Made by a program: the position numbers and the translations under genes. From NCBI RefSeq assembly GCF_002285415.1, contig NZ_NSBU01000007.1, forward strand, positions 250,501-314,500: a stretch of 64,000 bases of DNA, written 5' to 3'. Under the pieces are notes generated by a model. It worked only from the letters and a program-made list of their open reading frames with translations, searched no databases and was not told the DNA's origin. Source of the stretch: Actibacterium pelagium (GTDB lineage Bacteria; Pseudomonadota; Alphaproteobacteria; Rhodobacterales; Rhodobacteraceae). This document shows positions 1 to 64,000 of the stretch, in pieces. Each line of letters begins with the position of its first letter. Positions within the stretch are counted from its first letter, which is position 1.

Positions 1-622
1 GGGTCAGTTCGGTCATCAGGCCAAGCGTCCCCTCAGAGCCCACCATCAGCCCGGTCAGATCGTACCCGGTCGAGGATTTTCGCGCCTTGGTCCCGGTGCG
101 GATCACACGGCCGTCGGCCAGCACGACCTCTAGCGCTTTGACGTTGTCGCGCATGGTGCCATAGCGCACGGCGGTGGTCCCAGAGGCCCGCGTGGCGGCC
201 ATGCCGCCCAAGGTGGCGTTTGCACCGGGGTCGACCGGAAAGAACAGGCCGGTGGCGCGCAGTTCGTGGTTTAGCTCTTCACGGGTGACGCCGGGCTGAA
301 CGATGGCGTTCATGTCCTCGACGTCGATCGCCAAGATTTTGTTCATGCGTGAAAAATCTACGGTCACGCCGCCGCGCAGGGCCAAAGCATGGCCCTCGAG
401 CGAGGTTCCAGCGCCCCATCCGATCACCGGGCAATCATGTTCGGCGCAGATCCGGACTATCTCGGTCACTTCTTCGGTGGTTTCTGGAAATGCGACGCCT
501 TCAGGTGGTGGGGCGGTCACAAATGTCTCACTTTGAGCATGCGCTTCCAGAACGCCCTTGGAGGTGCTGAAACGATCGCCTAGAAAAGAGGAAAGGGCGT
601 CTAACGCCTTGTCATTGGGCAT
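1..622 (-). CDS. FAD-linked oxidase, D-lactate dehydrogenase (cytochrome)-like, 3' part cut by window edge
   Basis: The reading frame opens with ATG at 622 and runs off the left edge, so only the first 207 codons are seen. They form the N-terminal FAD-binding PCMH-type domain of the vanillyl-alcohol-oxidase family: a PP-loop stretch VIGWGAGTSLEG near residue 65, then FFPVDPGANATLGGMAA near 125, and GYDLTGLMVGSEGTLGL near 190. This arrangement is typical of D-lactate dehydrogenase (cytochrome) and glycolate oxidase GlcD, which oxidise 2-hydroxy acids and pass electrons to the respiratory chain. The wording around the FAD loop favours the D-lactate enzyme, but GlcD or a related 2-hydroxyacid oxidase cannot be excluded without the C-terminal half. 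The neighbouring ClC gene is divergent. Confidence 0.85.
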   Translation of the reverse strand, partial: MPNDKALDALSSFLGDRFSTSKGVLEAHAQSETFVTAPPPEGVAFPETTEEVTEIVRICAEHDCPVIGWGAGTSLEGHALALRGGVTVDFSRMNKILAIDVEDMNAIVQPGVTREELNHELRATGLFFPVDPGANATLGGMAATRASGTTAVRYGTMRDNVKALEVVLADGRVIRTGTKARKSSTGYDLTGLMVGSEGTLGLMTELT

Positions 623-716
623 GGTTTTTCTTTCTTGTCCCGTGTTCAGCGCATCCTAGGTCAATCGGGCTGGCCGGGAAAGCCAATCTATACCAAGCCC
701 GGCAAGGCTGACCCTC

Positions 717-2408
717 TTGGCAATCGCCCCGTTACGCAAATTGTACCTAAGACTCCGCGTTGATCTGCGACAAGGGTGGAGGCACGGGTTGACGGTGATC
801 CGCAAAAAGGGGCCGTCGCAGATCCAGTTCTGGTTCATCGCACTGATTATCGGAATCGTTGCCGGGTTTGCCGCACTTGGGTTCCGTCTGGCCATCTCGG
901 CCCTGCAAGAGGCCGTCTATGGTGTGCCGGACCCCCGTATGCTGCACAGTTTTGTCGAAAGCCTACCGTGGCAAATGATCCTTGTGATCCCGATTGTGGG
1001 GGGACTAGTCGTGGGGATCATCCTGAATCGGTTCACTCCCGACGGTCGTGTCCGATCCGTGGCCGACGTGATCGAAGGCTCTGCCCTGAACGAGGGTCGT
1101 GTCGAGGTGAAGGCCGGTCTGGCCTCGGCGTTGGCGTCTTTGATCACCTTGTCCTCGGGCGGGTCCACGGGCCGGGAAGGGCCGGTGGTGCATCTGGCGG
1201 GGGTGGTTTCGACATGGGTGTCGGATCGTATCCACGCAAACGGTGTCACCGGCAGAGACCTTTTGGGCTGCGCGGTGGCAGCGGCGGTATCAGCGTCGTT
1301 CAACGCGCCGATTGCCGGCGCCTTGTTCGCGCTAGAGGTCGTGTTGCGCCACTTTGCCGTTCACGCCTTTGCGCCTATTGTGATCGCCAGCGTCGCGGGC
1401 ACCGTGATCAACCGGCTCAGCTTTGGCGACGTGACAGAGTTCGCCCGCCCCGGACAGGCCGATCTTATCCTATATATCGAACTGCCCGCCTTCCTGCTGT
1501 TGGGCCTTGTGTCGGGGTTGGTCGCGGTGCTGCTGATGCGCTCGATCTTTTTGGCAGAAGATTTCGGCAACGCGTTTCAAGAGGCGACAGGTCTGCCCAA
1601 TTGGCTCCGCCCCGCGATGGCGGGGGCCATGCTGGGCGGGCTGGCCATCTGGTTCCCGCATATCATCGGCGTCGGCTATGAAACCACGCTGGCAGCCCTG
1701 AACGGGTCACTGTTGTTCCGGGAATTGGTGATCTTTGCGATCATCAAATGTATCGCCGTGGCCATCACCATGGGTGGGCGCATGGGTGGCGGTGTGTTCT
1801 CACCATCGCTGATGGTCGGTGCGTTAACGGGGCTGGCTTTTGGCATCGTGGCAACGGGCATCTTCCCGCAGGCCGCGCCTTCGGTCACGCTGTATGCACT
1901 GGCCGGGATGGGGGCAGTGGCTGCCGCCGTGCTGGGGGCGCCGATCTCGACCACCTTGATTGTGTTCGAACTGACGGGCGACTGGCAGACAGGTCTGGCG
2001 GTTATGGTGGCCGTGTCGATGTCCACCGCACTGTCCAGTAGGATCGTGGACCGGTCCTTCTTCCTGACGCAGTTGGAGCGGCGCAACAAACACGTCGCGG
2101 CGGGTCCGCAGTCCTATCTTCTTTCACTCTATTCGGCGGCGGTCCTGATGCGCGGGATCGACAGCCCCAAGGCGGCCTCTCGCGATGCTTGTGAGGCGAT
2201 GATCGAGCAGGGGATATTCCTGCATCCGGAAACGACGCTGGAAGATGCCATGCCCATGTTCAACGAATGGGGGCATCGTTTTATTCCGGTCGTGACCAAG
2301 GCCGAGCCGGGCAAACCGTCGGAATTATTGGGGGCTTTGCATCACGTGGATGCCCTGACAGCATTCAGCCGCGCCCTCAGTGAGACCGCGGCTGAAGAAC
2401 ATTCGTAA
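717..2408 (+). CDS. ClC-family chloride channel or H+/Cl- antiporter with C-terminal CBS region
   Basis: A 563-aa polytopic membrane protein of the ClC family, which moves chloride or related anions across the inner membrane. Family motifs are visible: GREGP at about residues 152-156, whose Glu is the gating glutamate, and GGVFSP at about 358-363. The usual first motif (GSGIP) is replaced by a divergent stretch around residues 115-122. The soluble tail after about residue 450 looks like a CBS-type regulatory region. The start used is TTG at 717; TTG 789 and GTG 795 in the same frame are alternatives that would remove an Arg-rich leader, so the start is uncertain. It converges on the DUF427 gene with only 4 bases between the stop codons. 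Confidence 0.9.
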   Translation: MAIAPLRKLYLRLRVDLRQGWRHGLTVIRKKGPSQIQFWFIALIIGIVAGFAALGFRLAISALQEAVYGVPDPRMLHSFVESLPWQMILVIPIVGGLVVGIILNRFTPDGRVRSVADVIEGSALNEGRVEVKAGLASALASLITLSSGGSTGREGPVVHLAGVVSTWVSDRIHANGVTGRDLLGCAVAAAVSASFNAPIAGALFALEVVLRHFAVHAFAPIVIASVAGTVINRLSFGDVTEFARPGQADLILYIELPAFLLLGLVSGLVAVLLMRSIFLAEDFGNAFQEATGLPNWLRPAMAGAMLGGLAIWFPHIIGVGYETTLAALNGSLLFRELVIFAIIKCIAVAITMGGRMGGGVFSPSLMVGALTGLAFGIVATGIFPQAAPSVTLYALAGMGAVAAAVLGAPISTTLIVFELTGDWQTGLAVMVAVSMSTALSSRIVDRSFFLTQLERRNKHVAAGPQSYLLSLYSAAVLMRGIDSPKAASRDACEAMIEQGIFLHPETTLEDAMPMFNEWGHRFIPVVTKAEPGKPSELLGALHHVDALTAFSRALSETAAEEHS

Positions 2409-2412
2409 CGGG

Positions 2413-2763
2413 TCAGACCCGTTCGACGGCCAGCTTGTCACTGATGTAAAAGGCCAGATGGCCCTTGATCGCTTCCAGACCCGGCTTCGGGTCTTCGTAG
2501 GACCATGCAACATCCTGTAAAGTCTGGCTTTTGGTCTGGATCGAGTAATAGGTCGCCTCACCCTTGTGCGGGCAGTTCGACCGAAGATCAGAGGCGTCAA
2601 AGAACGACATCGCGATATCTTCGCGGGGGAAATAGATCACCGGGGCCATCTCGCCCTCGTTCAGTTCGACAGCATTGCGGGTTTCGGCCAATACGGCCCC
2701 GCCTGCGCGAACAGTCCAGGTGCCCTCTGCCTTATGAATCTTGATATAGCCTGTCATCGTCAT
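2413..2763 (-). CDS. DUF427 domain protein
   Basis: A 116-aa soluble protein that matches the DUF427 family throughout: the segment [14 protein letters not shown] around residues 43-56, the CPHKGEA motif near 65, and [20 protein letters not shown] near the C-terminus. The fold is a small beta-barrel and the biochemical role is unknown. I chose ATG 2763 because AGGAAG lies just upstream; ATG 2757, two codons downstream, is equally good by homology, while a start at 2790 has no clear ribosome site. It is the last gene on this strand before the convergent ClC gene. Confidence 0.85.
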
Positions 2764-2829
2764 CTCCACTTCCTGTCCGCGCGTATCCATGAAGGCGCTT
2801 CATGACAGAGATATGTCAACAAAGCTACC

Positions 2830-4647
2830 CTAGAGAGGGGCGCAAGCACTCTTCAGCCATGCACAGATGTCTGCGGGCACCGTCTTGGACAGCTTCTTTT
2901 CAACGGTCGCGTGGTAGTCGTTGATCCATGCCAGTTCCGCAGGGCTTAACATTTCTGCGACAATCAGCCGCCTGTCGATGGGAACATAGGTCAGTGTTTC
3001 AAAGGTCAGCATCTCGCGCGCATCGGCCCCGGGCAGGTCGGCGGCCTTTGTCACCGTGACGAGGTTCTCGATTCGAATGCCGAAAGCCCCTTCGCGATAG
3101 TATCCGGGCTCGTTCGACACGATCATGCCCGGGCGCAGGGGTTCGTGGCTGATCCGTGACAGCCTTTGCGGCCCTTCATGGACACTCAGATAGCTGCCCA
3201 CGCCGTGGCCCGTCCCATGGTCATAGTCCTGACCTGCCTGCCACAAAGGCATCCGCGCCAGTGCGTCCAGATCGCGCCCGGCCAGCCCTTTGGGAAACCG
3301 CGCCATCGAGATCGCGATCATGCCGCGCAGAACACGGGTGAAACAGGTTTTCTCTTCCTCGCCAACTTCGCCCACCGCGACGGTGCGGGTGATATCGGTG
3401 GTCCCGTCCAGATATTGCCCGCCGCTGTCAATCAACAAGAGTTCCCCAGTTTTGACGGGGCGGTTGGTCTTTTCGTTCACACGGTAATGCACGATGGCGC
3501 CGTTGGGACCAGCACCTGCGATGGTTTCGAAGCTGATGTCCTTCAACGCGCCCGTGGCCACGCGGGCCTGTTCCAACCGGGTGGCAACGTCGATTTCGGT
3601 CAGGCCACCCTTTGGGGCCTCAGTGTCCAACCAGCACAGGAATTCGCACACGGCAGCGGCGTCTCGCAGATGTGCGGCGCGCGCCCCTGCGATTTCGGCC
3701 TCTGTCTTGCAAGCCTTCGGCAGCTGGCAGGGGTCTTTGCCTTCAACCGGGGCAACCGCGCCATTATCCAGCGCCGCTCGGCCACCAAGAAAGGCCCAAA
3801 GCTTGATTGGTGCCGATTGCGGATCAAGTCGAACCTGACCTTCCAGCGTCTCAAAAACGTTCAGTAGCGCGTCATAGGGATGAAGGCGCACGCGGTCCGT
3901 CAGGGCAGCTTGGACCTCTGGCCCTGCGGGTGCATCGGTGCACAGGTCAACTGTCCCGTCCGCATGAATGACTGCGAAGGCGTGCATGATCGGAATACGC
4001 GGGATATCCGCGCCCCGAATATTCAGCAGCCAGCAGATGGAATCCGGCAGGGTCAGAACTGCCGCACTATGGCCCGCGTCACGCAGGTCTTTTGCGACCG
4101 CATCGCATTTGTCCGACAGGCTGCGCCCAGCCAGATTTTCAGGATAAACCGTCAGCGGCTCTGCGGGGCGGGCAGGGCGGTCGTCCCAGATCTGTGCGAT
4201 CAGGTCTTCCCAACCTGTCTCAATCCCCAACGGATCAAACCTTTCGGCCAGCTTTTGCACCTGTTCCACAGTATGGAGCCACGGATCGAAGGCCACGATC
4301 GCGCCTTCTGACAGTCGCTCTGCGATCCAGTCGGTCAACTGGACTTCGGGCCAAGGAACCGGCGTGAAGTGATCAAGGTCGACCTCAACCCGCACCTGCG
4401 CGCGATAGCGGCCATCCACGAAGACACCCGCCTCGTCCATTGTCACAACCGCAAACCCGGCGGACCCGGTAAAGCCTGTCAGCCATGCCAGCCGCTGATC
4501 GCAACTGGCGACATATTCGCCCTGATGCGCATCGGCACGGGGAATGATGACGGCGTCGATTTCTGCTTCGGCCATCGCCGCACGCAAAGCGGCCAGCCGT
4601 TTTGGGCCAAACTCGGGGCTCGCAGTCGCGGTGAAACTTTGAAACAT
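2830..4647 (-). CDS. Xaa-Pro aminopeptidase, M24B family (aminopeptidase P)
   Basis: A 605-aa cytosolic metallopeptidase that releases N-terminal residues preceding proline. Two creatinase-like N-terminal domains (residues 1-310) precede the pita-bread M24 domain (about 315-540). The five metal ligands can be placed: Asp407 and Asp418 in IDSGGQYLDGTTDITRT, His481 in DHGTGHGVGSYLSVHEGP, Glu514 in SNEPGYY and Glu527 in IRIENLV. Length and three-domain layout match the long eukaryotic-like aminopeptidase P group common in alphaproteobacteria. It lies downstream of cobT on the same strand with a 54-base gap, so co-transcription is possible but there is no functional link. Confidence 0.93.
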   Translation of the reverse strand: MFQSFTATASPEFGPKRLAALRAAMAEAEIDAVIIPRADAHQGEYVASCDQRLAWLTGFTGSAGFAVVTMDEAGVFVDGRYRAQVRVEVDLDHFTPVPWPEVQLTDWIAERLSEGAIVAFDPWLHTVEQVQKLAERFDPLGIETGWEDLIAQIWDDRPARPAEPLTVYPENLAGRSLSDKCDAVAKDLRDAGHSAAVLTLPDSICWLLNIRGADIPRIPIMHAFAVIHADGTVDLCTDAPAGPEVQAALTDRVRLHPYDALLNVFETLEGQVRLDPQSAPIKLWAFLGGRAALDNGAVAPVEGKDPCQLPKACKTEAEIAGARAAHLRDAAAVCEFLCWLDTEAPKGGLTEIDVATRLEQARVATGALKDISFETIAGAGPNGAIVHYRVNEKTNRPVKTGELLLIDSGGQYLDGTTDITRTVAVGEVGEEEKTCFTRVLRGMIAISMARFPKGLAGRDLDALARMPLWQAGQDYDHGTGHGVGSYLSVHEGPQRLSRISHEPLRPGMIVSNEPGYYREGAFGIRIENLVTVTKAADLPGADAREMLTFETLTYVPIDRRLIVAEMLSPAELAWINDYHATVEKKLSKTVPADICAWLKSACAPL

Positions 4648-4701
4648 GCGAACCCCTTCTTTTGGTTCCGAAATTTACTGAAAATAAAGCCTGACAGGGT
4701 G

Positions 4702-6579
4702 TTACGAGGCTTTCTTGATCCCGATCATCCGCGCTCTGGCTCGTGGGTCGCTGTCGAACAACCCGGCCAGCTGTTCGGTCATCGCACCGGCCAGCTGTTC
4801 CACATCCGTGATCGTCACGGCGTGCTGGTAATAGCGAGTCACGTCATGGCCGATGCCGATGGCGATCAGCTCGACCGCTTTGCGTTTCTCGACCAAGGCA
4901 ATCACGTCGCGCAGGTGCTTTTCCAGATAGTTCGCGGGGTTCACAGACAGGGTAGAGTCATCCACCGGCGCACCGTCCGAAATCACCATAAGGATCTTCC
5001 GCGCTTCGGGCCGCATCAGCATCCGGCGGTGCGCCCATTCCAGCGCCTCACCGTCGATGTTTTCTTTCAGCAGGCCCTCTTTCATCATCAGACCAAGGTT
5101 CACCCGCGTGCGCCGCATCGGTGCATCGGCAGACTTATAGATGATGTGACGCAGGTCGTTCAGGCGGCCGGGCTGCTGATCGCGTCCCTCTGCCAGCCAC
5201 TTTTCGCGGGCCTGTCCGCCCTTCCACGCGCGCGTGGTAAAGCCCAGAACCTCAACCTTCACGTCGCACCGTTCCAGCGTACGCGCCAGAACGTCGGCAC
5301 AGATCGCCGCAATCGAGATCGGTCGCCCGCGCATCGAGCCAGAGTTATCCAGCAACAGCGTGACCACCGTGTCGCGGAACTCTGTGTCTTTCTCGATCTT
5401 GAAGGACAGGGGCGTTGTCGGGTTGGCCACGACACGGGCCAGCCGCCCTGCGTCCAGAATGCCCTCTTCCAGATCGAACTCCCACGACCGGTTCTGTTGC
5501 GCCTGCAATCGGCGCTGCAGCTTGTTGGCCAAACGCGACACGGCGCCTTTCAGCGGCTCAAGCTGCTGATCCAGATAGGCGCGCAGGCGCTCCAGCTCTG
5601 CGGGCTCGGCCAGTTCTTCGGCGCGGATCTCTTCGTCGTTCGAGGTGTCGAAGACGCGATACTCCGGGTCCGCCTCGGAATGTGGGGGCGGGGGAGGCGG
5701 TTCCAGCGGTGCATCGCCTTCGGGCAATTCGGCTTCTTCGGACATGTCGTCCTCGGCGAAATCGTCCATGTTCAGCTGCGCTTCGGACATGTCCTGCTGC
5801 TGATCCTGATCGCGTTCTGCCTCGGCGTCGGGATCGTCCTGCTGGTCTTCTTCGTCCTCGTCGCCGGTGCTTTCGGGTTCCTGCTCGTCCTGTTCGGGCT
5901 GGCTTTCTTCCTCGGCGTCTTCGTCCTGCGCATCGGGGTCTTCGCCCAACTGGTCGCCATAGCCCAGATCGCTGATGACCTTGCGGGTAAACTTGGCGAA
6001 GGCCGCCTGATCATCCAGCGCGTCTTCAAGCCCTTCCAGCGTGCCGGCAGCTTGTTCTTCGATAAACCCGCGCCACAGCTCCATCACGTTTTCTGCGGCA
6101 GGCGGCAGTTTCCGGCCCGTCGCAAGGTGGCGCATCAGGTAGCCTGCCGCGATGGCCAAGGGCGCGTCGCTGGCCGAGGTGATCTGATCGAAGCCTTTGC
6201 GCATCGCGCTTTCCTCGATCGTGGCGTCGATATTGCTGGCGGTGCCGGGCATGACGCGGGCTCCGATCGCGTCACAGCGCGCGGCCTCCATCGCCTCATA
6301 GATTTCGCGGGCCATCTGCCCTTCTGGCACATAGCGCGCGTGGGTTTCCGCATCGTGATACTTCAGCCGCATCGCATAGGCGTCTGCCGTACCGCGGGCG
6401 CGCAGGACCTCTTCGCGGGTCATCCGGCGGCTGACCTGAGGTAGGCGTACGGTGTCATCGGTCATGCCCGGTGGGTCCACCGAGTAGCTGACCGTGATAT
6501 CGGGTTCGTCCGCCATGACCTTGGTTGCTTCGGCCAGAGCTTTCTTGAACGGATCGGCTGGATTGTCAGAGGGTTTCAT
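4702..6579 (-). CDS. cobT: Aerobic cobaltochelatase subunit CobT
   Basis: A 625-aa protein with the CobT layout: an N-terminal helical domain, a long acidic low-complexity stretch (about residues 213-300, runs of Glu, Asp and Gln, then a run of Pro), and a C-terminal von Willebrand A domain whose MIDAS begins DNSGSMRG at residue 411 (Asp-x-Ser-x-Ser). With CobS it forms the ATP-driven complex that assists CobN in inserting cobalt into hydrogenobyrinic acid a,c-diamide in the aerobic B12 pathway. cobS lies 635 bases upstream on the same strand, with a small secreted-protein gene between them. No cobN is present in the window. Confidence 0.95.
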
Positions 6580-6657
6580 TCGGTCAGCTTGTCCTATGCG
6601 GGTCTTCCCCGCAATCTAGACCTAGTCGGGGGTGTTGACCATAGCAGGCAGCGGAAT

Positions 6658-7068
6658 TCACGCCCCTAGCAGCAGTTGTTCGCACGTGGCGATGTGCTGG
6701 TCGGCTGCCGTTTGTGCCTGCGCCGACCGAAGCGGGTCCGTCCCGAACATGGCTTGCTGCAAAAGAACCGCCTGCGCCATCTTCGCTTCAACCCGCCAAT
6801 GCAGTGCCGTGCGCCCATTCAGGCCTTCGTCTTTGGCATCGGGAAGGGTTGCATCAACCAGCAAGCTGAACATGTCGCGGCGGGTTGCGGTTTTCTCAGA
6901 CAACGGGCCTTCGAACAGTCTTTGGCTTTCTTCCAGTGCCGACAAACGCCCCGCGCAGGTTGCGAAAACCTGTACGCGATCGGTCGCCTTTTCGGGCAGG
7001 GCCGCGGCGAGCGTGGGCAGGATCAGACTGGAAATGCCTGCAATCGCAAAAGTTTTTAAACTGCTCAT
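6658..7068 (-). CDS. Small secreted protein of unknown function between cobT and cobS
   Basis: A 136-aa product with a clear Sec signal peptide (KTFAIAGISSLILPTLAAA, probable cleavage after Ala-Leu-Pro or nearby). The mature part is helical, contains two Cys (CAGRLSALEES and ATCEQLLLG) that could form a periplasmic disulfide, and has no recognisable domain. The gene lies between cobS and cobT in the same orientation, with 145 bases to cobS including a terminator, so it probably has its own promoter near 7090. I see no reason to link it to cobalamin synthesis other than position. Function unknown. Confidence 0.7.
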   Translation of the reverse strand: MSSLKTFAIAGISSLILPTLAAALPEKATDRVQVFATCAGRLSALEESQRLFEGPLSEKTATRRDMFSLLVDATLPDAKDEGLNGRTALHWRVEAKMAQAVLLQQAMFGTDPLRSAQAQTAADQHIATCEQLLLGA

Positions 7069-7160
7069 TAATTGTAATATAGCGCGGAAACTGCGCCCTA
7101 CAAATAAGCAAAATGAAAACTTTTTCAGATGGCGAGTCCTTAAGTGTATCGAAGGCTTTG

Positions 7161-7190
7161 AAAAAGAAAAGGCGGCCTGAAGGCCGCCTT
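7161..7190 (-). terminator. Rho-independent terminator after cobS
   Basis: On the minus strand a perfect 8-bp GC-rich stem (GGCGGCCT and its complement, two-base loop, 7171-7188) is followed by T-rich sequence (TTTTCTTTTT). It lies about 25 bases past the cobS stop codon and separates cobS from the secreted-protein gene and cobT. Confidence 0.8.
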
Positions 7191-7213
7191 GTTCAAAACA
7201 GGGTCAGATTGAC

Positions 7214-8185
7214 TTAGCCAAGGCTCATGCTGGCAGCGCTTTCGGGAAGCTCTTCGTCAAAGCAGCGCTGGTAGAATTCAGCCACGGTCTGGCGCTCTAG
7301 CTCGTCACATTTGTTCAGGAAAGACAGGCGGAACGCATAGCCCACATCGCGGAAGATCGCCGCGTTCTGGGCCCAGGTGATGACGGTCCGCGGCGACATG
7401 ACGGTCGACAGGTCGCCATTCATGAAGGCGGTCCGGGTCAGATCGGCCACGGTCACCATCTGGCTGACGGTCTTGCGGCCGGGCTCGGTGTTATAGTGCG
7501 GCGCCTTCGACAGGACGATCATGGTTTCGGCGTCGTGCGACAGATAGTTCAGCGTCGCGACCAGCGACCAGCGGTCCATCTGCGCTTGGTTGATCTGTTG
7601 TGTGCCGTGGTACAGGCCTGTGGTGTCGCCCAGACCAACGGTGTTGGCGGTCGCAAAAAGGCGGAAATACGGGTTCGGCGTGATGACTTCGTTCTGGTCC
7701 AGAAGGGTCAGCTTGCCGTCATGCTCCAGAACACGCTGGATCACGAACATAACGTCTGCACGGCCCGCATCATATTCGTCGAAAACGATCGCGGTCGGGT
7801 TGCGCAGCGCCCAGGGCAGGATGCCCTCGTGGAATTCGGTGACCTGCTTGCCGTCGCGCAGCTTGATCGCATCCTTACCGATCAGGTCGATCCGGCTGAT
7901 GTGGCTATCGAGGTTCACGCGCACACAGGGCCAGTTCAGTCGGGCGGCAACCTGTTCGATGTGGGTCGATTTACCCGTGCCGTGGTAACCCTGTACCATG
8001 ACGCGGCGGTTGTGGCTGAAACCGGCAAGGATCGCCAGCGTCGTGTCAGGGTCGAATTTGTAAGTGCTGTCAACTTCAGGCACGCGGTCAGTGCGCTCTG
8101 CAAAGCCTTTCACGGCCATATCCGAGTCAATCCCAAACGCCTCGCGTACCGAGACTTCTTCCGTGGGTTTTACCGCACTATCCAT
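7214..8185 (-). CDS. cobS: Aerobic cobaltochelatase subunit CobS
   Basis: A 323-aa AAA+ ATPase. Walker [10 protein letters not shown] is at residues 66-74 and Walker B AIVFDEYD around 132-139, followed by the family-specific sensor region. CobS hexamers use ATP to drive CobN-mediated cobalt insertion together with CobT. I chose ATG 8185 ([11 protein letters not shown]) rather than the longer frame beginning at 8272, because the shorter form matches the usual CobS length and N-terminus and has GGAG upstream. In many alphaproteobacteria a J-domain gene lies just upstream of cobS; here the J-domain gene (8872-9501) is in that position but a divergent msrB gene separates them. Confidence 0.95.
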
Positions 8186-8368
8186 ATTACCATCCGCTCC
8201 GCTAATCTCTGCGATCCAGGCAAGCGCCTGAACTGTTGTAGTGGAACATATTCCCCAAGGGTGCAAGGGCAACCGGAAGCTGGACTCATAATCAGCGCAA
8301 GCGAATGTGAGATGACGGTGATCGGGCGCATCTCTTATCTTCAGAGCATCAAGTAAGAGAGGTGTACA

Positions 8369-8842
8369 ATGAACCGCCGAGACTTTCTGATCACCACCGC
8401 AGGGGCTGGACTTTTTTCTGCGACAGGCGGGATAGCCCTGGCCGAAGAGTTCGAGGTCACCCGTACCGATGCAGAATGGCGCGCGATGCTGACCAAGCTG
8501 GAATACAAGGTCATGCGGCGTGAAGGGACCGAGCGCGCCTTTACAAGCCCGTTGAATGACGAAAAGCGCGCGGGCAACTTTCTGTGCAAGGGCTGCGACC
8601 TGCCGCTGTACCCCTCTAGCACCAAATACGACAGCGGGACCGGTTGGCCGTCCTTCTGGAAACCGCTACCGAATGCGGTTCAAACCAAACCTGACCGCAA
8701 ACTGCTGGTTACCCGGACAGAGGTCCACTGCCGCCGCTGTGGCAGCCACCTTGGTCATGTGTTCGATGATGGGCCCGCGCCGACGGGCAAGCGGCATTGC
8801 ATCAATGGGGTCAGCCTAAAGTTCCAACCCGCTGAGGCATAA
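8369..8842 (+). CDS. msrB: Peptide-methionine (R)-S-oxide reductase, probably exported
   Basis: A 157-aa MsrB, which reduces methionine-R-sulfoxide in proteins. The two zinc CxxC pairs are Cys73/Cys76 (CKGC) and Cys121/Cys124 (CRRC); the catalytic Cys is Cys144 in RHCINGVSL. The N-terminus [16 protein letters not shown] has an Arg-Arg-Asp-Phe-Leu motif and hydrophobic stretch ending at ALA-EE, which reads as a Tat signal peptide, so this copy likely protects periplasmic proteins. The start is supported by AGAGAGG upstream of ATG 8369. It is divergent from cobS and converges on the J-domain gene. Confidence 0.93.
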
Positions 8843-8865
8843 AAAAGCGGGCCGCGATGGCCCGC
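8841..8865 (-). terminator. Rho-independent terminator for the J-domain gene
   Basis: A 7-bp GC stem GCGGGCC/GGCCCGC (8847-8853 and 8859-8865) followed on the minus strand by six T (8841-8846). It sits between two convergent genes; the T-tract makes it effective for the leftward gene. Confidence 0.75.
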
Positions 8866-8871
8866 CTTGTG

Positions 8872-9501
8872 TCAGGTTTGGAAGCTGCGGCTGTCCTTGA
8901 TCTGATCCCAGGCCCAGACAACCTCTTGCAGCCGGTCTTCGTCCGACCGGTTGCCGCCGTTCATGTCGGGGTGCAGGTCCTTGATCAAAGACTTGTACTG
9001 CTTGCGGATCTCTTTCTTAGTCCAGTGATCCTTGGCATCCAGAATTTCCAGCGCCTTGCGTTCGGTCGGGGGCAGGCGGCGGGTGCCGGTGATCGACTTG
9101 CCCGGGTTGCGGGTCGCGTTGTCGCCCAGAACCTGATGCGCATCGTCAATGCCAAGACGCGCCCAAGCCTGCTGTTCGGCAGTTTTCTTGAACGGCTTGG
9201 TCTCGCGCTCCCAGACGCGATCCTTGTCGGCCTGTGCGTTCATTTCCTCTTCAGTGGCACCGTTGAAGAAGTTCCATTTCAAATTGTATTCGCGCACGTG
9301 GTCTTTGCAGAACCACAGGTATTCATCCAGATGGTCGGGCGAACGTGGCGCGCGATACTGGCCCGCCTCGGTGCAGCCTTCATGCTCACATTTCCGCTTC
9401 GAAGTCTCGAACGCACCGGACATCCCGCGCCGTCCGCGCGGGTTCTTCTTTTTAGAAGCGGATACGGAAATATCGAAACCAAACGGGTCGCTTTTGCTCA
9501 T
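8872..9501 (-). CDS. J-domain (DnaJ-like) molecular chaperone protein
   Basis: A 209-aa protein with a C-terminal J domain (about residues 148-207) containing the Hsp70-stimulating HPD tripeptide at 177-179 (LIKDLHPDMNGG). The N-terminal half holds CEHEGC and FCKDH (residues 38-67), which look like a small Cys/His metal site. It lacks the Gly/Phe linker and zinc-finger domain of DnaJ, so it is a class III J protein with an unknown client. Proximity to cobS is a recurring arrangement in alphaproteobacteria. It is probably cytosolic. Confidence 0.85.
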   Translation of the reverse strand: MSKSDPFGFDISVSASKKKNPRGRRGMSGAFETSKRKCEHEGCTEAGQYRAPRSPDHLDEYLWFCKDHVREYNLKWNFFNGATEEEMNAQADKDRVWERETKPFKKTAEQQAWARLGIDDAHQVLGDNATRNPGKSITGTRRLPPTERKALEILDAKDHWTKKEIRKQYKSLIKDLHPDMNGGNRSDEDRLQEVVWAWDQIKDSRSFQT

Positions 9502-9600
9502 CTGTCGTCACCTCTTCGACTCGGACGTGAGAGTTTATCGTTTTGAGCGCCGGAATGAAGGGGGCAACGCAAATTTTTTTGCGGTGCCGGCCACATTTTA

Positions 9601-9939
9601 TCAGTTGTCGCCCGTATCGCTTTCAGTAGAGGCCGACAGGGTCACTGGCCGATCACCCGAGACGATCCGCGGTTCTGGCCGCAGGCCGTGTTGGGACGCC
9701 CCAGAGCTGAGTGCGCGCCGGAAAACCAGCACGTTCTGGGTGGTGACAGACTTTCCTGTCAGACCAGAGCGTTCCTCGCAGGGTAGGCTTTCGCTGCGCT
9801 GATATTCCCAGCCCTCTGCGGCCTGTTCATTCAGCAGGTCCGTCATCGCCTTGGCAAAACGATCTTCTGTCGTTTTCACGCCTTTGGCCTTCTTGCCCCG
9901 GTTCGGGGCGGGAACGATTTTGTACTCAAAGCTTTGCAT
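9601..9939 (-). CDS. DUF4177 domain protein
   Basis: A 112-aa small protein beginning MQSFEYKIVPAP. The pattern of an opening YKIV strand, a middle helix with LLNEQAAEGWEYQRSESLP, and a closing VLVFRR strand fits DUF4177, a family of short alpha/beta proteins of unknown role. The C-terminal 35 residues after FRRALS are polar and probably disordered. It is a single gene with a 99-base gap to the J-domain gene downstream. Confidence 0.75.
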   Translation of the reverse strand: MQSFEYKIVPAPNRGKKAKGVKTTEDRFAKAMTDLLNEQAAEGWEYQRSESLPCEERSGLTGKSVTTQNVLVFRRALSSGASQHGLRPEPRIVSGDRPVTLSASTESDTGDN

Positions 9940-10111
9940 TTTGCTGCCTCAGGATTTGGAAGACCGCACTTTACCTCAAGGATTGAGGGACGGAAAGAAT
10001 TGCCCGACGTAAATCTACATTTTTGTCTCAGCTTTGCCGACTTGAGTGAGGTCAAAGACAAAGAACCGTTCGAAACCCAGATTGGCCCTGAACCAAGAAT
10101 GGAGTCGGACG

Positions 10112-10687
10112 ATGAATATCCTGATCCTGCAAGGGCATCCCGATACCTCGGGCCCGCACTTCTGTCATGCCGTGGCAGAGGCCTATGCCGAGGGCGCGAC
10201 CGAGGCTGGTCACCAAGTGCGCGAAATTCGGATTGCAGAGACCCCCGTTACCCCGCTGCGGTCCAAGGAAGAATTCGAAAGCGGCGATACCCCCGACTAT
10301 GTGGACGACGCGCAAAGTGCGATCCAGTGGGCCGACCACATCGTCGTGGTGTTTCCACTGTGGCTGGGTGGCATGCCCGCCGTCGTGAAGGCGTGGTTCG
10401 AACAGGTCTTCCGTTATGGTTTTGCCATGGATGTGACCGACAAGGGCTGGGTCCGAAAGCTGAAAGGGAAGTCCGCGCGTCTGGTGGTGACCATGGGGAT
10501 GCCCGCGATGTTCTACCGATGGTACTTTGGCCAGCACGGCACCAAGGTGCTGCAGCGCTCTGTCATGGGGTTTTCAGGGGTGAAGCCAATCCGGCAGTCC
10601 CTGATCGGTCGTGTGGACCCGATGTCAGAGGCCCGCGCCAAAAAGATTTTTGCCGAGATGGCAGAGCTAGGCCGGCAAGGCCTGTAG
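10112..10687 (+). CDS. NAD(P)H-dependent oxidoreductase, flavodoxin-like fold
   Basis: A 191-aa protein of the NQO1/KefF/MdaB-type family: MNILILQGHPD opens the flavodoxin-like fold with the FMN/FAD phosphate loop, and HIVVVFPLWLGGMPAVVKAW (about residues 74-93) is the characteristic flavin-contacting segment. It should reduce quinones or similar electrophiles with NAD(P)H in the cytoplasm. I chose ATG 10112, which has GGAG 8 bases upstream, over the longer frame from 10046, because the family starts directly with the first beta strand. It converges on gatB. Confidence 0.88.
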   Translation: MNILILQGHPDTSGPHFCHAVAEAYAEGATEAGHQVREIRIAETPVTPLRSKEEFESGDTPDYVDDAQSAIQWADHIVVVFPLWLGGMPAVVKAWFEQVFRYGFAMDVTDKGWVRKLKGKSARLVVTMGMPAMFYRWYFGQHGTKVLQRSVMGFSGVKPIRQSLIGRVDPMSEARAKKIFAEMAELGRQGL

Positions 10688-10690
10688 CCC

Positions 10691-10732
10691 AAAAAAACAG
10701 ACAGCGTATGGACGCAATCCAAACGCTGTCTG
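10691..10732 (-). terminator. Rho-independent terminator after gatB
   Basis: A 10-bp perfect stem CAGACAGCGT/ACGCTGTCTG (10698-10707 and 10723-10732), followed on the minus strand by seven T. It lies just past the gatB stop codon and close to the end of the convergent oxidoreductase gene. Confidence 0.8.
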
Positions 10733-10754
10733 CACGTGCTCTGTATGGCTGTTT

Positions 10755-12272
10755 TTACAGGCCTAGCTTCGCCGAGACGATCTCGTTCACAGCTTTCGGG
10801 TTGGCCTTGCCGCCAGTGGCTTTCATGACCTGACCCACGAACCAGCCCGCCAGTTTCGGGTTCACCTTGGCCTTTTCGACCTGTGCCGGGTTGTCGGCGA
10901 TGATCTGGTCGACAGCGGCCTCGATCGCGCCGGTGTCGGTGACCTGTTTCATGCCACGTTTCTCAACGATTTCAGCAGGATCGCCACCTTCGGTGTAAAC
11001 GATCTCGAACAGCTCTTTCGCGATCTTGCCGCTGATGTCGCCCTTGGTGATCAGCTTGATGATGCCAGCCAGTTGATCAGGATTCACAGGGCTGTCTTCG
11101 ATACCCTTGTCGTCGTCCTTTTTCAGACGGCCGAAGAGTTCGTTGATCACCCAGTTCGCGGCCAGTTTGCCGTCGTTGCCTTCGGCGACCTTTTCGAAAT
11201 AATCCGCGTTTTCGACCTCGGCGGTCAACACGCCCGCGTCATATTCGGACAGACCGAAGTCATTGACAAAACGCGCTTTTTTCTCGTCTGGCAGTTCCGG
11301 CAAGGTGCTTGCGATGTCGTCGACCCAAGCCTGCTCGATCTCAAGCGGCAGCAGGTCGGGGCAGGGGAAGTAGCGATAGTCATGCGCTTCTTCTTTCGAA
11401 CGCATGGTACGGGTTTCACCCTTGGCCACGTCGAACAGGCGGGTTTCTTGATCCACCTCGCCACCGTCTTCCAGAATGGCAATCTGACGCTTGGCTTCAA
11501 AGTCGATGGCCTGCTGGATGAAGCGCATCGAGTTCATGTTCTTGATCTCGCAGCGGGTGCCAAGGTGCGAGAAGTCCTGCGTTTCCTGATACTTCTCATA
11601 GTCGCCCGGACGGCAGACCGACACGTTCACGTCAGCCCGCAGGTTGCCGTTCTGCATGTTGCCATCACAGGTGCCCAGATAGCGCAGGATCTGGCGCAGC
11701 TTGCCGACATAGGCAGCGGCCTCTTCCGGGCCACGGATGTCGGGGCGCGATACGATTTCCATCAGGGCGACGCCGGTCCGGTTCAGGTCGACGAAAGACA
11801 TATGGGGGTCCATATCGTGGATCGATTTACCCGCGTCTTGCTCTAGGTGGATACGCTCGATCCGTACCTTACGCGCCACGCCGGGACCCATATCGACGAT
11901 CACTTCGCCTTCGCCCACGATCGGGTGGTACAGTTGCGAAATCTGATAGCCCTGCGGCAGGTCAGGATAGAAATAGTTCTTGCGGTCAAAGGCCGAGAAC
12001 AGGTTGATCTCTGCCTTCAGGCCCAGACCGGTTTTGACGGCCAGTGCGACGCAACCCTCGTTGATGACGGGCAGCATGCCGGGCATGGCGCTGTCCACGA
12101 ATGCCACGTTCGAGTTCGGCTCTGCCCCGAATTCCGTCGACGCGCCCGAGAACAGCTTTGCCTTCGAGGACACCTGCGCATGGACCTCAAGTCCGATGAC
12201 CAGTTCCCAGTCGCCGGTGGCGCCTGCGATGGTTTTGGGTTTGGGGGCATCATAAGCGAGATGGTCAAGCAT
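10755..12272 (-). CDS. gatB: Aspartyl/glutamyl-tRNA amidotransferase subunit B
   Basis: A 505-aa protein with the GatB signature [18 protein letters not shown] near residue 98 and the conserved [12 protein letters not shown] segment near 140, followed by the kinase-like cradle domain and a C-terminal YqeY-type helical domain ([17 protein letters not shown] at the end). GatCAB converts misacylated Glu-tRNA(Gln) or Asp-tRNA(Asn) to Gln-tRNA or Asn-tRNA. It is a single gene here; gatA and gatC are not in the window. The ATG at 12272 gives the expected family length. Confidence 0.97.
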
Positions 12273-12320
12273 GAGTCTGTCCTGTTACGAGGTCGTTCAG
12301 CGTTCTAGGGCAGGGGCGCG

Positions 12321-12339
12321 CAGGGGGCAAGGCCCCCTG
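12321..12339. repeat. GC-rich inverted repeat upstream of gatB
   Basis: CAGGGGGC and GCCCCCTG arms with a three-base loop, about 50 bases upstream of the gatB start. The 13-base core GCAGGGGGCAAGG (12320-12332) recurs between hisF and hisA (62691-62703). It may be a copy of a dispersed intergenic repeat; no T-tract follows it, so it is not an obvious terminator. Confidence 0.4.
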
Positions 12340-12549
12340 TGCCAACTGTCGCGCCTCCACCGGGCAGGATCCCCCAAATAACGCGGTTTTCTGAATAGAT
12401 AGGGTGAAACTAGGCAATCTGACAGAGAGTTTGACGTGCAACCCCTTTGGGTGGCGCATAAGCCAGATCCCGCCGTCTGAAAATAAGCGGTATGGACGAA
12501 GTCATTTGCCGAATGCAATCTGCGTCAAACTTAATCAGAGGCGTGTTTC

Positions 12550-13143
12550 ATGTTTCGTTATTTTGCTCCAATTGCGCTGGTGATCACCAGCACGCTTAGT
12601 GCCTGCGCGTCCAGCGATGCGGATTTAGACGCGGCCACAAGGTCTGAAGTGCCCGCGATGCGCTGGGATCATCTGCCAGACGGGGATGACTGGACAGGGG
12701 CCGCTTTCACAGCGCTTGAAACTCATGGGGCGGTGCTGCCGTCCTTGGTCCCAGATGATATCCAAGACTACTGCCCTGCTTATCCGGACAATGACATGGA
12801 AGACCGTCGCGCCTTCTGGTCCGGACTGGCCTCTGCGCTTGCCAAACATGAAAGCACTTGGCAGCCCGACGCTGTCGGTGGAGAGGGGCGCTGGCATGGA
12901 TTGCTGCAAATCTCGCCCGGAACTGCACGCGCCTATGGCTGCGTGGCGCGCTCTGGTCAGGCGTTGCAGGATGGCCCCGCGAACCTGTCCTGCGCCGTGC
13001 GTATCTGGGCTTCGACGGTTCCTCGGGACGGGGTGGTTTCCTCGGGGATGCGGGGCGTGGCTGCGGATTGGGGGCCCTTCCATTCGCGCAGAAAACGGCA
13101 AGACATCATGGAATGGACCCGCGCGCAGGACTACTGCAACTAA
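12550..13143 (+). CDS. Lysozyme-like (SLT-type) lipoprotein, putative lytic transglycosylase
   Basis: A 197-aa predicted lipoprotein: the signal ends with LSAC (lipobox Cys19). The region ALAKHESTWQPDAVGG (about residues 96-111) followed by GLLQISPGTARAYGC is the SLT/lysozyme-like pattern, with Glu101 in the position of the catalytic acid, then the GLxQIsP motif. Such enzymes cleave peptidoglycan glycan strands. The protein is shorter than standard Slt or MltE enzymes and two Cys pairs (CPAY, CVAR, CAVR, DYCN) suggest disulfides. Substrate and partner are not evident. It is a single gene. Confidence 0.75.
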   Translation: MFRYFAPIALVITSTLSACASSDADLDAATRSEVPAMRWDHLPDGDDWTGAAFTALETHGAVLPSLVPDDIQDYCPAYPDNDMEDRRAFWSGLASALAKHESTWQPDAVGGEGRWHGLLQISPGTARAYGCVARSGQALQDGPANLSCAVRIWASTVPRDGVVSSGMRGVAADWGPFHSRRKRQDIMEWTRAQDYCN

Positions 13144-13215
13144 GGTTACACGCTGGTTGGTCAGCACCTTCGGCATCCAAAAGCGCCGAAGCGCGTCGAT
13201 ACTGTCTTGGATGAG

Positions 13216-13245
13216 CCCAAGCATCACTCTGTTGTAATGCTTGGG
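13216..13245. terminator. Possible hairpin between lysozyme-like gene and pepN
   Basis: A 9-bp perfect inverted repeat CCCAAGCAT/ATGCTTGGG separated by 12 bases. On the plus strand it is followed by TGATGATTTT, a weak T-tract. It lies between two convergent genes and may end transcription of the upstream plus-strand gene. Confidence 0.45.
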
Positions 13246-13260
13246 TGATGATTTTCCCGC

Positions 13261-15813
13261 TTAGGCGCCCAGCATTCGCGTCACCATCTCGGCCATATCG
13301 CGCGAGACATTCGGACGGTCGCCAATTCGGGTCAATGCGTCGCGGATCATGCCCTGACGGTCCGCGTCATAGCGGCGCCAGCTGTCAAAAGCGGTAGACA
13401 TGCGGGCAGCGGTCTGCGGGTTGGCTTCGTCCATGCGGATCAGCCAGTCTGCTACGAAAGCGTATCCCGCACCCGAAGCCTGATGGAATCCGGCAGAGTT
13501 CATCGCCAGTGCGCCAATAACCGAGCGGAACCGGTTGGGGTTCTTCCAGTCGAAGTCGTCGCGCTGGGTCAGGGCCTCTGCGGTCGAAACGGCCTCTTCC
13601 GGCTGGGCATGGCTGATCTGCAGGCCGAACCATTTGTCCATGACCAGACGATCGTGTCCCCATTGGTTGGCGAAACTTTGCACCTCGGACTGGCCGTGAC
13701 CATTGGCGATCAGGCTGGCTAGCGCGCCAAGTTGTTCAGTCATATTGTCTGCAGCGGCGTACAGGGCAGTTGCGCGCTCTCCGCCGTCAAGGCGGGTCAG
13801 ATAGGACAACGCGCTTTGGCGCAAACTGCGACGGCCCGCGTCCTTGGCATCGGGCGAGAACGGCCCGTCGATTGCCATTTGATCGTAGAGAGACGCAAGC
13901 GGCTCTGACAGATGCGCTGCGATTGCATCGCGCAGGGATCGACAGGCTCGGAAGATCGCGTCCGGGTCAGGGCAGTGACCAAGCGCAAAAATCGACTGGG
14001 CCATGTCCTCGCCGCCGGGCAGGGCAAGCGCCAGAGAACGGAAGGCAGGGTCCAGCGTGTCGTCCCGTGCCACGGCCCTTAGCGCGTCCAGATACGACGT
14101 CGGCGCCGTTTCTCCGTTCAGGACCATGCGTGAAAGAACCGATTTTGCCAGAGTGCGCCCGGCCTCCCATTTGTTGAACGGGTCGGTGTCATGGGCCAGC
14201 AAGAAGGTTCGTTCTGCGTCGTCGCTGTCTTTCTGGATGGTCACTGGGGCCGAGAACCCACGCAGGATCGACGGCACCGGGCGGCTGGACAGGCCCTCGA
14301 AGGTAAAGCTTTGCTTGGCCTCGGTCAGTTCCAGAACGGTGGTTGGCTGGACCTCGTCACCATTGGGGTTCAGCAGACCGACCGCCACCGGGATGACCAG
14401 CGGGTCCTTGTTGGACTGGCCCGGTGTGGGCTGCGTTTCTTGTTCCAGCGTCAAGGTATAGCGCCCATCGGCATAATCGTCCGTCACGCGGACCTGTGGA
14501 GTTCCGGCCTGCGAATACCAGCGTTTGAACTGGGTCAAATCGCGGCCGGTGGCATCTTCGAAGACCTTCAGCCAGTCCTCGATCGTCGAGGCGTCGCCAT
14601 CATGGCGCTCAAAGTACAGGTCCAAGGCCTTGGCATAGCCTTCGTCCCCCACCAGTTGCTTGAGCATCCCGATCACCTCGGCACCCTTTTCATAAACGGT
14701 GGCGGTGTAGAAATTGTTGATCTCGACAAAGCTTTCGGGCCGCACCGGATGGGCCAATGGCCCCGCATCTTCGCGGAACTGGCGCGCACGCAGGGCCAGA
14801 ACCTCTTCGATCCGGTGGACGGCCTCGCCCCGCATATCACGCGAGAACTGTTGGTCGCGATAGACGGTCAGGCCTTCTTTGAGGCAAAGCTGGAACCAGT
14901 CGCGACAGGTGATGCGGTTGCCGGTCCAGTTGTGGAAATACTCATGCGCGATGATCGCTTCGATGCGGGCGAAGTTCGCATCGGTGCTGGTTTCTGGCGA
15001 ACAAAGGACGGCGGAAGAGTTGAAAATGTTCAGCCCCTTGTTCTCCATCGCGCCCATGTTGAAGTCGTCGACAGCGACAATGTTGAAGATGTCCAGATCG
15101 TATTCGCGGCCATAGACCTCTTCGTCCCATGTCATCGAGCGCTTTAGCGCGTCCATGCCATAGGCGCATTTGCCCTCATCCCCGGGGCGGACCCAGATGT
15201 TCAGTTCAACATCCTTGCCGGATTTTGTGGTGAACCGGTCGGGGTGGTTAACCAGCTCTCCGGCGACCAGTGCGAAGAGATAAGCAGGTTTGGGCCACGG
15301 GTCGTGCCATTCTGCCCATCCGTCGCCGCTGGCGGACGGGTTCCCGTTCGACAGAAGCACCGGCAGGTCGCTTTCAATCCGTACGGTGAACGGTGCCATC
15401 ACATCGGGGCGGTCAGGGTAGTAGGTGATCTTGCGGAACCCCTCGGCCTCGCACTGGGTGCAATACATGCCGTTCGACATGTACAGGCCTTCGAGGGCGG
15501 TGTTGGTCTCGGGCGAGATTTCGACCTCGGCCTCCCAGACAAATGGTGCGTCTGGGGCGGGGCAGGTCAGGCCGTCCTCGGTGACGTCTGGAGTGACCTC
15601 TTTCCCGTCAATCTTCGCCGAAAGAAGGTTCAACTGTTCGCCATGCAGGAAAAAGCTGCGATCAGCCGTCTCGGGGTTCGGGCGGAACGCGATCTTTGAC
15701 ACCACCCTAGTTGCGCGGGGGGCAAGGGCGAAGGTCAAGCTGACACTCTCGACCAGATAGGCCGGGGGGGTATAGTCCTTAAGCCAGATCGTTTGCTGTG
15801 CGGGGTTTGTCAT
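13261..15813 (-). CDS. pepN: Aminopeptidase N (M1 family)
   Basis: An 850-aa M1 zinc aminopeptidase that degrades peptides in the cytosol. The substrate-anchoring motif GAMEN is at residues 254-258, the zinc site HEYFH at 290-294, and the third ligand is Glu about residue 313 in CLKEGLTVYRDQ. The C-terminal helical domain is present and length agrees with gammaproteobacterial-type PepN. I chose ATG 15813 (MTNPAQQTIWLKDY); the longer frame to 15888 adds a non-conserved Cys/Arg-rich leader. A single gene, divergent from the amidotransferase gene. Confidence 0.96.
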   Translation of the reverse strand: MTNPAQQTIWLKDYTPPAYLVESVSLTFALAPRATRVVSKIAFRPNPETADRSFFLHGEQLNLLSAKIDGKEVTPDVTEDGLTCPAPDAPFVWEAEVEISPETNTALEGLYMSNGMYCTQCEAEGFRKITYYPDRPDVMAPFTVRIESDLPVLLSNGNPSASGDGWAEWHDPWPKPAYLFALVAGELVNHPDRFTTKSGKDVELNIWVRPGDEGKCAYGMDALKRSMTWDEEVYGREYDLDIFNIVAVDDFNMGAMENKGLNIFNSSAVLCSPETSTDANFARIEAIIAHEYFHNWTGNRITCRDWFQLCLKEGLTVYRDQQFSRDMRGEAVHRIEEVLALRARQFREDAGPLAHPVRPESFVEINNFYTATVYEKGAEVIGMLKQLVGDEGYAKALDLYFERHDGDASTIEDWLKVFEDATGRDLTQFKRWYSQAGTPQVRVTDDYADGRYTLTLEQETQPTPGQSNKDPLVIPVAVGLLNPNGDEVQPTTVLELTEAKQSFTFEGLSSRPVPSILRGFSAPVTIQKDSDDAERTFLLAHDTDPFNKWEAGRTLAKSVLSRMVLNGETAPTSYLDALRAVARDDTLDPAFRSLALALPGGEDMAQSIFALGHCPDPDAIFRACRSLRDAIAAHLSEPLASLYDQMAIDGPFSPDAKDAGRRSLRQSALSYLTRLDGGERATALYAAADNMTEQLGALASLIANGHGQSEVQSFANQWGHDRLVMDKWFGLQISHAQPEEAVSTAEALTQRDDFDWKNPNRFRSVIGALAMNSAGFHQASGAGYAFVADWLIRMDEANPQTAARMSTAFDSWRRYDADRQGMIRDALTRIGDRPNVSRDMAEMVTRMLGA

Positions 15814-15854
15814 TCGGCGCTCCTGTGTGTCGGCACAAAGTGAACCTGTTTGAC

Positions 15855-15892
15855 GTGGACGGCAAGCACTCAAGTGGACGGCAAGCACTCAA
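15855..15892. repeat. Two tandem copies of a 19-bp repeat
   Basis: GTGGACGGCAAGCACTCAA occurs twice in direct succession (15855-15873 and 15874-15892), perfectly identical, in the intergenic space between pepN and the divergent amidotransferase gene. It may be a recent slippage duplication in the promoter region. Confidence 0.9.
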
Positions 15893-15987
15893 AAGGACAG
15901 CGCACAGATGTTGTGCGGCTCTTGCGCTGGGGCGCAGGCCATGTATCGCTATATTCGGTGAATAAGCGTGTGTTCTTGGGGGAAATC

Positions 15988-16737
15988 ATGTCCAGGCCAA
16001 TCGTTGGCATTATCGGCAACCACTATCTGCTGAATGATGAATACCCGGCCCATGCTGGTGGTACGATGAACTCTCTGGCCGTGTCAGAGGTTGCGGGCTG
16101 CATGCCGCTGCTGATCCCTGCCGACCCACGCTTTGTGACGGTGGGGGAACTGCTGGAAACTTGTGACGGGTTCCTGTTTACGGGCGGTCGCCCCAACGTT
16201 CACCCCGAAGAATATGGAGAGGCCGAGACCGCGGCGCATGGCGCGTTTGACCGGGCCCGCGATGCGATCACTCTGCCTTTGATCCGGGCGCTGGTTGACC
16301 GTGGTCAGCCGTTTCTTGGCATCTGTCGTGGCTTTCAGGAAGTCAACGTGGCCATGGGCGGAACGCTTTACCCCGAAATCCGCGAATTGCCGGGGCGTAT
16401 GAACCACCGGATGCCGCCTGATGGAACTCTGGAAGAGAAGTTTGCCCTGCGCCACACGGTGACCGTCTCGGAGGGTGGCCCGTTCCACAACCTGTTTGGG
16501 GCAACCAAGGTGATGACGAACACGCTGCACGGGCAGGGGATCAAAACCGCCGGATCACGGGTTGTTATTGATGGCCATGCAGAGGACGGAACGCCCGAGG
16601 CAACTTATATCCGTGATGCAAAAGGGTTCAGCCTGTCGGTGCAATGGCACCCGGAATATTGCGCTGCGACCGACCCTGTTTCGCGCCCGCTGTTCGAGGC
16701 CTTTGGCGACGCCGTCCGAACCTGGGCGAAGGCTTGA
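15988..16737 (+). CDS. Class I glutamine amidotransferase, gamma-glutamyl-GABA hydrolase-like
   Basis: A 249-aa peptidase C26-type enzyme. The nucleophile elbow GICRGFQEVN places the catalytic Cys at 113; His221 and Glu223 in VQWHPEY complete the triad. The closest described family is PuuD, which hydrolyses gamma-glutamyl-gamma-aminobutyrate during putrescine catabolism, but members also act on other gamma-glutamyl compounds and no putrescine genes are nearby. ATG 15988 fits the family start (MSRPIVGIIGNHY) and has GGGGGAA upstream. It may be expressed as a single gene. Confidence 0.88.
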   Translation: MSRPIVGIIGNHYLLNDEYPAHAGGTMNSLAVSEVAGCMPLLIPADPRFVTVGELLETCDGFLFTGGRPNVHPEEYGEAETAAHGAFDRARDAITLPLIRALVDRGQPFLGICRGFQEVNVAMGGTLYPEIRELPGRMNHRMPPDGTLEEKFALRHTVTVSEGGPFHNLFGATKVMTNTLHGQGIKTAGSRVVIDGHAEDGTPEATYIRDAKGFSLSVQWHPEYCAATDPVSRPLFEAFGDAVRTWAKA

Positions 16738-17206
16738 TCGCAGAGGCCAAGCCGCGATCGCACAGTCAGGCGCAAGGGGTGGTACGTGGGCCAATACCTT
16801 CGCGGTATTCTTGGCTGGTTCTGAAGAAATTCGCACAATTGTGGCGTTCGAAATGCACAGTCAGTTAAATTTATCAATTGAAATAAAGGGATACTGATTC
16901 TCGACCCTGTGCGGTTTCAGGGTCTAAATGCGTAGGGAGCAGACCGACTCTGGCGATAAATTGCCTGCGGTATATTGTCATTGCGCCAAGCGGACCCCGA
17001 ATAGTCCAATTTGCGCAAGAAAAATAAAGCTATGCTGCGGTTGCATAAATTCTGTGCGCAATAAAATTTCCCCAGAAAATAACCGCACGTAATTAACGTC
17101 CGTCTCCATTCGGGCTTGCATGTATGAAGCATCTTAACAATGGTACGGCGCATCATGGCACGTGGCCTCCTCCGCTGTGCCATTACAAGCGAAGAGGGAT
17201 AGAAGA
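16738..17206. other. 469-base intergenic region before pntA
   Basis: No credible gene is seen. Notable is an inverted repeat GACCCTG (16903-16909) and CAGGGTC (16918-16924) with an 8-base loop and no T-tract. The stretch 16990-17110 is AT-richer than its surroundings and is the likely site of the pntAB promoter, though I cannot place convincing -35 and -10 boxes. Confidence 0.6.
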
Positions 17207-18778
17207 GTGAAAATCGGAGCACCCAAAGAGGTATTCGAGGGCGAAAATCGCGTTGCGATGACGCCTGACTCTGCCCGTCAGCTTCAGAAGCTGGGGTATG
17301 ACTGTGCAATTGAAAGCGGGGCAGGTGTAGCCGCCGGCTTTACAGATGCTGCCTATAAGGAAGCCGGTGTAGAGGTCATCAAGACCGCCGCCGCGCTTTG
17401 GAAACAGGTCGACATCATCGCCAAGGTTCGCCAGCCGAACGCGACCGAATTGAAACGCCTGACGGCCGATAAGACGCTGATCAGCTTCTTCAACCCGGCG
17501 GGCAACGAAGAGGGCATGGAAGCGGCCAAGAAATCCGGTGCAAGCGTCATCGCGATGGAAATGGTGCCGCGGATCAGCCGCGCTCAGAAGATGGACGCGC
17601 TGTCGTCCATGGCCAACATCGCGGGCTACCGTGCCGTTATCGAGGCGGGCAACAACTTTGGTCGTTTCTTCACCGGTCAGATCACCGCTGCAGGCAAAGT
17701 TCCTCCGGCGCGCGTTCTGGTCGTTGGTGCTGGTGTGGCCGGTCTGGCCGCGATCGGGACCTCGACCTCTCTGGGTGCCGTGACCTACGCGTTTGACGTA
17801 CGCCCCGAAGTGGCCGAGCAGGTTGAATCCATGGGCGCCGAGTTCGTCTATCTGGACTTCGAGGAAGAACAGCAGGATGGCGCGGCCACCGGCGGTTACG
17901 CTTCGGTGCAGTCGGAAGAGTTCCGCAACGCGCAGTTGGCGAAGTTCCGCGAGATCGCCCCTGATATCGACATCGTCATCACCACCGCCCTGATCCCCAA
18001 CCGCCCGGCACCGAAGCTGTGGCTGGAGGACATGGTCGCAGCGATGAAACCGGGTTCGGTCATCGTTGACCTTGCCGCCGAACGTGGTGGCAACGTCGAA
18101 GGCACCGTGCCGGACGAGAAGGTCGTGACCGACAACGGTGTGACCATCATCGGCTACACCGACTTCCCGTCGCGCATGGCGACCCAATCGTCGACTTTGT
18201 ACGCGACCAACATCCGTCACATGATGGCTGACCTGACCCCGGAAAAAGACGGTCAGGTGAACCACGACATGGAAGACGATGTCATTCGTGGCGCGACGGT
18301 TACCCATCAGGGTGAAATCACCTTCCCGCCGCCCCCGCCAAAAGTGCAGGCGATTGCCGCGAAGTCTCAGGAGAAGCCCAAAGAGCTGACCCCTGAAGAA
18401 AAACGCGCGCAGGAAATTGCGGCCTTCAAGGCACAGACCAAGCAGCAGGTTGGCCTGCTGGCCATTGGTGGTGCGATCATGCTGGCGATGGGCACCGTGG
18501 CGCCTGCCAGCTTCATGCAGCACTTCATCGTGTTCGTTCTGGCCGTGTTTGTTGGCTTCCAGGTGATCTGGAACGTCAGCCACTCGCTGCACACACCGCT
18601 GATGGCGGTGACCAACGCGATCTCGTCGATCATCATTCTGGGGGCGCTTTTGCAGATTGGCTCTGGCAGCTTCCTCGTGATCCTTCTTGCCGCGATCTCG
18701 GTCTTCTTTGCCGGGATCAACATCTTCGGCGGCTTCCTCGTAACACGGCGCATGCTCGCCATGTTCCAGAAATCTTAA
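17207..18778 (+). CDS. pntA: NAD(P) transhydrogenase alpha subunit
   Basis: A 523-aa protein: the NAD(H)-binding domain I occupies residues 1 to about 380, opening with [20 protein letters not shown] and carrying the Rossmann glycines in [16 protein letters not shown]; after a Pro/Lys linker there are about four transmembrane helices (from [13 protein letters not shown] onward). With PntB it couples proton entry to NADPH formation from NADH. GTG 17207 is chosen: AGAGGG lies 8 bases upstream and the protein then begins exactly at the conserved KIGAPKE. The longer frame to 17162 is not supported. pntB follows 13 bases after the stop. Confidence 0.97.
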
Positions 18779-18791
18779 GGAGGCCGGGATT

Positions 18792-20249
18792 ATGGAATTG
18801 GGCTTCACTACCGCCGTTTACGTTGTTGCGGCTGTTCTGTTCATCCTCTCGCTTGGTGGCCTGTCGGGTCAGGAAAGCGCGAAACGCGCCGTGTGGTACG
18901 GCATCGTCGGCATGGCGCTGGCGGTTGTTGCAACCCTGATCGGCCCCGGTGCCGGTCTGTGGTGGCTGTCGGTCATCCTGATCGCAGCGGGCGGCGTCAT
19001 CGGCTACATGCTGGCATCAAAAGTCGAAATGACCCAGATGCCAGAACTGGTTGCCGGTATGCACGCGCTGGTCGGTCTTGCGGCTGTCTTCGTGGGCTTC
19101 AACGCGCATATCGAACTGGGCCGCGTCATCGCGATGAGCCCGGACGGCACGCTGCCTTTGCCGAAAGACCTGGCAGCAGGTCTTGATGGCTTTGCTGCAC
19201 TTCTGGCCAAGAAGATCCCGGTTGAGGCCAGCATCCTGCGCGTCGAGCTGGTGCTTGGCGTCTGGATCGGTGCGGTAACCTTCACCGGTTCTGTCATCGC
19301 CTATGGCAAGCTGTCTGGCAAAGTGACCTCTGCGGCAACCAAGCTGCCGGGTGGCCACCTGCTGAACGCAGCGGCTGCTGCGATCTCGGTTCTGTGCCTG
19401 ATCTGGTACCTGAACTCTGGCGGCGTCTTCCCGCTGCTGATCCTGACCATTGCCGCGCTGTTCATCGGCTATCACCTGATCATGGGTATCGGTGGCGCGG
19501 ACATGCCTGTTGTTGTCTCGATGCTGAACTCGTACTCGGGTTGGGCCGCGGCGGCGATTGGCTTCTCGCTTGGCAACGATCTGCTGATCGTGGTCGGTGC
19601 GCTGGTCGGTTCTTCGGGTGCGATCCTGTCCTACATCATGTGTAAGGCGATGAACCGCTCGTTCGTCAGCGTTATCCTTGGTGGCTTTGGCGGTACCTCT
19701 GGTCCTGCAATGGAAGTCGAGGGTGAGCAGATCGCGATCGAGGCGGACGGCGTTGCACAGGCTCTGGAAGATGCCGACAGCATCATCATCATCCCTGGCT
19801 ACGGTATGGCCGTTGCTCAGGCACAGCAGAACGTCGCGGAACTGACCCGACGCCTGCGTGCCAAAGGCAAGAACGTGCGCTTTGCGATCCACCCGGTTGC
19901 GGGTCGTCTGCCGGGCCACATGAACGTTCTGCTGGCAGAAGCCAAAGTGCCGTACGACATCGTGATGGAAATGGACGAGATCAACGACGACTTCCCGGAA
20001 ACCGATGTTTCCATCGTCATCGGCTCGAACGACATCGTGAACCCGGCCGCACAAGAGGACCCGAACTCGCCGATCGCCGGCATGCCGGTTCTGGAGTGCT
20101 GGAAGTCGAAGCAGGTCTTCGTCTCCAAGCGGGGTCAGGGCACCGGCTATTCGGGCATCGAGAACCCGCTGTTCTACAAAGAGAACACGCGCATGTTCTA
20201 CGGTGACGCGAAAGCATCGCTGGACAAGCTCCTCACCATGATCGAGTGA
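18792..20249 (+). CDS. pntB: NAD(P) transhydrogenase beta subunit
   Basis: A 485-aa protein with eight to nine membrane helices in the first 280 residues and the NADP(H)-binding domain III at the C-terminus ([20 protein letters not shown], then [20 protein letters not shown]), which are signature segments of PntB. It forms the proton channel with the PntA membrane segment. The gene starts 13 bases after pntA with AAGGAGG as ribosome site, so the two form an operon closed by the terminator at 20271-20299. Confidence 0.97.
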
Positions 20250-20270
20250 GCCAGTCACACATAACACACG

Positions 20271-20299
20271 AAAGCCCCGCCAAATTGGCGGGGCTTTTT
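20271..20299 (+). terminator. Rho-independent terminator after pntAB
   Basis: A 10-bp stem AAGCCCCGCC with its complement GGCGGGGCTT and a short AAATT loop, followed by TTTTTGTTT, 22 bases after the pntB stop codon. Confidence 0.9.
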
Positions 20300-20435
20300 G
20301 TTTCATGACCCGATTTAACCGTCTCTTGCAGTGCTGCCGGTCCGGTATGCAAATGTATTCCGCTAACCCAATGTTTTTACGTGGTAATTTTTCAAATCTT
20401 TGCTAAAAGGGGCGAATTCAACGAGCGGACCGACC

Positions 20436-21710
20436 ATGGATAAACTGATCGACCACCCAAGCCGTTTCTCGACGCGGAACGAACTGCATGCCCGGCCATT
20501 TCCGGTGCAGGATTCCCCAGGGCGGGCGATCTGTCTTGCCTTGAAGCCTGCCGAGGAAACGCCCGAGGATGAACCGCTGAAGGCTCTGATCCGCCTGCTT
20601 GACCGCTATGGCGCGGTGCATCCGGTGCCCGACGCAAAACACTACAGCGGTGAGATTGGCCAGCACCGCCTGAAGTGGGAACGGCACACAGAGTTTGTCA
20701 CCTATACCGTCTTCTTCGACGGGGCCGGTGCCCGGCCGTTTGACCCGGCCGATTTCGAGGTTTTCCCGGATGATTGGGTGGCAGGGCTTTATGCGACCCG
20801 GATCACATCGATGCAGATCCACATCGCGCCATATGACCTGTCGGGTGACGAAACGCCGCCAGAGCTTGATGAATGGTTCCAGTCTGAAAGCCTTGCCGTC
20901 TCGACCGTGCTGGACCAAAGCGCGCTGATCGCCAGCGATTTCCGGCTGAACGGAATTGGCAATGCCCGGTTTGCGGTTTTCACCAACCCGGATACAGGGG
21001 CACAGCGGGTAGGGCGCATCCTTCAGCGGATTTGCGAGATCGAGATCTATACGTCGATGGCAATGCTGGGCCTGTCCAAGGTCCGCCATCTTGCGCCACG
21101 CATGGCAGAACTTGAGGAACGGTTGACGGCGCTCGTCGCAGAACTGCCGCTGAAGGAGAACGACCCTGAGCGGTCGTTGGACAAGTTGCTTGTTATTTCC
21201 GCCGAGCTAGAGGCGATGCAGGCCGCCGCAGCATTTCGGTTCAGTGGCACGCGTGCCTATGAGGCGATCGTAAACCAGCGTGTCGAGGTCCTGCGCGAGG
21301 CGCGTATTGGCGGACGCCAAACCTTCACCGAATTCATGATGCGCCGCTTCGATCCGGCGATGCGCACCGTTGAATCGACCAGCAAGCGCTTGGCGAAAAT
21401 GACAGCACGGGCAGGGCGCGCCGGTCAGTTGCTTAGCACACAGGTCGATGTGGCCCGGTCCAAGCAGAACCAGAAACTGCTGGAAAGCATGGACCGCCGG
21501 GCCGATCTTGCCCTGCGTCTGCAGCAAACCGTCGAAGGGCTGTCGGTCGTCGCGATCAGCTATTACGCAGTCTCGTTGGCGACCTACCTGCTGTATCCAC
21601 TGGCAGAGGCTTTGGAAATTTCGAAGGGCATGCTGACGGCAGCGGTCACCTTGCCGGTGATCGGTCTGGTCTGGTGGTTGGTGCGACGGATCAAACATTC
21701 GATGCATTAG
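20436..21710 (+). CDS. DUF3422 family membrane-anchored protein
   Basis: A 424-aa protein that fits DUF3422: it opens LIDHPSRFSTRNELHARPFP, carries a long predominantly helical body with a predicted coiled coil around residues 290-360, and ends with two hydrophobic segments (SVVAISYYAVSLATYLLYPL and MLTAAVTLPVIGLVWWLV) before a basic tail. The topology resembles that of CorA-like or coiled-coil tethers, but function is unknown. ATG 20436 begins at the conserved motif; a TTG at 20400 in frame is less likely. Confidence 0.85.
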   Translation: MDKLIDHPSRFSTRNELHARPFPVQDSPGRAICLALKPAEETPEDEPLKALIRLLDRYGAVHPVPDAKHYSGEIGQHRLKWERHTEFVTYTVFFDGAGARPFDPADFEVFPDDWVAGLYATRITSMQIHIAPYDLSGDETPPELDEWFQSESLAVSTVLDQSALIASDFRLNGIGNARFAVFTNPDTGAQRVGRILQRICEIEIYTSMAMLGLSKVRHLAPRMAELEERLTALVAELPLKENDPERSLDKLLVISAELEAMQAAAAFRFSGTRAYEAIVNQRVEVLREARIGGRQTFTEFMMRRFDPAMRTVESTSKRLAKMTARAGRAGQLLSTQVDVARSKQNQKLLESMDRRADLALRLQQTVEGLSVVAISYYAVSLATYLLYPLAEALEISKGMLTAAVTLPVIGLVWWLVRRIKHSMH

Positions 21711-21776
21711 GGTTTCGCGCTTGACCTCTACTCGTGCTGTGCTCAGTTTAAGCCGGTACGAATTAGGACAGGCAAT

Positions 21777-22946
21777 ATGGCCCGCACGCTCAGCCCTCGC
21801 GAACTTCTTGAGAAACTGGTCTCTTTCCCGACCGTCAGTCGTGACAGCAATTTGCCGCTGGTGGATTGGTTGGAAGAGTACTTGCGGTCTCAGGGGGTCG
21901 CACCGGTTCGCATGGACAGTCCGTGCGGCAAGAAAGCAGCGCTTTATGCCCATGTAGGCCCCGAGATCGAAGGCGCGATTGTCCTATCGGGTCACACGGA
22001 TGTTGTGCCTGTTGATGGTCAGCCTTGGAACACCGACCCGTTTGAAGTGGTCGAGAAAGACGGCAAGCTTTACGGGCGTGGAACCTGTGACATGAAGGGG
22101 TATGACGCGCTTGCGATCTGGGCGCTGGTCGAGGCGCATAAGATGGACCTAGAACGCCCTTTGCAATTGGCCCTATCTTATGACGAGGAACTGGGCTGCA
22201 TCGGTGCCCCGGCTTTAATCGAGCATATGCTTAGCCATGGAATGCCGCGCGGCGCGACGGTTTTGGTGGGCGAGCCCTCGATGATGAAAGTGGTCACCGG
22301 CCACAAGGGGATGGGTGGTTTCTCTGTCCATATCCGCGGGCATGAGGTGCATTCCTCGCTGCTGCCCTATGGCGTATCCGCGACGATGGAGGCCGGTCGG
22401 CTGATCCAATGGGCGAACGAGCAGAACGAAGCGAACGCGGGCAAAGTGTCCGATCTGGCTGCGCCGTTTGACCCTCCATTCACGACGCTGCACATGGGGG
22501 TTGTGAACGGCGGCACCGCAAGCAATATCACCGCACTGGATTGCCGCTTTACCTTTGACTATCGCATCGTGCCCGGAGAGACGACCGCCCAGTGGGCAGA
22601 CGCTTTCGTGGCAGAGGTCGATAAGATCCATGCACGTATCAGCGCGATCCAACCGGATGCCGGCGTGAATCTGGTGCCCAAGTTCGACATCCCCGCGCTG
22701 GTCCCGGAACAGAATGGCGAGGCCGAAGCCATCGCCCGCGCGCTTACGGGCGACAATGCCAACCATGTCGTCAGCTACGCAACCGAGGCGGGGCAGTTTC
22801 AAGAGGCCGGTTATTCGGCTGTTGTCTGCGGGCCTGGAAATATTGAACAGGCCCATCAGCCGAACGAGTATATCTCGATTGCGCAATTCGAGGCCGGACA
22901 GGCCTATATGCAGGCACTTCTCGCTACGTTACAGCGCCAAGGCTAA
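21777..22946 (+). CDS. argE: Acetylornithine deacetylase-like M20 peptidase
   Basis: A 389-aa M20-family metallohydrolase. Metal ligands are visible: His in VLSGHTDVVPVDGQPW (about residues 66-81), Asp in YGRGTCDMKG (about 100-109), and the catalytic Glu-Glu in LSYDEELGC. The family hydrolyses N-acetyl-L-ornithine to ornithine in arginine synthesis. Sequence and length fit the alphaproteobacterial ArgE group, though many of these organisms use ArgJ, so a catabolic or other N-acyl-amino-acid substrate is possible. It precedes the riboflavin genes by 60 bases without an obvious link. Confidence 0.88.
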   Translation: MARTLSPRELLEKLVSFPTVSRDSNLPLVDWLEEYLRSQGVAPVRMDSPCGKKAALYAHVGPEIEGAIVLSGHTDVVPVDGQPWNTDPFEVVEKDGKLYGRGTCDMKGYDALAIWALVEAHKMDLERPLQLALSYDEELGCIGAPALIEHMLSHGMPRGATVLVGEPSMMKVVTGHKGMGGFSVHIRGHEVHSSLLPYGVSATMEAGRLIQWANEQNEANAGKVSDLAAPFDPPFTTLHMGVVNGGTASNITALDCRFTFDYRIVPGETTAQWADAFVAEVDKIHARISAIQPDAGVNLVPKFDIPALVPEQNGEAEAIARALTGDNANHVVSYATEAGQFQEAGYSAVVCGPGNIEQAHQPNEYISIAQFEAGQAYMQALLATLQRQG

Positions 22947-23009
22947 CTGCTTTTACTGGCCATTTCCCGCCTCGCGCGGTAACTGGTTTTGAAACTTGAA
23001 AGACCGGCC

Positions 23010-24110
23010 ATGACTGAAAACTCTGAATTCGCGCACGCATTGTCCTCGACCGAGGAGATCATCGAAGAAGCCCGTCAGGGCCGAATGGTGATCCTTGTCG
23101 ACCATGAGGACCGCGAGAACGAGGGCGATCTGGTGATCCCCGCCGAGTTTGCAGATGCCGCTGCGATCAACTTCATGGCCACCCATGGGCGCGGGCTGAT
23201 CTGTCTGCCGATGACCCGCCAACGCTGTGAGGCGCTGAAACTGCCGATGATGGCGGTCAGCAATTCCTCGCGCCATGAAACGCCTTTCACCGTGTCGATC
23301 GAAGCACGCGAAGGGGTCGATACTGGCATCTCTGCCGCTGACCGGGCGCTGACCATCTCGGTCGCGATTGACGAGACGATGACCAACGCCGATCTGGCGA
23401 CGCCGGGCCACATCTTCCCGCTGAAAGCGCGGGACGGGGGCGTTCTGGTGCGCGCAGGCCATACCGAAGCGGCCGTTGACCTGTCGCGTCTGGCGGGCCT
23501 GAAACCTGCCGGGGTGATCTGTGAGATCATGAACGAAGACGGCACCATGGCGCGCTTACCGCAGCTGGTCGAATACGCGCAGAAACATGGGCTGAAGATC
23601 GGCACGATCTCGGACATGATCGCATATCGAAGCCGCCACGACCATCTGGTGAAAGAAACGCGCACGCAAACCGTCCAGTCCGCCCATGGCGGCGAATGGC
23701 AGATGCGCCTCTTCACAGAGGAGACCAGCGGGGTCGAGCATATCGTTCTGACCAAGGGCGATATCACCACGCCCGAGCCGGTTTTGATCCGCACCCATGC
23801 CCTGCGCGTGCTGGAAGACATTCTGGGCATCAATACCGAACACACGGGCGAACTTGGAGCGGCGATGGAAATCATCGCGGAAGAGGGGCGCGGCGCCGTC
23901 TGCCTGTTCCGCGAACCCCATGCCAAGATCGAGCCGCCCGAGGAAGAGGGCCCCAAGACCATCAAGCACACCGGACTGGGTGCTCAGATCCTGTCGGCCA
24001 TGGGGCTGCATGATCTGGTTTTGTTGACCAACTCGCCCCAAACGAAATATCTGGGTCTGGATGCGTATGACTTGCGCATCGTCGGCACCCGCCCGATCGC
24101 AAAGGATTAA
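23010..24110 (+). CDS. ribB: 3,4-dihydroxy-2-butanone-4-phosphate synthase fused to a degenerate GTP cyclohydrolase II-like domain (RibBX type)
   Basis: A 366-aa protein. Residues 1 to about 205 are a complete RibB domain with the acidic loop DHEDRENEGDLVIPAE and the HTEAAVDLSRLAG motif; this enzyme makes the four-carbon unit of riboflavin from ribulose-5-phosphate. Residues 206-366 align by shape with GTP cyclohydrolase II, but the Zn-binding triad C-x10-C-x-C is absent: the corresponding stretch reads HALRVLEDILGINTEHTGEL with no Cys. The second domain is therefore unlikely to open GTP. ATG 23010 is preferred over TTG 22989. ribH begins 3 bases after the stop. Confidence 0.92.
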   Translation: MTENSEFAHALSSTEEIIEEARQGRMVILVDHEDRENEGDLVIPAEFADAAAINFMATHGRGLICLPMTRQRCEALKLPMMAVSNSSRHETPFTVSIEAREGVDTGISAADRALTISVAIDETMTNADLATPGHIFPLKARDGGVLVRAGHTEAAVDLSRLAGLKPAGVICEIMNEDGTMARLPQLVEYAQKHGLKIGTISDMIAYRSRHDHLVKETRTQTVQSAHGGEWQMRLFTEETSGVEHIVLTKGDITTPEPVLIRTHALRVLEDILGINTEHTGELGAAMEIIAEEGRGAVCLFREPHAKIEPPEEEGPKTIKHTGLGAQILSAMGLHDLVLLTNSPQTKYLGLDAYDLRIVGTRPIAKD

Positions 24111-24113
24111 CCC

Positions 24114-24662
24114 ATGGCCGGAGCATCCCATTACACCCCGCCACGTCCTGAGTTCGACAAGCCCGTAAAGGTGCTGATCGTCGTGTCGCCCTATTACAAA
24201 GATATTGCCGACAACATGGTCGAAGGCGCCATCGCCGAGCTGGAAGCCGCAGGTGCTTGGCATGAGATCGTCGAAGTGCCCGGCGCGCTCGAGATCCCGG
24301 CAGCCATTGCAACCGCGCATCGCATGTCGAATTTCGACGGCTACGTGGCGCTTGGCTGCGTGATCCGGGGCGAAACGACTCACTATGACACGGTTTGCAA
24401 TGACAGCTCCCGTGGCCTGACTTTGCTTGGTCTGCAGGGCGCGTGTCTGGGCAATGGCATCCTGACAGTTGAAAATCAGGAGCAAGCAGAGGTGCGTGCA
24501 GACCCTAAAGGGCAAAATAAAGGGGGCGGAGCGGCTGCTGCGGCCTTGCACCTGATCGCACTTTCGCGCAAATGGGGCGCCCAGACCAAAGGCGTTGGCT
24601 TCAAGCCCGCCGCGGAAGAGATCAAACTGGCCGGAGAGGCCGAAGGAACGCCCACCGCATGA
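24114..24662 (+). CDS. ribH: 6,7-dimethyl-8-ribityllumazine synthase
   Basis: A 182-aa lumazine synthase that condenses the RibB product with 5-amino-6-ribitylaminouracil. Conserved segments include VPGALEIPAAI, ALGCVIRGETTHYD with the catalytic His, and NGILTVENQEQAEVRAD. The protein extends about 25 residues beyond the core at the C-terminus. The start follows the ribB stop by three bases and its own stop overlaps the nusB start, so ribB, ribH and nusB are almost certainly one transcript. Confidence 0.96.
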   Translation: MAGASHYTPPRPEFDKPVKVLIVVSPYYKDIADNMVEGAIAELEAAGAWHEIVEVPGALEIPAAIATAHRMSNFDGYVALGCVIRGETTHYDTVCNDSSRGLTLLGLQGACLGNGILTVENQEQAEVRADPKGQNKGGGAAAAALHLIALSRKWGAQTKGVGFKPAAEEIKLAGEAEGTPTA

Positions 24663-25120
24663 CCCGCGAAGACAAGCGCCAAAAGAAATCTGCCTCCCGG
24701 CTTTATGCCGTCCAGGCCCTGTTCCAGATGGAACATTCCGACCAGTCCTTCGAAACCGTTCGCAAGGAATTTGAGAACCATCGTTTTGGTGCGGAATATG
24801 ACGGTGTGGAAATGGCCGAGGGCAACGTGGACCTGTTCCGTTCGATCCTTGAGAACGCCGTGAACTGGCAGGCAAAGATCGACCAGATGACCGACCGCGC
24901 ACTGGTGGCCAAATGGCCCATCGACCGGATCGATCCCACCATTCGTGCGCTGTTCCGGGCGGCGGGTGCCGAACTGGTGGCGGCGGACACCCCGCCCAAA
25001 GTCGTCATCACTGAATTCGTTGATGTGGCCAAAGCCTTCTTCCCCGAAGGCCGCGAGCCCAAATTCGTGAACGCGGTTCTGGACCACATGGCGCGCGAAG
25101 CGCAGCCCGACGCGTTTTAA
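24659..25120 (+). CDS. nusB: Transcription antitermination factor NusB
   Basis: A 153-aa all-helical RNA-binding protein: it opens with the Arg-rich SASRLYAVQALFQME motif and has the typical C-terminal EFVDVAKAFFPEGREPKFVNAVLD. NusB with NusE binds boxA in rRNA leaders. ATG 24659 overlaps the ribH stop as ATGA, which fixes the start and indicates translational coupling; the longer frame from 24572 lies inside ribH. The 3' end overlaps the convergent exonuclease-family gene by 4 bases. Confidence 0.96.
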   Translation: MTREDKRQKKSASRLYAVQALFQMEHSDQSFETVRKEFENHRFGAEYDGVEMAEGNVDLFRSILENAVNWQAKIDQMTDRALVAKWPIDRIDPTIRALFRAAGAELVAADTPPKVVITEFVDVAKAFFPEGREPKFVNAVLDHMAREAQPDAF

Positions 25121-25809
25121 TTCAGAGTCAGATCAGCCCAGACCGGAAGGTGATCCGAAGCGCGGCGCGCCTCGGGTGTTTCGCTGACCCCGGCGTCATA
25201 CAGGCTAAAGGATCCGCAATGGCCGATCCGGTCCAATCCGGCAATCGGGCGCGAGGCGTGAAAACTGCGGCCGGGTGAATGCAGCGTAAAGCCTGTGCCC
25301 AAAGCCTCGAAACCGGCATTGGGGGACCATTCGTTCATGTCACCAGCAATGACAGTCGGCAGATCAGGTAGGGCCTCCAGTTCCTGCCGCAGATAATGCA
25401 GCTGTTGCGCACGATGCTTGCGCATCAACCCGAGATGGGTTGCGACGATGCGAATTGTTTGACCTCCAATCTCAACTTCAGCGATGCCGGCCCCCCGAGG
25501 CTCGAACCCCGGCAAATGCAGGCGATCAACCTTTTTAACGACTACGTCCGGGCTCGCCAGTACCGCGTTGCCGTGCCAGCCAACCGAGACATCGTTGGCG
25601 GCCAAGGGCAGCGGGCGCAGACCCGTACGATCTTCGATATGCTGAACCGGAATCGAAGAGGGGCGTGGCCCAAGCCGCTTGTCGGCCTCTTGCAGCACCA
25701 CGATGTCGGACTGCAATCCGGCGATGACATTCAGTGTACGATCCGGCTTGCGTCGCAGGTCTAACCCGACGCATTTACGAATGTTGTAGCTGGCGACACG
25801 CAGTTTCAT
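25117..25809 (-). CDS. Endonuclease/exonuclease/phosphatase family hydrolase
   Basis: A 230-aa protein with the motif series of the Mg-dependent EEP superfamily: ASYNIRKCVGLD at the start, VVLQEAD with the metal Glu, IVATHLGLM, VIAGDMNEW with Asp and Asn, and SDHLPVWADL at the end. Members include exonucleases, sphingomyelinases and phosphoinositide phosphatases; which activity applies here cannot be told. ATG 25809 begins at the family start; a 35-residue extension upstream to 25914 overlaps the divergent promoter region and is rejected. No signal peptide is seen. Confidence 0.88.
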   Translation of the reverse strand: MKLRVASYNIRKCVGLDLRRKPDRTLNVIAGLQSDIVVLQEADKRLGPRPSSIPVQHIEDRTGLRPLPLAANDVSVGWHGNAVLASPDVVVKKVDRLHLPGFEPRGAGIAEVEIGGQTIRIVATHLGLMRKHRAQQLHYLRQELEALPDLPTVIAGDMNEWSPNAGFEALGTGFTLHSPGRSFHASRPIAGLDRIGHCGSFSLYDAGVSETPEARRASDHLPVWADLTLN

Positions 25810-25889
25810 GTACCCCATATGGGGATCGTGAATGGCCAGCGTAAGTACCGCACATTGATACGAACTGCCGCAGGCGCTAGCCTTTTCCC

Positions 25890-26528
25890 ATGAAAACCAT
25901 GTCTCGGTACACAATACTGATCAAAGCCATCCGCCTGTTTCTGGTCGGAGAGCTGATCTTTTCGGGCATAAGTGGGCAATGGTCCGTGGCCTTTGTGTCG
26001 ATCTGGACATTGCTGATTTCTTATGTCCCGACTGTCATCAGTCGCCGTTTGGGCGTGCAATTGCCCGTGCAATTGCTGGCGCTGATCACCTTGTTCATCT
26101 TCGCCACCTTGTTCTTAGGAGAGGTCTGGGACTTCTACGGGCGTTATTGGTGGTGGGATGTGGTTTTGCACGGCGGGTCAGCCATGGCCTTCGGCTTGAT
26201 GGGCGTGGTCTTTGTCTTGCTGCTTTTCGAGGGCGACCGCTATGCCGCGCCGCCCTTTGCGATGTCCGTTCTGGCGTTCTGCGTGGCGATCAGCATCGGG
26301 GCGTCGTGGGAGGTGTTCGAGTTCCTCATGGATCAGATCTTTGGCCTGAACATGCAGAAGTCCGGGCTGATGGACACGATGTGGGACATGATCGTGGATA
26401 TGATCGGGGCGTTCATCGGGGCGACGATCGGGTTCTTTTACCTCAAGGGACGCGAGCTTGGTGGCTCTGCGGGCATGATCAGAGAGTTTATCCGGCTGAA
26501 CCGACAATTTTTCAGGCGACACCGCTAA
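25890..26528 (+). CDS. Multi-pass membrane protein, DUF2238/YjdF-like
   Basis: A 212-aa protein with about six hydrophobic helices. The segment WWWDVVLHGGSAMAFGLMG followed by ASWEVFEFLMDQIFGLNMQ and MWDMIVDMIGAFIGA matches the pattern of the YjdF/DUF2238 membrane family, in which conserved His, Glu and Asp residues lie within the membrane. Function is unknown. ATG 25890 and ATG 25899 are both usable. It is divergent from the EEP hydrolase, with an 80-base shared promoter region. Confidence 0.75.
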   Translation: MKTMSRYTILIKAIRLFLVGELIFSGISGQWSVAFVSIWTLLISYVPTVISRRLGVQLPVQLLALITLFIFATLFLGEVWDFYGRYWWWDVVLHGGSAMAFGLMGVVFVLLLFEGDRYAAPPFAMSVLAFCVAISIGASWEVFEFLMDQIFGLNMQKSGLMDTMWDMIVDMIGAFIGATIGFFYLKGRELGGSAGMIREFIRLNRQFFRRHR

Positions 26529-26606
26529 GCTGCGACGGCAAGCCACCTTGGCGAAGCCTTTGACCGAGCTAAGATCGTTGTAGTTCCTGCTGAAAAGGAG
26601 ACCGCA

Positions 26607-26903
26607 ATGCCCAAGCTTATCCGCCTCTATATCCAACAAGTTCTGATCGGTTTCGGCCTGTCCGCCTTGTTCCTTGGAATGTTGCTGTTGCTAGATATTG
26701 GGGGCTTGCAGGGCCTCGTTCTGGGCTCATCTGCGGGGTATCTGGCCGGTGTGATGCTATTCATGGGCAACGGGATCATCTTCGCGGGTGCCCAGTTCGC
26801 CTTTAAAATCCTGATGATGGCCGAGCGTAGGGGCGGCCCCAAAGGTGGCAAACGCATTCCGCTGCGCTCTTATGCAACTGCACCGGTGTCTGTTGAGAAG
26901 TAA
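26607..26903 (+). CDS. Small two-helix membrane protein of unknown function
   Basis: A 98-aa product with two transmembrane helices (VLIGFGLSALFLGMLLLLDI and GYLAGVMLFMGNGIIFAGAQ) and a basic C-terminal tail. AAAAGGAGA is 6 bases upstream of ATG 26607. I recognise no named domain. It lies 78 bases downstream of the YjdF-like gene on the same strand and may be co-transcribed with it. Confidence 0.75.
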   Translation: MPKLIRLYIQQVLIGFGLSALFLGMLLLLDIGGLQGLVLGSSAGYLAGVMLFMGNGIIFAGAQFAFKILMMAERRGGPKGGKRIPLRSYATAPVSVEK

Positions 26904-26924
26904 AAGTTGGCGGGCCCGCACGCA

Positions 26925-27104
26925 GCCGTCGAGGTAACTCATTCCCGAGGACCTGCTTACACAGGTGGGCGCCAGGTAACTGAACCAGGGTCCAGACAGA
27001 GCCAGCTCCCTCGGAATTTCTTAAGGCCACCGGAATCTGACCTCGGCACGAGAAGGGCAGCACCCGCCAGCGCCTTAGGTAGGGCGCAATGGCGGATGGT
27101 GCAA
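26925..27104 (-). ncRNA. Candidate structured non-coding RNA
   Basis: This 200-base intergenic stretch has no credible gene but holds several nested helices. One hairpin pairs 27060-27065 with 27098-27103, with inner helices CGCCA/TGGCG and GCGCC/GGCGC. A second pairs GACCTG with CAGGT(G) around 26950-26968. A long-range helix pairs ATTCCCGAGG (26941-26950) with CCTCGGAATT (27009-27018). On the minus strand the segment CTGGACCCTGGTTCAG forms a small hairpin like the one in the 3' half of the 6S RNA bubble. Strand and identity are uncertain: 6S-like RNA is my best guess, but I could not fit a full 6S closing stem. Confidence 0.35.
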
Positions 27105-27107
27105 GGG

Positions 27108-27533
27108 TTATCGCGTCTCGGGGCTGGGCGCGTCGCCTGAAAGATGCGCTTTCAGGCTGGTCTCGAAGAAGTGCTGCCAGCCGCGGGTGCAGACCTCCAG
27201 GCATTCTAGGCTTTGGTTCAGGCCCGCGTGGGTCAGGGTAATGCTGCTGCCGTCTCCGGCGGGTTTGATTGTCCAGCGCAGCGATGTCCCCGTCCATTCG
27301 GTGGTGTCAGGGATACCTTCGATAATCATGTTGGCATCAAGACAGGGCCATCGCATCGTGTCCCCTACAGGTTCACCGCGATCAAACGTGGCATGCGAGT
27401 TGTTGAACCGCACCGTCGCGATGGGGCCATCCAGCTCGACGCGTTTGGTCCACCAGATATGCATTTCGTCGCAAATTGCGCGTTTGGCCGTTGCCGGACC
27501 GGCAGGCACGGTAATGGTCGCGGAATAGTCCAC
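27108..27533 (-). CDS. SRPBCC/AHSA1-like domain protein (second in operon)
   Basis: A 141-aa START/SRPBCC-fold protein of the activator-of-Hsp90-homologue-1-like group: a short N-terminal strand and helix, then EMHIWWTKRVELDGPIATVRF, RWTIKPAGDGSSITLTHAGL and a C-terminal helix GWQHFFETSLKAHL. Bacterial members bind hydrophobic ligands and are often encoded with ArsR-type regulators, as here. It is the third gene of the ArsR-SRPBCC-SRPBCC operon, 3 bases after the preceding stop. It is divergent in sequence from its neighbour, so not a recent duplicate. Ligand unknown. Confidence 0.8.
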   Translation of the reverse strand: MDYSATITVPAGPATAKRAICDEMHIWWTKRVELDGPIATVRFNNSHATFDRGEPVGDTMRWPCLDANMIIEGIPDTTEWTGTSLRWTIKPAGDGSSITLTHAGLNQSLECLEVCTRGWQHFFETSLKAHLSGDAPSPETR

Positions 27534-27536
27534 CTA

Positions 27537-27950
27537 TCACTCCTCCGTGCAATTGCGCAGGCCGCCCAGAAACCCATGCCAGCCTTTGTCTAGCGCAAGG
27601 ACAAGGCCGAAGCCTTCGGCATCTGTGGGCAGGCCGCTGTGGACCAAAGACAGACGGGTGCCGCCCGGGGCGTCGCTTAGGGTCCACTCTACGGTCGACA
27701 TCACACCGTTGGCCGGACCGACGGTGAAAGACCAGCGCATGTAATCGTGCGGTACCATTTCCTCGACAGTGCCCCAGCACATGCGGTCGCCGTCTTTCTG
27801 GCTGCGCAGAGTGTAATCCTGACCCGGGGCCATATCGGCGTCCGCAGGGTGAAACCATTTGTTCAGCAAATCAGCTTTGGTGAGATAATCCCAAGCGTGC
27901 TGTTTAGAGACAGGCAGGAAAACGGATTTTCGAATGGTCGTGTCGGTCAT
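27537..27950 (-). CDS. SRPBCC/AHSA1-like domain protein (first in operon)
   Basis: A 137-aa SRPBCC protein with the AHSA1-like pattern DLLNKWFHPADADMAPGQDY, VPHDYMRWSFTV and GGTRLSLVHSGLP, ending with a long C-terminal helix. The start codon ATG 27950 overlaps the ArsR gene stop as ATGA, showing translational coupling. Proteins of this type are frequently annotated as polyketide-cyclase or ATPase-activator-like but act as small-molecule binders. The ligand is probably linked to the signal sensed by the ArsR-type regulator. Confidence 0.82.
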   Translation of the reverse strand: MTDTTIRKSVFLPVSKQHAWDYLTKADLLNKWFHPADADMAPGQDYTLRSQKDGDRMCWGTVEEMVPHDYMRWSFTVGPANGVMSTVEWTLSDAPGGTRLSLVHSGLPTDAEGFGLVLALDKGWHGFLGGLRNCTEE

Positions 27951-28267
27951 TGGAGGTCCTTTTCAATAGCGTCTTTCAATGCGGACAGGCGGTCATCCCA
28001 GAACTGGTCAAAATGGCTGAGCCAGTCGAAGACAGGGGCAAATCCATCAGGGTTCAGGTGATTGATCCGCTCGCGCCCCCGGGCCTCGACCCGGATCAGA
28101 TCGCCTGTTTCAAGGATGGTCAGGTGTTTCTTCACCGCCGCGCGTGTCATGTCGAAATGGGTCGAGACCTCTGCGATGGTCATATCGTCTTGGCTGAGCA
28201 GCTTCAGGATCTCGCGCCGGGTTGGGTCGGCGAGGGCTTTGAAGCTGTCTTGAACTTGTGGGGTCAT
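27947..28267 (-). CDS. ArsR-family winged-helix transcriptional regulator
   Basis: A 106-aa regulator: SFKALADPTRREILKLLSQ (helix 1-2) and the recognition helix region VSTHFDMTRAAVKKHLTIL are hallmark ArsR segments. No CxC metal motif is present, so it likely does not sense arsenic-type metals; this subgroup commonly precedes SRPBCC genes. ATG 28267 with AAAGGTGG upstream is chosen over a start at 28300. It heads a three-gene operon and probably represses it. The upstream 28268-28330 is AT-rich and is the likely operator. Confidence 0.88.
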   Translation of the reverse strand: MTPQVQDSFKALADPTRREILKLLSQDDMTIAEVSTHFDMTRAAVKKHLTILETGDLIRVEARGRERINHLNPDGFAPVFDWLSHFDQFWDDRLSALKDAIEKDLQ

Positions 28268-28379
28268 ATGGCCACCTTTCGCGATACCAATCAGTATCAT
28301 TTAAATATGAAACCTTATGGTATTATGTCAACAGGTTTTGCCGCTTGCGTTTTGTTCACGTATTGTTCATGTTTGGGGG

Positions 28380-28823
28380 ATGGATGACCTTCTTCAACCT
28401 GGACAACTTCTGGCCCGTGGAGTCTGCCGCCACCTACGCTCGCATGACTTTGTCTGTGTTGAGGAACTGGTGCCGACCTCTGGCCTGCGCGTGGACGTGA
28501 TGGCGCTTGGCCCGAAGGGGGAGGTCTGGGTGATCGAATGCAAATCCAGTCGTGCTGACTACATGTCCGATAGTAAGTGGCAGGGCTATCTGGAGTGGTG
28601 TGATCGGTTCTTCTGGGCCGTGGATTCAGAGTTCCCGGTAGAGCTTTTGCCAGATGACACCGGTCTGATCCTGGCCGACCCCTATGACGCCGAAATCCAG
28701 CGCATGGGGCCAGAGGGTAAGCTTGCGCCAGCGCGTCGCAAGGTCATGACGATGAAATTCGCCCGGCATGCGGCAACACGCCTGCAGTCGCTGCGTGACC
28801 CGAAGCTAACCGGCCTGATCTGA
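28380..28823 (+). CDS. mmcB: MmcB-like putative DNA-repair nuclease
   Basis: A 147-aa protein of the MmcB family, restricted largely to alphaproteobacteria and linked to the SOS and mitomycin C response in Caulobacter. A PD-(D/E)xK-type core is visible: LRVDVMALGPKGEVWVIECK places Asp and Glu-x-Lys, followed by SSRADYMSDSKWQGYLEWCD. ATG 28380 is used because the longer frame from 28317 has a non-conserved leader; GGGGGG lies upstream. The 3' end overlaps the convergent phosphatidyltransferase gene by 18 bases. No SOS box could be confirmed upstream. Confidence 0.85.
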   Translation: MDDLLQPGQLLARGVCRHLRSHDFVCVEELVPTSGLRVDVMALGPKGEVWVIECKSSRADYMSDSKWQGYLEWCDRFFWAVDSEFPVELLPDDTGLILADPYDAEIQRMGPEGKLAPARRKVMTMKFARHAATRLQSLRDPKLTGLI

Positions 28824-29429
28824 ACCTTCGAACACCCGCCGCGCCAGCAAAACGCGGGACGCAGCCGTGACAAAGCACAGGCTTCCGAAAATCCAGCTGA
28901 GCAGGGGGAAGAGGTCTGGCCAGACACATAGCGCGACGAAAAACGCTATGGTTTCCGTGCCTTCCAGAAGACCCCCGGTGAAGTACAGCGATTTGATCCC
29001 GCGCGCCTGGGTGACCATCTTGGCCTTTTCAGCAAGGATTGCGTAGCCAAGGAAGCTTGCTCCGTTGGTGTAGAAGCTGGCCAATAGAAAGGCCCCTGCG
29101 GCCCCGTTCACGGACGGATCCATCCAAACGAACCCCATCGGAATCGCGCCGTAAAAGATGAAATCGCAGGTGATATCCAGATAGCCGCCAAAGTCGGTCT
29201 TCTGCGTGGCACGGGCGACAGCGCCATCTAGCCCATCGGCTATTCGGCTTAGGGCGAGGGGCAGCAAGGCAAGCAAAGGCGCGCCCAACGCGATAATTCC
29301 GGCAGCCAGCAATCCAAAGGCCAAGCCGATCAGCGTGACTGTATCAGCGGTGATTCCCCGCCGCGCCGCGATTTGACCCAACCGGTTTAGCGGTGGGTCG
29401 ATCAGTTTGCGCATGGCAGCGTCTAGCAT
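28806..29429 (-). CDS. CDP-alcohol phosphatidyltransferase family membrane protein
   Basis: A 207-aa integral membrane enzyme with the family motif DGLDGAVARATQKTDFGGYLD interrupted as expected: D-G-x2-A-R-x8-G-x3-D with the catalytic Asp following. About five to six hydrophobic helices are present. Family members transfer a phospho-alcohol from CDP-diacylglycerol, making phosphatidylglycerol phosphate, phosphatidylserine or similar lipids; substrate cannot be assigned here. It is transcribed leftward, just downstream of tRNA-His, and overlaps mmcB at its 3' end. Confidence 0.85.
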   Translation of the reverse strand: MLDAAMRKLIDPPLNRLGQIAARRGITADTVTLIGLAFGLLAAGIIALGAPLLALLPLALSRIADGLDGAVARATQKTDFGGYLDITCDFIFYGAIPMGFVWMDPSVNGAAGAFLLASFYTNGASFLGYAILAEKAKMVTQARGIKSLYFTGGLLEGTETIAFFVALCVWPDLFPLLSWIFGSLCFVTAASRVLLARRVFEGSDQAG

Positions 29430-29519
29430 GGTGGGCTCCTATCGGTCCGCTCATCTTTGCGAAAAGATGGGCGCACGCAAGCGGGCTCACGCAAATGTTT
29501 GAAACTGCAAAGAAAGAGA

Positions 29520-29596
29520 TGGTACCACCTCCCCGGCTCGAACGGGGGACCTCCTGATCCACAATCAGGCGCTCTAACCAACTGAGCTAAGGCGGC
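29520..29596 (-). tRNA. tRNA-His (GUG)
   Basis: A complete 77-nt cloverleaf on the minus strand. The acceptor is GCCGCCT/AGGTGGT, the D arm AGCTCAGTTGGTTAGAGC, the anticodon loop TTGTGGA with GUG, the T arm CCCCGTTCGAGCCGGGG, and CCA is encoded at 29520-29522. Position -1 is T and the discriminator is A73, so the extra 5' G found in nearly all His tRNAs is not encoded. This is the known derived state of a clade of alphaproteobacteria that includes Rhodobacterales. Confidence 0.95.
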
Positions 29597-29756
29597 ACTG
29601 GGGGGTGATTTACGCCCGCCGCGCGGGGAATGCAAGTCCTTGTCGGGGAAATTTGGTCATCAGTTTATTGCATTTCCAGAAGCCCGAATGACGCCATGGA
29701 CTTGCGCCAAGCGCCTGAAAACGTTAGCCGGGGTGAAGATCAAAAGGAATGACGTG

Positions 29757-29945
29757 ATGAGCATCAACAAGGAAAGCGAAATCGCCGCCAACCTGCAAAT
29801 CGGCCCGACCGACATGGGCATGGTGCGAATCTATATCGAAGCCGAGGGTATCGACCTGCCGATGGATTTTGATCCGGAAGAGGCAGAAGAGATTGCCGAG
29901 GAAATCCGGGCCGCTGCCAACCGTGCACGGTCGATGAAAAAGTAG
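29757..29945 (+). CDS. Small conserved acidic protein (DUF6324-like)
   Basis: A 62-aa acidic protein, MSINKESEIAANLQIGPTDM at the start, with a central DFDPEEAEEIAEEIRAA helix. It resembles a small Rhodobacteraceae-specific family that I know as DUF6324; this assignment is from memory. AAAAGGA lies 9 bases upstream of ATG 29757; the longer frame beginning 29640 overlaps no conserved sequence. Function unknown, probably cytosolic. Confidence 0.7.
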   Translation: MSINKESEIAANLQIGPTDMGMVRIYIEAEGIDLPMDFDPEEAEEIAEEIRAAANRARSMKK

Positions 29946-29948
29946 GGC

Positions 29949-30263
29949 CTATTCAGTCGTAACCTGAATTTCCTGCCGCAGGGTTTCGCCGGTTTCATCA
30001 TAGATGAAAATGCGGTTGTCGTCGGTGACAACTGCGATCCAATCGGTGCTGCGTGTAAAGGCCGTGGCGGTCGTGCCTTGGGGCAGGGTGATCGTATCGG
30101 GCAGGGACATCGTTACGGGCCGTTGCAAGCGCATCACAAGCAGGGCGATAATCAGCGCAACGCCCGCAATCATTATGACGGTCAGAACCGTCACCAGAAT
30201 ACGCAAAAACCTGAGGTTCGCCGGTTCCTCGACCTCGATCGGAGCATTGTCCATGTCAGCCAT
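29949..30263 (-). CDS. Single-pass membrane protein (DUF6476-like)
   Basis: A 104-aa protein with a short acidic N-terminus, the motif PANLRFLRILVTVLTVIMI leading into one transmembrane helix, and a periplasmic-side beta-rich tail TDWIAVVTDDNRIFIYDETG. It looks like a small alphaproteobacterial family (DUF6476, from memory). Start choice is ATG 30263, with GAGAGG 6 bases upstream; ATG 30254 is the alternative. Its 5' end overlaps the divergent pseudouridine synthase by 11 bases, so each ribosome site lies in the other gene. Convergent with the small acidic gene by 3 bases. Confidence 0.7.
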   Translation of the reverse strand: MADMDNAPIEVEEPANLRFLRILVTVLTVIMIAGVALIIALLVMRLQRPVTMSLPDTITLPQGTTATAFTRSTDWIAVVTDDNRIFIYDETGETLRQEIQVTTE

Positions 30264-31281
30264 CCGCAGCCTCTCTGTCGTAATCGCGGAAAACCCGCCA
30301 CCCCGTCTTGATAAGGCTTTGGCGCGGGACGTGCCAGAGGAAGAAGGCCTGTCGCGGTCGCGTTTGGCGAAACTGATTGCCGAAGGCGGTGTTGCGCGGG
30401 CAGGGGAGGTGCTGGACAACCCACGGACCAAAGTCGCCGAAGGGGATGTGCTGGAGCTGACCTTTACCGAAGCCCAAGACGTTGAAACACGTCCTGAGGA
30501 CATTCCGCTGGACGTGGTTTTCGAAGACGACGCCCTGATCGTCATTAACAAACCGGTGGGCATGGTGGTTCACCCCGCGCCGGGGAGCCCGGGCGGCACA
30601 CTCGTAAACGCATTGCTGCACCATTGCGGCGACAGCTTGTCCGGCATTGGCGGCGAAAAGCGCCCTGGCATCGTGCACCGGATCGACAAGGACACCAGCG
30701 GCCTACTGGTCGTGGCCAAAAGCGACAAGGCGCATGTTGGTCTGGCTGCGCAGTTTGAAAAGCACACGGTGGAACGGCACTATAGAGCGGCGGTTTATGG
30801 CGCCCCAGACGCGGGTGACCCGCGCCTTCGGGGCCTGCGAGGCGTCAGTTTCGACGGCAGCAATATTCTTAAAATCACCACGCAGCTGGCCCGGCACAAA
30901 CATGACCGCCAGAAACAGGCTGTTCTGTTTCAGGGTGGGCGCCACGCAGTCACCCGCGCACGGATCGAAGAGGCTTTTGGGACACCCCCGGTTGCCTCGT
31001 TGGTCGATTGCTGGCTGGAAACTGGCCGGACCCATCAAATTCGTGTGCACATGGCTTATGCTGGGTTTGGCTTGATCGGGGACCAGACCTATGGCGGGAA
31101 GCGAAAAGTTTCAGAAAAGGCGCTTTCGCCGGATGCGCTGAATGCCATCCGAAACTTCCCAAGGCAGGCTTTGCATGCTGCAACTTTGGGCTTTATCCAC
31201 CCTATAACAAAAGAAAAAATGTCTTTTGAGGCGCCTTTGCCTGACGATATGTCACAGCTTATTTCGACTTTGCGACACTGA
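30253..31281 (+). CDS. RluA-family ribosomal large subunit pseudouridine synthase (RluD-like)
   Basis: A 342-aa enzyme: an N-terminal S4 RNA-binding domain (residues 15-75), then the RluA catalytic domain with GIVHRIDKDTSGLLVVAK, in which Asp145 is the catalytic Asp. The family isomerises uridines in 23S rRNA; RluD modifies helix 69. The domain order fits RluD or RluC. ATG 30253 has GGAG 9 bases upstream; the frame extends back to 30004 but that part lies antisense to the divergent membrane-protein gene and is not conserved sequence. rpoH follows downstream, a neighbourhood common in Rhodobacteraceae. Confidence 0.92.
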   Translation: MSAIRSLSVVIAENPPPRLDKALARDVPEEEGLSRSRLAKLIAEGGVARAGEVLDNPRTKVAEGDVLELTFTEAQDVETRPEDIPLDVVFEDDALIVINKPVGMVVHPAPGSPGGTLVNALLHHCGDSLSGIGGEKRPGIVHRIDKDTSGLLVVAKSDKAHVGLAAQFEKHTVERHYRAAVYGAPDAGDPRLRGLRGVSFDGSNILKITTQLARHKHDRQKQAVLFQGGRHAVTRARIEEAFGTPPVASLVDCWLETGRTHQIRVHMAYAGFGLIGDQTYGGKRKVSEKALSPDALNAIRNFPRQALHAATLGFIHPITKEKMSFEAPLPDDMSQLISTLRH

Positions 31282-31372
31282 AACATTCCGCACATCGGTG
31301 TGACGTCATCTTCTCGTGATTGGTGAGAAAGCATAGATGCGTTCATAGTGTTGACAGGTTCGCGACGGAAAT

Positions 31373-31400
31373 CTTGAACAGATACGTTAAGTACCTAGAT
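31373..31400 (+). promoter_or_regulatory. Candidate sigma-32-type promoter for rpoH
   Basis: CTTGAAC (31373-31379), a 14-base spacer, then CCTAGAT (31394-31400). This is close to the heat-shock consensus CTTGAA with a CCCATNT box at the same spacing. It would start transcription near 31407, 24 bases before the rpoH ATG. A TTGACA at 31351-31356 could serve a housekeeping promoter but I see no good -10 for it. Confidence 0.5.
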
Positions 31401-31430
31401 GCAATTGGTATCGCAAACAGAGGGACCCAT

Positions 31431-32327
31431 ATGAGTAACTATGCAAATCTTCCTGCCCCCAGCCCCGAACAGGGTCTGAACCGCTATATGCAGGAGATCC
31501 GCAAGTTCCCCCTGCTGGAGCCTGAAGAGGAATACATGCTGGCAAAAGCCTGGGTGGAACGTGAGGATTCGGAAGCGGCGCACAAGATGGTAACATCTCA
31601 CCTGCGTCTGGCGGCCAAGATCGCCATGGGCTATCGCGGTTATGGATTGCCCCAAGCCGAAGTGATCTCCGAAGCGAACGTGGGCCTGATGCAGGCCGTG
31701 AAGCGGTTTGACCCTGAAAAGGGCTTCCGTCTGGCGACCTATGCCATGTGGTGGATCCGCGCCTCGATTCAGGAATATATCCTGCGCTCGTGGTCGCTGG
31801 TGAAGCTGGGTACGACCTCGGCTCAGAAAAAACTGTTCTTCAACCTGCGCAAGGCCAAGGCGCGTATCGGCGCGTTGGAAGATGGTGATCTGCGTCCGGA
31901 GCACGTTGAAAAGATCGCGAATGATCTGAACGTGTCCGAGCAAGAAGTCATCAATATGAACCGCCGTCTGTCGGGTGGTGATGCCTCGTTGAACGCGACC
32001 ATCGGGTCGGACGAGGACGGCGCCAGCCAGTGGCAGGATTGGCTTGAAGATGAAGACGCCAACCAGGCCGAGGCCTATGCCGAGAAGGACGAGTTGGAAA
32101 CCCGTCGTGAATTACTGGCCGACGCTATGGAAGTGCTGAACGACCGCGAGAAGGATATCCTTCTGAAGCGACGTCTGCAGGACCAGCCTCTGACGCTGGA
32201 AGAACTGTCGGGTGAATACGGCGTCAGCCGCGAGCGGATTCGCCAGATCGAGGTTCGGGCGTTCGAGAAGCTACAGAAACGCATGCAGAACCTTGCCCGC
32301 GAAAAAGGCATGCTTGCAACGGTTTGA
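31431..32327 (+). CDS. rpoH: RNA polymerase sigma-32 factor RpoH
   Basis: A 298-aa heat-shock sigma factor. Region 2 contains LATYAMWWIRASIQEYILRS; the RpoH box reads QKKLFFNLRKAK, the signature that separates RpoH from other sigma factors; region 4.2 ends YGVSRERIRQIEVRAFEKLQ. ATG 31431 has AGAGGG upstream and the family N-terminus MSNYANLPAPSPEQGLNRYM. By sequence it is the RpoHI type of Rhodobacteraceae. A candidate sigma-32 promoter just upstream suggests autoregulation. A terminator follows at 32346. Confidence 0.96.
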   Translation: MSNYANLPAPSPEQGLNRYMQEIRKFPLLEPEEEYMLAKAWVEREDSEAAHKMVTSHLRLAAKIAMGYRGYGLPQAEVISEANVGLMQAVKRFDPEKGFRLATYAMWWIRASIQEYILRSWSLVKLGTTSAQKKLFFNLRKAKARIGALEDGDLRPEHVEKIANDLNVSEQEVINMNRRLSGGDASLNATIGSDEDGASQWQDWLEDEDANQAEAYAEKDELETRRELLADAMEVLNDREKDILLKRRLQDQPLTLEELSGEYGVSRERIRQIEVRAFEKLQKRMQNLAREKGMLATV

Positions 32328-32345
32328 TCCGATACGATTAATGGA

Positions 32346-32374
32346 AACGCCCGCCAGACGCGGGCGTTTTTTGT
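32346..32374 (+). terminator. Rho-independent terminator after rpoH
   Basis: A 9-bp stem AACGCCCGC/GCGGGCGTT (32346-32354 and 32360-32368) with a 5-base loop, followed by TTTTGTTTT, 18 bases past the rpoH stop. Confidence 0.9.
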
Positions 32375-32402
32375 TTTAGGCGACAGGCGGGGGGACAGAC
32401 AC

Positions 32403-33068
32403 TTGCGACAACGCGACCTGCTACTGACGGTGTCGTTAAGCTTGCTTGCGGTTCTGGTTTTGCCCTTTGTGCTGCGCGCGTTTTTCTTTGGCTATAGTGG
32501 ATTAAGCCAAGATCTGAGCACAGAGACATACCTGTTTACCGCCGGTGCGCCGTTTTCTAATGGGGCGATATTTATCCATATGGTTTCAGGCGCTTTGCTG
32601 ACAGTGCTGGCGCCACTTCAGTTGTTGCTCGGGCTGCGTCGCTTATGGCCAAAGGTTCACCGTGTGGCAGGCTATCTGATCTTCGGTCTCGCGATTTTGA
32701 CTGGCTTCGCGGGCCTTACGTTTATCTTTCTACGAGGAACGATTGGCGGAACGATAATGGACGTTGGCTTCGCCCTCTACGGCGTTTGCCTGCTGGTTTG
32801 TGCCTTTCAAACTGTGCGCTATGCTCGGAAAGGTTCATTCGAAATTCATCGCCAATGGGCGCTGCGTACCTTCGTGCTTGCTGTCGGATCGTGGCTCTAC
32901 CGGGTGCATTACACGGTTTGGTATATTTTGACTGGTGGAGTTTGGAGCCTGCCGGACTTTTCGGGCACCTTTGACAGGGTTCAGGTGTTCGCTTTCTACC
33001 TTCCTTACCTTCTTCTTCTTGAGGTGTGGTTCAGGACGCAAAGACGCAGATCTGCGCTTGAATGTTGA
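32403..33068 (+). CDS. DUF2306 family membrane protein
   Basis: A 221-aa protein with about six to seven hydrophobic helices. HMVSGALLTVLAPLQLLLGL, the histidine in KVHRVAGYLIF, and the segment FEIHRQWALRTFVLAVGSWLYR fit the DUF2306 membrane family, in which conserved His residues may bind heme or metal. Function unknown. The start is TTG 32403 with GGCGGGGGGA upstream; no ATG near the N-terminus would preserve the first helix. It lies just after the rpoH terminator and is probably expressed on its own. Confidence 0.72.
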   Translation: MRQRDLLLTVSLSLLAVLVLPFVLRAFFFGYSGLSQDLSTETYLFTAGAPFSNGAIFIHMVSGALLTVLAPLQLLLGLRRLWPKVHRVAGYLIFGLAILTGFAGLTFIFLRGTIGGTIMDVGFALYGVCLLVCAFQTVRYARKGSFEIHRQWALRTFVLAVGSWLYRVHYTVWYILTGGVWSLPDFSGTFDRVQVFAFYLPYLLLLEVWFRTQRRRSALEC

Positions 33069-33115
33069 CGCTAACAGTCGATGCGTTAACCTAAGGGCAA
33101 CTCAGGAGGATACCG

Positions 33116-34087
33116 ATGACTGATCCGGTCCGTTGGGGCGTTTTGGGCGCTTCGAAATTTGCACTTCAACAGATGGCTCCAGCGATCCACGCCGCGCGCG
33201 GGGCAGAGTTTGCAGCGATTGCGACCTCTTCCGCTGACAAGGCAAAGCCGTTTCAGGACTTTTGTCCGGCTTTGCAGGTCTACGAAAGTTACGACGCGTT
33301 GTTGTCTGACCCGACCATCGACGCGGTCTACATTCCATTGCCCAACCATCTCCATGTCGAATGGACCAAGCGCGCCGCCGAGGCGGGCAAGCACGTCTTG
33401 TGTGAGAAACCGATTGCGATGGCCGCCGACGACATCGACGAGTTGATCGCCCTGCGCGACCGGACAGGTCTGCTGCTGACCGAGGCCTATATGATCGTCC
33501 ACCACCCCCAATGGCAGCGCGCCCGTCAAATGGTAGCGGACGGTGCGATTGGCAAGTTGCTGCATGTGGATGCGGTGTTCTCTTATGACAACAGCGCCGA
33601 CACAGCCAACATCCGCAATCACCCCGAAACCGGCGGTGGCGCTTTGCCGGATATCGGCGTCTACACCATCGGCTCGACGCGCTACGTGACCGGGCAAGAA
33701 CCGAAAGTCGTCAGTGCCAACATCACATGGGAAAATGAGGTTGATGTGATATCTCGTGTCGCGGCCCAGTTTCAGGGCTTCAGCTACACCTGTGTGGTGT
33801 CCATGCGTATGTTCCCGCGGCAAGAGATCACGTTCCACGGCGACGGGGGCGTGCTGAAGGTGACCGCGCCTTTCAATCCCAATGTTTATAGTCAGGCAGA
33901 ATTGCACCTGCACCAGCCCGAACTATCGGAGCGGGTAGAGCGGTTCCCGGGCGTGAACCACTATGTCCTGCAGGTCGAGAACTTCTGTAACACCGTGCGC
34001 ACCGGGGCCGAATACCCGTGGTCTTTGGAAGATGCCAAGGGGACACAAGCGGTCATTGACCGGGCTTTTGCCTCTGCTCGGCCCTGA
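33116..34087 (+). CDS. Gfo/Idh/MocA family NAD(P)-dependent oxidoreductase
   Basis: A 323-aa dehydrogenase: the N-terminal Rossmann motif is GVLGASKFALQQMAPAIHAA, the family signature CEKPIAM occurs near residue 100, and the C-terminal alpha/beta dimer domain contains GGGALPDIGVYTI. The family acts on sugars, inositols, dihydrodiols or related polyols with NAD(P). Substrate cannot be assigned because no catabolic or transport genes are adjacent. AGGAGG is upstream of ATG 33116. Confidence 0.9.
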   Translation: MTDPVRWGVLGASKFALQQMAPAIHAARGAEFAAIATSSADKAKPFQDFCPALQVYESYDALLSDPTIDAVYIPLPNHLHVEWTKRAAEAGKHVLCEKPIAMAADDIDELIALRDRTGLLLTEAYMIVHHPQWQRARQMVADGAIGKLLHVDAVFSYDNSADTANIRNHPETGGGALPDIGVYTIGSTRYVTGQEPKVVSANITWENEVDVISRVAAQFQGFSYTCVVSMRMFPRQEITFHGDGGVLKVTAPFNPNVYSQAELHLHQPELSERVERFPGVNHYVLQVENFCNTVRTGAEYPWSLEDAKGTQAVIDRAFASARP

Positions 34088-34164
34088 CCACGGCGCTTGC
34101 GCTGCATCAAAGTGTGACAAGGTTCTTTGTGGCACTCTTCCTGCATATTTTGCAGGAGGGCACC

Positions 34165-34599
34165 ATGAAAGTTGTTCAGACACTTGTTGTTGTCGCAAAT
34201 GAGAAAGAAGCTCGTTTCCTAGTGAACAGCGGGGTTGGTAAGGGGTTGGTTCAGACCGACCATCTGACCGGGGCGGAACAGCCGGGCTATGCTGACACTC
34301 CGGGGCGTTCTCAGGCGACAGGCGGCGGCGCGCGGCACGGTTTCGATCGCAGCACCGACGAACGCACCCAACGGCGGGATCATTTTGTCGATGAAATCTT
34401 GGACAAAACCAAGGAAATCTGGGCCAAAAACGGATATGATCGTTTGATCCTATCAGCTCCGTCAAAGACATTAGGGGCGTTGCGTGGCAAGCTTGATGGG
34501 CCATTGGCAGAAGCGTTGACCGCTGAACTAAGCAAAGATCTTGTTCCGATTCCTTTATCTGAACTTTCAGATCACTTTGCGACAGTCGCTGCGTTTTAA
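34165..34599 (+). CDS. Host-attachment-type protein (PF10116-like)
   Basis: A 144-aa protein with the pattern of the 'protein required for attachment to host cells' family: a first strand TLVVVANEKEARFLVN, an Arg/Asp-rich central loop STDERTQRRDHFVDEI, and LILSAPSKTLGALRGKL, ending LSKDLVPIPLSELSDHF. The fold resembles the eRF1/baeRF group. The family was named from Agrobacterium plant attachment; a general role is not established. AGGAGG is 6 bases before ATG 34165, deciding the start. The DUF4389 gene follows 21 bases downstream. Confidence 0.83.
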   Translation: MKVVQTLVVVANEKEARFLVNSGVGKGLVQTDHLTGAEQPGYADTPGRSQATGGGARHGFDRSTDERTQRRDHFVDEILDKTKEIWAKNGYDRLILSAPSKTLGALRGKLDGPLAEALTAELSKDLVPIPLSELSDHFATVAAF

Positions 34600-34620
34600 T
34601 TACAAAAAAGGAATTGGATT

Positions 34621-34935
34621 ATGACCGAGACAGAAGAACAGCCAAACCCGGATTCCCCTGAAGAGATCCTTTCAGAAGATACGCTGGAAGAGGAAGCGAA
34701 AAAGCCTTGGATACGTGGGCTGTGGATGTTGATCCTTGCCGCCTTGTTCGCCTTGGCAGAGGCGGTCTTGTTTGTCTGCGCCATTCTTCAGTTCGGTTGG
34801 TATGTCTTTGGAAAAGGACCGAACAAAAACATCGCGGATCTTGGCGAAAGAATTGGGCAGTGGCTGCGCGCCACCGCCCGTTATCAAACCGGGGCCACCG
34901 AAGATCGTCCATGGCCTTGGTCAGAGGCGGAATAG
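34621..34935 (+). CDS. DUF4389 domain membrane protein
   Basis: A 104-aa protein with an acidic N-terminal 30 residues, one or two hydrophobic helices (GLWMLILAALFALAEAVLFV and the following segment), then GKGPNKNIADLGERIGQWLR, the region typical of DUF4389. Function unknown. AAAAAGGA precedes ATG 34621. It is 21 bases after the host-attachment-type gene, so the two are likely an operon. It converges on pepF. Confidence 0.78.
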   Translation: MTETEEQPNPDSPEEILSEDTLEEEAKKPWIRGLWMLILAALFALAEAVLFVCAILQFGWYVFGKGPNKNIADLGERIGQWLRATARYQTGATEDRPWPWSEAE

Positions 34936-34938
34936 AGG

Positions 34939-36762
34939 TTAGTCCTCCATCGCTTCCAATTCATCGATGAGGCCAGAGATCATGCTGAGGCCCTTATCCC
35001 AGAATGCGGGATCGCTGGCGTCCAGACCAAAGGGCGCCAGCAGTTCCTTGTGGTGCTTCGATCCACCGGCTTTCAGCATGTCGAAATACTTCTTCTGGAA
35101 CTCGGGATCACCCTCTTCATACACAGCATACAGCGCGTTCACGAGCCCATCGCCGAAGGCATAGGCATAGACATAGAACGGCGAATGCACGAAGTGCGGG
35201 ATGTAGGACCAGAAGGTCTCGTACCCTTCCATGAAGGTGAAGACCGGGCCTAAGCTTTCGGCCTGAACCGACATCCACAGGGCGTTGATGTCTTCCGGCG
35301 TCAACTCGCCCTCGGCGCGGGCGGCGTGCAGTTTGCATTCAAAGTCATAGAACGCGATCTGGCGGACGACCGTGTTGATCATGTCCTCGACCTTCTGGGC
35401 CAGAAGGGCCTTTTTCTGGTCCTTGGTTTCGGCTGCGGCCAGCATCTTGCGGAAGGTCAGCATCTCACCAAAGACAGAGGCGGTTTCAGCCAGTGTCAGC
35501 GGAGTCGAAGCCAGCAATTCACCTTGTTCGGCGGCGAGAACCTGATGCACACCGTGGCCCAGCTCATGTGCCAGGGTCATCACGTCGCGCGGTTTGCCGA
35601 GGTAGTTCAGCATGACATAGGGGTGCACTGTGGTGACGGTCGGGTGTGCGAAAGCGCCGGGGGCTTTACCCGGTTTCACGCCCGCGTCGATCCAGCCTTT
35701 GGTGAAGAAAGGCTCAGCGATATTGGCCATTTCGGGGTCGAAATCGGCATAGGCTTCCATCACCAGTTTCTGGGCGGCGTCCCAGTCGACGGTGCGATCA
35801 TCGGTTTCGGGCAGGGGGGCGTTGCGGTCCCAGACCTCCATCTGGTCCAGCCCCAGCCACTTGGCCTTCAGCGCATAGTAGCGGTGCGAAAGCTTGGGGT
35901 AGGCGTTGACCACCGCGTTGCGCAGGGCCTCGACGACCTCTGGTTCGACGTGGTTGGCCAGATGGCGGCCGGTCTGCGGGGTGGGCATGGATCGCCACTT
36001 GTCCTCGACCTGCTTTTCCTTGGCCAGCGTGTTGTGAACACGCGAGAAGAGTTTGACGTTCTCACCAAAAACCCGGGCCAGTTCGCGCGCGCCTTTTTCG
36101 CGGGTGGCGCGGTCGCTGTCGGTCAGCAGGTTGAGAGTGGCCTCGATGCCCTGTTTCTCACCGTCGATGGTGAACTCCAGTCCGGCGATGGTTTCGTCGA
36201 ACAGTTTGTTCCACGCGGCAGAGCCGACAACGGATTGGTCGTGCAGGAACTGTTCCAGCTCGTCTGACAGCTGGTGCGGGCGCATGGCGCGCAGGCGGTC
36301 AAAGATGGGCTTATAGCGGTTCAGCTCGGCGTTTTCTGCGAACAGCCCGTCCAGTTGTTCGTCCGGGATGCGGTTGATTTCCAGCGTGTAGAAGACCAGC
36401 GGCGTTGTGAAGGTCGTAATCTGGTCCTGACAGTCGGACAGGAATTTGGCCCGCTCACCGTCAGTGGTGTTCTGATAATAACGCAGCCCTGCAAAGGACA
36501 TGATGCGTCCGCCGACCACGTCGATCTGTTCGTACCGCTGCACACATTCCAGCAGGCCCGCAGCGTCGAGATCGGCCAGTTTGCCCTGATAATCCGCTGC
36601 GAAGTCCGCGCAGGCCTTTTCCAGCCATTCCATATCTGACGCCAATTCGGGGGCGTCTTGGTCTGCGTAAAGATCGGTCAGGTCCCAATCTGGCAGGTTG
36701 CCAAGCGCGTCGCCTCCGGCGATGGCGGTGTCAAAGACGGGTTTTGGGGCGGAAAATGTCAT
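34939..36762 (-). CDS. pepF: Oligoendopeptidase F, M3 family
   Basis: A 607-aa M3B zinc oligopeptidase. The zinc motif HELGH is at residues 399-403 in MTLAHELGHGVHQ, with the third ligand Glu in the helix about 28 residues further on (LAETASVFGEM). The N-terminal helical region matches the M3B pattern. It degrades short peptides in the cytosol. ATG 36762 has AGAGG upstream; the frame to 36819 adds non-conserved residues. The lysophospholipase-like gene lies 62 bases upstream on the same strand. Confidence 0.95.
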   Translation of the reverse strand: MTFSAPKPVFDTAIAGGDALGNLPDWDLTDLYADQDAPELASDMEWLEKACADFAADYQGKLADLDAAGLLECVQRYEQIDVVGGRIMSFAGLRYYQNTTDGERAKFLSDCQDQITTFTTPLVFYTLEINRIPDEQLDGLFAENAELNRYKPIFDRLRAMRPHQLSDELEQFLHDQSVVGSAAWNKLFDETIAGLEFTIDGEKQGIEATLNLLTDSDRATREKGARELARVFGENVKLFSRVHNTLAKEKQVEDKWRSMPTPQTGRHLANHVEPEVVEALRNAVVNAYPKLSHRYYALKAKWLGLDQMEVWDRNAPLPETDDRTVDWDAAQKLVMEAYADFDPEMANIAEPFFTKGWIDAGVKPGKAPGAFAHPTVTTVHPYVMLNYLGKPRDVMTLAHELGHGVHQVLAAEQGELLASTPLTLAETASVFGEMLTFRKMLAAAETKDQKKALLAQKVEDMINTVVRQIAFYDFECKLHAARAEGELTPEDINALWMSVQAESLGPVFTFMEGYETFWSYIPHFVHSPFYVYAYAFGDGLVNALYAVYEEGDPEFQKKYFDMLKAGGSKHHKELLAPFGLDASDPAFWDKGLSMISGLIDELEAMED

Positions 36763-36824
36763 GCGGACCTCTTGTTCTAGCTTGGGAAACAGATAGGCAT
36801 CCGCCCCCGTCGGGCGCAAGGGGT

Positions 36825-37778
36825 CTAGGCCGCGTTTCGGCCCTTGGCGTGGTCTTTAAAGAATTGCGCAGTCCGGTCATAGAACTCCGTACGCAGATCC
36901 GATGTTTCCATCATGACCTCATGGCGACACTTGGGAAGCAGGTAAAGATCGCCGTTCCGCCATTTGCGCATCTGGATCGCGATCGCCTGTTTCGAGACGA
37001 TAGTCTCAGCCTCGCCAACAAAAGTAATCGCCGGCACTTTGGGGGCTGGTTTCGCTGCCAGTACGCTGCATTCCAGCAGCGCCGTCGAGAGCCACCGAAG
37101 ACTTGGGCCACCAAGGGTCAACTCTGGCCGCGCCGTCGCCTGAGCCGTCATGTATTCCCACATTTGCAGGTCATGGGTCAGGTTATTGTCCTCGAACGGA
37201 TCGTTCAGCACATAGGTCACGTCGCCGGAAGTGGTTGGCGCGTACATGTGCCCCTTACCGAAGTTCGTCGCCATGGACGAAAAGACTTGGGCGAAAGGCC
37301 GTGCAAAGGGTCCGAACTGGATATCCCACATGGGGCCGCTGAAACTGGCCGCCGCAACCGGCAGGCCCTCGTGCAGCGCGCGCAGACCGATGCATCCGCC
37401 CATAGAGTGACCCAAAAGATAGTACGGCTTTGGCAGGGCCAAATTGTCCGCCGCACGTAGCACAACCTCGACGTCTTTCTGGTAATCCGTCAGGTGGTCA
37501 ACATGACCAACCATCGGGTCATCCAAAAGCCGGTCCGCCAGCCCCTGACCGCGCCAGTCAACCGACAGAACGGCAAAGCCGCGCGCGTTAAAATCTTGTG
37601 CCGCGCGACCATATTTCTCAACATATTCGGTGCGGCCCGGGAACAGAAAGATGGTGCCTTCTGTTCCTTCAGGCCACACGCCGATCCGCAGCCGCACACC
37701 GTCAGGAGCGGTTAACCAATAGCCGGCGCCACCATTGGGGCCTTCGGCAAGCTCGTTATACAGCGGCGCAGAATCCAT
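36825..37778 (-). CDS. Alpha/beta hydrolase, lysophospholipase (PldB/monoacylglycerol lipase)-like
   Basis: A 317-aa alpha/beta hydrolase of the Hydrolase_4 group. The nucleophile elbow LLGHSMGGC places Ser125; the oxyanion segment is around FLFPGRTEYVEKYG (residues 44-57) and the last His is in CRHEVMMETSDLR. This pattern matches bacterial PldB-like lysophospholipases and monoacylglycerol lipases. It has no signal peptide. It lies 3 bases downstream of the SCP2-domain gene, so both are probably co-transcribed and may handle lipids. Confidence 0.88.
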   Translation of the reverse strand: MDSAPLYNELAEGPNGGAGYWLTAPDGVRLRIGVWPEGTEGTIFLFPGRTEYVEKYGRAAQDFNARGFAVLSVDWRGQGLADRLLDDPMVGHVDHLTDYQKDVEVVLRAADNLALPKPYYLLGHSMGGCIGLRALHEGLPVAAASFSGPMWDIQFGPFARPFAQVFSSMATNFGKGHMYAPTTSGDVTYVLNDPFEDNNLTHDLQMWEYMTAQATARPELTLGGPSLRWLSTALLECSVLAAKPAPKVPAITFVGEAETIVSKQAIAIQMRKWRNGDLYLLPKCRHEVMMETSDLRTEFYDRTAQFFKDHAKGRNAA

Positions 37779-37781
37779 ACT

Positions 37782-38069
37782 TTAGCTCAGAACGCTGCCC
37801 AGCTTCATTGCCATGCCCATGTCACCGTCAACAGACAGTTTTCCACCCATGAACGCAGCGGTTGGGTTCAAGTCACCCTCAAGGATCGACTGGAAGGTCT
37901 CGGCATCGGCGGTCAGGGTCACGTCAGTCTCGTCATCAGAGGCGCGAACACCATCTGCATCCACAACGATGGCGCCTTCGCCTTCAATGACAAATTTCGC
38001 GCTTCCGTCGAAGCCGCCTTCGATCTTGCCGCTTAGCGCTTCGACCGCTGCCGTAATCACATCGCTCAT
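37782..38069 (-). CDS. SCP2 sterol-binding domain protein
   Basis: A 95-aa protein consisting only of an SCP2-type lipid-binding fold: GKIEGGFDGSAKFVIEGEG, then DVTLTADAETFQSILEGDLN and the closing FMGGKLSVDGDMGMAMKLG, which is the signature end of the family. Such stand-alone domains bind hydrophobic molecules. GGAGGA precedes ATG 38069 and fixes the start; the longer frame to 38204 is antisense to the divergent TPR gene promoter. It heads a two-gene unit with the hydrolase. Confidence 0.88.
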   Translation of the reverse strand: MSDVITAAVEALSGKIEGGFDGSAKFVIEGEGAIVVDADGVRASDDETDVTLTADAETFQSILEGDLNPTAAFMGGKLSVDGDMGMAMKLGSVLS

Positions 38070-38138
38070 GTCTTTCCTCCGAAATGTGAAGACAGGAAAC
38101 TCGCTTTTCCCTGCCAATGAGTTACACTTTGTACTGAT

Positions 38139-38699
38139 ATGATCTGTCAACGCCCGTTTCTCAAATATGCCGTTGCGGCACTTCTGTTTCTTTCGCCCTG
38201 CCACCTTTCTGCGCAGGAAGAAAAAACGCGTCTTGATGAACTGTTTGAGCAGCTTTTGATTGACGATCTGCCCAATTGGGAAATTGTCCAGGAAGAGATT
38301 ATGCTGGAATGGTCTCGGTCGGGGTCGCCGACAATGGATTTGCTTCTGAGCCGGGGGCGCGATGCGTTAGAAGCCGGGAATACCGAACTGGCCATTGAGC
38401 ATCTGACGGCCCTCACCGATCATGCCCCCGATTTTGCAGAGGGTTTTAACGCGCGCGCTATAGCCTATTTCCACGCGGGGCTTTACGGGCCGGCCATCGC
38501 CGATATCCGCCAAGTCCTGATACTGAACCCGCGTCATTTTGGGGCGCTGATGGGGCTTGGGACTATCTATGAGCAGTCGGGTTATGAAAAGCTTGCCTAT
38601 GACGCCTATGTCGCAGCGCGGGCTATACATCCCCACGACCCGGACCTAAAACAAGCCGTGGAACGGCTAGAGCCCTTCGTCACGGGCACGCAGCTTTAA
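38139..38699 (+). CDS. Secreted tetratricopeptide-repeat protein
   Basis: A 186-aa protein with an N-terminal Sec signal (VAALLFLSPCHLSAQ). From residue 80 to 175 there are about three TPR-like helical pairs (LEAGNTELAIEHLTALTDHA, FNARAIAYFHAGLYGPAIAD, GLGTIYEQSGYEKLAYDAYV). It is likely a periplasmic scaffold; partner unknown. It lies 24 bases upstream of the helicase gene on the same strand. Confidence 0.82.
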   Translation: MICQRPFLKYAVAALLFLSPCHLSAQEEKTRLDELFEQLLIDDLPNWEIVQEEIMLEWSRSGSPTMDLLLSRGRDALEAGNTELAIEHLTALTDHAPDFAEGFNARAIAYFHAGLYGPAIADIRQVLILNPRHFGALMGLGTIYEQSGYEKLAYDAYVAARAIHPHDPDLKQAVERLEPFVTGTQL

Positions 38700-38723
38700 T
38701 ACAGGCATCGGGAATTCACGAAC

Positions 38724-41456
38724 ATGGCAACGCCATCCCGCATAACAGCGGTGCTGGGCCCGACTAATACGGGCAAAACGCATTATGCGATCGAGCGGAT
38801 GCTGGCCTATCGCACCGGCGTGATTGGTCTGCCTCTGCGCCTGCTTGCGCGAGAGGTCTATGACAAGATCGTCGCCATCCGGGGCCCGTCTGTCGTAGCG
38901 CTCGTAACCGGGGAAGAGCGGATCATCCCCGACCGCACCCAGTACTGGGTCTGCACGGTCGAGGCGATGCCGACCGATATTGGCGCAGATTTCCTTGCCA
39001 TCGATGAAATCCAGCTGTGTGCTGACCCCGAGCGCGGTCATGTCTTCACCGACCGCCTGCTGCGGGCCCGCGGGTTGCACGAGACGCTGTTTCTGGGGTC
39101 CGACACGATGCGTGGGGCGATTGCCGCACTGGAACCCCAAGCGCAATTCATGCGCCGCGAAAGGTTTTCGGAACTGATCCACGCAGGATCAAAGAAGATC
39201 AGCCGTATGCCCGCGCGGTCGGCGATCGTCGGGTTCTCGGTCGATAATGTCTATGCGATTGCCGAGTTGATCCGCCGCCAAAAGGGCGGTTGTGCCGTGG
39301 TGATGGGCGCGCTAAGCCCGCGAACCCGCAACGCACAGGTGGCCATGTACCAGAACGGCGAGGTCGACTATCTGGTCGCCACCGACGCCATCGGTATGGG
39401 GTTGAACCTTGATATCAAGCACGTCGCGTTCTCGGGCCTTCGCAAATTCGACGGGCGCAAGATGCGACAGCTGGCGCCCAATGAATTGGCCCAGATTGCA
39501 GGCCGGGCAGGGCGGCACACCTCGAATGGTTCTTTTGGCGTCACGGGTGAGGCCCCTCCGATTGATGAAGACGTAGCCGATGCGATCATCAATCACCGCT
39601 TCACGCCTTTGAAAAAGCTGCAATGGCGTAATGCTGATCTGGAATTCGGCACGGCTGAGCGGCTGATTGCTTCGCTGGAGGCCAGCACTCAGAACGAGTG
39701 GCTGACAAAGGGCCGCCCGGCGGATGATCTGAACGCGCTTAAAACTTTGACCAGTCAGCCAGAGGTCCGGGATCGGTTGCGCAGCGCTCCCGATGTACGC
39801 CTGCTGTGGGAAGCGTGCCGAATCCCCGATTTCCAAGGAGTCAGTGCGGCGGAACACGCCAGCCTTGTCGGGCGAATCTTTGAATTTTTGCAGGAATACC
39901 GGCGGGTTCCTGACGATTGGTTGGCCCGTCAAGTTAAGCGGCTGGACAAGACCCAAGGCGATATCGACGCACTGTCTAAACGGTTGGCGTTTATCCGCAC
40001 CTGGACATATGTCGCGCAGCGTAAAGGGTGGGTTGATGATGAAAAGCATTGGCGCGAGGCGACTCGCGCTGTAGAAGACCGCCTGTCGGATGCATTGCAT
40101 AATGCGCTGACCCAAAGATTTGTTGATCGGCGCACATCAGTTTTGCTGCGCCGATTGAAGCAGAAGGAGGGCCTTGTGGCCGAGGTGAACGATAAAGGTG
40201 AAGTGACGGTTGAGGGCGAATTCGTCGGCCGTCTGGAAGGGTTCCGCTTTCAGCAGGACGCAAGCGCAACCCCCGAAGAAGCCAAAACGCTGCGTCAGGC
40301 AAGCCTTGCTGCGCTGGCGCCAGAGTTCCACCTGCGTGCGGACCGCTTCTATAACGCCCCCGACACAGAATTGGATTTCACCGAACAGGGTGGCCTGATG
40401 TGGGGCGAGCACGCCGTTGGCAAATTGATCGCCGGCGACGATGTGCTTAAGCCACAGGTTCAGGCCTTCGTGGATGACGAAGCCGGAACCGATGTGGCCG
40501 AAAAGGTTACACGCCGCCTGCAGCACTTCATCGACCGCAAGGTTGCGACCCTTTTCGAACCTCTGCTGAACGTACAGCGCGACGAGACCTTGACCGGTCT
40601 GGCCCGTGGCTTTGGCTTCCGCATCGTCGAAGCGCTGGGTGTAATCCCGCGCGATCAGGTTGCTTCTGAAGTGAAAGAGCTGGATCAGGACGCGCGCGGC
40701 ATGCTCCGCAAGCACGGTATCCGCTTTGGCCAGTTCACCATCTTCATGCCTTTGCTGCTGAAGCCCGCCCCGACGCGTCTGCGTTTGGTGCTTTGGTCGC
40801 TGGCGCAGAAGCTGGACGAATTCCCTGAAAGCCCGCCCCCGGGCCTGGTCACCATTCCTACAATCGACGGTGTTTCGCGTCAGGTCTTCACGCTGGCTGG
40901 CTACCGCAGCGCGGGCGAGCGTGCGATCCGTATCGACATGCTGGAACGTCTGGCCGATCTGCTGCGCGCCCAAGACAGCCGCGGTGGTTTTGAGGCCAAC
41001 CCGGACATGTTGTCGATCACCGGTATGACGCTGGAACAGTTCGCCAACCTGATGGAAGGTCTGGGTTATAGGGCCGAGAAGGGCGAACGCGAGAAAGTTA
41101 AAGCTGCGCCGACCGAAGCCCCGGCTGAAGAGACTGATGCACCTGCTGAAGAAGCCGCTGCTGAAGAAGCTTCGACCACCGAAGCGTCTGCTGAACCTGC
41201 CGAAGACACCGGCCCAGAGATGGAGGTCTTCTATACCTTCACATGGGCGCCGCGTCGTCAGGGCGGGGGACGTCCGCGTCAGGATCGTGGCGATCGCCCG
41301 CAGGGCAAAGGCAAGGGCAAGCCCAAGGGCAAAGGTCCGCGCGGTCAGAAGGGCGGCGCAAAATCCTTCCAGGCGCGCCCTCCGAAAAAGGACAAGCCGA
41401 TCGATCCGGACAACCCCTTTGCCGCGGCTCTGATGGGGCTGAAGGACAAGGGCTGA
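38724..41456 (+). CDS. Suv3-like DEAD/DExH superfamily 2 RNA helicase
   Basis: A 910-aa helicase. Walker A GPTNTGKT is at residues 12-19 and the DExH motif is DEIQ at 94-97, the form found in mitochondrial Suv3. The helicase C domain has DAIGMGLNLDIKHVAFSG and QIAGRAGRH near residues 218-265. After about residue 790 the protein becomes a Glu/Ala-rich linker followed by a basic Gly/Lys/Arg tail, as expected for an RNA-binding extension. Alphaproteobacterial homologues are the likely ancestors of Suv3; a role in RNA turnover is inferred. An S4-domain gene follows with one base between stop and start. Confidence 0.9.
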   Translation: MATPSRITAVLGPTNTGKTHYAIERMLAYRTGVIGLPLRLLAREVYDKIVAIRGPSVVALVTGEERIIPDRTQYWVCTVEAMPTDIGADFLAIDEIQLCADPERGHVFTDRLLRARGLHETLFLGSDTMRGAIAALEPQAQFMRRERFSELIHAGSKKISRMPARSAIVGFSVDNVYAIAELIRRQKGGCAVVMGALSPRTRNAQVAMYQNGEVDYLVATDAIGMGLNLDIKHVAFSGLRKFDGRKMRQLAPNELAQIAGRAGRHTSNGSFGVTGEAPPIDEDVADAIINHRFTPLKKLQWRNADLEFGTAERLIASLEASTQNEWLTKGRPADDLNALKTLTSQPEVRDRLRSAPDVRLLWEACRIPDFQGVSAAEHASLVGRIFEFLQEYRRVPDDWLARQVKRLDKTQGDIDALSKRLAFIRTWTYVAQRKGWVDDEKHWREATRAVEDRLSDALHNALTQRFVDRRTSVLLRRLKQKEGLVAEVNDKGEVTVEGEFVGRLEGFRFQQDASATPEEAKTLRQASLAALAPEFHLRADRFYNAPDTELDFTEQGGLMWGEHAVGKLIAGDDVLKPQVQAFVDDEAGTDVAEKVTRRLQHFIDRKVATLFEPLLNVQRDETLTGLARGFGFRIVEALGVIPRDQVASEVKELDQDARGMLRKHGIRFGQFTIFMPLLLKPAPTRLRLVLWSLAQKLDEFPESPPPGLVTIPTIDGVSRQVFTLAGYRSAGERAIRIDMLERLADLLRAQDSRGGFEANPDMLSITGMTLEQFANLMEGLGYRAEKGEREKVKAAPTEAPAEETDAPAEEAAAEEASTTEASAEPAEDTGPEMEVFYTFTWAPRRQGGGRPRQDRGDRPQGKGKGKPKGKGPRGQKGGAKSFQARPPKKDKPIDPDNPFAAALMGLKDKG

Positions 41457-41457
41457 T

Positions 41458-41742
41458 TTGGCCGAAACGCCAGATTACATCCGGCTGGACAAGTGGCTGT
41501 GGCAGGCGCGGTTCTTCAAGACTCGCAGCCTGTCCGCCGAACGTGTGACCAAAGGCAAGGTTCGCCTGAATGGCACCAAGACCCTGAAACCCGGACAACG
41601 GGTGCGTGTCACTGATGTCCTGACTTTTCCACAAGGTAATGAAATTCGGGTCGTCCGCGTACTGTCGTTGGGCGACCGTCGCGGCCCGGCTTCCGAGGCG
41701 CAACAGCTTTACGTGGACGTTGATCCTGCGAGCGGGGATTGA
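41458..41742 (+). CDS. S4-domain RNA-binding protein, Hsp15-like
   Basis: A 94-aa small S4 protein: RLDKWLWQARFFKTRSLSAE is the S4 entry and VTKGKVRLNGTKTLKPGQRV its second half. Hsp15 binds stalled 50S subunits carrying nascent chains after heat shock. The start is TTG 41458, one base after the helicase TGA; no ATG exists in the frame, so translation is probably coupled to the helicase gene. Confidence 0.85.
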   Translation: MAETPDYIRLDKWLWQARFFKTRSLSAERVTKGKVRLNGTKTLKPGQRVRVTDVLTFPQGNEIRVVRVLSLGDRRGPASEAQQLYVDVDPASGD

Positions 41743-41867
41743 GTAGAACAGCGTCACCGACATCGTTGGTGCCTTACATTCTGTGATCTTTTTTGGACTG
41801 GTGTGTCTTGAATGATCCGCAGGGCTGGTCTAGCTAGTCGGGCATCTTCCGAAATGGGGTTGGAAAC

Positions 41868-42206
41868 ATGACCTATATCGTCAACGACAACTGTATCGCC
41901 TGCAAATACACCGACTGCGTCGAAGTCTGTCCGGTGGATTGCTTCTATGAAGGCGAGAACATGCTGGTCATCCATCCCGATGAATGCATCGACTGCGGCG
42001 TCTGCGAACCAGAGTGTCCCGCGGATGCGATCCGCCCGGATACCGAGCCGGACATGGAAAAATGGGTCGAATTCAATCGCAAGTATTCGGAAATGTGGCC
42101 GGTTATCATCACCAAGAAAGACCCGCTTCCCGAAGCTGAAGAGCGTGATGGCGAAAGCGGCAAGCTAGAGAAATACTTCTCTGAAACACCAGGTGAGGGC
42201 GGCTGA
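41868..42206 (+). CDS. fdxA: 7Fe ferredoxin FdxA
   Basis: A 112-aa ferredoxin. [17 protein letters not shown] and [16 protein letters not shown] give the Cys spacing of a [3Fe-4S][4Fe-4S] ferredoxin of the FdII/FdxA type, with the usual C-terminal extension SEMWPVITKK shape. It carries electrons in the cytosol; in alphaproteobacteria it is typically located next to carD, as here. It has its own terminator-like hairpin downstream. Confidence 0.95.
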
Positions 42207-42334
42207 ACCTGATTCGATGTATCGCGGCATAAACCCCGCGATGAACACCGGTTCGAGCCAGATTCTTCCAATAAAAATAAGGGTTACGCTAGGGTTCCGC
42301 AGTGCGGCGCTTTGAAAACCTGCATTTTTTTGTT

Positions 42335-42353
42335 ATATTGGCTGAACCAATAT
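42335..42353. promoter_or_regulatory. Inverted repeat between fdxA and carD
   Basis: A perfect 7-bp inverted repeat ATATTGG/CCAATAT with a 5-base spacer, preceded by a T-rich run (42325-42334). It could be an operator for a dimeric regulator or part of the carD promoter region. Confidence 0.4.
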
Positions 42354-42367
42354 GAAAATTACCCTGT

Positions 42368-42406
42368 CACCGCCTGCGGGATCGCGCCCGAGCGGCGGTT
42401 TTTTTT
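42368..42406 (+). terminator. Rho-independent terminator between fdxA and carD
   Basis: Nested helices ACCGCC/GGCGGT (42369-42374 and 42394-42399) and an inner CGGG/CCCG, followed by eight T. It is about 165 bases downstream of fdxA and upstream of carD. Confidence 0.75.
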
Positions 42407-42491
42407 GGCTTTGATGGGACCTACAGCTGAATGTCACGCATTCGGCCCGGTCTTTTCGTCGCCAACAGGGTGGGCTGCAAGGAAGTGCTGA

Positions 42492-42998
42492 ATGAGCAAA
42501 AAGAAACTGGAATTCCGCCCGAACGATTACGTCGTTTATCCCGCACATGGTGTGGGCCAGATCGTATCGATCGAAGAGCAGGAAATCGCCGGCATCGAGC
42601 TGGAGTTGTTTGTCATCTCATTTGAGAAAGACAAGATGACCCTGCGCGTGCCGACCAACAAGGCAACCGACGTGGGCATGCGCTCTTTGTCGTCGCCGGA
42701 CGTTGTGGATCAGGCGATGACCACTCTGAAAGGCAAAGCCAAAGTAAAGCGGGCCATGTGGTCGCGCCGTGCTCAGGAATATGAGCAGAAAATCAATTCG
42801 GGTGACCTGATCGCCATCGCCGAGGTCGTTCGCGACCTGCACCGTGCCGATGACCAGCGCGAACAGTCTTATTCCGAACGTCAGCTGTACGAAGCAGCCT
42901 TGGAACGCCTGACCCGTGAAGTCGCGGCTGTCGGCGGTCTGGACGAAGGTGGCGCTCAGAAGAAGGTGGACGACGTCCTGCTGTCGCGCGCAGCCTGA
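42492..42998 (+). CDS. carD: CarD/CdnL-family transcriptional regulator
   Basis: A 168-aa regulator. The N-terminal Tudor-like RNA-polymerase interaction domain is PNDYVVYPAHGVGQIVSIEE; the C-terminal all-helical DNA-contacting domain includes KVKRAMWSRRAQEYEQKI. CarD/CdnL stabilises open complexes at rRNA and other promoters in alphaproteobacteria. AAGGAAG precedes ATG 42492. A hairpin terminator follows at 43022. Confidence 0.94.
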   Translation: MSKKKLEFRPNDYVVYPAHGVGQIVSIEEQEIAGIELELFVISFEKDKMTLRVPTNKATDVGMRSLSSPDVVDQAMTTLKGKAKVKRAMWSRRAQEYEQKINSGDLIAIAEVVRDLHRADDQREQSYSERQLYEAALERLTREVAAVGGLDEGGAQKKVDDVLLSRAA

Positions 42999-43021
42999 TC
43001 CATCTTAGAAGTTTAACTGGT

Positions 43022-43053
43022 AAAAGCCGCGAGGGGATCCTTCGCGGCTTTTG
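43022..43053. terminator. Bidirectional terminator between carD and the antiporter gene
   Basis: An 11-bp inverted repeat AAAAGCCGCGA / TCGCGGCTTTT (43022-43032 and 43042-43052) with T-tracts on both strands, between the convergent carD and Kef-type genes. Confidence 0.85.
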
Positions 43054-45027
43054 CTATTCCGCCGGCTTCTTTTGCGGTTCCAACACCAGCGGTTCGTCAT
43101 CTTGGGATGTTGTCTCGGCGCTGTCGCTAGGCTCGACCTCGTCATCGTCCTGTGGTGGCAACAATGGATGGAATTTGTCATCGTCGGCCGCGACTACGGT
43201 TTCCATTTCTTTGTTCAGCTCTTGCGCGCGTTTCAGGTACTCGGGATTGTCGGTCAAAGACACGCCGGGCTTCCAAAGCGCTGCCAATTCTCGAAGGCTG
43301 TAGCGGTCGTATTTGTAGAAGGCGACTTCGCGTTCATGGGCTTCGAATTGTGACAGGCCCATGTTCTCTAGAACGTAACGACCTGCGCGAAGGCTGCTGT
43401 CGAACATTTCGCGCACGATGTCGTTGGCGCCAGCGCGGTACAATTCGTACACATGCACGCGGTCGGCCGCGCGGGCCACGATATGCAAATCGGGACGTTC
43501 CCGGCGTGCCAGTTTAACCAGTCGGATTGCGGCCTCTTTGTCATCCAAAGCGACGACCAGAACGCGGGCATTGGACAGTCCCGCGGCGTGCAGAAGCTCT
43601 GGCCGGGTGGGATCGCCGAAGAAACCTTTGAACCCAAAACGCCGGATGGTTTCGATCATTTGCAGGTCGTGGTCCAGAACGGTCGCGCGAATCCCCGACA
43701 TCTGAAGCATCCGGTTGACCACCTGTCCGAACCGCCCGATCCCGGCGATGATGACCGGACCAGTCTCGTCAATCGGGTCGTCTTCGACGGTGGTTTCGGT
43801 GTCCTTAAACCGGCGCGACAGGAAATCGTTGATAATGAAAGCCAGCGGGGTCAGCAGCATCGACAGCGCGATGATCAACAGCAGGCGCTGGCCCAGGGCC
43901 ACCGTCAGAACATTCGTCTGCAGGGAAAAGCTGATCAGAACAAAGCCGAATTCCCCAGCCTGCGCCAAGGAGAGGGTGAACAACCAGCGACTTCGCCGTT
44001 TCAGCCCGAAGACGAAGGTCAGGGCCAACAGGATCAGCCCTTTCACGGCCATAAGCCCCAAGGCCAAGGCGATTAGGGTCACCGGGTCCGCAAACAGCAG
44101 TTTGAAATTGATGCCCGCACCCACCGTCATGAAAAAGAGGCCAAGCAGCAGGCCTTTGAAGGGCTCGATACTGCTTTCCAATTCGTGCCGGAATTCCGAG
44201 TTCGCAAGAACCACACCGGCAAGGAACGTGCCAAGCGCGGGTGAGACGCCAACGGCGATCATCAGCATCGCGATCCCCGTTACAAGGAACAGGGCGAAGG
44301 CGGTGAACATCTCGCGCAGGTGGGTGGCGTGAACCAGTCGGAAGAGCGGGCGGGTCAGGAAATGACCGCCCAGGATGGTGACTGCGACAGCCGCGATTGT
44401 TGCGGCGGTGACACCCCAGGCGGGAAGGCCTTCGACCAATGACAGGCCGTGGGCCGCGCCATGCGCCTTGTCATGGACCTGAACGGACCCGTCAGGGCCA
44501 AGTCGGGCGGTCTTGGGCAGGGCCAAAAGCGGGATCAGCGCCAGCATCGGGATAACCGCGATATCCTGCGTTAGCAGAACGGCAAAGCTGTTGCGCCCAC
44601 CTTTTGTGGTCATCAATCCCTTTTCGTTGAGCGTCTGCAACACGATCGCGGTTGATGACAGGGCAAGGATCATTCCAACCGCCAGCGCGGTCTGCCAAAC
44701 CAGACCAAAGGCCATGGCAGCCCCCATAACGGCTCCCATGGTCAGGACGATTTGCAGGCCACCAAGGCCAAGCAACCGGTGGCGCATCTCCCACAAAGTT
44801 TTCGGATCCAGTTCCAGACCAATCAGGAACAGCATCATGACCACGCCGAACTCGGCGAAATGCTGTAAATCCAGCGTTTCAGAACCGACAAACCCAAGGA
44901 TTGGGCCAATCAGGATGCCTGCTGCGATATACCCAAGCACAGATCCAAGCCGCAGGCGTACGGCCAGCGGAACCGCAATTACGGCGGCTGTAAGGTAAAT
45001 CATGGCCTGCAGAAGAATTCCGTCCAT
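43054..45027 (-). CDS. Monovalent cation:proton antiporter-2 (KefB/KefC/YbaL-type) with TrkA-N domain
   Basis: A 657-aa CPA2 protein. About 12 transmembrane helices occupy residues 1-385 (YIAAGILIGPILGFVG, LILALSSTAIVLQTL, SPALGTFLAGVVLANSEFRH). A TrkA-N NAD-binding domain follows from about 410 (VIIAGIGRFGQVVNRMLQM) with the nucleotide loop and the acidic VLDHDLQMI. The last 60 residues are acidic and low-complexity. It exchanges potassium or sodium for protons at the inner membrane. ATG 45027 is chosen; TTG 45030 one codon upstream is unnecessary. Confidence 0.93.
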   Translation of the reverse strand: MDGILLQAMIYLTAAVIAVPLAVRLRLGSVLGYIAAGILIGPILGFVGSETLDLQHFAEFGVVMMLFLIGLELDPKTLWEMRHRLLGLGGLQIVLTMGAVMGAAMAFGLVWQTALAVGMILALSSTAIVLQTLNEKGLMTTKGGRNSFAVLLTQDIAVIPMLALIPLLALPKTARLGPDGSVQVHDKAHGAAHGLSLVEGLPAWGVTAATIAAVAVTILGGHFLTRPLFRLVHATHLREMFTAFALFLVTGIAMLMIAVGVSPALGTFLAGVVLANSEFRHELESSIEPFKGLLLGLFFMTVGAGINFKLLFADPVTLIALALGLMAVKGLILLALTFVFGLKRRSRWLFTLSLAQAGEFGFVLISFSLQTNVLTVALGQRLLLIIALSMLLTPLAFIINDFLSRRFKDTETTVEDDPIDETGPVIIAGIGRFGQVVNRMLQMSGIRATVLDHDLQMIETIRRFGFKGFFGDPTRPELLHAAGLSNARVLVVALDDKEAAIRLVKLARRERPDLHIVARAADRVHVYELYRAGANDIVREMFDSSLRAGRYVLENMGLSQFEAHEREVAFYKYDRYSLRELAALWKPGVSLTDNPEYLKRAQELNKEMETVVAADDDKFHPLLPPQDDDEVEPSDSAETTSQDDEPLVLEPQKKPAE

Positions 45028-45151
45028 CAATCCAATTCCGACGCGAAGGGCCAGTGTGACCTTCGCGAAAAGTCACCAAGTTTCCAATTTATGAAACCAG
45101 TCTAAGAGGTTTTCTGCAGGCGCACAAATGCCGATGCTACAAAGTGGCAGA

Positions 45152-47530
45152 TCAGCTGTTGGGCATCTTGAGAACGACGTTTTTACCGCGTTTCACATAG
45201 GTTAGCGCATTGTCTGTAATCGCTGAAACCTTCCCGCCGTCCAGTCGATCACCGACTTGCAGGCGCAGGATGCGGCCTGACGACAGGCGCACCAAAGCGC
45301 GCCGATTTGACCGAGAGCCGAACACGCCGATCAGGTTCACTTGGCGCAGGCGCAGCTCGTTTTCATCCGTGGCGCGGTCAGCAATCGAGGCCGAGGTTGG
45401 TATGCCCGGTTTCGACGATGGCGCAGGAGAGGACGCCTGCGGAGTCGTTGCGGCCCGAACTGCGTCGTTGATGCTTGCTGACTGGTTGCGGGGACGGGCT
45501 GTCGGCCGGATTGGCGGATTGCTGGCGATGATCACGGTCGGTCGAGGTACAGACAGTGCCGCGGGGCGTTCGATGGGGCGAAAGCCGGGTGATTCCTCTG
45601 TCGCGATCACGACCCGAAGCTCGGGGCGCGGCAGTATAGTCTCTGGGCGCGTGGCAGGGCGATACGAGGCCAAATCATCCGTGGTCGCCTCTGGGACGGG
45701 CCGGATCGCTGGAGCGTCTTCTGGGGCGCCTTCAATGACTGCAATATCGAAATCTTCGGTCGGCTCGACCGGGGTTTCGGTCGTTTCTTCCGACGGATCT
45801 CCAGATGTGGGATCGGCTGTCGCAGTTTCAGTGGAAGAGGACAGCGGCTCTTCTTCCTCCAGACCGGTAAGCTCCTCTGGCGCGGGCTCGACTTGCTCCG
45901 AAGCTACAGGATCTAAAGTGGCAAGCTCGGTATCGGCCGCGTCGGTTTCCGCTTCGACCGCGTCTGAAGGTACTGATTCCTCAGCAATTGGGGCCTCGAC
46001 GGTTTGCTCTGGCTCTGCGGAATCCGAAGCGGTTTCCAGTTGGGGCGCTTCTATCTCAATTGGAGTGGTGGCGGCCTCGGCTACATCTGTCGGTGCTTCC
46101 TCAGTCGAGGGCGCTACCTCAGCGCTTTCAACGACTTCTGGCTCGGCGGGTTGTTCTACATCCGCAGGCTCAGTTGGGGCTTCGGCCACTTCTTCGGCTG
46201 GCGGAGTGGGGACAGGCGGTGTCGTGTTCAACACGCTTGGCAAAGCGTGGGCCTCTGCGGGTTCGGGCAGGGCCGGGGTGGCGCGCAGCACCGGTGTCTC
46301 TATCTGTGGGCCCGCGTCAAAGAGCGTTTCGGAAGGCTCTGATTGGGGGGGCAGGGGAAGCTCTGCAATTTCAGCCTGCGTCGAGGGGACCGGAAGGTCG
46401 GGTGCCTCTACGGGTGTCGTCTCTTCCGCTTCGACCGGTTCTGGCGCGGTGACCGCTGGCTCGATCTCGGCAAGTTCGACCGGGGCTTTTGGCCGGTCGC
46501 TATAAGACAGATATGCCCAGAATCCGATGGACAGAACCAAAAGCGCGGCACATGCCATCAGAATCTGGCGTAGGTCATGCTTTACGGGTTTGGCGGGCGC
46601 ATGCTGCTCAGGCGTATCGTCTTCAGCGGCAGCGGGCAGAGCCACGGCCTCTTCTGGCTCTTCGATCTCTGGTGTGTCGAGTTTGTCCGGCAGCGCGGTG
46701 GCTGTCACTGGCTCTTCCGACACCGGATCGTTTGCGGGCTCATCGTCTGAACCCTCTTCGTCAACGACTTCAGGCGTATCTGAAGCCGGGGCTACTTCGA
46801 CCGGGACGACGGCTTCGGGTTCCTCGACGACCTCAGGTTCTCCTTGCTCGGCGTCTGTGGCACCCTCTTCAGACGTCTCCAGCTCCGCTTCATCGGGGTC
46901 GGTTGAAGGCTTAAGATCGTCAGGCACCTCAGTGGCCGAGGCTTCAGGCTTTTCCACGGTCTCTGGCTCTTCTTCCACAACCGGATCAACGGGAACGGGG
47001 TCTGATTCCAAGGGCTGATCAGTTTCGGCTGCGGGTTCGGGCACGGGGTTGGAAAGCGCGAACTGCGTCGGGCCGTACCAGGGTTCGCGCGGGAACCGGG
47101 TCTCGGGCGGGGTCGAGGTAAAGCCAACCGGGTTCAAGTCGAAAGCGGTCGCAAATTCTTCCGCTTCGGTCAGTGTATCTTGCGCGACGGCAGCCACCTG
47201 AACTGTGAACTCGTCCTCACGCTCCCAATCGAACAGCAGATCATTCACGTCATAGGGCGTCAGCCCGTCCAGCCGCTCTCGGATATCGCTCTGCAGGTCC
47301 TGCCCATCGGGCATGGTCAGGCGGGTGTAAAGAATCTGGTCGTCTGGCAGGACAAGCACCGATTCCCATCCTTCGGGCGCGTCCTTATCTGCGGCGGCGC
47401 GAAGCGCCTCCATCTGCTCGGGCAACTGTTCCGGATCAAGTTGGAAGCGGTGCAAAACCTCTTCCTCTGATCCGCTGCGCGCCAGGGCGATCCCATCGGG
47501 AGAAAGAAGGATATTGAACCGCGTCTTCAT
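45152..47530 (-). CDS. Large Pro/Glu-rich single-pass membrane protein with PilP/GspC-like C-terminal domain
   Basis: A 792-aa protein with three parts. Residues 1-158 are a folded cytosolic domain with beta/alpha segments (LLSPDGIALAR, SVLVLPDDQILYTRLTMP, ERLDGLTPYDVNDLLFDW) reminiscent of PilM/GspL. Residues 160-318 and about 345-720 are low-complexity Glu/Pro/Ala/Thr-rich and probably disordered, on both sides of one transmembrane helix (residues 322-343, ILMACAALLVLSIGFWAYLS). The last 65 residues (LIGVFGSRSNRRALVRLSSG, LQVGDRLDGGKVSAIT) form a small beta domain like PilP or GspC-HR. No pilus genes are in the window, so function is unassigned. Confidence 0.72.
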   Translation of the reverse strand: MKTRFNILLSPDGIALARSGSEEEVLHRFQLDPEQLPEQMEALRAAADKDAPEGWESVLVLPDDQILYTRLTMPDGQDLQSDIRERLDGLTPYDVNDLLFDWEREDEFTVQVAAVAQDTLTEAEEFATAFDLNPVGFTSTPPETRFPREPWYGPTQFALSNPVPEPAAETDQPLESDPVPVDPVVEEEPETVEKPEASATEVPDDLKPSTDPDEAELETSEEGATDAEQGEPEVVEEPEAVVPVEVAPASDTPEVVDEEGSDDEPANDPVSEEPVTATALPDKLDTPEIEEPEEAVALPAAAEDDTPEQHAPAKPVKHDLRQILMACAALLVLSIGFWAYLSYSDRPKAPVELAEIEPAVTAPEPVEAEETTPVEAPDLPVPSTQAEIAELPLPPQSEPSETLFDAGPQIETPVLRATPALPEPAEAHALPSVLNTTPPVPTPPAEEVAEAPTEPADVEQPAEPEVVESAEVAPSTEEAPTDVAEAATTPIEIEAPQLETASDSAEPEQTVEAPIAEESVPSDAVEAETDAADTELATLDPVASEQVEPAPEELTGLEEEEPLSSSTETATADPTSGDPSEETTETPVEPTEDFDIAVIEGAPEDAPAIRPVPEATTDDLASYRPATRPETILPRPELRVVIATEESPGFRPIERPAALSVPRPTVIIASNPPIRPTARPRNQSASINDAVRAATTPQASSPAPSSKPGIPTSASIADRATDENELRLRQVNLIGVFGSRSNRRALVRLSSGRILRLQVGDRLDGGKVSAITDNALTYVKRGKNVVLKMPNS

Positions 47531-47680
47531 AAGGCCCCATCATATCAGCCACAGCCGCAGGTACGAGAGCCCGACTGCATGTCACAGCAGTTTTTTGCCC
47601 ATAGCGGTGTGATTTGCCAAGGAATTCCTTGGCAGCTGCGTCAAAGCGTAAGAGCCTTAGGTCAGTGACAGGAGTTTCCG

Positions 47681-48385
47681 ATGACCAAATTGAAGATTTT
47701 CGCCTTTCTATTGATGGGCTTGGCCACACCCTTGGCCGCGCAGGAAGGGGCGGCAACGCTAACAGTTCAGGGCCGCGGAGAGATCGCCGCGCCGCCAGAC
47801 ATGGCCACGATCACGGTCGGGGCCGAGGCACGGTCCAAGACAGCAGCGCAGGCTTTGGATGAAATGACCAAGGCCACCAATGATGTGCTGGGTGTTCTGC
47901 GCAGCTCGGGAATTGCTCCGCAGGATATGCAGACCAGCGGCTTGTCCTTGGGCGAGGTCTGGGACCATCAGATTCGTAACGAGGACGGCCAGCCGCGTTT
48001 GGTGGGGTATAGCGCGTCGAACCGGATCAGCATTCGGGTCAAGGAGATCGACCAGCTAGGGCAGGTCTTGGATGCCGTGGTGCGTGTCGGAGCAACGACA
48101 TTCCATGGTCTGTCTTTTGGCCTACAAGAGCCAGAGCCGTTGTTTGATCTTGCGCGGGTGGATGCGGTCGCAGATGCGCGCCGGAAAGCAGAGCTGTATG
48201 CGCAGGCTGCCGGTGTCCAGCTTGGCCCGATCGTCTCGATCACCGAGCCCGGGTTCTCTGCGCCGGTCGTTGCTCAGATGAGAATGGCAGATGCCGTGAT
48301 GGAAGCCGTGCCAATCGCTGCCGGAGAGGTCTCAACCGCTGCGCAGGTCACGATTGTCTATTCGCTGGTGCAACCCAACGAATAA
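47681..48385 (+). CDS. SIMPL domain (DUF541) periplasmic protein
   Basis: A 234-aa exported protein: signal KIFAFLLMGLATPLAAQ, then the SIMPL/DUF541 pattern TLTVQGRGEIAAPPDMATIT, a central GIAPQDMQTSGLSLG, and ADARRKAELYAQAAGVQLG near the end. Family members form periplasmic oligomers; some are linked to oxidative or outer-membrane stress resistance. It is a single gene, convergent with metY. Confidence 0.88.
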   Translation: MTKLKIFAFLLMGLATPLAAQEGAATLTVQGRGEIAAPPDMATITVGAEARSKTAAQALDEMTKATNDVLGVLRSSGIAPQDMQTSGLSLGEVWDHQIRNEDGQPRLVGYSASNRISIRVKEIDQLGQVLDAVVRVGATTFHGLSFGLQEPEPLFDLARVDAVADARRKAELYAQAAGVQLGPIVSITEPGFSAPVVAQMRMADAVMEAVPIAAGEVSTAAQVTIVYSLVQPNE

Positions 48386-48412
48386 GGCCACCCGCGGGGC
48401 GGATGGCCTTTG
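48384..48412. terminator. Hairpin between the SIMPL gene and metY
   Basis: AAGGCCA/TGGCCTT arms (48384-48390 and 48404-48410) with an inner CGC/GCG pairing, beginning within the stop codon of the SIMPL gene and ending in TTTG. It may serve as a weak terminator. Confidence 0.45.
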
Positions 48413-48432
48413 AGTTAGAAGAACCGGAAAGA

Positions 48433-49725
48433 TCAGGCGGTGGCAGCGGCCAGTGCCTGATCCAGATCGGCGATCAGGTCGTTCGCATCTTCGATCCCGA
48501 TGGACAGGCGCACAACGTTGGGCGAGGCGCCCGCCGCTTCTTGTTGTTCCGGTGTCAACTGACGGTGCGTGGTCGAGGCCGAATGGATGATCAGCGATCG
48601 CGCATCTCCAAGGTTGGCCACGTGGCTGAACAGGTTGACGTTATCCACCAGCTTCACACAGGAATCATAGCCGCCTTTCAGCGCTACGGTGAACAGCGCC
48701 CCCGCACCTTTCGGGCAGTACTGCGCCATCCGCCCGTGATAGGGGGAAGAGGGCAGTCCGGCGTAGGTCACGTAGTCGACCCGGTCGTCGTTCTCTAGCC
48801 ACTCGGCAACTTTTACCGCGTTCTCGACGTGGCGCGCCATGCGCAGGCTTAGGGTCTCGATGCCCATCAGCGTGTAATGGGCGCCCTGCGGGTTCATCGT
48901 CATGCCAAGGTCCCGAAGGCCCACGGCGATCGAATGGAAGGTAAAGGCCATCGGGCCAAGTGCCTCGTGGAAGGTCAGGCCGTGATAGGCCGGTTCCGGC
49001 GCGCTGAGCGACGGGAACTTGTCGCTTGCCGACCAATCGAACTTGCCCGAATCCACAACGCAGCCACCAGTGACCGTACCGTTGCCTGTCAGATACTTGG
49101 TGGTCGAATGAACAACCAAGGTCGCCCCATGCTCGATCGGGCGGCAGAGGTAAGGCGACGCCGATGTGTTGTCGACGATCAGCGGAACACCCGCCGCATC
49201 CGAGATATCGGCAATGGCCCGCATGTCGGTGATATAGCCGCCCGGGTTGGCGATGGATTCACAGAAGACCGCGCGGGTGTCATCGTCGATCGCCGCTTTC
49301 ACAGCGTCCAGATCGTCGAAGTCCACGAACTTGGCCGACCAGCCAAAGCGTTTGATGGTCTGGCTGAACTGGGTGACCGTGCCGCCATACAAACGGGTCG
49401 AGGCGATGATATTCTTGCCCGGACCCATCAGCGGGAACAGCGCCATAATTTGCGCCGCGTGGCCCGAAGAACAGCAAATGCCGCCTGCGCCACCTTCCAA
49501 TGCGGTGATCCGGTCGGCCAGTGCCGCAACTGTCGGGTTGGTCAGGCGGGAATAGATAAAGCCCACTTCCTGAAGGTTAAACAAAGCGGCCGCGTGATCG
49601 GCGTCACGAAAGACGAAGGCCGTGCTTTGATAGATCGGCGTCTGACGCGCGCCGGTGGCTGGATCGGGCGAGGCGCCCGCGTGAATTTGCAAAGTGTCAA
49701 AACCCAATGCCGGTGTATCAGACAT
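48433..49725 (-). CDS. metY: O-acetylhomoserine sulfhydrylase / aminocarboxypropyltransferase
   Basis: A 430-aa PLP enzyme of the Cys/Met metabolism family. The PLP lysine lies in LVVHSTTKYLTGNGTVTGG; the N-terminal FDTLQIHAGASPDPATGARQ and the long insertions compared with MetB/MetC are typical of MetY, which makes homocysteine from O-acetylhomoserine and sulfide. ATG 49725 with GGGAGG upstream is chosen; the frame to 49803 is not conserved. I looked for a SAM-II riboswitch upstream and did not find one. Confidence 0.93.
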   Translation of the reverse strand: MSDTPALGFDTLQIHAGASPDPATGARQTPIYQSTAFVFRDADHAAALFNLQEVGFIYSRLTNPTVAALADRITALEGGAGGICCSSGHAAQIMALFPLMGPGKNIIASTRLYGGTVTQFSQTIKRFGWSAKFVDFDDLDAVKAAIDDDTRAVFCESIANPGGYITDMRAIADISDAAGVPLIVDNTSASPYLCRPIEHGATLVVHSTTKYLTGNGTVTGGCVVDSGKFDWSASDKFPSLSAPEPAYHGLTFHEALGPMAFTFHSIAVGLRDLGMTMNPQGAHYTLMGIETLSLRMARHVENAVKVAEWLENDDRVDYVTYAGLPSSPYHGRMAQYCPKGAGALFTVALKGGYDSCVKLVDNVNLFSHVANLGDARSLIIHSASTTHRQLTPEQQEAAGASPNVVRLSIGIEDANDLIADLDQALAAATA

Positions 49726-50253
49726 ATTGTCCTCCCTTGATGTCAGGTGAAACGGTAAGTCAATCCGGCCATTGCGACAATCCATCAGAGAGTCGGGGGG
49801 CAAAGAAACTCTGCAACTGTATGATTCTGTTGGCTAGTTTCTCACCCGTTCTGTTCCAATCGATTCCTAACCGAGTCGATAACTGGACTATACGAATGAC
49901 ACAATTTTGCCCTCAATTGTTGCGGGAGGCTTTGAAAATGGCCCAAAATCGAGGGTTGGTCGACGGGATTGAACCCGAAATGGATATAGTTTTGCCACAG
50001 TCTGAAAGTAGCTTTTGACCAACGATCCCCGGATTTGTCGGGCGTTTGCCGTATGCCAAGTGTCCGGAAAAGAGGGTTCGATAAATAAAGGTATTAGGGG
50101 AAACCCGTGTGAATGAACGGTCGGCCGGGTGGTGGTTCGATCTATTAAGAGTAAGAGTGCAGACCGAAGTTTTACGGTCCAGGCCTAACGCCGAATTAAA
50201 CGGTTCAGGGTCGGACAAATAAGCAGCGAAAGCTTCGGTGTTGGAGATGCGAG
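49726..50253. other. 528-base intergenic region between divergent metY and kinase genes
   Basis: No established gene. The region is AT-richer than its flanks and should hold the promoters for both genes. One short reading frame with a strong ribosome site (49938-50018) is listed separately. I see no clear riboswitch, tRNA or inverted repeat longer than 7 bp. Confidence 0.5.
49938..50018 (+). CDS. Possible 26-aa small protein
   Basis: ATG 49938 is preceded by GGGAGG at optimal spacing and opens a 26-codon frame (MAQNRGLVDGIEPEMD at the start) in the long leader region of the kinase gene. There is no homology I recognise. It could be a real small protein, a leader peptide, or chance. Confidence 0.25.
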   Translation: MAQNRGLVDGIEPEMDIVLPQSESSF

Positions 50254-51582
50254 ATGGATAGCGTGGAAGCACAGTTAGATCCAATGGATGAACTTCCAGG
50301 CAGCGAGGATGCCTTGGCGCCGGGAACGAAACTCCTGGGCGGTGTTTATACTATCGACCGATTTCTAAAAAGCGGCGGCTTCGGCATCACCTATATCGCC
50401 CATGACTCTTTGGGCCGTCACGTCGTGATCAAGGAATGTTTCCCGGGTGCTATCTGTGCGCGTCATAATCATTCTGTAGTCGTACGTTCGCGCCACTCGC
50501 TTGGGGAACTGGCTAAGGTGGTCAACTGCTTCAAGCTGGAAGTGCGCGCGCTGTCGCGCATTGCCCATAAGAATATCGTTAAGGTGCATGACGTCTTTGA
50601 CGAGAATGACACTGCCTACATGGCGATGGATCTGATCAGTGGTCCCGACCTTCTGGATGTGATCGACGACAGGGTTGAGGTTCTGACCCCCGAGCGTGTC
50701 ATGGATATGCTTGAACAGCTGCTCGGCGCTTTGACCCACATTCACGGCATGGGCATGCTGCACCGTGACATCTCGCCGGATAATATTCTGCTGGATGATC
50801 AGGGTGATCCGGTGCTGATCGACTTTGGCGCTGCCCGAGAGGAAAGCGCGCGAAAAAGCCGTGCCTTGTCGGGTCTGCAAATCGTCAAGGACGGGTATTC
50901 GCCGCAAGAGCTGTATATCAAGGGTGCTGAGAACGCGCCCACCATCGATATCTATGCGCTAGGGGCCACGTTCTATCACGTGATCACTGGCGACGTGCCG
51001 CCTGATGGCAACTCGCGCCTTCTGAAGATCGCCGAGGGCCAGGCCGACCCCTACGAATCTTTGATTGGTCGCGCGCCGGGATATCCGGATGAGTTTCTGC
51101 GCGCTGTTGATAAAGCGCTGCGCGTACTGCCCCGAGATCGTTTCCAATCTGCCGAAGAGTGGCGCCTTTTCCTTGATGGGAAGATCAGTAACCAAGGTGC
51201 AGAAGCAGCGATTTCGACGCTTATGACTTGGCTGGACGAAAACCCGAACACGCGGGTGAAGACCGAACCGCTGCCCAAACGAGAGATTTCAAAGCGGCCC
51301 GAGTTTGAGAAACCAAAAAAGATCACGCGCCAAAGCTATGATGAGAGCCTTCTGGTCGATGAAGAGACTGAGAGACGGATCACATCAAAAACGCTTCGCA
51401 TCATCCGGTCAGTGATCTCCAGACCTCTAGGTTTGGAAGAAACGAGGGAATCGGATTGGCTGGAAGACACCGTGGTAGAGGATGGGCCGCAGGGTCTTTC
51501 GGTCGAGTATCGCATTCGCCGGGCTGCGTTCTGGGTGATCGGCCTAAGTCTGGCCGTCGGTGCTTTTCACTGGCCTTTCTAA
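50254..51582 (+). CDS. Serine/threonine protein kinase with C-terminal membrane anchor
   Basis: A 442-aa Hanks-type kinase. Gly-rich loop LKSGGFGITYIAHD is at about residues 38-51, the ATP-binding Lys60 in VVIKECFPG, catalytic loop HRDISPDN from 170, and DFGAARE from 190. After the kinase domain (to about 300) comes a basic linker and one hydrophobic helix at the very C-terminus (FWVIGLSLAVGAFHW), so the kinase is tail-anchored with no sensor domain outside. No phosphatase gene is adjacent. Substrates unknown. A terminator follows at 51615. Confidence 0.92.
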   Translation: MDSVEAQLDPMDELPGSEDALAPGTKLLGGVYTIDRFLKSGGFGITYIAHDSLGRHVVIKECFPGAICARHNHSVVVRSRHSLGELAKVVNCFKLEVRALSRIAHKNIVKVHDVFDENDTAYMAMDLISGPDLLDVIDDRVEVLTPERVMDMLEQLLGALTHIHGMGMLHRDISPDNILLDDQGDPVLIDFGAAREESARKSRALSGLQIVKDGYSPQELYIKGAENAPTIDIYALGATFYHVITGDVPPDGNSRLLKIAEGQADPYESLIGRAPGYPDEFLRAVDKALRVLPRDRFQSAEEWRLFLDGKISNQGAEAAISTLMTWLDENPNTRVKTEPLPKREISKRPEFEKPKKITRQSYDESLLVDEETERRITSKTLRIIRSVISRPLGLEETRESDWLEDTVVEDGPQGLSVEYRIRRAAFWVIGLSLAVGAFHWPF

Positions 51583-51614
51583 GAGCCAAGAAGCTTGCGA
51601 TGACATTTTCAAAG

Positions 51615-51646
51615 AAGGCCCGGGTTGATCTGGGCCTTTTTCTTTT
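51615..51646 (+). terminator. Rho-independent terminator after the kinase gene
   Basis: Stem AAGGCCC/GGGCCTT (51615-51621 and 51632-51638) followed by TTTCTTTT, 33 bases past the stop codon. Confidence 0.85.
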
Positions 51647-51767
51647 GGGGTGGGGCGTAAATTATAGAGAAAAGAAATCTGGGCTCGGGGCATCCCGGTA
51701 GCGTGCAAAAGAAAACTTGCAGCAGCGCACTGCGCTGAAGCTTCGTTTGTTGCTATCAAGTAGAAAT

Positions 51768-51871
51768 AAAATGGTGGGCGACCCTGGAATCGAACCAGGC
51801 GTGGGTCGCCCCGAGGGAGTTACAGTCCCCTGCCACACCTTGCGGCCTGTCGCCCACCGTGAGGCGCTGAA
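51768..51871. repeat. Left 104-bp direct repeat bounding the tRNA-Tyr island
   Basis: This 104-base segment is identical to 59653-59756. It contains the whole left tRNA-Tyr gene plus 16 bases upstream of its 5' end and four A after its CCA end. Outside the repeat the two loci diverge at once. It is the far-end attachment site produced by integration into tRNA-Tyr. Confidence 0.95.
51772..51855 (-). tRNA. tRNA-Tyr (GUA), left copy
   Basis: An 84-nt class II tRNA on the minus strand: acceptor GGGCGAC/GTCGCCC, anticodon loop CTGTAAC with GUA, a long variable arm, T arm CCTGG-TTCGATT-CCAGG and encoded CCA (51772-51774). It is identical to the right copy at 59657-59740. Its upstream sequence belongs to the island, so whether it has a promoter is unclear. 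Confidence 0.9.
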
Positions 51872-52063
51872 AGGACAAATCCCAATTCTCTAAGCTTCCG
51901 AGAAGGCTTACTCTCAGCTACTACGATTACGGTTGGTAGTGTAAGGATGAATCCCCTGTCAACCCTTACAGCGTTCCACTTAGGATTTTGGATTCTTTGA
52001 ATTCACTGGCCGAAGCTGCGTTCCTTTGCAATGTTGGCGTGACGATCCAACTGAGAGGTTCAA

Positions 52064-52711
52064 ATGCGAAAGCTGACCAAATTGGCCGCACTAATTGTCT
52101 GCTCATTTGTGCAGTCACAATTAGTAGGAGCCGCCGAGTTTTTTTACTTAGGTGAAAGCAAAACGCTCTTAGTTATGGGCGAAACTGTGCCAGAAGATGT
52201 TGGTGAATTTCGGCACTTCGTTTCGGAAAAGAATGTAGAGACCGTTATTTTGCGTGGCCCCGGAGGGGCATTGCTAGCAGCATTTGCGATAGCCAACGAA
52301 ATTCAGGCTAAGGGTCTTAGAACAGTTGTCCCTGAGAAGGGTGAGTGCGCAAGTGCTTGTTCCCTAATGTTCATTGCTGGAAAAGACAGGAAACTCGAGG
52401 AAGGATCACGGCTCGGTTTTCATCTGCCGTTCTTAGCTTTGGAACCTGAATCTGTGAAGAGCTATTGCCAGACCGTCGCGCCCAAACCAACGGGTAGACG
52501 AAATTTCGAATACCTTCTGAATGAACAATCGGACCCTAAGTGCCTGACGGAAACATATCGGATGGGCTTTTTGCATCTTTCGCTTTTCTCGAAGGTAATC
52601 CGTGAAAGTGATATTTCAAACGAGGTCATCGACATAATGATAGAGACGCCGCCCGAAAGCATGTCTTGGTTTGATGCGGATGAAGCCAAGGGCCTGAATC
52701 TCGTCAACTAG
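52064..52711 (+). CDS. Exported ClpP-like serine protease-fold protein
   Basis: A 215-aa protein with a Sec signal (LAALIVCSFVQSQLVGAA). The mature part has the ClpP/crotonase-fold pattern: ILRGPGGALLAAFAIANEIQ as the oxyanion-helix segment, ECASACSLMFIAG with candidate nucleophile Ser97 between two Cys, and GFHLP with His120. Such periplasmic ClpP-like proteins are widespread in alphaproteobacteria and of unknown substrate. GAGAGG precedes ATG 52064. It lies next to the left repeat and points away from the leftward operon, so it is probably cargo. Confidence 0.75.
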   Translation: MRKLTKLAALIVCSFVQSQLVGAAEFFYLGESKTLLVMGETVPEDVGEFRHFVSEKNVETVILRGPGGALLAAFAIANEIQAKGLRTVVPEKGECASACSLMFIAGKDRKLEEGSRLGFHLPFLALEPESVKSYCQTVAPKPTGRRNFEYLLNEQSDPKCLTETYRMGFLHLSLFSKVIRESDISNEVIDIMIETPPESMSWFDADEAKGLNLVN

Positions 52712-52774
52712 ATTTGGGAGGAGCTCTCCTCTTACTCTTCCCCGGAGTACGAACCTCGGGGAGGATGTTGGTGG

Positions 52775-52999
52775 TCAGACTTTCACCGGGTAGTCCATAG
52801 CGTCGAACTTCCAAGCCTCGGTCTGTGCTTCCACATCGGGATCTACAGGCACAACCTTGTGCGATCTCACCAAATTCATGGCGGTCGCCAAGTCTGTAGA
52901 CGTTGCAGACCCATCCTTGATCTTCTCGACAAGACGACGAACAAGAAGACCGTTCAGTTCTTCGAGTTCAACCGTAGTGGCATTGAGAGTGTCAGTCAT
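52775..52999 (-). CDS. 74-aa protein resembling T7-type small terminase subunits
   Basis: The last gene of the leftward operon. Its body, LEELNGLLVRRLVEKIKDGS followed by ATSTDLATAMNLVRSHKVVP, has the shape of the short TerS (DNA maturase A) proteins of T7-like phages: an amphipathic helix with LLxxxLxxxIKxGxA, a Thr/Ser-Asp-Leu turn and a second helix leading to a short acidic tail. This is a weak, memory-based resemblance. If right, it would help redirect phage packaging. It starts 2 bases after the stop of the preceding gene. Confidence 0.55.
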   Translation of the reverse strand: MTDTLNATTVELEELNGLLVRRLVEKIKDGSATSTDLATAMNLVRSHKVVPVDPDVEAQTEAWKFDAMDYPVKV

Positions 53000-53001
53000 G
53001 C

Positions 53002-53799
53002 TCAGGCCTCGTAGGGGCTAACGATCTGATCAAATCGACGTTGAAGATCGACCTTATTGAGTTTGCCTAAAGCGGCCCCAGCCCATAGCTGGCGAACCTG
53101 CTTCTGTTCGGCCAAGGTGCCGTTCTCGTAAAGATCGACGAGGAAGGCGACACGATCACTTCCGAGACCGTCGCCAGTTTCAAGAGCCGACAAGACATTC
53201 TGACCACCGATATCGACCAAATCGTTATACTGCTCGATGACGTGTTTCTCATTCATCCCGAGTTTCTCAGCGGCGAACGCCATGTTCTCTTCGCTGATAT
53301 CATCCAGTTCAACTACGTCATTTGTGAAGGACTCTAGGACGCTCTCTGACTGCCCGTCAGTTGCCAAGTCGATCTGGGCGCTAAGTAGCGCGGGGCCTTC
53401 TAAAGGGCCTTCTACAGGCACCTCCGCGGCCTCAGCGTTGGGCTGGAAGGATACCTGCAGTGGGACGAAATCATTCTGTTGGGCGCTGGTCGAACCGCCT
53501 TGGACCATCCCGAGCGACTGGGCGATTTCGTACTGTATTTCCATTCCGTCGATCATGATCAGATCAGTAGGTCGATATCCCCCAGTCACATGCTGTCGGG
53601 AACCATCACGACGAACCACGTTTGGGTTGTTGTTGGCTACACCGTCCTCAATGAACGTGGATGCCGTATTGAAGTGTCCCTTGGCACGAGCCTCAGCGGT
53701 AAGGTCACGGGCGGTTGCTCGAAGTTCATTGGTTTCGCTTAGGTTGGATTTTGGGGCGACGACATTGCCGCTTGCGTCGATAGCTTGTGTACTCTTCAT
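53002..53799 (-). CDS. Island protein of unknown function, 265 aa
   Basis: A soluble, acidic protein. The first 85 residues are polar and basic/acidic mixed (ATARDLTAEARAKGHFNTA), the middle has GYRPTDLIMIDGMEIQYEIA, and the C-terminal 110 residues are helical (ENMAFAAEKLGMNEKHVIEQ, LDKVDLQRRFDQIVSPYEA-like end). I recognise no domain. Operon position directly before the TerS-like gene makes a packaging or virion-related role conceivable. It has a good start at ATG 53799 with AAAGAAAGT upstream, a weak ribosome site. Confidence 0.7.
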   Translation of the reverse strand: MKSTQAIDASGNVVAPKSNLSETNELRATARDLTAEARAKGHFNTASTFIEDGVANNNPNVVRRDGSRQHVTGGYRPTDLIMIDGMEIQYEIAQSLGMVQGGSTSAQQNDFVPLQVSFQPNAEAAEVPVEGPLEGPALLSAQIDLATDGQSESVLESFTNDVVELDDISEENMAFAAEKLGMNEKHVIEQYNDLVDIGGQNVLSALETGDGLGSDRVAFLVDLYENGTLAEQKQVRQLWAGAALGKLNKVDLQRRFDQIVSPYEA

Positions 53800-53817
53800 G
53801 TTTACTTTCTTTGATTT

Positions 53818-54693
53818 CTAGTTGCCTGAGCCATCGGCTTTAGGAGCCGCTAGTGCACTCAGGGCATCGCTGGCGTTTGCCAGAAGTGTGTGGTTGGAAA
53901 CCCATTTGGTTCCCATTGCATGTTCGACAGCAGACCGTACCTCAGCACCGATAGCGCGGTTGATACCTGCCCTCGAATTGTGGCTGAGACGGACCTTCTT
54001 GGTCACCGTATCGGTGATAGGTCGTGCTGCGTTCTCACTCTCAATTGATGAGATGATGTAAGGACGCTCCCATCCGATGATCTGTTGTTCTGTGGTGGTC
54101 TTCGAGAAACCCGAATTGGCCGAGACGAACTTCCCCGTGTGGGTGTTGACGAAGTAGGTCAGTTCCTTGGCTCGGTTGGGTTTGCCGGGGGGCTGTTGGA
54201 ACCTGAGACCGGCCCAAAGACGCACAGCCATGTATCGGAGCATTGCTGCTCCCAATGGCTTGCCTTGTCTGTGATGGTACCAAGACAACAAGACATACGC
54301 CTTGGACTTGGCCGTGTACCCCATCGCCCCTTCGAGCATGAAGAAGGGAACAGCGAACTTGGGGTGCTTCCTGAGTTGGATTAGGGCGGTTCCCCATGAT
54401 TTCTTGAAGGCGTTCCTTTCAAAGGAAGACAACAAATAGTCATTATCCATCCAATCCCTGATCACGTTTTCCAAGGCCCTAAGTTCAGCCCCAGTAGGAC
54501 TTGCTAGGGTAGGGTGGCCGTGTCGTCGGTATCGGTCCCGATGGTAGAGACAATAAATTGAGAGGTCGTTTCGGTGTCGATCACACCCCGGACAAGAGCA
54601 AGGAAGTTCGCGGTTCCGCTTGGCTCTTTGCTTAATCCGGTTTGTGTCGTCGGTTTTGGACCTCTTAGTTCTCTCAAGGAGACCCTCAGTCAT
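53818..54693 (-). CDS. Island protein with N-terminal Cys/His zinc motif, 291 aa
   Basis: Residues 30-60 hold CSCPGCDRHRNDLSIYCLYH, a Cys4-His type metal site of the kind seen in phage zinc-binding and HNH-associated proteins. The remainder is helical and basic, with WYHHRQGKPLGAAMLRYMAV in the middle and a Gly/Ala/Ser-rich C-terminus. No nuclease or replication signature can be named with confidence. ATG 54693 overlaps the preceding gene by 8 bases and is preferred over the longer frame from 54774. DNA binding is an inference. Confidence 0.7.
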   Translation of the reverse strand: MTEGLLERTKRSKTDDTNRIKQRAKRNRELPCSCPGCDRHRNDLSIYCLYHRDRYRRHGHPTLASPTGAELRALENVIRDWMDNDYLLSSFERNAFKKSWGTALIQLRKHPKFAVPFFMLEGAMGYTAKSKAYVLLSWYHHRQGKPLGAAMLRYMAVRLWAGLRFQQPPGKPNRAKELTYFVNTHTGKFVSANSGFSKTTTEQQIIGWERPYIISSIESENAARPITDTVTKKVRLSHNSRAGINRAIGAEVRSAVEHAMGTKWVSNHTLLANASDALSALAAPKADGSGN

Positions 54694-55000
54694 CCACGGC
54701 CTTAACGAAGATGGAAGCGATGATAGGACGACCGAGTTGGGAGACACCATGCTGATCACTGCAGATAGTGACACCGACTGACGCTAAGGCTCGACGACCT
54801 AGGCAGTTGTCTGGGTAGATGTAATCTTTAGCGGCCCTTCGCCAGAACTGAGAGTCTAGCTTGAGGTCCTCCATGATTTGTTTGGGGTGATAGGGTCCTG
54901 CTTGAGCAAAAGCGAAGTAGTCCATGAGTATTGGGACTATGGATGCGTAATTGTTGATGGTATCCATTCTGTTTCTGGTTTGTCGTTTCTGGTTTGCCAT
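54686..55000 (-). CDS. Small island protein, 104 aa
   Basis: A basic N-terminus (MANQKRQTRNRMDTINNYAS) precedes a mixed helical body with YHPKQIMEDLKLDSQFWRRA and a C-terminal VGVTICSDQHGVSQLGRPII. No family recognised. Its 3' end overlaps the zinc-motif gene by 8 bases, indicating coupling. The ribosome site before ATG 55000 is weak; a start at the Met in RMDTINNYAS is the alternative. An overlapping 84-codon frame (54828-55082) has a better ribosome site but an unlikely composition. Confidence 0.6.
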   Translation of the reverse strand: MANQKRQTRNRMDTINNYASIVPILMDYFAFAQAGPYHPKQIMEDLKLDSQFWRRAAKDYIYPDNCLGRRALASVGVTICSDQHGVSQLGRPIIASIFVKAVDD

Positions 55001-55086
55001 AGGCGAAACCTAGGTTTGCGCTGTCGCGCATTTGATTATTGATCATTTTTGAAAATGACTGATGGGTAGGAGCAGGACACATTTGG

Positions 55087-55117
55087 TTCTTCTCCTATTA
55101 AGGGTGTCGACGCTTTT
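55087..55117. repeat. Iteron-like motif copy B
   Basis: Contains TTAAGGGTGTCGACGCTTTT, the core shared with copies at 55169-55199 and 55424-55456. This copy lies between two genes and out of frame with the upstream coding sequence, so it is conserved as DNA rather than as protein. Confidence 0.75.
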
Positions 55118-55145
55118 GAGTTGCTTGAAATCGACCCTAGGAACC

Positions 55146-56075
55146 TTAGGCTGCTAGGGGTATCTGATCTTCTCTCTTAATAAGGGTGTCGACGCTTTTT
55201 GCTTTTGGGGTGCTATTTTCATAGCCCCAATCGCTTGGAGGGCGATCCGGCAAATTCATTGTTTGCCCGGCCTCCGTTGCCTTTGCTGTAGCGACTTCGA
55301 CAATCTTATTGATTTCATCGAAAACCGTCTCAGTACACTTCTCAGTGATGATCCCGAGATCAGGCTGAGGTCTTAGTTTGTAAGGATATTCATTCCCCAA
55401 ACCATACCATGGGTGAACTTTGCGGTTCTCCTTAATTAGGGTGTCGACGCCTTGCGTTTGGCTAGTACGGAAGCCATTGGAGCGGTGGCCTCTGGGTTCA
55501 GGATCATCGACACCTCCGTCCGAAAAGACCTCGCCAGTTGGTGGCTCAGGCGCATCCCCACGTACAACAGCCAAGAGCTGGTTCGCCCAAGGTGACCAAA
55601 TGCAATAGCGATTAGCCGCTTGCGATATCGTGCAGTACGACAATGGTTGTCGCCTGTGGAACAGATGCTTGTCTTCTGGGTTCGGTAATAGAAGCTGAGG
55701 TGTAAGAAGGATATCTCGGACGAGTGGGGAGTGACCGTCTCTCGCTAATCGAATGATGGTTTCGATATATCCAAGCCGTTCGAATGGTGGGAGGGAATAG
55801 AGCCGCTCTGCCATACGTAAGGCGAGATCGAATTTCTCAGCTTGTTCCCGAGCCTTGGTCAGACTGTTTGCAGCATTGGCCGGGGTATTGATTCGCTCAC
55901 GTTTTTTCGAGGCGTTCTTTCGGCACTTGGGTGAGCAATAAGTTTTGTTGCTTCGGTATTTGAACAGGGTGCCGCAGTTGGGGCAGACAGATTGCTTTGG
56001 GGCTGTCTTGGGTTTCTCGCGTGAAACCTCATCGACAACAGAGGGACCTGATAGGTCCGTTTTGAAAACGTCCAC
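55146..56075 (-). CDS. Island zinc-ribbon protein, 309 aa
   Basis: An N-terminal zinc ribbon CPNCGTLFKYRSNKTYCSPK at residues 31-50 is followed by a basic patch (KNASKKRERI), a helical domain (DLALRMAERLYSLPPFERLG), and a polar C-terminal half in which the hexapeptide VDTLIK occurs twice (QGVDTLIKENRK and KSVDTLIKRED). The DNA coding these two repeats is the iteron-like motif also found outside the gene. The start is GTG 56075. It resembles DNA-binding regulators or replication proteins in layout, but no family can be named. Confidence 0.65.
   Translation of the reverse strand: MDVFKTDLSGPSVVDEVSREKPKTAPKQSVCPNCGTLFKYRSNKTYCSPKCRKNASKKRERINTPANAANSLTKAREQAEKFDLALRMAERLYSLPPFERLGYIETIIRLARDGHSPLVRDILLTPQLLLPNPEDKHLFHRRQPLSYCTISQAANRYCIWSPWANQLLAVVRGDAPEPPTGEVFSDGGVDDPEPRGHRSNGFRTSQTQGVDTLIKENRKVHPWYGLGNEYPYKLRPQPDLGIITEKCTETVFDEINKIVEVATAKATEAGQTMNLPDRPPSDWGYENSTPKAKSVDTLIKREDQIPLAA
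55169..55199. repeat. Iteron-like motif copy A
   Basis: Contains TAAGGGTGTCGACGCTTTTT with a CTTCTCTCTTAA leader, inside the 3' end of the zinc-ribbon gene where it encodes KSVDTLIKRE on the minus strand. Confidence 0.75.
55424..55456. repeat. Iteron-like motif copy C
   Basis: Contains TTAGGGTGTCGACGCCTTG with a GGTTCTCCTTAA leader, inside the zinc-ribbon gene where it encodes GVDTLIKEN on the minus strand. It is the most divergent of the three copies. Confidence 0.7.
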
Positions 56076-56089
56076 TACAGTCCGATTAA

Positions 56090-56260
56090 TCAGAAAGCGT
56101 AGACAACGAGTTCGGCGTTTCTGCCGTTCGCCAGACCAAGAGATTGGACGCGGCGTTCGACTTGTCGGCTAGATCGCGCTTCCATCTGGACAAGGCGCTT
56201 CATTGTGATGTTACCCGTGGCTGGGTCTTTGGTCTTCAAGCTGGCTTCGTAGATTTTCAT
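56090..56260 (-). CDS. Small basic island protein, 56 aa
   Basis: ATG 56260 is preceded by TTGGAGG at good spacing. The product opens MKIYEASLKTKDPATGNITM and carries an Arg-rich helix (QMEARSSRQVERRVQSLGLA), ending AELVVYAF. It is the first gene of the leftward operon, 14 bases before the zinc-ribbon gene. The basic helical character suggests nucleic-acid binding; no family recognised. Confidence 0.6.
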   Translation of the reverse strand: MKIYEASLKTKDPATGNITMKRLVQMEARSSRQVERRVQSLGLANGRNAELVVYAF

Positions 56261-56302
56261 TCAGGGCCTCCAAAGGGGTGGTGTTGAAACGGAGAATGGA
56301 AC

Positions 56303-56336
56303 AAAAAAGGCGACCCCAGATTGAATCTGAGGCCGC
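56303..56336 (-). terminator. Leftward terminator in the island control region
   Basis: On the minus strand, GCGGCCTCAGATT pairs with AATCTGGGGTCGC (one mismatch and G-T pairs), then six T at 56303-56308. It lies 40 bases before the first gene of the leftward operon, so it would end an upstream leftward transcript or act as an attenuator. Confidence 0.7.
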
Positions 56337-56514
56337 TTCAAGTTCCCGCTAACCGGTCTCAGCGACCGTAAGAAGCCCACTGGTGGGGGGCTTGTTGCGA
56401 GCGTCGATGGTTTGGGTGGACTACCTCCGTCTCCAAAATGGGAGAGCGCAAAGGCAAGGGCTGGGTTAAATCCAGTCTGATCTCAGGGTAACCAAGGGTC
56501 GAACCCGTACAGAA

Positions 56515-56537
56515 AACTTACACTGTTGATTGTAAGT
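56515..56537. promoter_or_regulatory. Inverted repeat in the island control region
   Basis: AACTTACA and TGTAAGTT form perfect 8-bp arms around a 7-base centre. It is AT-rich, with no T-tract typical of terminators, and resembles an operator for a dimeric regulator. Confidence 0.45.
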
Positions 56538-56596
56538 TATTGAAATTTATAGGGTTGGTGTGATTGTCGAGGATCGTAGTAGGGAAAGTTTGTTCA

Positions 56597-56630
56597 CGTA
56601 GTATGTGCCGTATGGCACGTTTATTATTTG
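56597..56630. promoter_or_regulatory. Operator-like site 1 of a 34-bp pair
   Basis: Contains a palindrome GTGCC-GTAT-GGCAC followed by GTTTATTATT. It matches the second site at 56658-56691 in about 28 of 34 positions; the centres are 61 bases apart, close to six helical turns. Confidence 0.55.
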
Positions 56631-56657
56631 ACGCAGCGAGGCAATGCGATCTCAAAC

Positions 56658-56691
56658 CGTACTATGTGCTATATGACACTTTTATTATTCG
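56658..56691. promoter_or_regulatory. Operator-like site 2 of a 34-bp pair
   Basis: Contains the imperfect palindrome GTGCTATATGACAC followed by TTTTATTATT. The outer bases of the palindrome and the AT-rich tail are conserved with site 1. Confidence 0.55.
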
Positions 56692-56940
56692 GTTGCGCTA
56701 GCTGGGTCGATGTGGAGGTGCAGTGTACTCCGTATGAGCACTATATCCTGACCACTCCCAACCTAGGGCTTCACCGCCAGTTTTAGCCGGGTTCACCTAG
56801 GGGGTACGGGGGGAAGGTGGGCGAGTAGTCCTCGTAAGTACACAGACAAATTTTTTGAGTTTTGATCTCCCTTGGGTTGTCAATCCACGGCTGATGGGTA
56901 TCAGTTGATATCTAAAACGTTTCAAAGTGGCGGAGTTCGA

Positions 56941-57357
56941 ATGCAGAAAACCTATACAACTGACCAACTGTTTATCAAACACGATGACCTTATTGATCTG
57001 CGTGGCGATGGGAGGCTAAATCTTGGAATTAACAATGATGTAGCCATGAAACTTCATGCATCTGGATTAGGGCCGAAGAAAGGAACGTCTGATATTGCGG
57101 CGGCATTCTTTGGCTGGGTAGCTGTTGGTGCGTTTCTGGTATCAATCTACTTTAGTTTCACGGATAAGTGGTGGTGGTTCATTCCCGGTTTCATCGGGAT
57201 GCGAGTTGTTTGGAGCGCAGTTAAAAGCGCAACGCCAAGCAATTATTTGGACGCAGCAATGTACGACGCAGACTTTTATGAACGCTGTCGGCAAGCGGGT
57301 CTTTGGTTCTATCAGATGGACGAAGATGTTGCGGAAAACTATTCTGTCCGGGGTTGA
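56941..57357 (+). CDS. Two-helix membrane protein of the island, 138 aa
   Basis: MQKTYTTDQLFIKHDDLIDL starts a soluble N-terminal stretch of about 48 residues, followed by two transmembrane helices (FFGWVAVGAFLVSIYFSF and WWWFIPGFIGMRVVWSAV) and a soluble C-terminal helix with DADFYERCRQAGLWFYQ. CGGAG precedes ATG 56941. No family recognised. It is followed 42 bases later by the DUF4145 gene on the same strand, and the two probably form an operon. Confidence 0.7.
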   Translation: MQKTYTTDQLFIKHDDLIDLRGDGRLNLGINNDVAMKLHASGLGPKKGTSDIAAAFFGWVAVGAFLVSIYFSFTDKWWWFIPGFIGMRVVWSAVKSATPSNYLDAAMYDADFYERCRQAGLWFYQMDEDVAENYSVRG

Positions 57358-57399
57358 TAGCTTTACCCAAAAGATAGCCGGAAAACGGAGAAGGTGAGC

Positions 57400-58197
57400 A
57401 TGAAGTACGTTTCCCCCTCAGTCAAAGAGACGGCATTCAACTGTCCATATTGCGGCGCACTTGCGAAGCAATTCTGGTACTGTCTTTTGGCCCAGCCCAT
57501 CCGTGAAGATCATCCACTACCGCACATCTATACTCTCAAAGAAAATGAAAACTGGAATGCAGATCAAATTGGCGACCCAGAGGTTAAAAAATCTGTGCAG
57601 GAGTGGATCGAAAAAATGGCGGACGGACTTCCATTCTTCGAGAAACTGAATGAAAGCCGCTCTTCGCGAATTTATTTGAATAACGTCAATATTTCTAAGT
57701 GCTACAACTGTAGCCAATTGTCTTTGTGGCTGCACGACAGGTTGGTGTTCCCGGAAATGGGAGAAGCGCCTCCGGCAAATCCTGATATGCCCAAGTGTGT
57801 CCTTCGGGACTACAACGAGGCGAGTAGAATACTGAACCTGTCTCCGCGTGGCGCAGCAGCATTGATCCGTCTCGCGATTGATAAGCTATGCGGCGAGTTG
57901 GCTAATCCGAAAAAACCTATCAATGAGAACATTAAGACACTTGTTGCCAACGGCTTGGATAGCCGAGTTCAAAAGGCATTGGATGCGGTCAGGGTCATTG
58001 GAAACAACGCAGTACATCCGGGACAAATCAATCTCGATGATGATAGAACGACAGCAGAGAGCCTATTCAGGTTACTCAATGTGATTGTCGAGAAGATGAT
58101 CTCAGAGCCCAAGCACATAGACGAAGTGTACGCGATGCTTCCTGAGGGTGCGCTCAACGCTATTGAGAAAAGGGACAAGAAGCCGGAGGACAGTTAG
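57400..58197 (+). CDS. DUF4145 domain protein with N-terminal zinc site
   Basis: A 265-aa protein. The first 25 residues have CPYCGALAKQFWYC, and CYNCSQLSLWLH follows around residue 98, together a possible zinc ribbon. From about 140 the DUF4145 pattern is clear: GAAALIRLAIDKLCGELA, then VRVIGNNAVHPGQINLDD with the conserved Arg, Gly-Asn and His, which resembles the HEPN RNase motif. DUF4145 proteins are often found in restriction and phage-defence neighbourhoods. ATG 57400 is preferred over GTG 57394, with GGAGAAGG upstream. Confidence 0.8.
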   Translation: MKYVSPSVKETAFNCPYCGALAKQFWYCLLAQPIREDHPLPHIYTLKENENWNADQIGDPEVKKSVQEWIEKMADGLPFFEKLNESRSSRIYLNNVNISKCYNCSQLSLWLHDRLVFPEMGEAPPANPDMPKCVLRDYNEASRILNLSPRGAAALIRLAIDKLCGELANPKKPINENIKTLVANGLDSRVQKALDAVRVIGNNAVHPGQINLDDDRTTAESLFRLLNVIVEKMISEPKHIDEVYAMLPEGALNAIEKRDKKPEDS

Positions 58198-58319
58198 TTC
58201 AAGTGCTTGGACAGTTCGAACTGAGATCGACTTAGTTGGGGGGGGTTCGCCCCGACGCTCTCGGTGTAGTTCCTGTTGCTTCGCCGCAAGGGTGCGGTGG
58301 TGTTACGAATACTGATCAT
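58194..58319 (-). CDS. Possible 41-aa small protein downstream of the integrase
   Basis: ATG 58319 has AGGAG 10 bases upstream, and a 41-codon frame (MISIRNTTAPLRRSNRNYTE at the start, SRSQFELSKHLN at the end) follows the integrase gene on the same strand. It overlaps the end of the DUF4145 gene by 4 bases. Composition is plausible for a small basic protein such as a recombination directionality factor, but nothing diagnostic is seen. Confidence 0.3.
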   Translation of the reverse strand: MISIRNTTAPLRRSNRNYTESVGANPPQLSRSQFELSKHLN

Positions 58320-58351
58320 CGTGTCTTTTCTCCTGTAGCGATGATGGTGGA

Positions 58352-59605
58352 TTACTGGTTGTAGGTACTGGGGAAGGAGACGCTCAGGCTCCCCCCGAGT
58401 TCTTGGTAGAGGGCCTCAAAGGTGGACCTTACGATCTCGCTGAGGTCGCCTCGTTTGGCGTAGACAGACATGCCAATGTCGTCGCTGTTGGAATGGCCTA
58501 CGGCTAGGTTTCGGGCTTCCTTGGCGACACCTGCGTTCACCAGAGCCGAAACCGCAGAACGACGGAATGAGTGCATGTCCCATTGGTTGTTGTCTGGGAG
58601 CGTCTTACGTGCGCTCTCAAGAGCCTTACCTAGGTAGTGGACAAGGGTTCGGTCATAGCCGCCACGCTTTAGGCGAGGGAAGAGGATGCCAACATTGTCG
58701 GGGCATGAAGGTTCGGTGATCCTTGCGCGTCTTACAGCGGCTCTCAGCAACTCACAGTCGCTATCTCCGCCAACAACAACCAAACGGTTTCCAGCTTCGG
58801 TCTTGGCTTCGCGTATCGCCAAGCGGATGTGGTCGTCTCGGTCGTCAATGTCATGAAGGTGCAGTCCTGCGATTTCCCCAAGTCTGCATCCGGTTACCCA
58901 AAGCAACCTCACTGTGACGAACATTTCGAACTGGTATTTGAGGCGGGTGTTGCCAGCGATGTATTCGAGAAGTGCTTCCGCTTCATCTCGGGTGACAGGT
59001 CTCAGGTTCTTCTGTCGAGGGTCCACCTTCTTCCGTTGCCCGGCCAATCGGCGCATTAGGGAAGAGAAGGGGTTCTTCATGTCCTGATCGACAAGCCCCC
59101 AATGCTCCAAGACACGCCAATACGAGGCGAGACAGATTTGGTGGGTGGACAAGCTACGGTGTGACAGGGGCTTGCCTGTCCGTTCTGAGGGAGTGGTCTT
59201 TAGGTGGTCGATGTACTGCAACGCCATCGCCCGGTTGATCTTGGTGACCTCAATGTTGCCCGAGAACTCTTCGAACCTCTCAAGGATACGCTGGTACCGA
59301 TGACGGGTCGCATTCTTGATTCCATCGCTCTCAGACAGCCAGCGCTGGGTTGTCTCTCGGACAGTGGTGCCTACCTGTTGGCTCTTGGACGGTGTTGGGC
59401 GTTCTTCGTATTCCTCAAAGAGGCTGGCTTTGATTTCTGAAAGCACCGCAGCGCGGTTCGCCAAGGCTTCCGCTAGGTCGGATGTTCCGAGTGACCGGAT
59501 GATTTCTTTCTTGCCAACAACAGGTTGGATTTCGGTGGGTACGGAATACCGCAACGAGTAAACGCTTCCGCGCTTAAAGATGCCCTTGGGAAGTGTACGG
59601 GTCAT
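58352..59605 (-). CDS. int: Tyrosine recombinase (integrase)
   Basis: A 417-aa phage-type integrase. The catalytic residues are in place: Arg241 in TGCRLGEIAGL, Lys268 in EAKTEAGNR, His345 and Arg348 in MHSFRRSAVSAL, His371 in VGHSNSDD, and Tyr382 in GMSVYAKRG. The N-terminal arm-binding part (KRGSVYSLRYSVPTEIQ) and core-binding SAM-like domain (VRETTQRWLSESDG) are present. It begins 47 bases from the 3' end of the right tRNA-Tyr copy, the standard position for an element that integrates at this tRNA. Confidence 0.95.
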   Translation of the reverse strand: MTRTLPKGIFKRGSVYSLRYSVPTEIQPVVGKKEIIRSLGTSDLAEALANRAAVLSEIKASLFEEYEERPTPSKSQQVGTTVRETTQRWLSESDGIKNATRHRYQRILERFEEFSGNIEVTKINRAMALQYIDHLKTTPSERTGKPLSHRSLSTHQICLASYWRVLEHWGLVDQDMKNPFSSLMRRLAGQRKKVDPRQKNLRPVTRDEAEALLEYIAGNTRLKYQFEMFVTVRLLWVTGCRLGEIAGLHLHDIDDRDDHIRLAIREAKTEAGNRLVVVGGDSDCELLRAAVRRARITEPSCPDNVGILFPRLKRGGYDRTLVHYLGKALESARKTLPDNNQWDMHSFRRSAVSALVNAGVAKEARNLAVGHSNSDDIGMSVYAKRGDLSEIVRSTFEALYQELGGSLSVSFPSTYNQ

Positions 59606-59652
59606 CGCTCAATCTCCCTTACATTGGAGAGAGCAACCCCTTGAAACTTAAG

Positions 59653-59756
59653 AAAATGGTGGGCGACCCTGGAATCGAACCAGGCGTGGGTCGCCCCGAG
59701 GGAGTTACAGTCCCCTGCCACACCTTGCGGCCTGTCGCCCACCGTGAGGCGCTGAA
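59653..59756. repeat. Right 104-bp direct repeat bounding the tRNA-Tyr island
   Basis: Identical over all 104 bases to 51768-51871. This copy keeps chromosomal sequence upstream of the tRNA 5' end (toward rlmB), so it is the copy most likely to retain the native promoter. Confidence 0.95.
59657..59740 (-). tRNA. tRNA-Tyr (GUA), right copy
   Basis: Identical to the left copy: 84 nt, GUA anticodon, long variable arm, encoded CCA at 59657-59659. Reading position 8 from the 5' end gives A instead of the usual U8, in both copies. Confidence 0.92.
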
Positions 59757-59852
59757 TATCCAGAGCGGACATTCGCGTCAACCGGAAAATACCTTGCACA
59801 AGACATTCTCTCGGGCCATGGTCCGCGCTCAATCATCAAGGGGCCGAAAGCC

Positions 59853-60635
59853 ATGAAAAAACCCACCTGGGTCATCGAAAAAGAGCGCGCGAAAAGAGCG
59901 GCCGCTGCGGAAACCGTGTGGTTGTTCGGCTTGCATGCTGTGCGCGATGCGTTGATGAACCCGAACCGGGAAAAGCTGCGGCTTGTGCTGACCAAGAATG
60001 CCTCGGATAAGCTGGCCGAGGCTGTAGCTGCATCGGGGATCGAGCCAGAGATTACCGATCCGCGGAAGTTTTCTGTCCCGATCGACAAGGGGTCCGTGCA
60101 TCAGGGCGCAGCGCTAGAGGTTAAACCGCTGAACTGGGGTAGCCTGCGCGACGTCTGCGAACCGGGGCAGGGTGCACCCCGTCTGGTTTTGCTGGATCGC
60201 GTAACCGACCCGCATAACGTTGGGGCCATCCTGCGTTCGGCCGAAGTCTTTGGCGCCAAGGCCGTGATCGCCCCCCATCGCCATTCCGCACCGGAAACCG
60301 GGGCGCTGGCCAAAACCGCTTCGGGCGCGCTTGAACGCCAGCCATATTTGCGGATCAAGAACCTTGGCGATGCGATGCTTGAGCTACGCAAGATGGGATA
60401 CACCATTCTTGGCCTAGCTGGCGAAGCCACCACCGAGATTGAAACCGCCGTAGCCGAGGCCTCTGACCGCCCGCTGGCGCTGGTTCTTGGGGCAGAGGGC
60501 CCCGGTTTGCGCGAACGAACCCGGGATTTGTGCGATGATTTGGTCAAAATCCCGTTTGCACAGGATTTTGGGTCACTGAACGTCTCCAACGCGGCGGCAG
60601 TCGCCCTATATGCTTCTCAGGCCCCCAAGGACTGA
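59853..60635 (+). CDS. rlmB: 23S rRNA (guanosine-2'-O-)-methyltransferase RlmB-like (SpoU family)
   Basis: A 260-aa SpoU methyltransferase: N-terminal L30-like RNA-binding domain (LFGLHAVRDALMNPNREKLR), then the knotted catalytic domain with DRVTDPHNVGAILRSAEVFG, LVLGAEGPGLRERTRDLCDD and IPFAQDFGSLNVSNAAAVAL, the three SPOUT motifs. It probably methylates G2251 of 23S rRNA. It is divergent from the right tRNA-Tyr copy, whose start lies about 110 bases upstream. The zinc-ribbon gene follows 7 bases after the stop. Confidence 0.93.
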   Translation: MKKPTWVIEKERAKRAAAAETVWLFGLHAVRDALMNPNREKLRLVLTKNASDKLAEAVAASGIEPEITDPRKFSVPIDKGSVHQGAALEVKPLNWGSLRDVCEPGQGAPRLVLLDRVTDPHNVGAILRSAEVFGAKAVIAPHRHSAPETGALAKTASGALERQPYLRIKNLGDAMLELRKMGYTILGLAGEATTEIETAVAEASDRPLALVLGAEGPGLRERTRDLCDDLVKIPFAQDFGSLNVSNAAAVALYASQAPKD

Positions 60636-60642
60636 GGAGCTT

Positions 60643-60951
60643 ATGGCTACAAAAATCGCCACCTGCTGTTACTGCGGTACTCGTGCTGCGCTGAAACTTG
60701 TTGGACATGTCCAGCACGAGCTGGCCTGCTCTGCCTGTGGTGCGCCGCTGCACGAGATCAAGCAGATGCCGTTGGAGCGGCCGGTAAAGGTGAAGCCGCA
60801 ACACTCTTATCCGGCGGCATCTGTAGCCCGCTGTAAGAAGTCAGAGAAGAAGCGCCGCAAGAAAAAGTGCAAAAGCTTCTTTGAAAGGGACTTCTTTGAC
60901 TTTGATACGCTAGAGGATCTTGTGGATGCGGTGGTCGATATCATCGATTAG
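60643..60951 (+). CDS. Small zinc-ribbon protein with acidic C-terminus
   Basis: A 102-aa protein: zinc ribbon CCYCGTRAALKLVGHVQHEL with a second CxxC at ACSACGAPLHEIK (residues 7-39), then a Lys/Arg-rich stretch KKSEKKRRKKKCKSFFERDF and a C-terminal acidic helix DTLEDLVDAVVDIID. GAGGAG precedes ATG 60643. It may bind nucleic acid through the basic tract. Function unknown. It is probably co-transcribed with rlmB, 7 bases upstream. Confidence 0.75.
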   Translation: MATKIATCCYCGTRAALKLVGHVQHELACSACGAPLHEIKQMPLERPVKVKPQHSYPAASVARCKKSEKKRRKKKCKSFFERDFFDFDTLEDLVDAVVDIID

Positions 60952-61151
60952 CCCCGCGTTCACATTAACTTGAGCGTCCATGGTATTTTTCAAAATCGTA
61001 CCTAGATGGAGAGGGTAGAAGCGGAGCACTGGAACTGCCTGCTTCATTTACTGTCCCTCGTTCCGACACCTCGCCCGGGCTTCTAGTCCGGGCGTTCTTT
61101 TTGTGCCATGACGGTCGGCGGAGCGCGCACTCCATAAAGGAATCGATCTTG

Positions 61152-61592
61152 ATGACCACCTATAGTGACGAGTACCTGAAAGGGATTTTGACCCAGACCA
61201 AGGTCATTGCCCTTGTTGGCGCGTCTAAGAACGAAGAACGGCCAAGCAATCGTGTCGGTAAGTACCTTAAATCTCAGGGATACAAAGTGATTCCCGTCAA
61301 TCCGGGGCTGGCGGGCCAGACCCTGTTTGGAGAGACGGTGTATGCCTCATTGGCCGATATTCCCGCCGAGATGAACGTTGATATGATTGACGTGTTCCGC
61401 CGGGCCGAGCAGGTCTGTCCGGTGTTGATGGAGGGGATTGCCCACCTGCCCACAGTCAAAACCATCTGGATGCAGTTGAACGTCATCAATCACAACGCCG
61501 AGGCCGAGGCGACCAAACGCGGTTTGAATGTCGTAATGGACCGTTGCCCGAAGATCGAGCATTCGCGTCTGATCACGGACGCGGCTGCCTGA
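61152..61592 (+). CDS. CoA-binding domain protein (YccU-like)
   Basis: A 146-aa Rossmann-fold protein: VIALVGASKNEERPSNRVGK, IPVNPGLAGQTLFGE, and VDMIDVFRRAEQVCPVLMEG followed by WMQLNVINHNAEAEA match the CoA_binding_2 family. The cofactor is CoA or a nucleotide; physiological role unknown. AAAGGA precedes ATG 61152; the frame from 61101 adds an unlikely Cys/His-rich leader. A single gene, convergent with hisE. Confidence 0.85.
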   Translation: MTTYSDEYLKGILTQTKVIALVGASKNEERPSNRVGKYLKSQGYKVIPVNPGLAGQTLFGETVYASLADIPAEMNVDMIDVFRRAEQVCPVLMEGIAHLPTVKTIWMQLNVINHNAEAEATKRGLNVVMDRCPKIEHSRLITDAAA

Positions 61593-61907
61593 TCAGTCCT
61601 TGCGCGAGGCTTTCTCGGTAATGCCAGAGGTTCCCTCGCGCCGTTCCAACTCTGCCAGAACATCGTCCAGTGACACGTCACGCGTGGCAAGCATCACCAG
61701 CAGGTGATACAGTACGTCGGCGGCTTCGCTGGTCAGCTTGTCGCGATCGTTTTTAACGGCCTCGATAATGGCCTCGACCGCTTCTTCTCCGAATTTCTCG
61801 GCGCATTTCTCGGGGCCTTTGGCAAACAGCTTGGCGGTCCAGGAGCTTTCCGGGTCCGCGCCCTTGCGGGACGCGATGGTGGCGGCAAGACGGTCTAGGG
61901 CGTTCAT
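61593..61907 (-). CDS. hisE: Phosphoribosyl-ATP pyrophosphatase
   Basis: A 104-aa all-alpha NTP pyrophosphohydrolase. [20 protein letters not shown] and [20 protein letters not shown] carry the Glu-rich metal-binding helices; [20 protein letters not shown] is the typical C-terminal segment. It catalyses the second step of histidine synthesis. Its start overlaps the hisF stop as ATGA. Confidence 0.96.
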
Positions 61908-62665
61908 GACAACCTCATCGGAATGCCGGCGTCGGCCATGTACTGCTTGGCCTCGCCGATTGTGTAATCGCCGAAGTGGAAGATAGAGGCCGCCAGCACG
62001 GCGCTGGCCCCGCCTTTGGTGACACCTTCCACAAGGTGATCCAAGTTGCCCACGCCGCCCGAAGCGATCACGGGCACGTCGACGGCATCAGAGATTGCCT
62101 TGGTCAGCGGCAGGTTGAAGCCCGCGCGTGTCCCGTCGCGGTCCATGCTGGTCAGCAGGATTTCCCCGGCACCTTTTTCGGTGACGAGTTTCGCGAATTC
62201 CACCGCGTCGATGCCCGTGGGTTTGCGCCCGCCATGGGTAAAGATCTCCCACCGGCCGGGTTCAACGGTCTTTGCGTCGATGGCGCAGACGATGCACTGG
62301 CTGCCGAACTGGTCGGCGGCCTCGGCGATCACGTCTGGCCGCGCCACAGCGGCAGAGTTGAAGCTGACCTTGTCGGCACCCGCCAGCAGCAGGGCGCGCA
62401 CGTCTTCCACGGTGCGCACACCGCCGCCGACAGTCAGCGGGATATAGCACTGTTCCGCGGTCCGCTGGACCAGATCGAACATCGTTCCCCGGTTTTCATG
62501 GGTCGCGTGAATGTCCAGAAAGCACAGTTCGTCCGCGCCAGCGGCGTCATAGGCCTTGGCGGCCTCGACCGGATCGCCTGCGTCACGCAGGCCCACGAAG
62601 TTCACGCCTTTGACCACGCGGCCGTCGGCCACGTCGAGGCAGGGGATGATGCGAGTTTTCAACAT
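61904..62665 (-). CDS. hisF: Imidazole glycerol phosphate synthase cyclase subunit HisF
   Basis: A 253-aa TIM-barrel protein with the catalytic Asp in [18 protein letters not shown] and the second Asp in [15 protein letters not shown], plus phosphate loops [15 protein letters not shown] and [15 protein letters not shown]. It makes IGP and AICAR from PRFAR using ammonia supplied by HisH. It lies 96 bases downstream of hisA and overlaps hisE by 4 bases. Confidence 0.97.
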
Positions 62666-62761
62666 GGGTGTCTGTTACCCTTGTTGAGGGGCAGGGGGCA
62701 AGGGGACTCTGCCCCCGTCGCAATTCAGCAAGTCCCGCAAGCTATTTTGATAAAAGGAAGA
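62666..62761. repeat. GC-rich spacer with inverted repeat between hisF and hisA
   Basis: GGGGGCA (62694-62700) and TGCCCCC (62710-62716) form an inverted repeat. The 13-base core GCAGGGGGCAAGG is shared with the gatB upstream region (12320-12332). No T-tract; it may be a dispersed intergenic repeat or an mRNA-processing hairpin in the his operon. Confidence 0.4.
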
Positions 62762-63484
62762 TCAGGCCTTCAGCAGGTCCAGCGCCTCTTTCAAATCAAT
62801 TGCACCATCATACAGCGCCCGGCCAGAGATCGCGCCGTTCAAGGGTGCGCCGCAGGACTTCAGGTTGCGCAGGTCGTCCAGCGAAGACACGCCGCCAGAG
62901 GCGATCACAGGGATCGACACGGCGTTGGCAAGGTCTGCCGTCGCCTCAACATTCGGGCCCTGCATCGCGCCATCGCGGTTGATGTCGGTATAGATGATAG
63001 CGGCGACGCCTGCGTCCTCGAACGACTTGGCAAGGTCGGTGACCATAACGTCGGTTTCCTCGGCCCAGCCTTTGGTGGCGACTTTGCCGTTGCGGGCGTC
63101 GATGCCCACGGCGACATGACCGGGGAAAGCTTTGGCCGCTTCGCGCACCAGATCGGGGTTTTCGACTGCCACGGTGCCAAGGATGACGCGTTGAAGGCCC
63201 TTGTCCAGCCAGCGCTCGATCGTGGCCATGTCGCGGATGCCGCCGCCAAGCTGGGCGGGGACCTTGGTGCGTTTCAGGATTTCCTCGACCGGGGCTGCAT
63301 TAACGGGCTCACCCGCGAAAGCACCGTTCAGATCCACAAGGTGAAGCCATTCGCAGCCTGCGTTCACAAACTCCATCGCTTGGGCGGCGGGGTCTTCGTT
63401 GAACACGGTGGTCTGGTCCATGTCGCCCTTGTACAGGCGCACGGCGTTGCCGTCTTTCAGGTCGATGGCGGGATAGAGGATCAT
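62762..63484 (-). CDS. hisA: ProFAR isomerase HisA
   Basis: A 240-aa TIM barrel with catalytic Asp in [16 protein letters not shown] and the second in [14 protein letters not shown], and phosphate loops [15 protein letters not shown] and [15 protein letters not shown]. It catalyses the fourth step of histidine synthesis. ATG 63484 (MILYPAIDL) has GGAGAG upstream and is preferred over TTG 63496. hisB and hisH, often upstream, are not in the window. Confidence 0.97.
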
Positions 63485-63618
63485 TGGGCTCTCCAAACTG
63501 GTCTTGGGCGGTGTTTTGCACCTATGGGCGCAGAATGCAACGGGACGTTCCGACCCAACGTCACAGTTGCCAGTTGACCGAAACGTAAGGCAGAGTTTTC
63601 GCGACTAGGGAGGAATCT

Positions 63619-63993
63619 ATGAAGAAACTAGCAATCATCGCAGCAATTCTGGCCGCTGGGCCCGCATTTGCCGACCCGGTTCACGGTGTTTGGAAGACCC
63701 AAGTGGACGACGGCAACTACGCCCACATCACCATTGGCAACTGTGGCGAAGAAATCTGTGGCGTCATCAGCCGGACTTTCAACTCTGATGGCGAATGGAA
63801 AAGCGACAATATCGGCAAGCCGCTTGTCTGGGGCATGAATGCCAACGGCAGCAACTACAAGGGCGGCACCATCTGGCAGCCTTCGACCGGTAAGAAGTAT
63901 CGTTCGAAAATGGCGCTGAACGGGGACGTTCTGAAAGTGTCGGGTTGCGTTGGTCCGATCTGCAAAAAGCAGACCTGGACCCGCGTAAAGTAA
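63619..63993 (+). CDS. DUF2147 domain secreted protein
   Basis: A 124-aa protein with a Sec signal (KKLAIIAAILAAGPAFA) and the DUF2147 pattern: GVWKTQVDDGNYAHITIGNC, a central GKPLVWGMNANG, and a closing ALNGDVLKVSGCVGPICKKQTWTR. Cys residues could form periplasmic disulfides. Function unknown. AGGGAGGA precedes ATG 63619. It is divergent from hisA. Confidence 0.88.
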   Translation: MKKLAIIAAILAAGPAFADPVHGVWKTQVDDGNYAHITIGNCGEEICGVISRTFNSDGEWKSDNIGKPLVWGMNANGSNYKGGTIWQPSTGKKYRSKMALNGDVLKVSGCVGPICKKQTWTRVK

Positions 63994-64000
63994 GACGGGC

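Follow-up and report, generated by a model that had tools for sequence, protein, structure and literature searches.

The window analysed here, 64,000 bp of an Actibacterium pelagium contig, contains an island of 7,885 bp from repeat to repeat (about 7.9 kb), which is flanked by a 104-bp direct repeat spanning tRNA-Tyr. A duplicated tRNA-Tyr repeat of this kind is what insertion by a tyrosine integrase would leave behind, and the island encodes such an enzyme. The genes and boundaries that matter for what follows are these:

51768-51871, no strand: 104-bp direct repeat spanning tRNA-Tyr, one island end
52775-52999, minus strand: 74-aa small terminase of the T7 type (DNA maturase A-like), last gene of the leftward operon
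53002-53799, minus strand: 265-aa protein, possible (weak) relative of T7-type scaffold proteins
53818-54774, minus strand: 318-aa protein, present in all six related elements described below (partial in L120)
54686-55000, minus strand: 104-aa protein, encoded at the head of the satellite module, with homologues in L119, L122, L123 and L125
55146-56075, minus strand: 309-aa protein of zinc-binding type, homologous to other proteins up to about residue 184-189, with two motif copies in the roughly 120 aa beyond
58352-59605, minus strand: tyrosine integrase, with homologues in L119, L122 and (cut) L125
59653-59756, no strand: 104-bp direct repeat spanning tRNA-Tyr, other island end

The island looks, from its gene content, like a phage satellite. 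It combines an integrase and attachment repeats in an integrated element with a gene that might redirect the packaging of a helper, the T7-type small terminase. No capsid, tail, portal or large terminase gene was recognized in nine island ORFs searched against Pfam and PHROGs, and Pfam gave no structural gene in the tenth; several of the ten ORFs match nothing. The plus-strand cargo includes a DUF4145 protein (57394-58197, E 2e-16) and a weak Clp-protease match (52064-52711, E 0.04). Between the divergent genes for the 309-aa protein and a 161-aa protein there are two 32-bp direct repeats, 84% alike, at 56597-56628 and 56658-56689; the first carries a perfect 14-bp palindrome, GTGCCGTATGGCAC, and the pair is likely an operator or origin element of the island. 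A query of the host genome, run without a positive-control genome, found no T7-type RNA polymerase.

The small terminase was assigned from profiles. On its own, the 74-aa protein matches the T7-type packaging protein family PF11123 weakly (E 0.002, below the curated cut-off), as do five other members of its family (E 8.6e-5 to 0.0023, all below the cut-off). A profile built from the six members and compared by hhalign with seven roseophage DNA maturase A sequences gave a probability of 94.9% and an E value of 4.5e-8. For the neighboring 265-aa protein, descent from a T7-type scaffold protein is possible, although the comparisons are suggestive only: hhalign against scaffold proteins gave E values of 0.0015 and 0.0019 with probabilities of 16 and 14%, and against the CRP-143 scaffold an E value of 0.23, compared to 0.46 and 0.69 for two unrelated pairings. 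When its structure model (pLDDT 65) was used for a fold search, the top hit was an unrelated protein (E 0.11), followed by a capsid assembly protein (E 0.16, probability 0.87). The model of the 318-aa protein reached a pLDDT of 63.

Upstream of the terminase operon lies a short sequence repeated in one orientation. The 13-mer AGGGTGTCGACGC occurs exactly at 55101-55113, 55183-55195 and 55438-55450, all on the plus strand (three copies in a search of the window), and the copies are spaced 82 and 255 bp apart. Since the adjoining genes are on the minus strand, the motif is better read in their direction, as GCGTCGACACCCT, three bases, TA and then purines; three exact copies of GCGTCGACACCCT lie within 55091-55454, followed by TAATAGGAGA, TATTAAGAGA or AATTAAGGAGA. 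Taken over 27 nt, the identity of the copies to copy 1 is 100, 93 and 70%:

55091-55117, minus strand: promoter-like copy 1, GCGTCGACACCCTTAATAGGAGAA, between the genes for the 309-aa and 104-aa proteins; matrix score 15.59, rank 1
55173-55199, minus strand: promoter-like copy 2, GCGTCGACACCCTTATTAAGAGAGA, inside the 309-aa ORF, with VDTLIK at residue 295; matrix score 13.90, rank 2
55428-55454, minus strand: promoter-like copy 3, GCGTCGACACCCTAATTAAGGAGAA, inside the 309-aa ORF, with VDTLIK at residue 210; matrix score 9.05, rank 6

The initial annotation, made from the letters of the sequence, had reported a core repeated three times in the same orientation, with two copies in the zinc-ribbon gene encoding the peptide VDTLIK and one copy between genes. 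All of this was borne out: the exact 13-mers begin at 55101, 55183 and 55438, the 309-aa ORF has the peptide at residues 210 and 295, and the remaining copy is downstream of the stop codon of that ORF.

Each copy also continues as a T7-type promoter would be expected to, with an AT-rich part and then a purine-rich start: TTAATA and GGAGA, TTATTA and AGAGA, and TAATTA and AGGAGA in copies 1, 2 and 3, respectively. The putative starts are 95 (copy 1), 177 and 432 bp ahead of the ATG of the 104-aa ORF. All three copies face the genes for the 104-aa, 318-aa and 265-aa proteins and the small terminase, on the same strand, two of them from inside the preceding gene, an arrangement expected of promoters repeated upstream of an operon.

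Allowing up to two mismatches, the 13-mer has five matches in the window, compared to a mean of 2.19 in shuffled sequence; this total is unremarkable, because 6 of 100 shuffles reach five. What counts is that three exact 13-mers lie inside 350 bp and that the likeness extends beyond them. No further site in the window comes within fewer than two mismatches of the 13-mer. The whole host genome holds one further exact copy of GCGTCGACACCCT, which lacks the AT-rich continuation, and five copies with one mismatch. Among 394 genomes of the family, the 18-base form GCGTCGACACCCTWAWTA is matched exactly by the window's own three copies only; with one mismatch, there is a single match in each of two other family genomes.

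The look of the motif, together with a T7-type small terminase pointing to a T7-like helper, led us to the Autographiviridae roseophages. We examined eight of the ten described in PMC11092137 (all but CRP-171 and CRP-227), namely CRP-804, CRP-125, CRP-113, CRP-361, CRP-114, CRP-143, CRP-403 and CRP-118, three of them over their first 38,000 bases. CRP-804 has seven clear copies of AWTAATCACCYTT(ATT/TCT)AG, e.g., TAATTAATCACCCTTATTAGAAA; six are outside annotated genes and one is inside, and among them one stands just ahead of the RNA polymerase gene and one just behind it. In the other seven phages, repeats were sought in intergenic gaps that had been listed by hand. Counted in this way, and without a shuffle control, all eight phages have repeats on either side of the RNA polymerase gene, and these fall into three sequence types: MACCNTTWYTAG in CRP-804, CRP-118 and CRP-403; TTAGGTTGCACC(ATAG/TAAG) in CRP-125, CRP-113, CRP-361 and CRP-114; and ATGTGTCAASTCTACGCTATAYGC in CRP-143. 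In CRP-113 a second repeat scores nearly equal (15 versus 14). Judged by position and layout, which are those of T7-type promoters, the roseophage repeats are probably promoters; the word "promoter" does not occur in the main text of PMC11092137 on these phages.

The island motif aligns without gaps with the CRP-804 repeat AATCACCCTTATTAG, sharing CACCCT, three bases, TA and a purine. Copy 2 and CRP-804 have the 11-mer CACCCTTATTA in common, and the remainder aligns gap-free as well. We built a matrix from 14 phage sites (seven from CRP-804, four from CRP-118 and three from CRP-403), with no window sequence included. The three copies score 15.59, 13.90 and 9.05 out of a maximum of 19.98 and take ranks 1, 2 and 6 among the 127,978 positions of the window, so that they have the core in common with the phage repeats that a T7-type promoter should have. 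In 200 dinucleotide shuffles of the window, sites scoring at least 13.90 arose 0.37 times on average, with at least one in 64 of the 200; two such sites within 400 bp on one strand, or three sites scoring at least 9.05, arose in none of the 200. In the 500-bp region upstream of the island module, the best score was reached by none of 500 shuffles. Because the copies resemble each other, the three were counted as one match, for which the chance is roughly 2e-4 (0.37/127,978, times about 24 registers and strands, times three matrix types), a figure to be read in the knowledge that the CRP-804 type was chosen after the likeness had been seen. The other repeat types have no strong site at the island repeats; the CRP-143-type matrix finds only a weak one, at 55409 on the opposite strand, with a score of 10.6 of 32.7.

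The repeats of CRP-804, CRP-118 and CRP-403 are thus like those of the island in having an ACC core, a fixed spacing to TA and a purine, and several copies on one strand, and, for CRP-804, in that a copy (one of the seven) is placed within a gene. They differ in their carrier, which is a phage there and a chromosomal island here, and in the bases upstream of CACCCT, which are GCGTCGA in the island and AATTAAT in CRP-804. The latter difference would be expected if the polymerase of the helper has another specificity. From these comparisons, we consider it likely that a helper phage's single-subunit (T7-type) RNA polymerase uses the three repeats as its promoters.

Relatives of the island were found through its proteins. 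For the 318-aa protein, 4 of the 393 other family genomes gave a match, a weak one in a single case (E 7e-4). Five loci in the GTDB collection match it as well, of which two are elements already found among the family genomes; the hosts of the GTDB loci are Ruegeria profundi, two Ruegeria arenilitoris, Citreimonas salinaria and Wenxinia marina. We compared six related elements, L118, L119, L120, L122, L123 and L125. The gene order of the island, with the 104-aa, 318-aa and 265-aa proteins followed by the small terminase, recurs in L119, L122, L123 and L125; L118 has the 318-aa protein and the terminase, and L120, which is cut by a contig end, has the 318-aa protein, the 265-aa protein and the terminase. 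The place of the 309-aa protein is taken by a protein with a weak helicase match in L119, L122 and L123 and by an HNH protein in L118. The helicase-like protein of the three relatives (L122, 6594-7946) matches PHROG 2467, a phage family of unknown function, with an E value of 2e-42. At the element ends there is a tRNA-Tyr in L118, an 89-bp tRNA-Leu repeat in L119 and a tRNA-Leu beside the integrase in L122; no tRNA gene was found at the ends of L123 and L125. By gene content this looks like a satellite family in which the packaging-side module is steadier and the other side changeable, and whose members would be mobilized by phages.

Several features of the relatives are recorded here in their own right. 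L118 has two AACCCACT repeats on the strand opposite to its module. Upstream of the helicase-like gene in the Ruegeria profundi element (L122, 6058-6210) there are three 48-nt repeats, 60-100% alike and spaced 52-53 bp apart, which are iteron-like and a candidate origin. In the Wenxinia element, the small terminase frame (L119, 10376-10602), read by eye, has an in-frame stop codon near its start, and so it may be broken or misread. The same element carries two ORFs between the integrase and the helicase-like gene (L119, 2708-5957), which, from their translations, we take to be a type I restriction-modification pair.

The motif is absent from all six related elements. The initial annotation had named absence from equivalent places in related elements as evidence against its proposal, and on this point the result went against it. 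The absence is to be expected if each satellite follows its own helper, an explanation that was not predicted beforehand. The 500 bp upstream of the module gave no convincing promoter of the known types in five relatives (L120 ends at the contig end): the best CRP-804-type site was reached by 448, 46, 15, 25 and 123 of 500 shuffles for L119, L122, L123, L125 and L118, respectively, and the best CRP-125-type site by 253, 55, 192, 7 and 144.

A helper was sought in two collections. Three pattern scans of IMG/VR picked out 103, 30 and 55 stretches, each with a single match, and these matches were in unrelated contexts. One of the best-looking of these, L083, was rejected as a coding stretch, and another, L131, as a lone ribosome-binding-site-like match in a 44-kb record that has no second one at up to three mismatches. 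In phage records, searched by 41-base blastn only, there were 161 partial matches, at one place per record and none covering 80%. Neither search found a phage or contig in which the motif is repeated. With the 318-aa protein, the 265-aa protein, the small terminase and the 120-aa extension of the 309-aa protein as queries, no relative was confirmed in IMG/VR. The phage records held no match for the DNA of the region or for the 318-aa and 265-aa proteins, and of the 27 records there that the 74-aa protein matched, the best 20 all had E values of 0.2 or worse. Since no helper was matched and the motif is missing in the relatives, the proposed mechanism is supported by a single island and by its resemblance to phage repeats.

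Other roles for the repeat were weighed. The copies could be real T7-type promoters with a different job, acting as decoys for the helper polymerase or priming replication of the satellite, in the way that transcription primes DNA replication at some T7-type origins. The sequence evidence for this is the same as for operon promoters, and three tandem copies exceed the apparent need of one operon. However, all three point into the terminase operon, and the window has no other 13-mer with fewer than two mismatches, which suits expression better than a decoy; we regard this alternative as unlikely.

It is quite unlikely that the copies would serve as iterons in a replication origin, with the 309-aa protein binding to them, an idea that draws on lambda O, which binds iterons within its own gene. 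Two of the three copies are indeed inside the gene for a zinc-binding-type protein, placed where three relatives have the helicase-like gene, but spacings of 82 and 255 bp are unlike the close, regular spacing of iterons, and the 13 of 393 other family genomes that have homologues of the 309-aa protein all lack an exact 18-base motif. What the motif does match are phage repeats.

That the copies are operators bound by a regulator of the island is very unlikely. GTCGAC is a short palindrome and one copy stands in front of a gene, whereas the conserved unit is asymmetric, running through the AT-rich part to GRGA on one side, and the 32-bp repeat pair at 56597-56689, one member of which has the 14-bp palindrome, is the better candidate. 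It is highly improbable that the satellite's small terminase uses the repeats for packaging or cleavage: the island does encode such an enzyme, of the T7 type, yet a cos or pac site is single, in contrast to these three copies dispersed upstream of an operon, and relatives with the same terminase family are without the motif. Origin, packaging site and operator were the functions that the initial annotation had put forward as examples. Its central claim, that the repeat is conserved as DNA, is supported, but these named functions fit less well, given a spacing that is not iteron-like and a match to the probable promoters of T7-like roseophages.

Conservation at the DNA level was judged from the 309-aa protein itself. 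Its homologues in other family genomes are matched over parts of residues 17-189 only, and they include distant ones with frames of up to 266 aa, which were judged on the matched part. Two of the closest, of 165 and 170 aa, have residues in common with it up to TGEV (183) and end within some ten residues of that point; these two and the window's protein all end in AA. The close comparison was made with these two sequences, and two further homologues were left out of it. Both VDTLIK copies are in the extra part of the 309-aa protein, absent from the two close homologues, and we therefore read the repeat as kept as DNA. That an equally exact copy stands outside the gene, while the in-gene copies are in the extra part, makes conservation at the DNA level the better reading, in agreement with the initial annotation, which had favored DNA over peptide. 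Searches of Pfam, PHROGs, phage records and IMG/VR gave no match to the extra part (about 120 aa), and the 309-aa protein was not found in plasmids or phage records. Because its codon use is coding-like, the extra part may also be a working peptide. That the peptide VDTLIK alone matters, with the DNA likeness following from it, is almost certainly wrong: both in-gene copies do encode it in a region of coding-like codon use, but the 13-mer of the third copy is equally exact outside the gene, the whole region is absent from the two close homologues, and it matches nothing in the four collections.

If the repeats are promoters for a helper polymerase, each would consist of a recognition part, GCGTCGACACCC, an AT-rich melting part (TTAATA, TTATTA or TAATTA) and a purine start. 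A T7-like roseophage that infects the cell would bring an RNA polymerase that recognizes the three tandem promoters, and transcription would run leftward through the genes for the 104-aa, 318-aa and 265-aa proteins and the small terminase, so that the packaging module of the satellite would be made at the helper's own time. The satellite terminase would next direct the packaging of satellite DNA into heads of the helper, and the 265-aa protein, perhaps a changed scaffold, might resize those heads, although the evidence for this last step is weak; scaffold descent of this protein, if true, would suggest head-size redirection. We infer that a helper mobilizes the island and that transcription starts at the repeats.

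Known satellites sense their helpers via repressors, activators or shared regulators. The late genes of satellite P4 respond to its helper P2, through activators that act with the host RNA polymerase; the island would be similar in that satellite late genes follow the transcription machinery of the helper, and different in that a whole helper RNA polymerase would serve. Some PICIs encode their own small terminase, which directs packaging; the packaging role would be alike here, but the terminase family and the likely helper, T7-type in the island, differ. In the open-licence literature we found no description of a satellite that uses a phage-encoded or single-subunit RNA polymerase. The nearest small marine satellite known to us is the PICMI of Vibrio, also a small integrated marine element with an integrase and few genes. 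In the report on PICMIs (PMC10803314), PICMI115 is 6,110 bp, the search model requires an integrase, AlpA, a primase and a fis site, and PICMIs are described as having no capsid-remodelling genes. The island fails the defining features of PICMIs: it is in tRNA-Tyr, has no AlpA or primase among the scanned ORFs, and has a T7-type small terminase.

Taken as a whole, the comparisons make it reasonably probable that the island belongs to an undescribed satellite family of Rhodobacteraceae that depends on T7-like phages, in which at least one member has tandem promoters served only by the helper's polymerase, and that these set which helper it can use. If true, this would be a simple orthogonal switch, silent without the helper and specific for one polymerase type. 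It would make the helper of a satellite predictable from sequence by matching promoters, and it would supply a marker by which to recognize satellites of T7-like phages, a group abundant in the sea.
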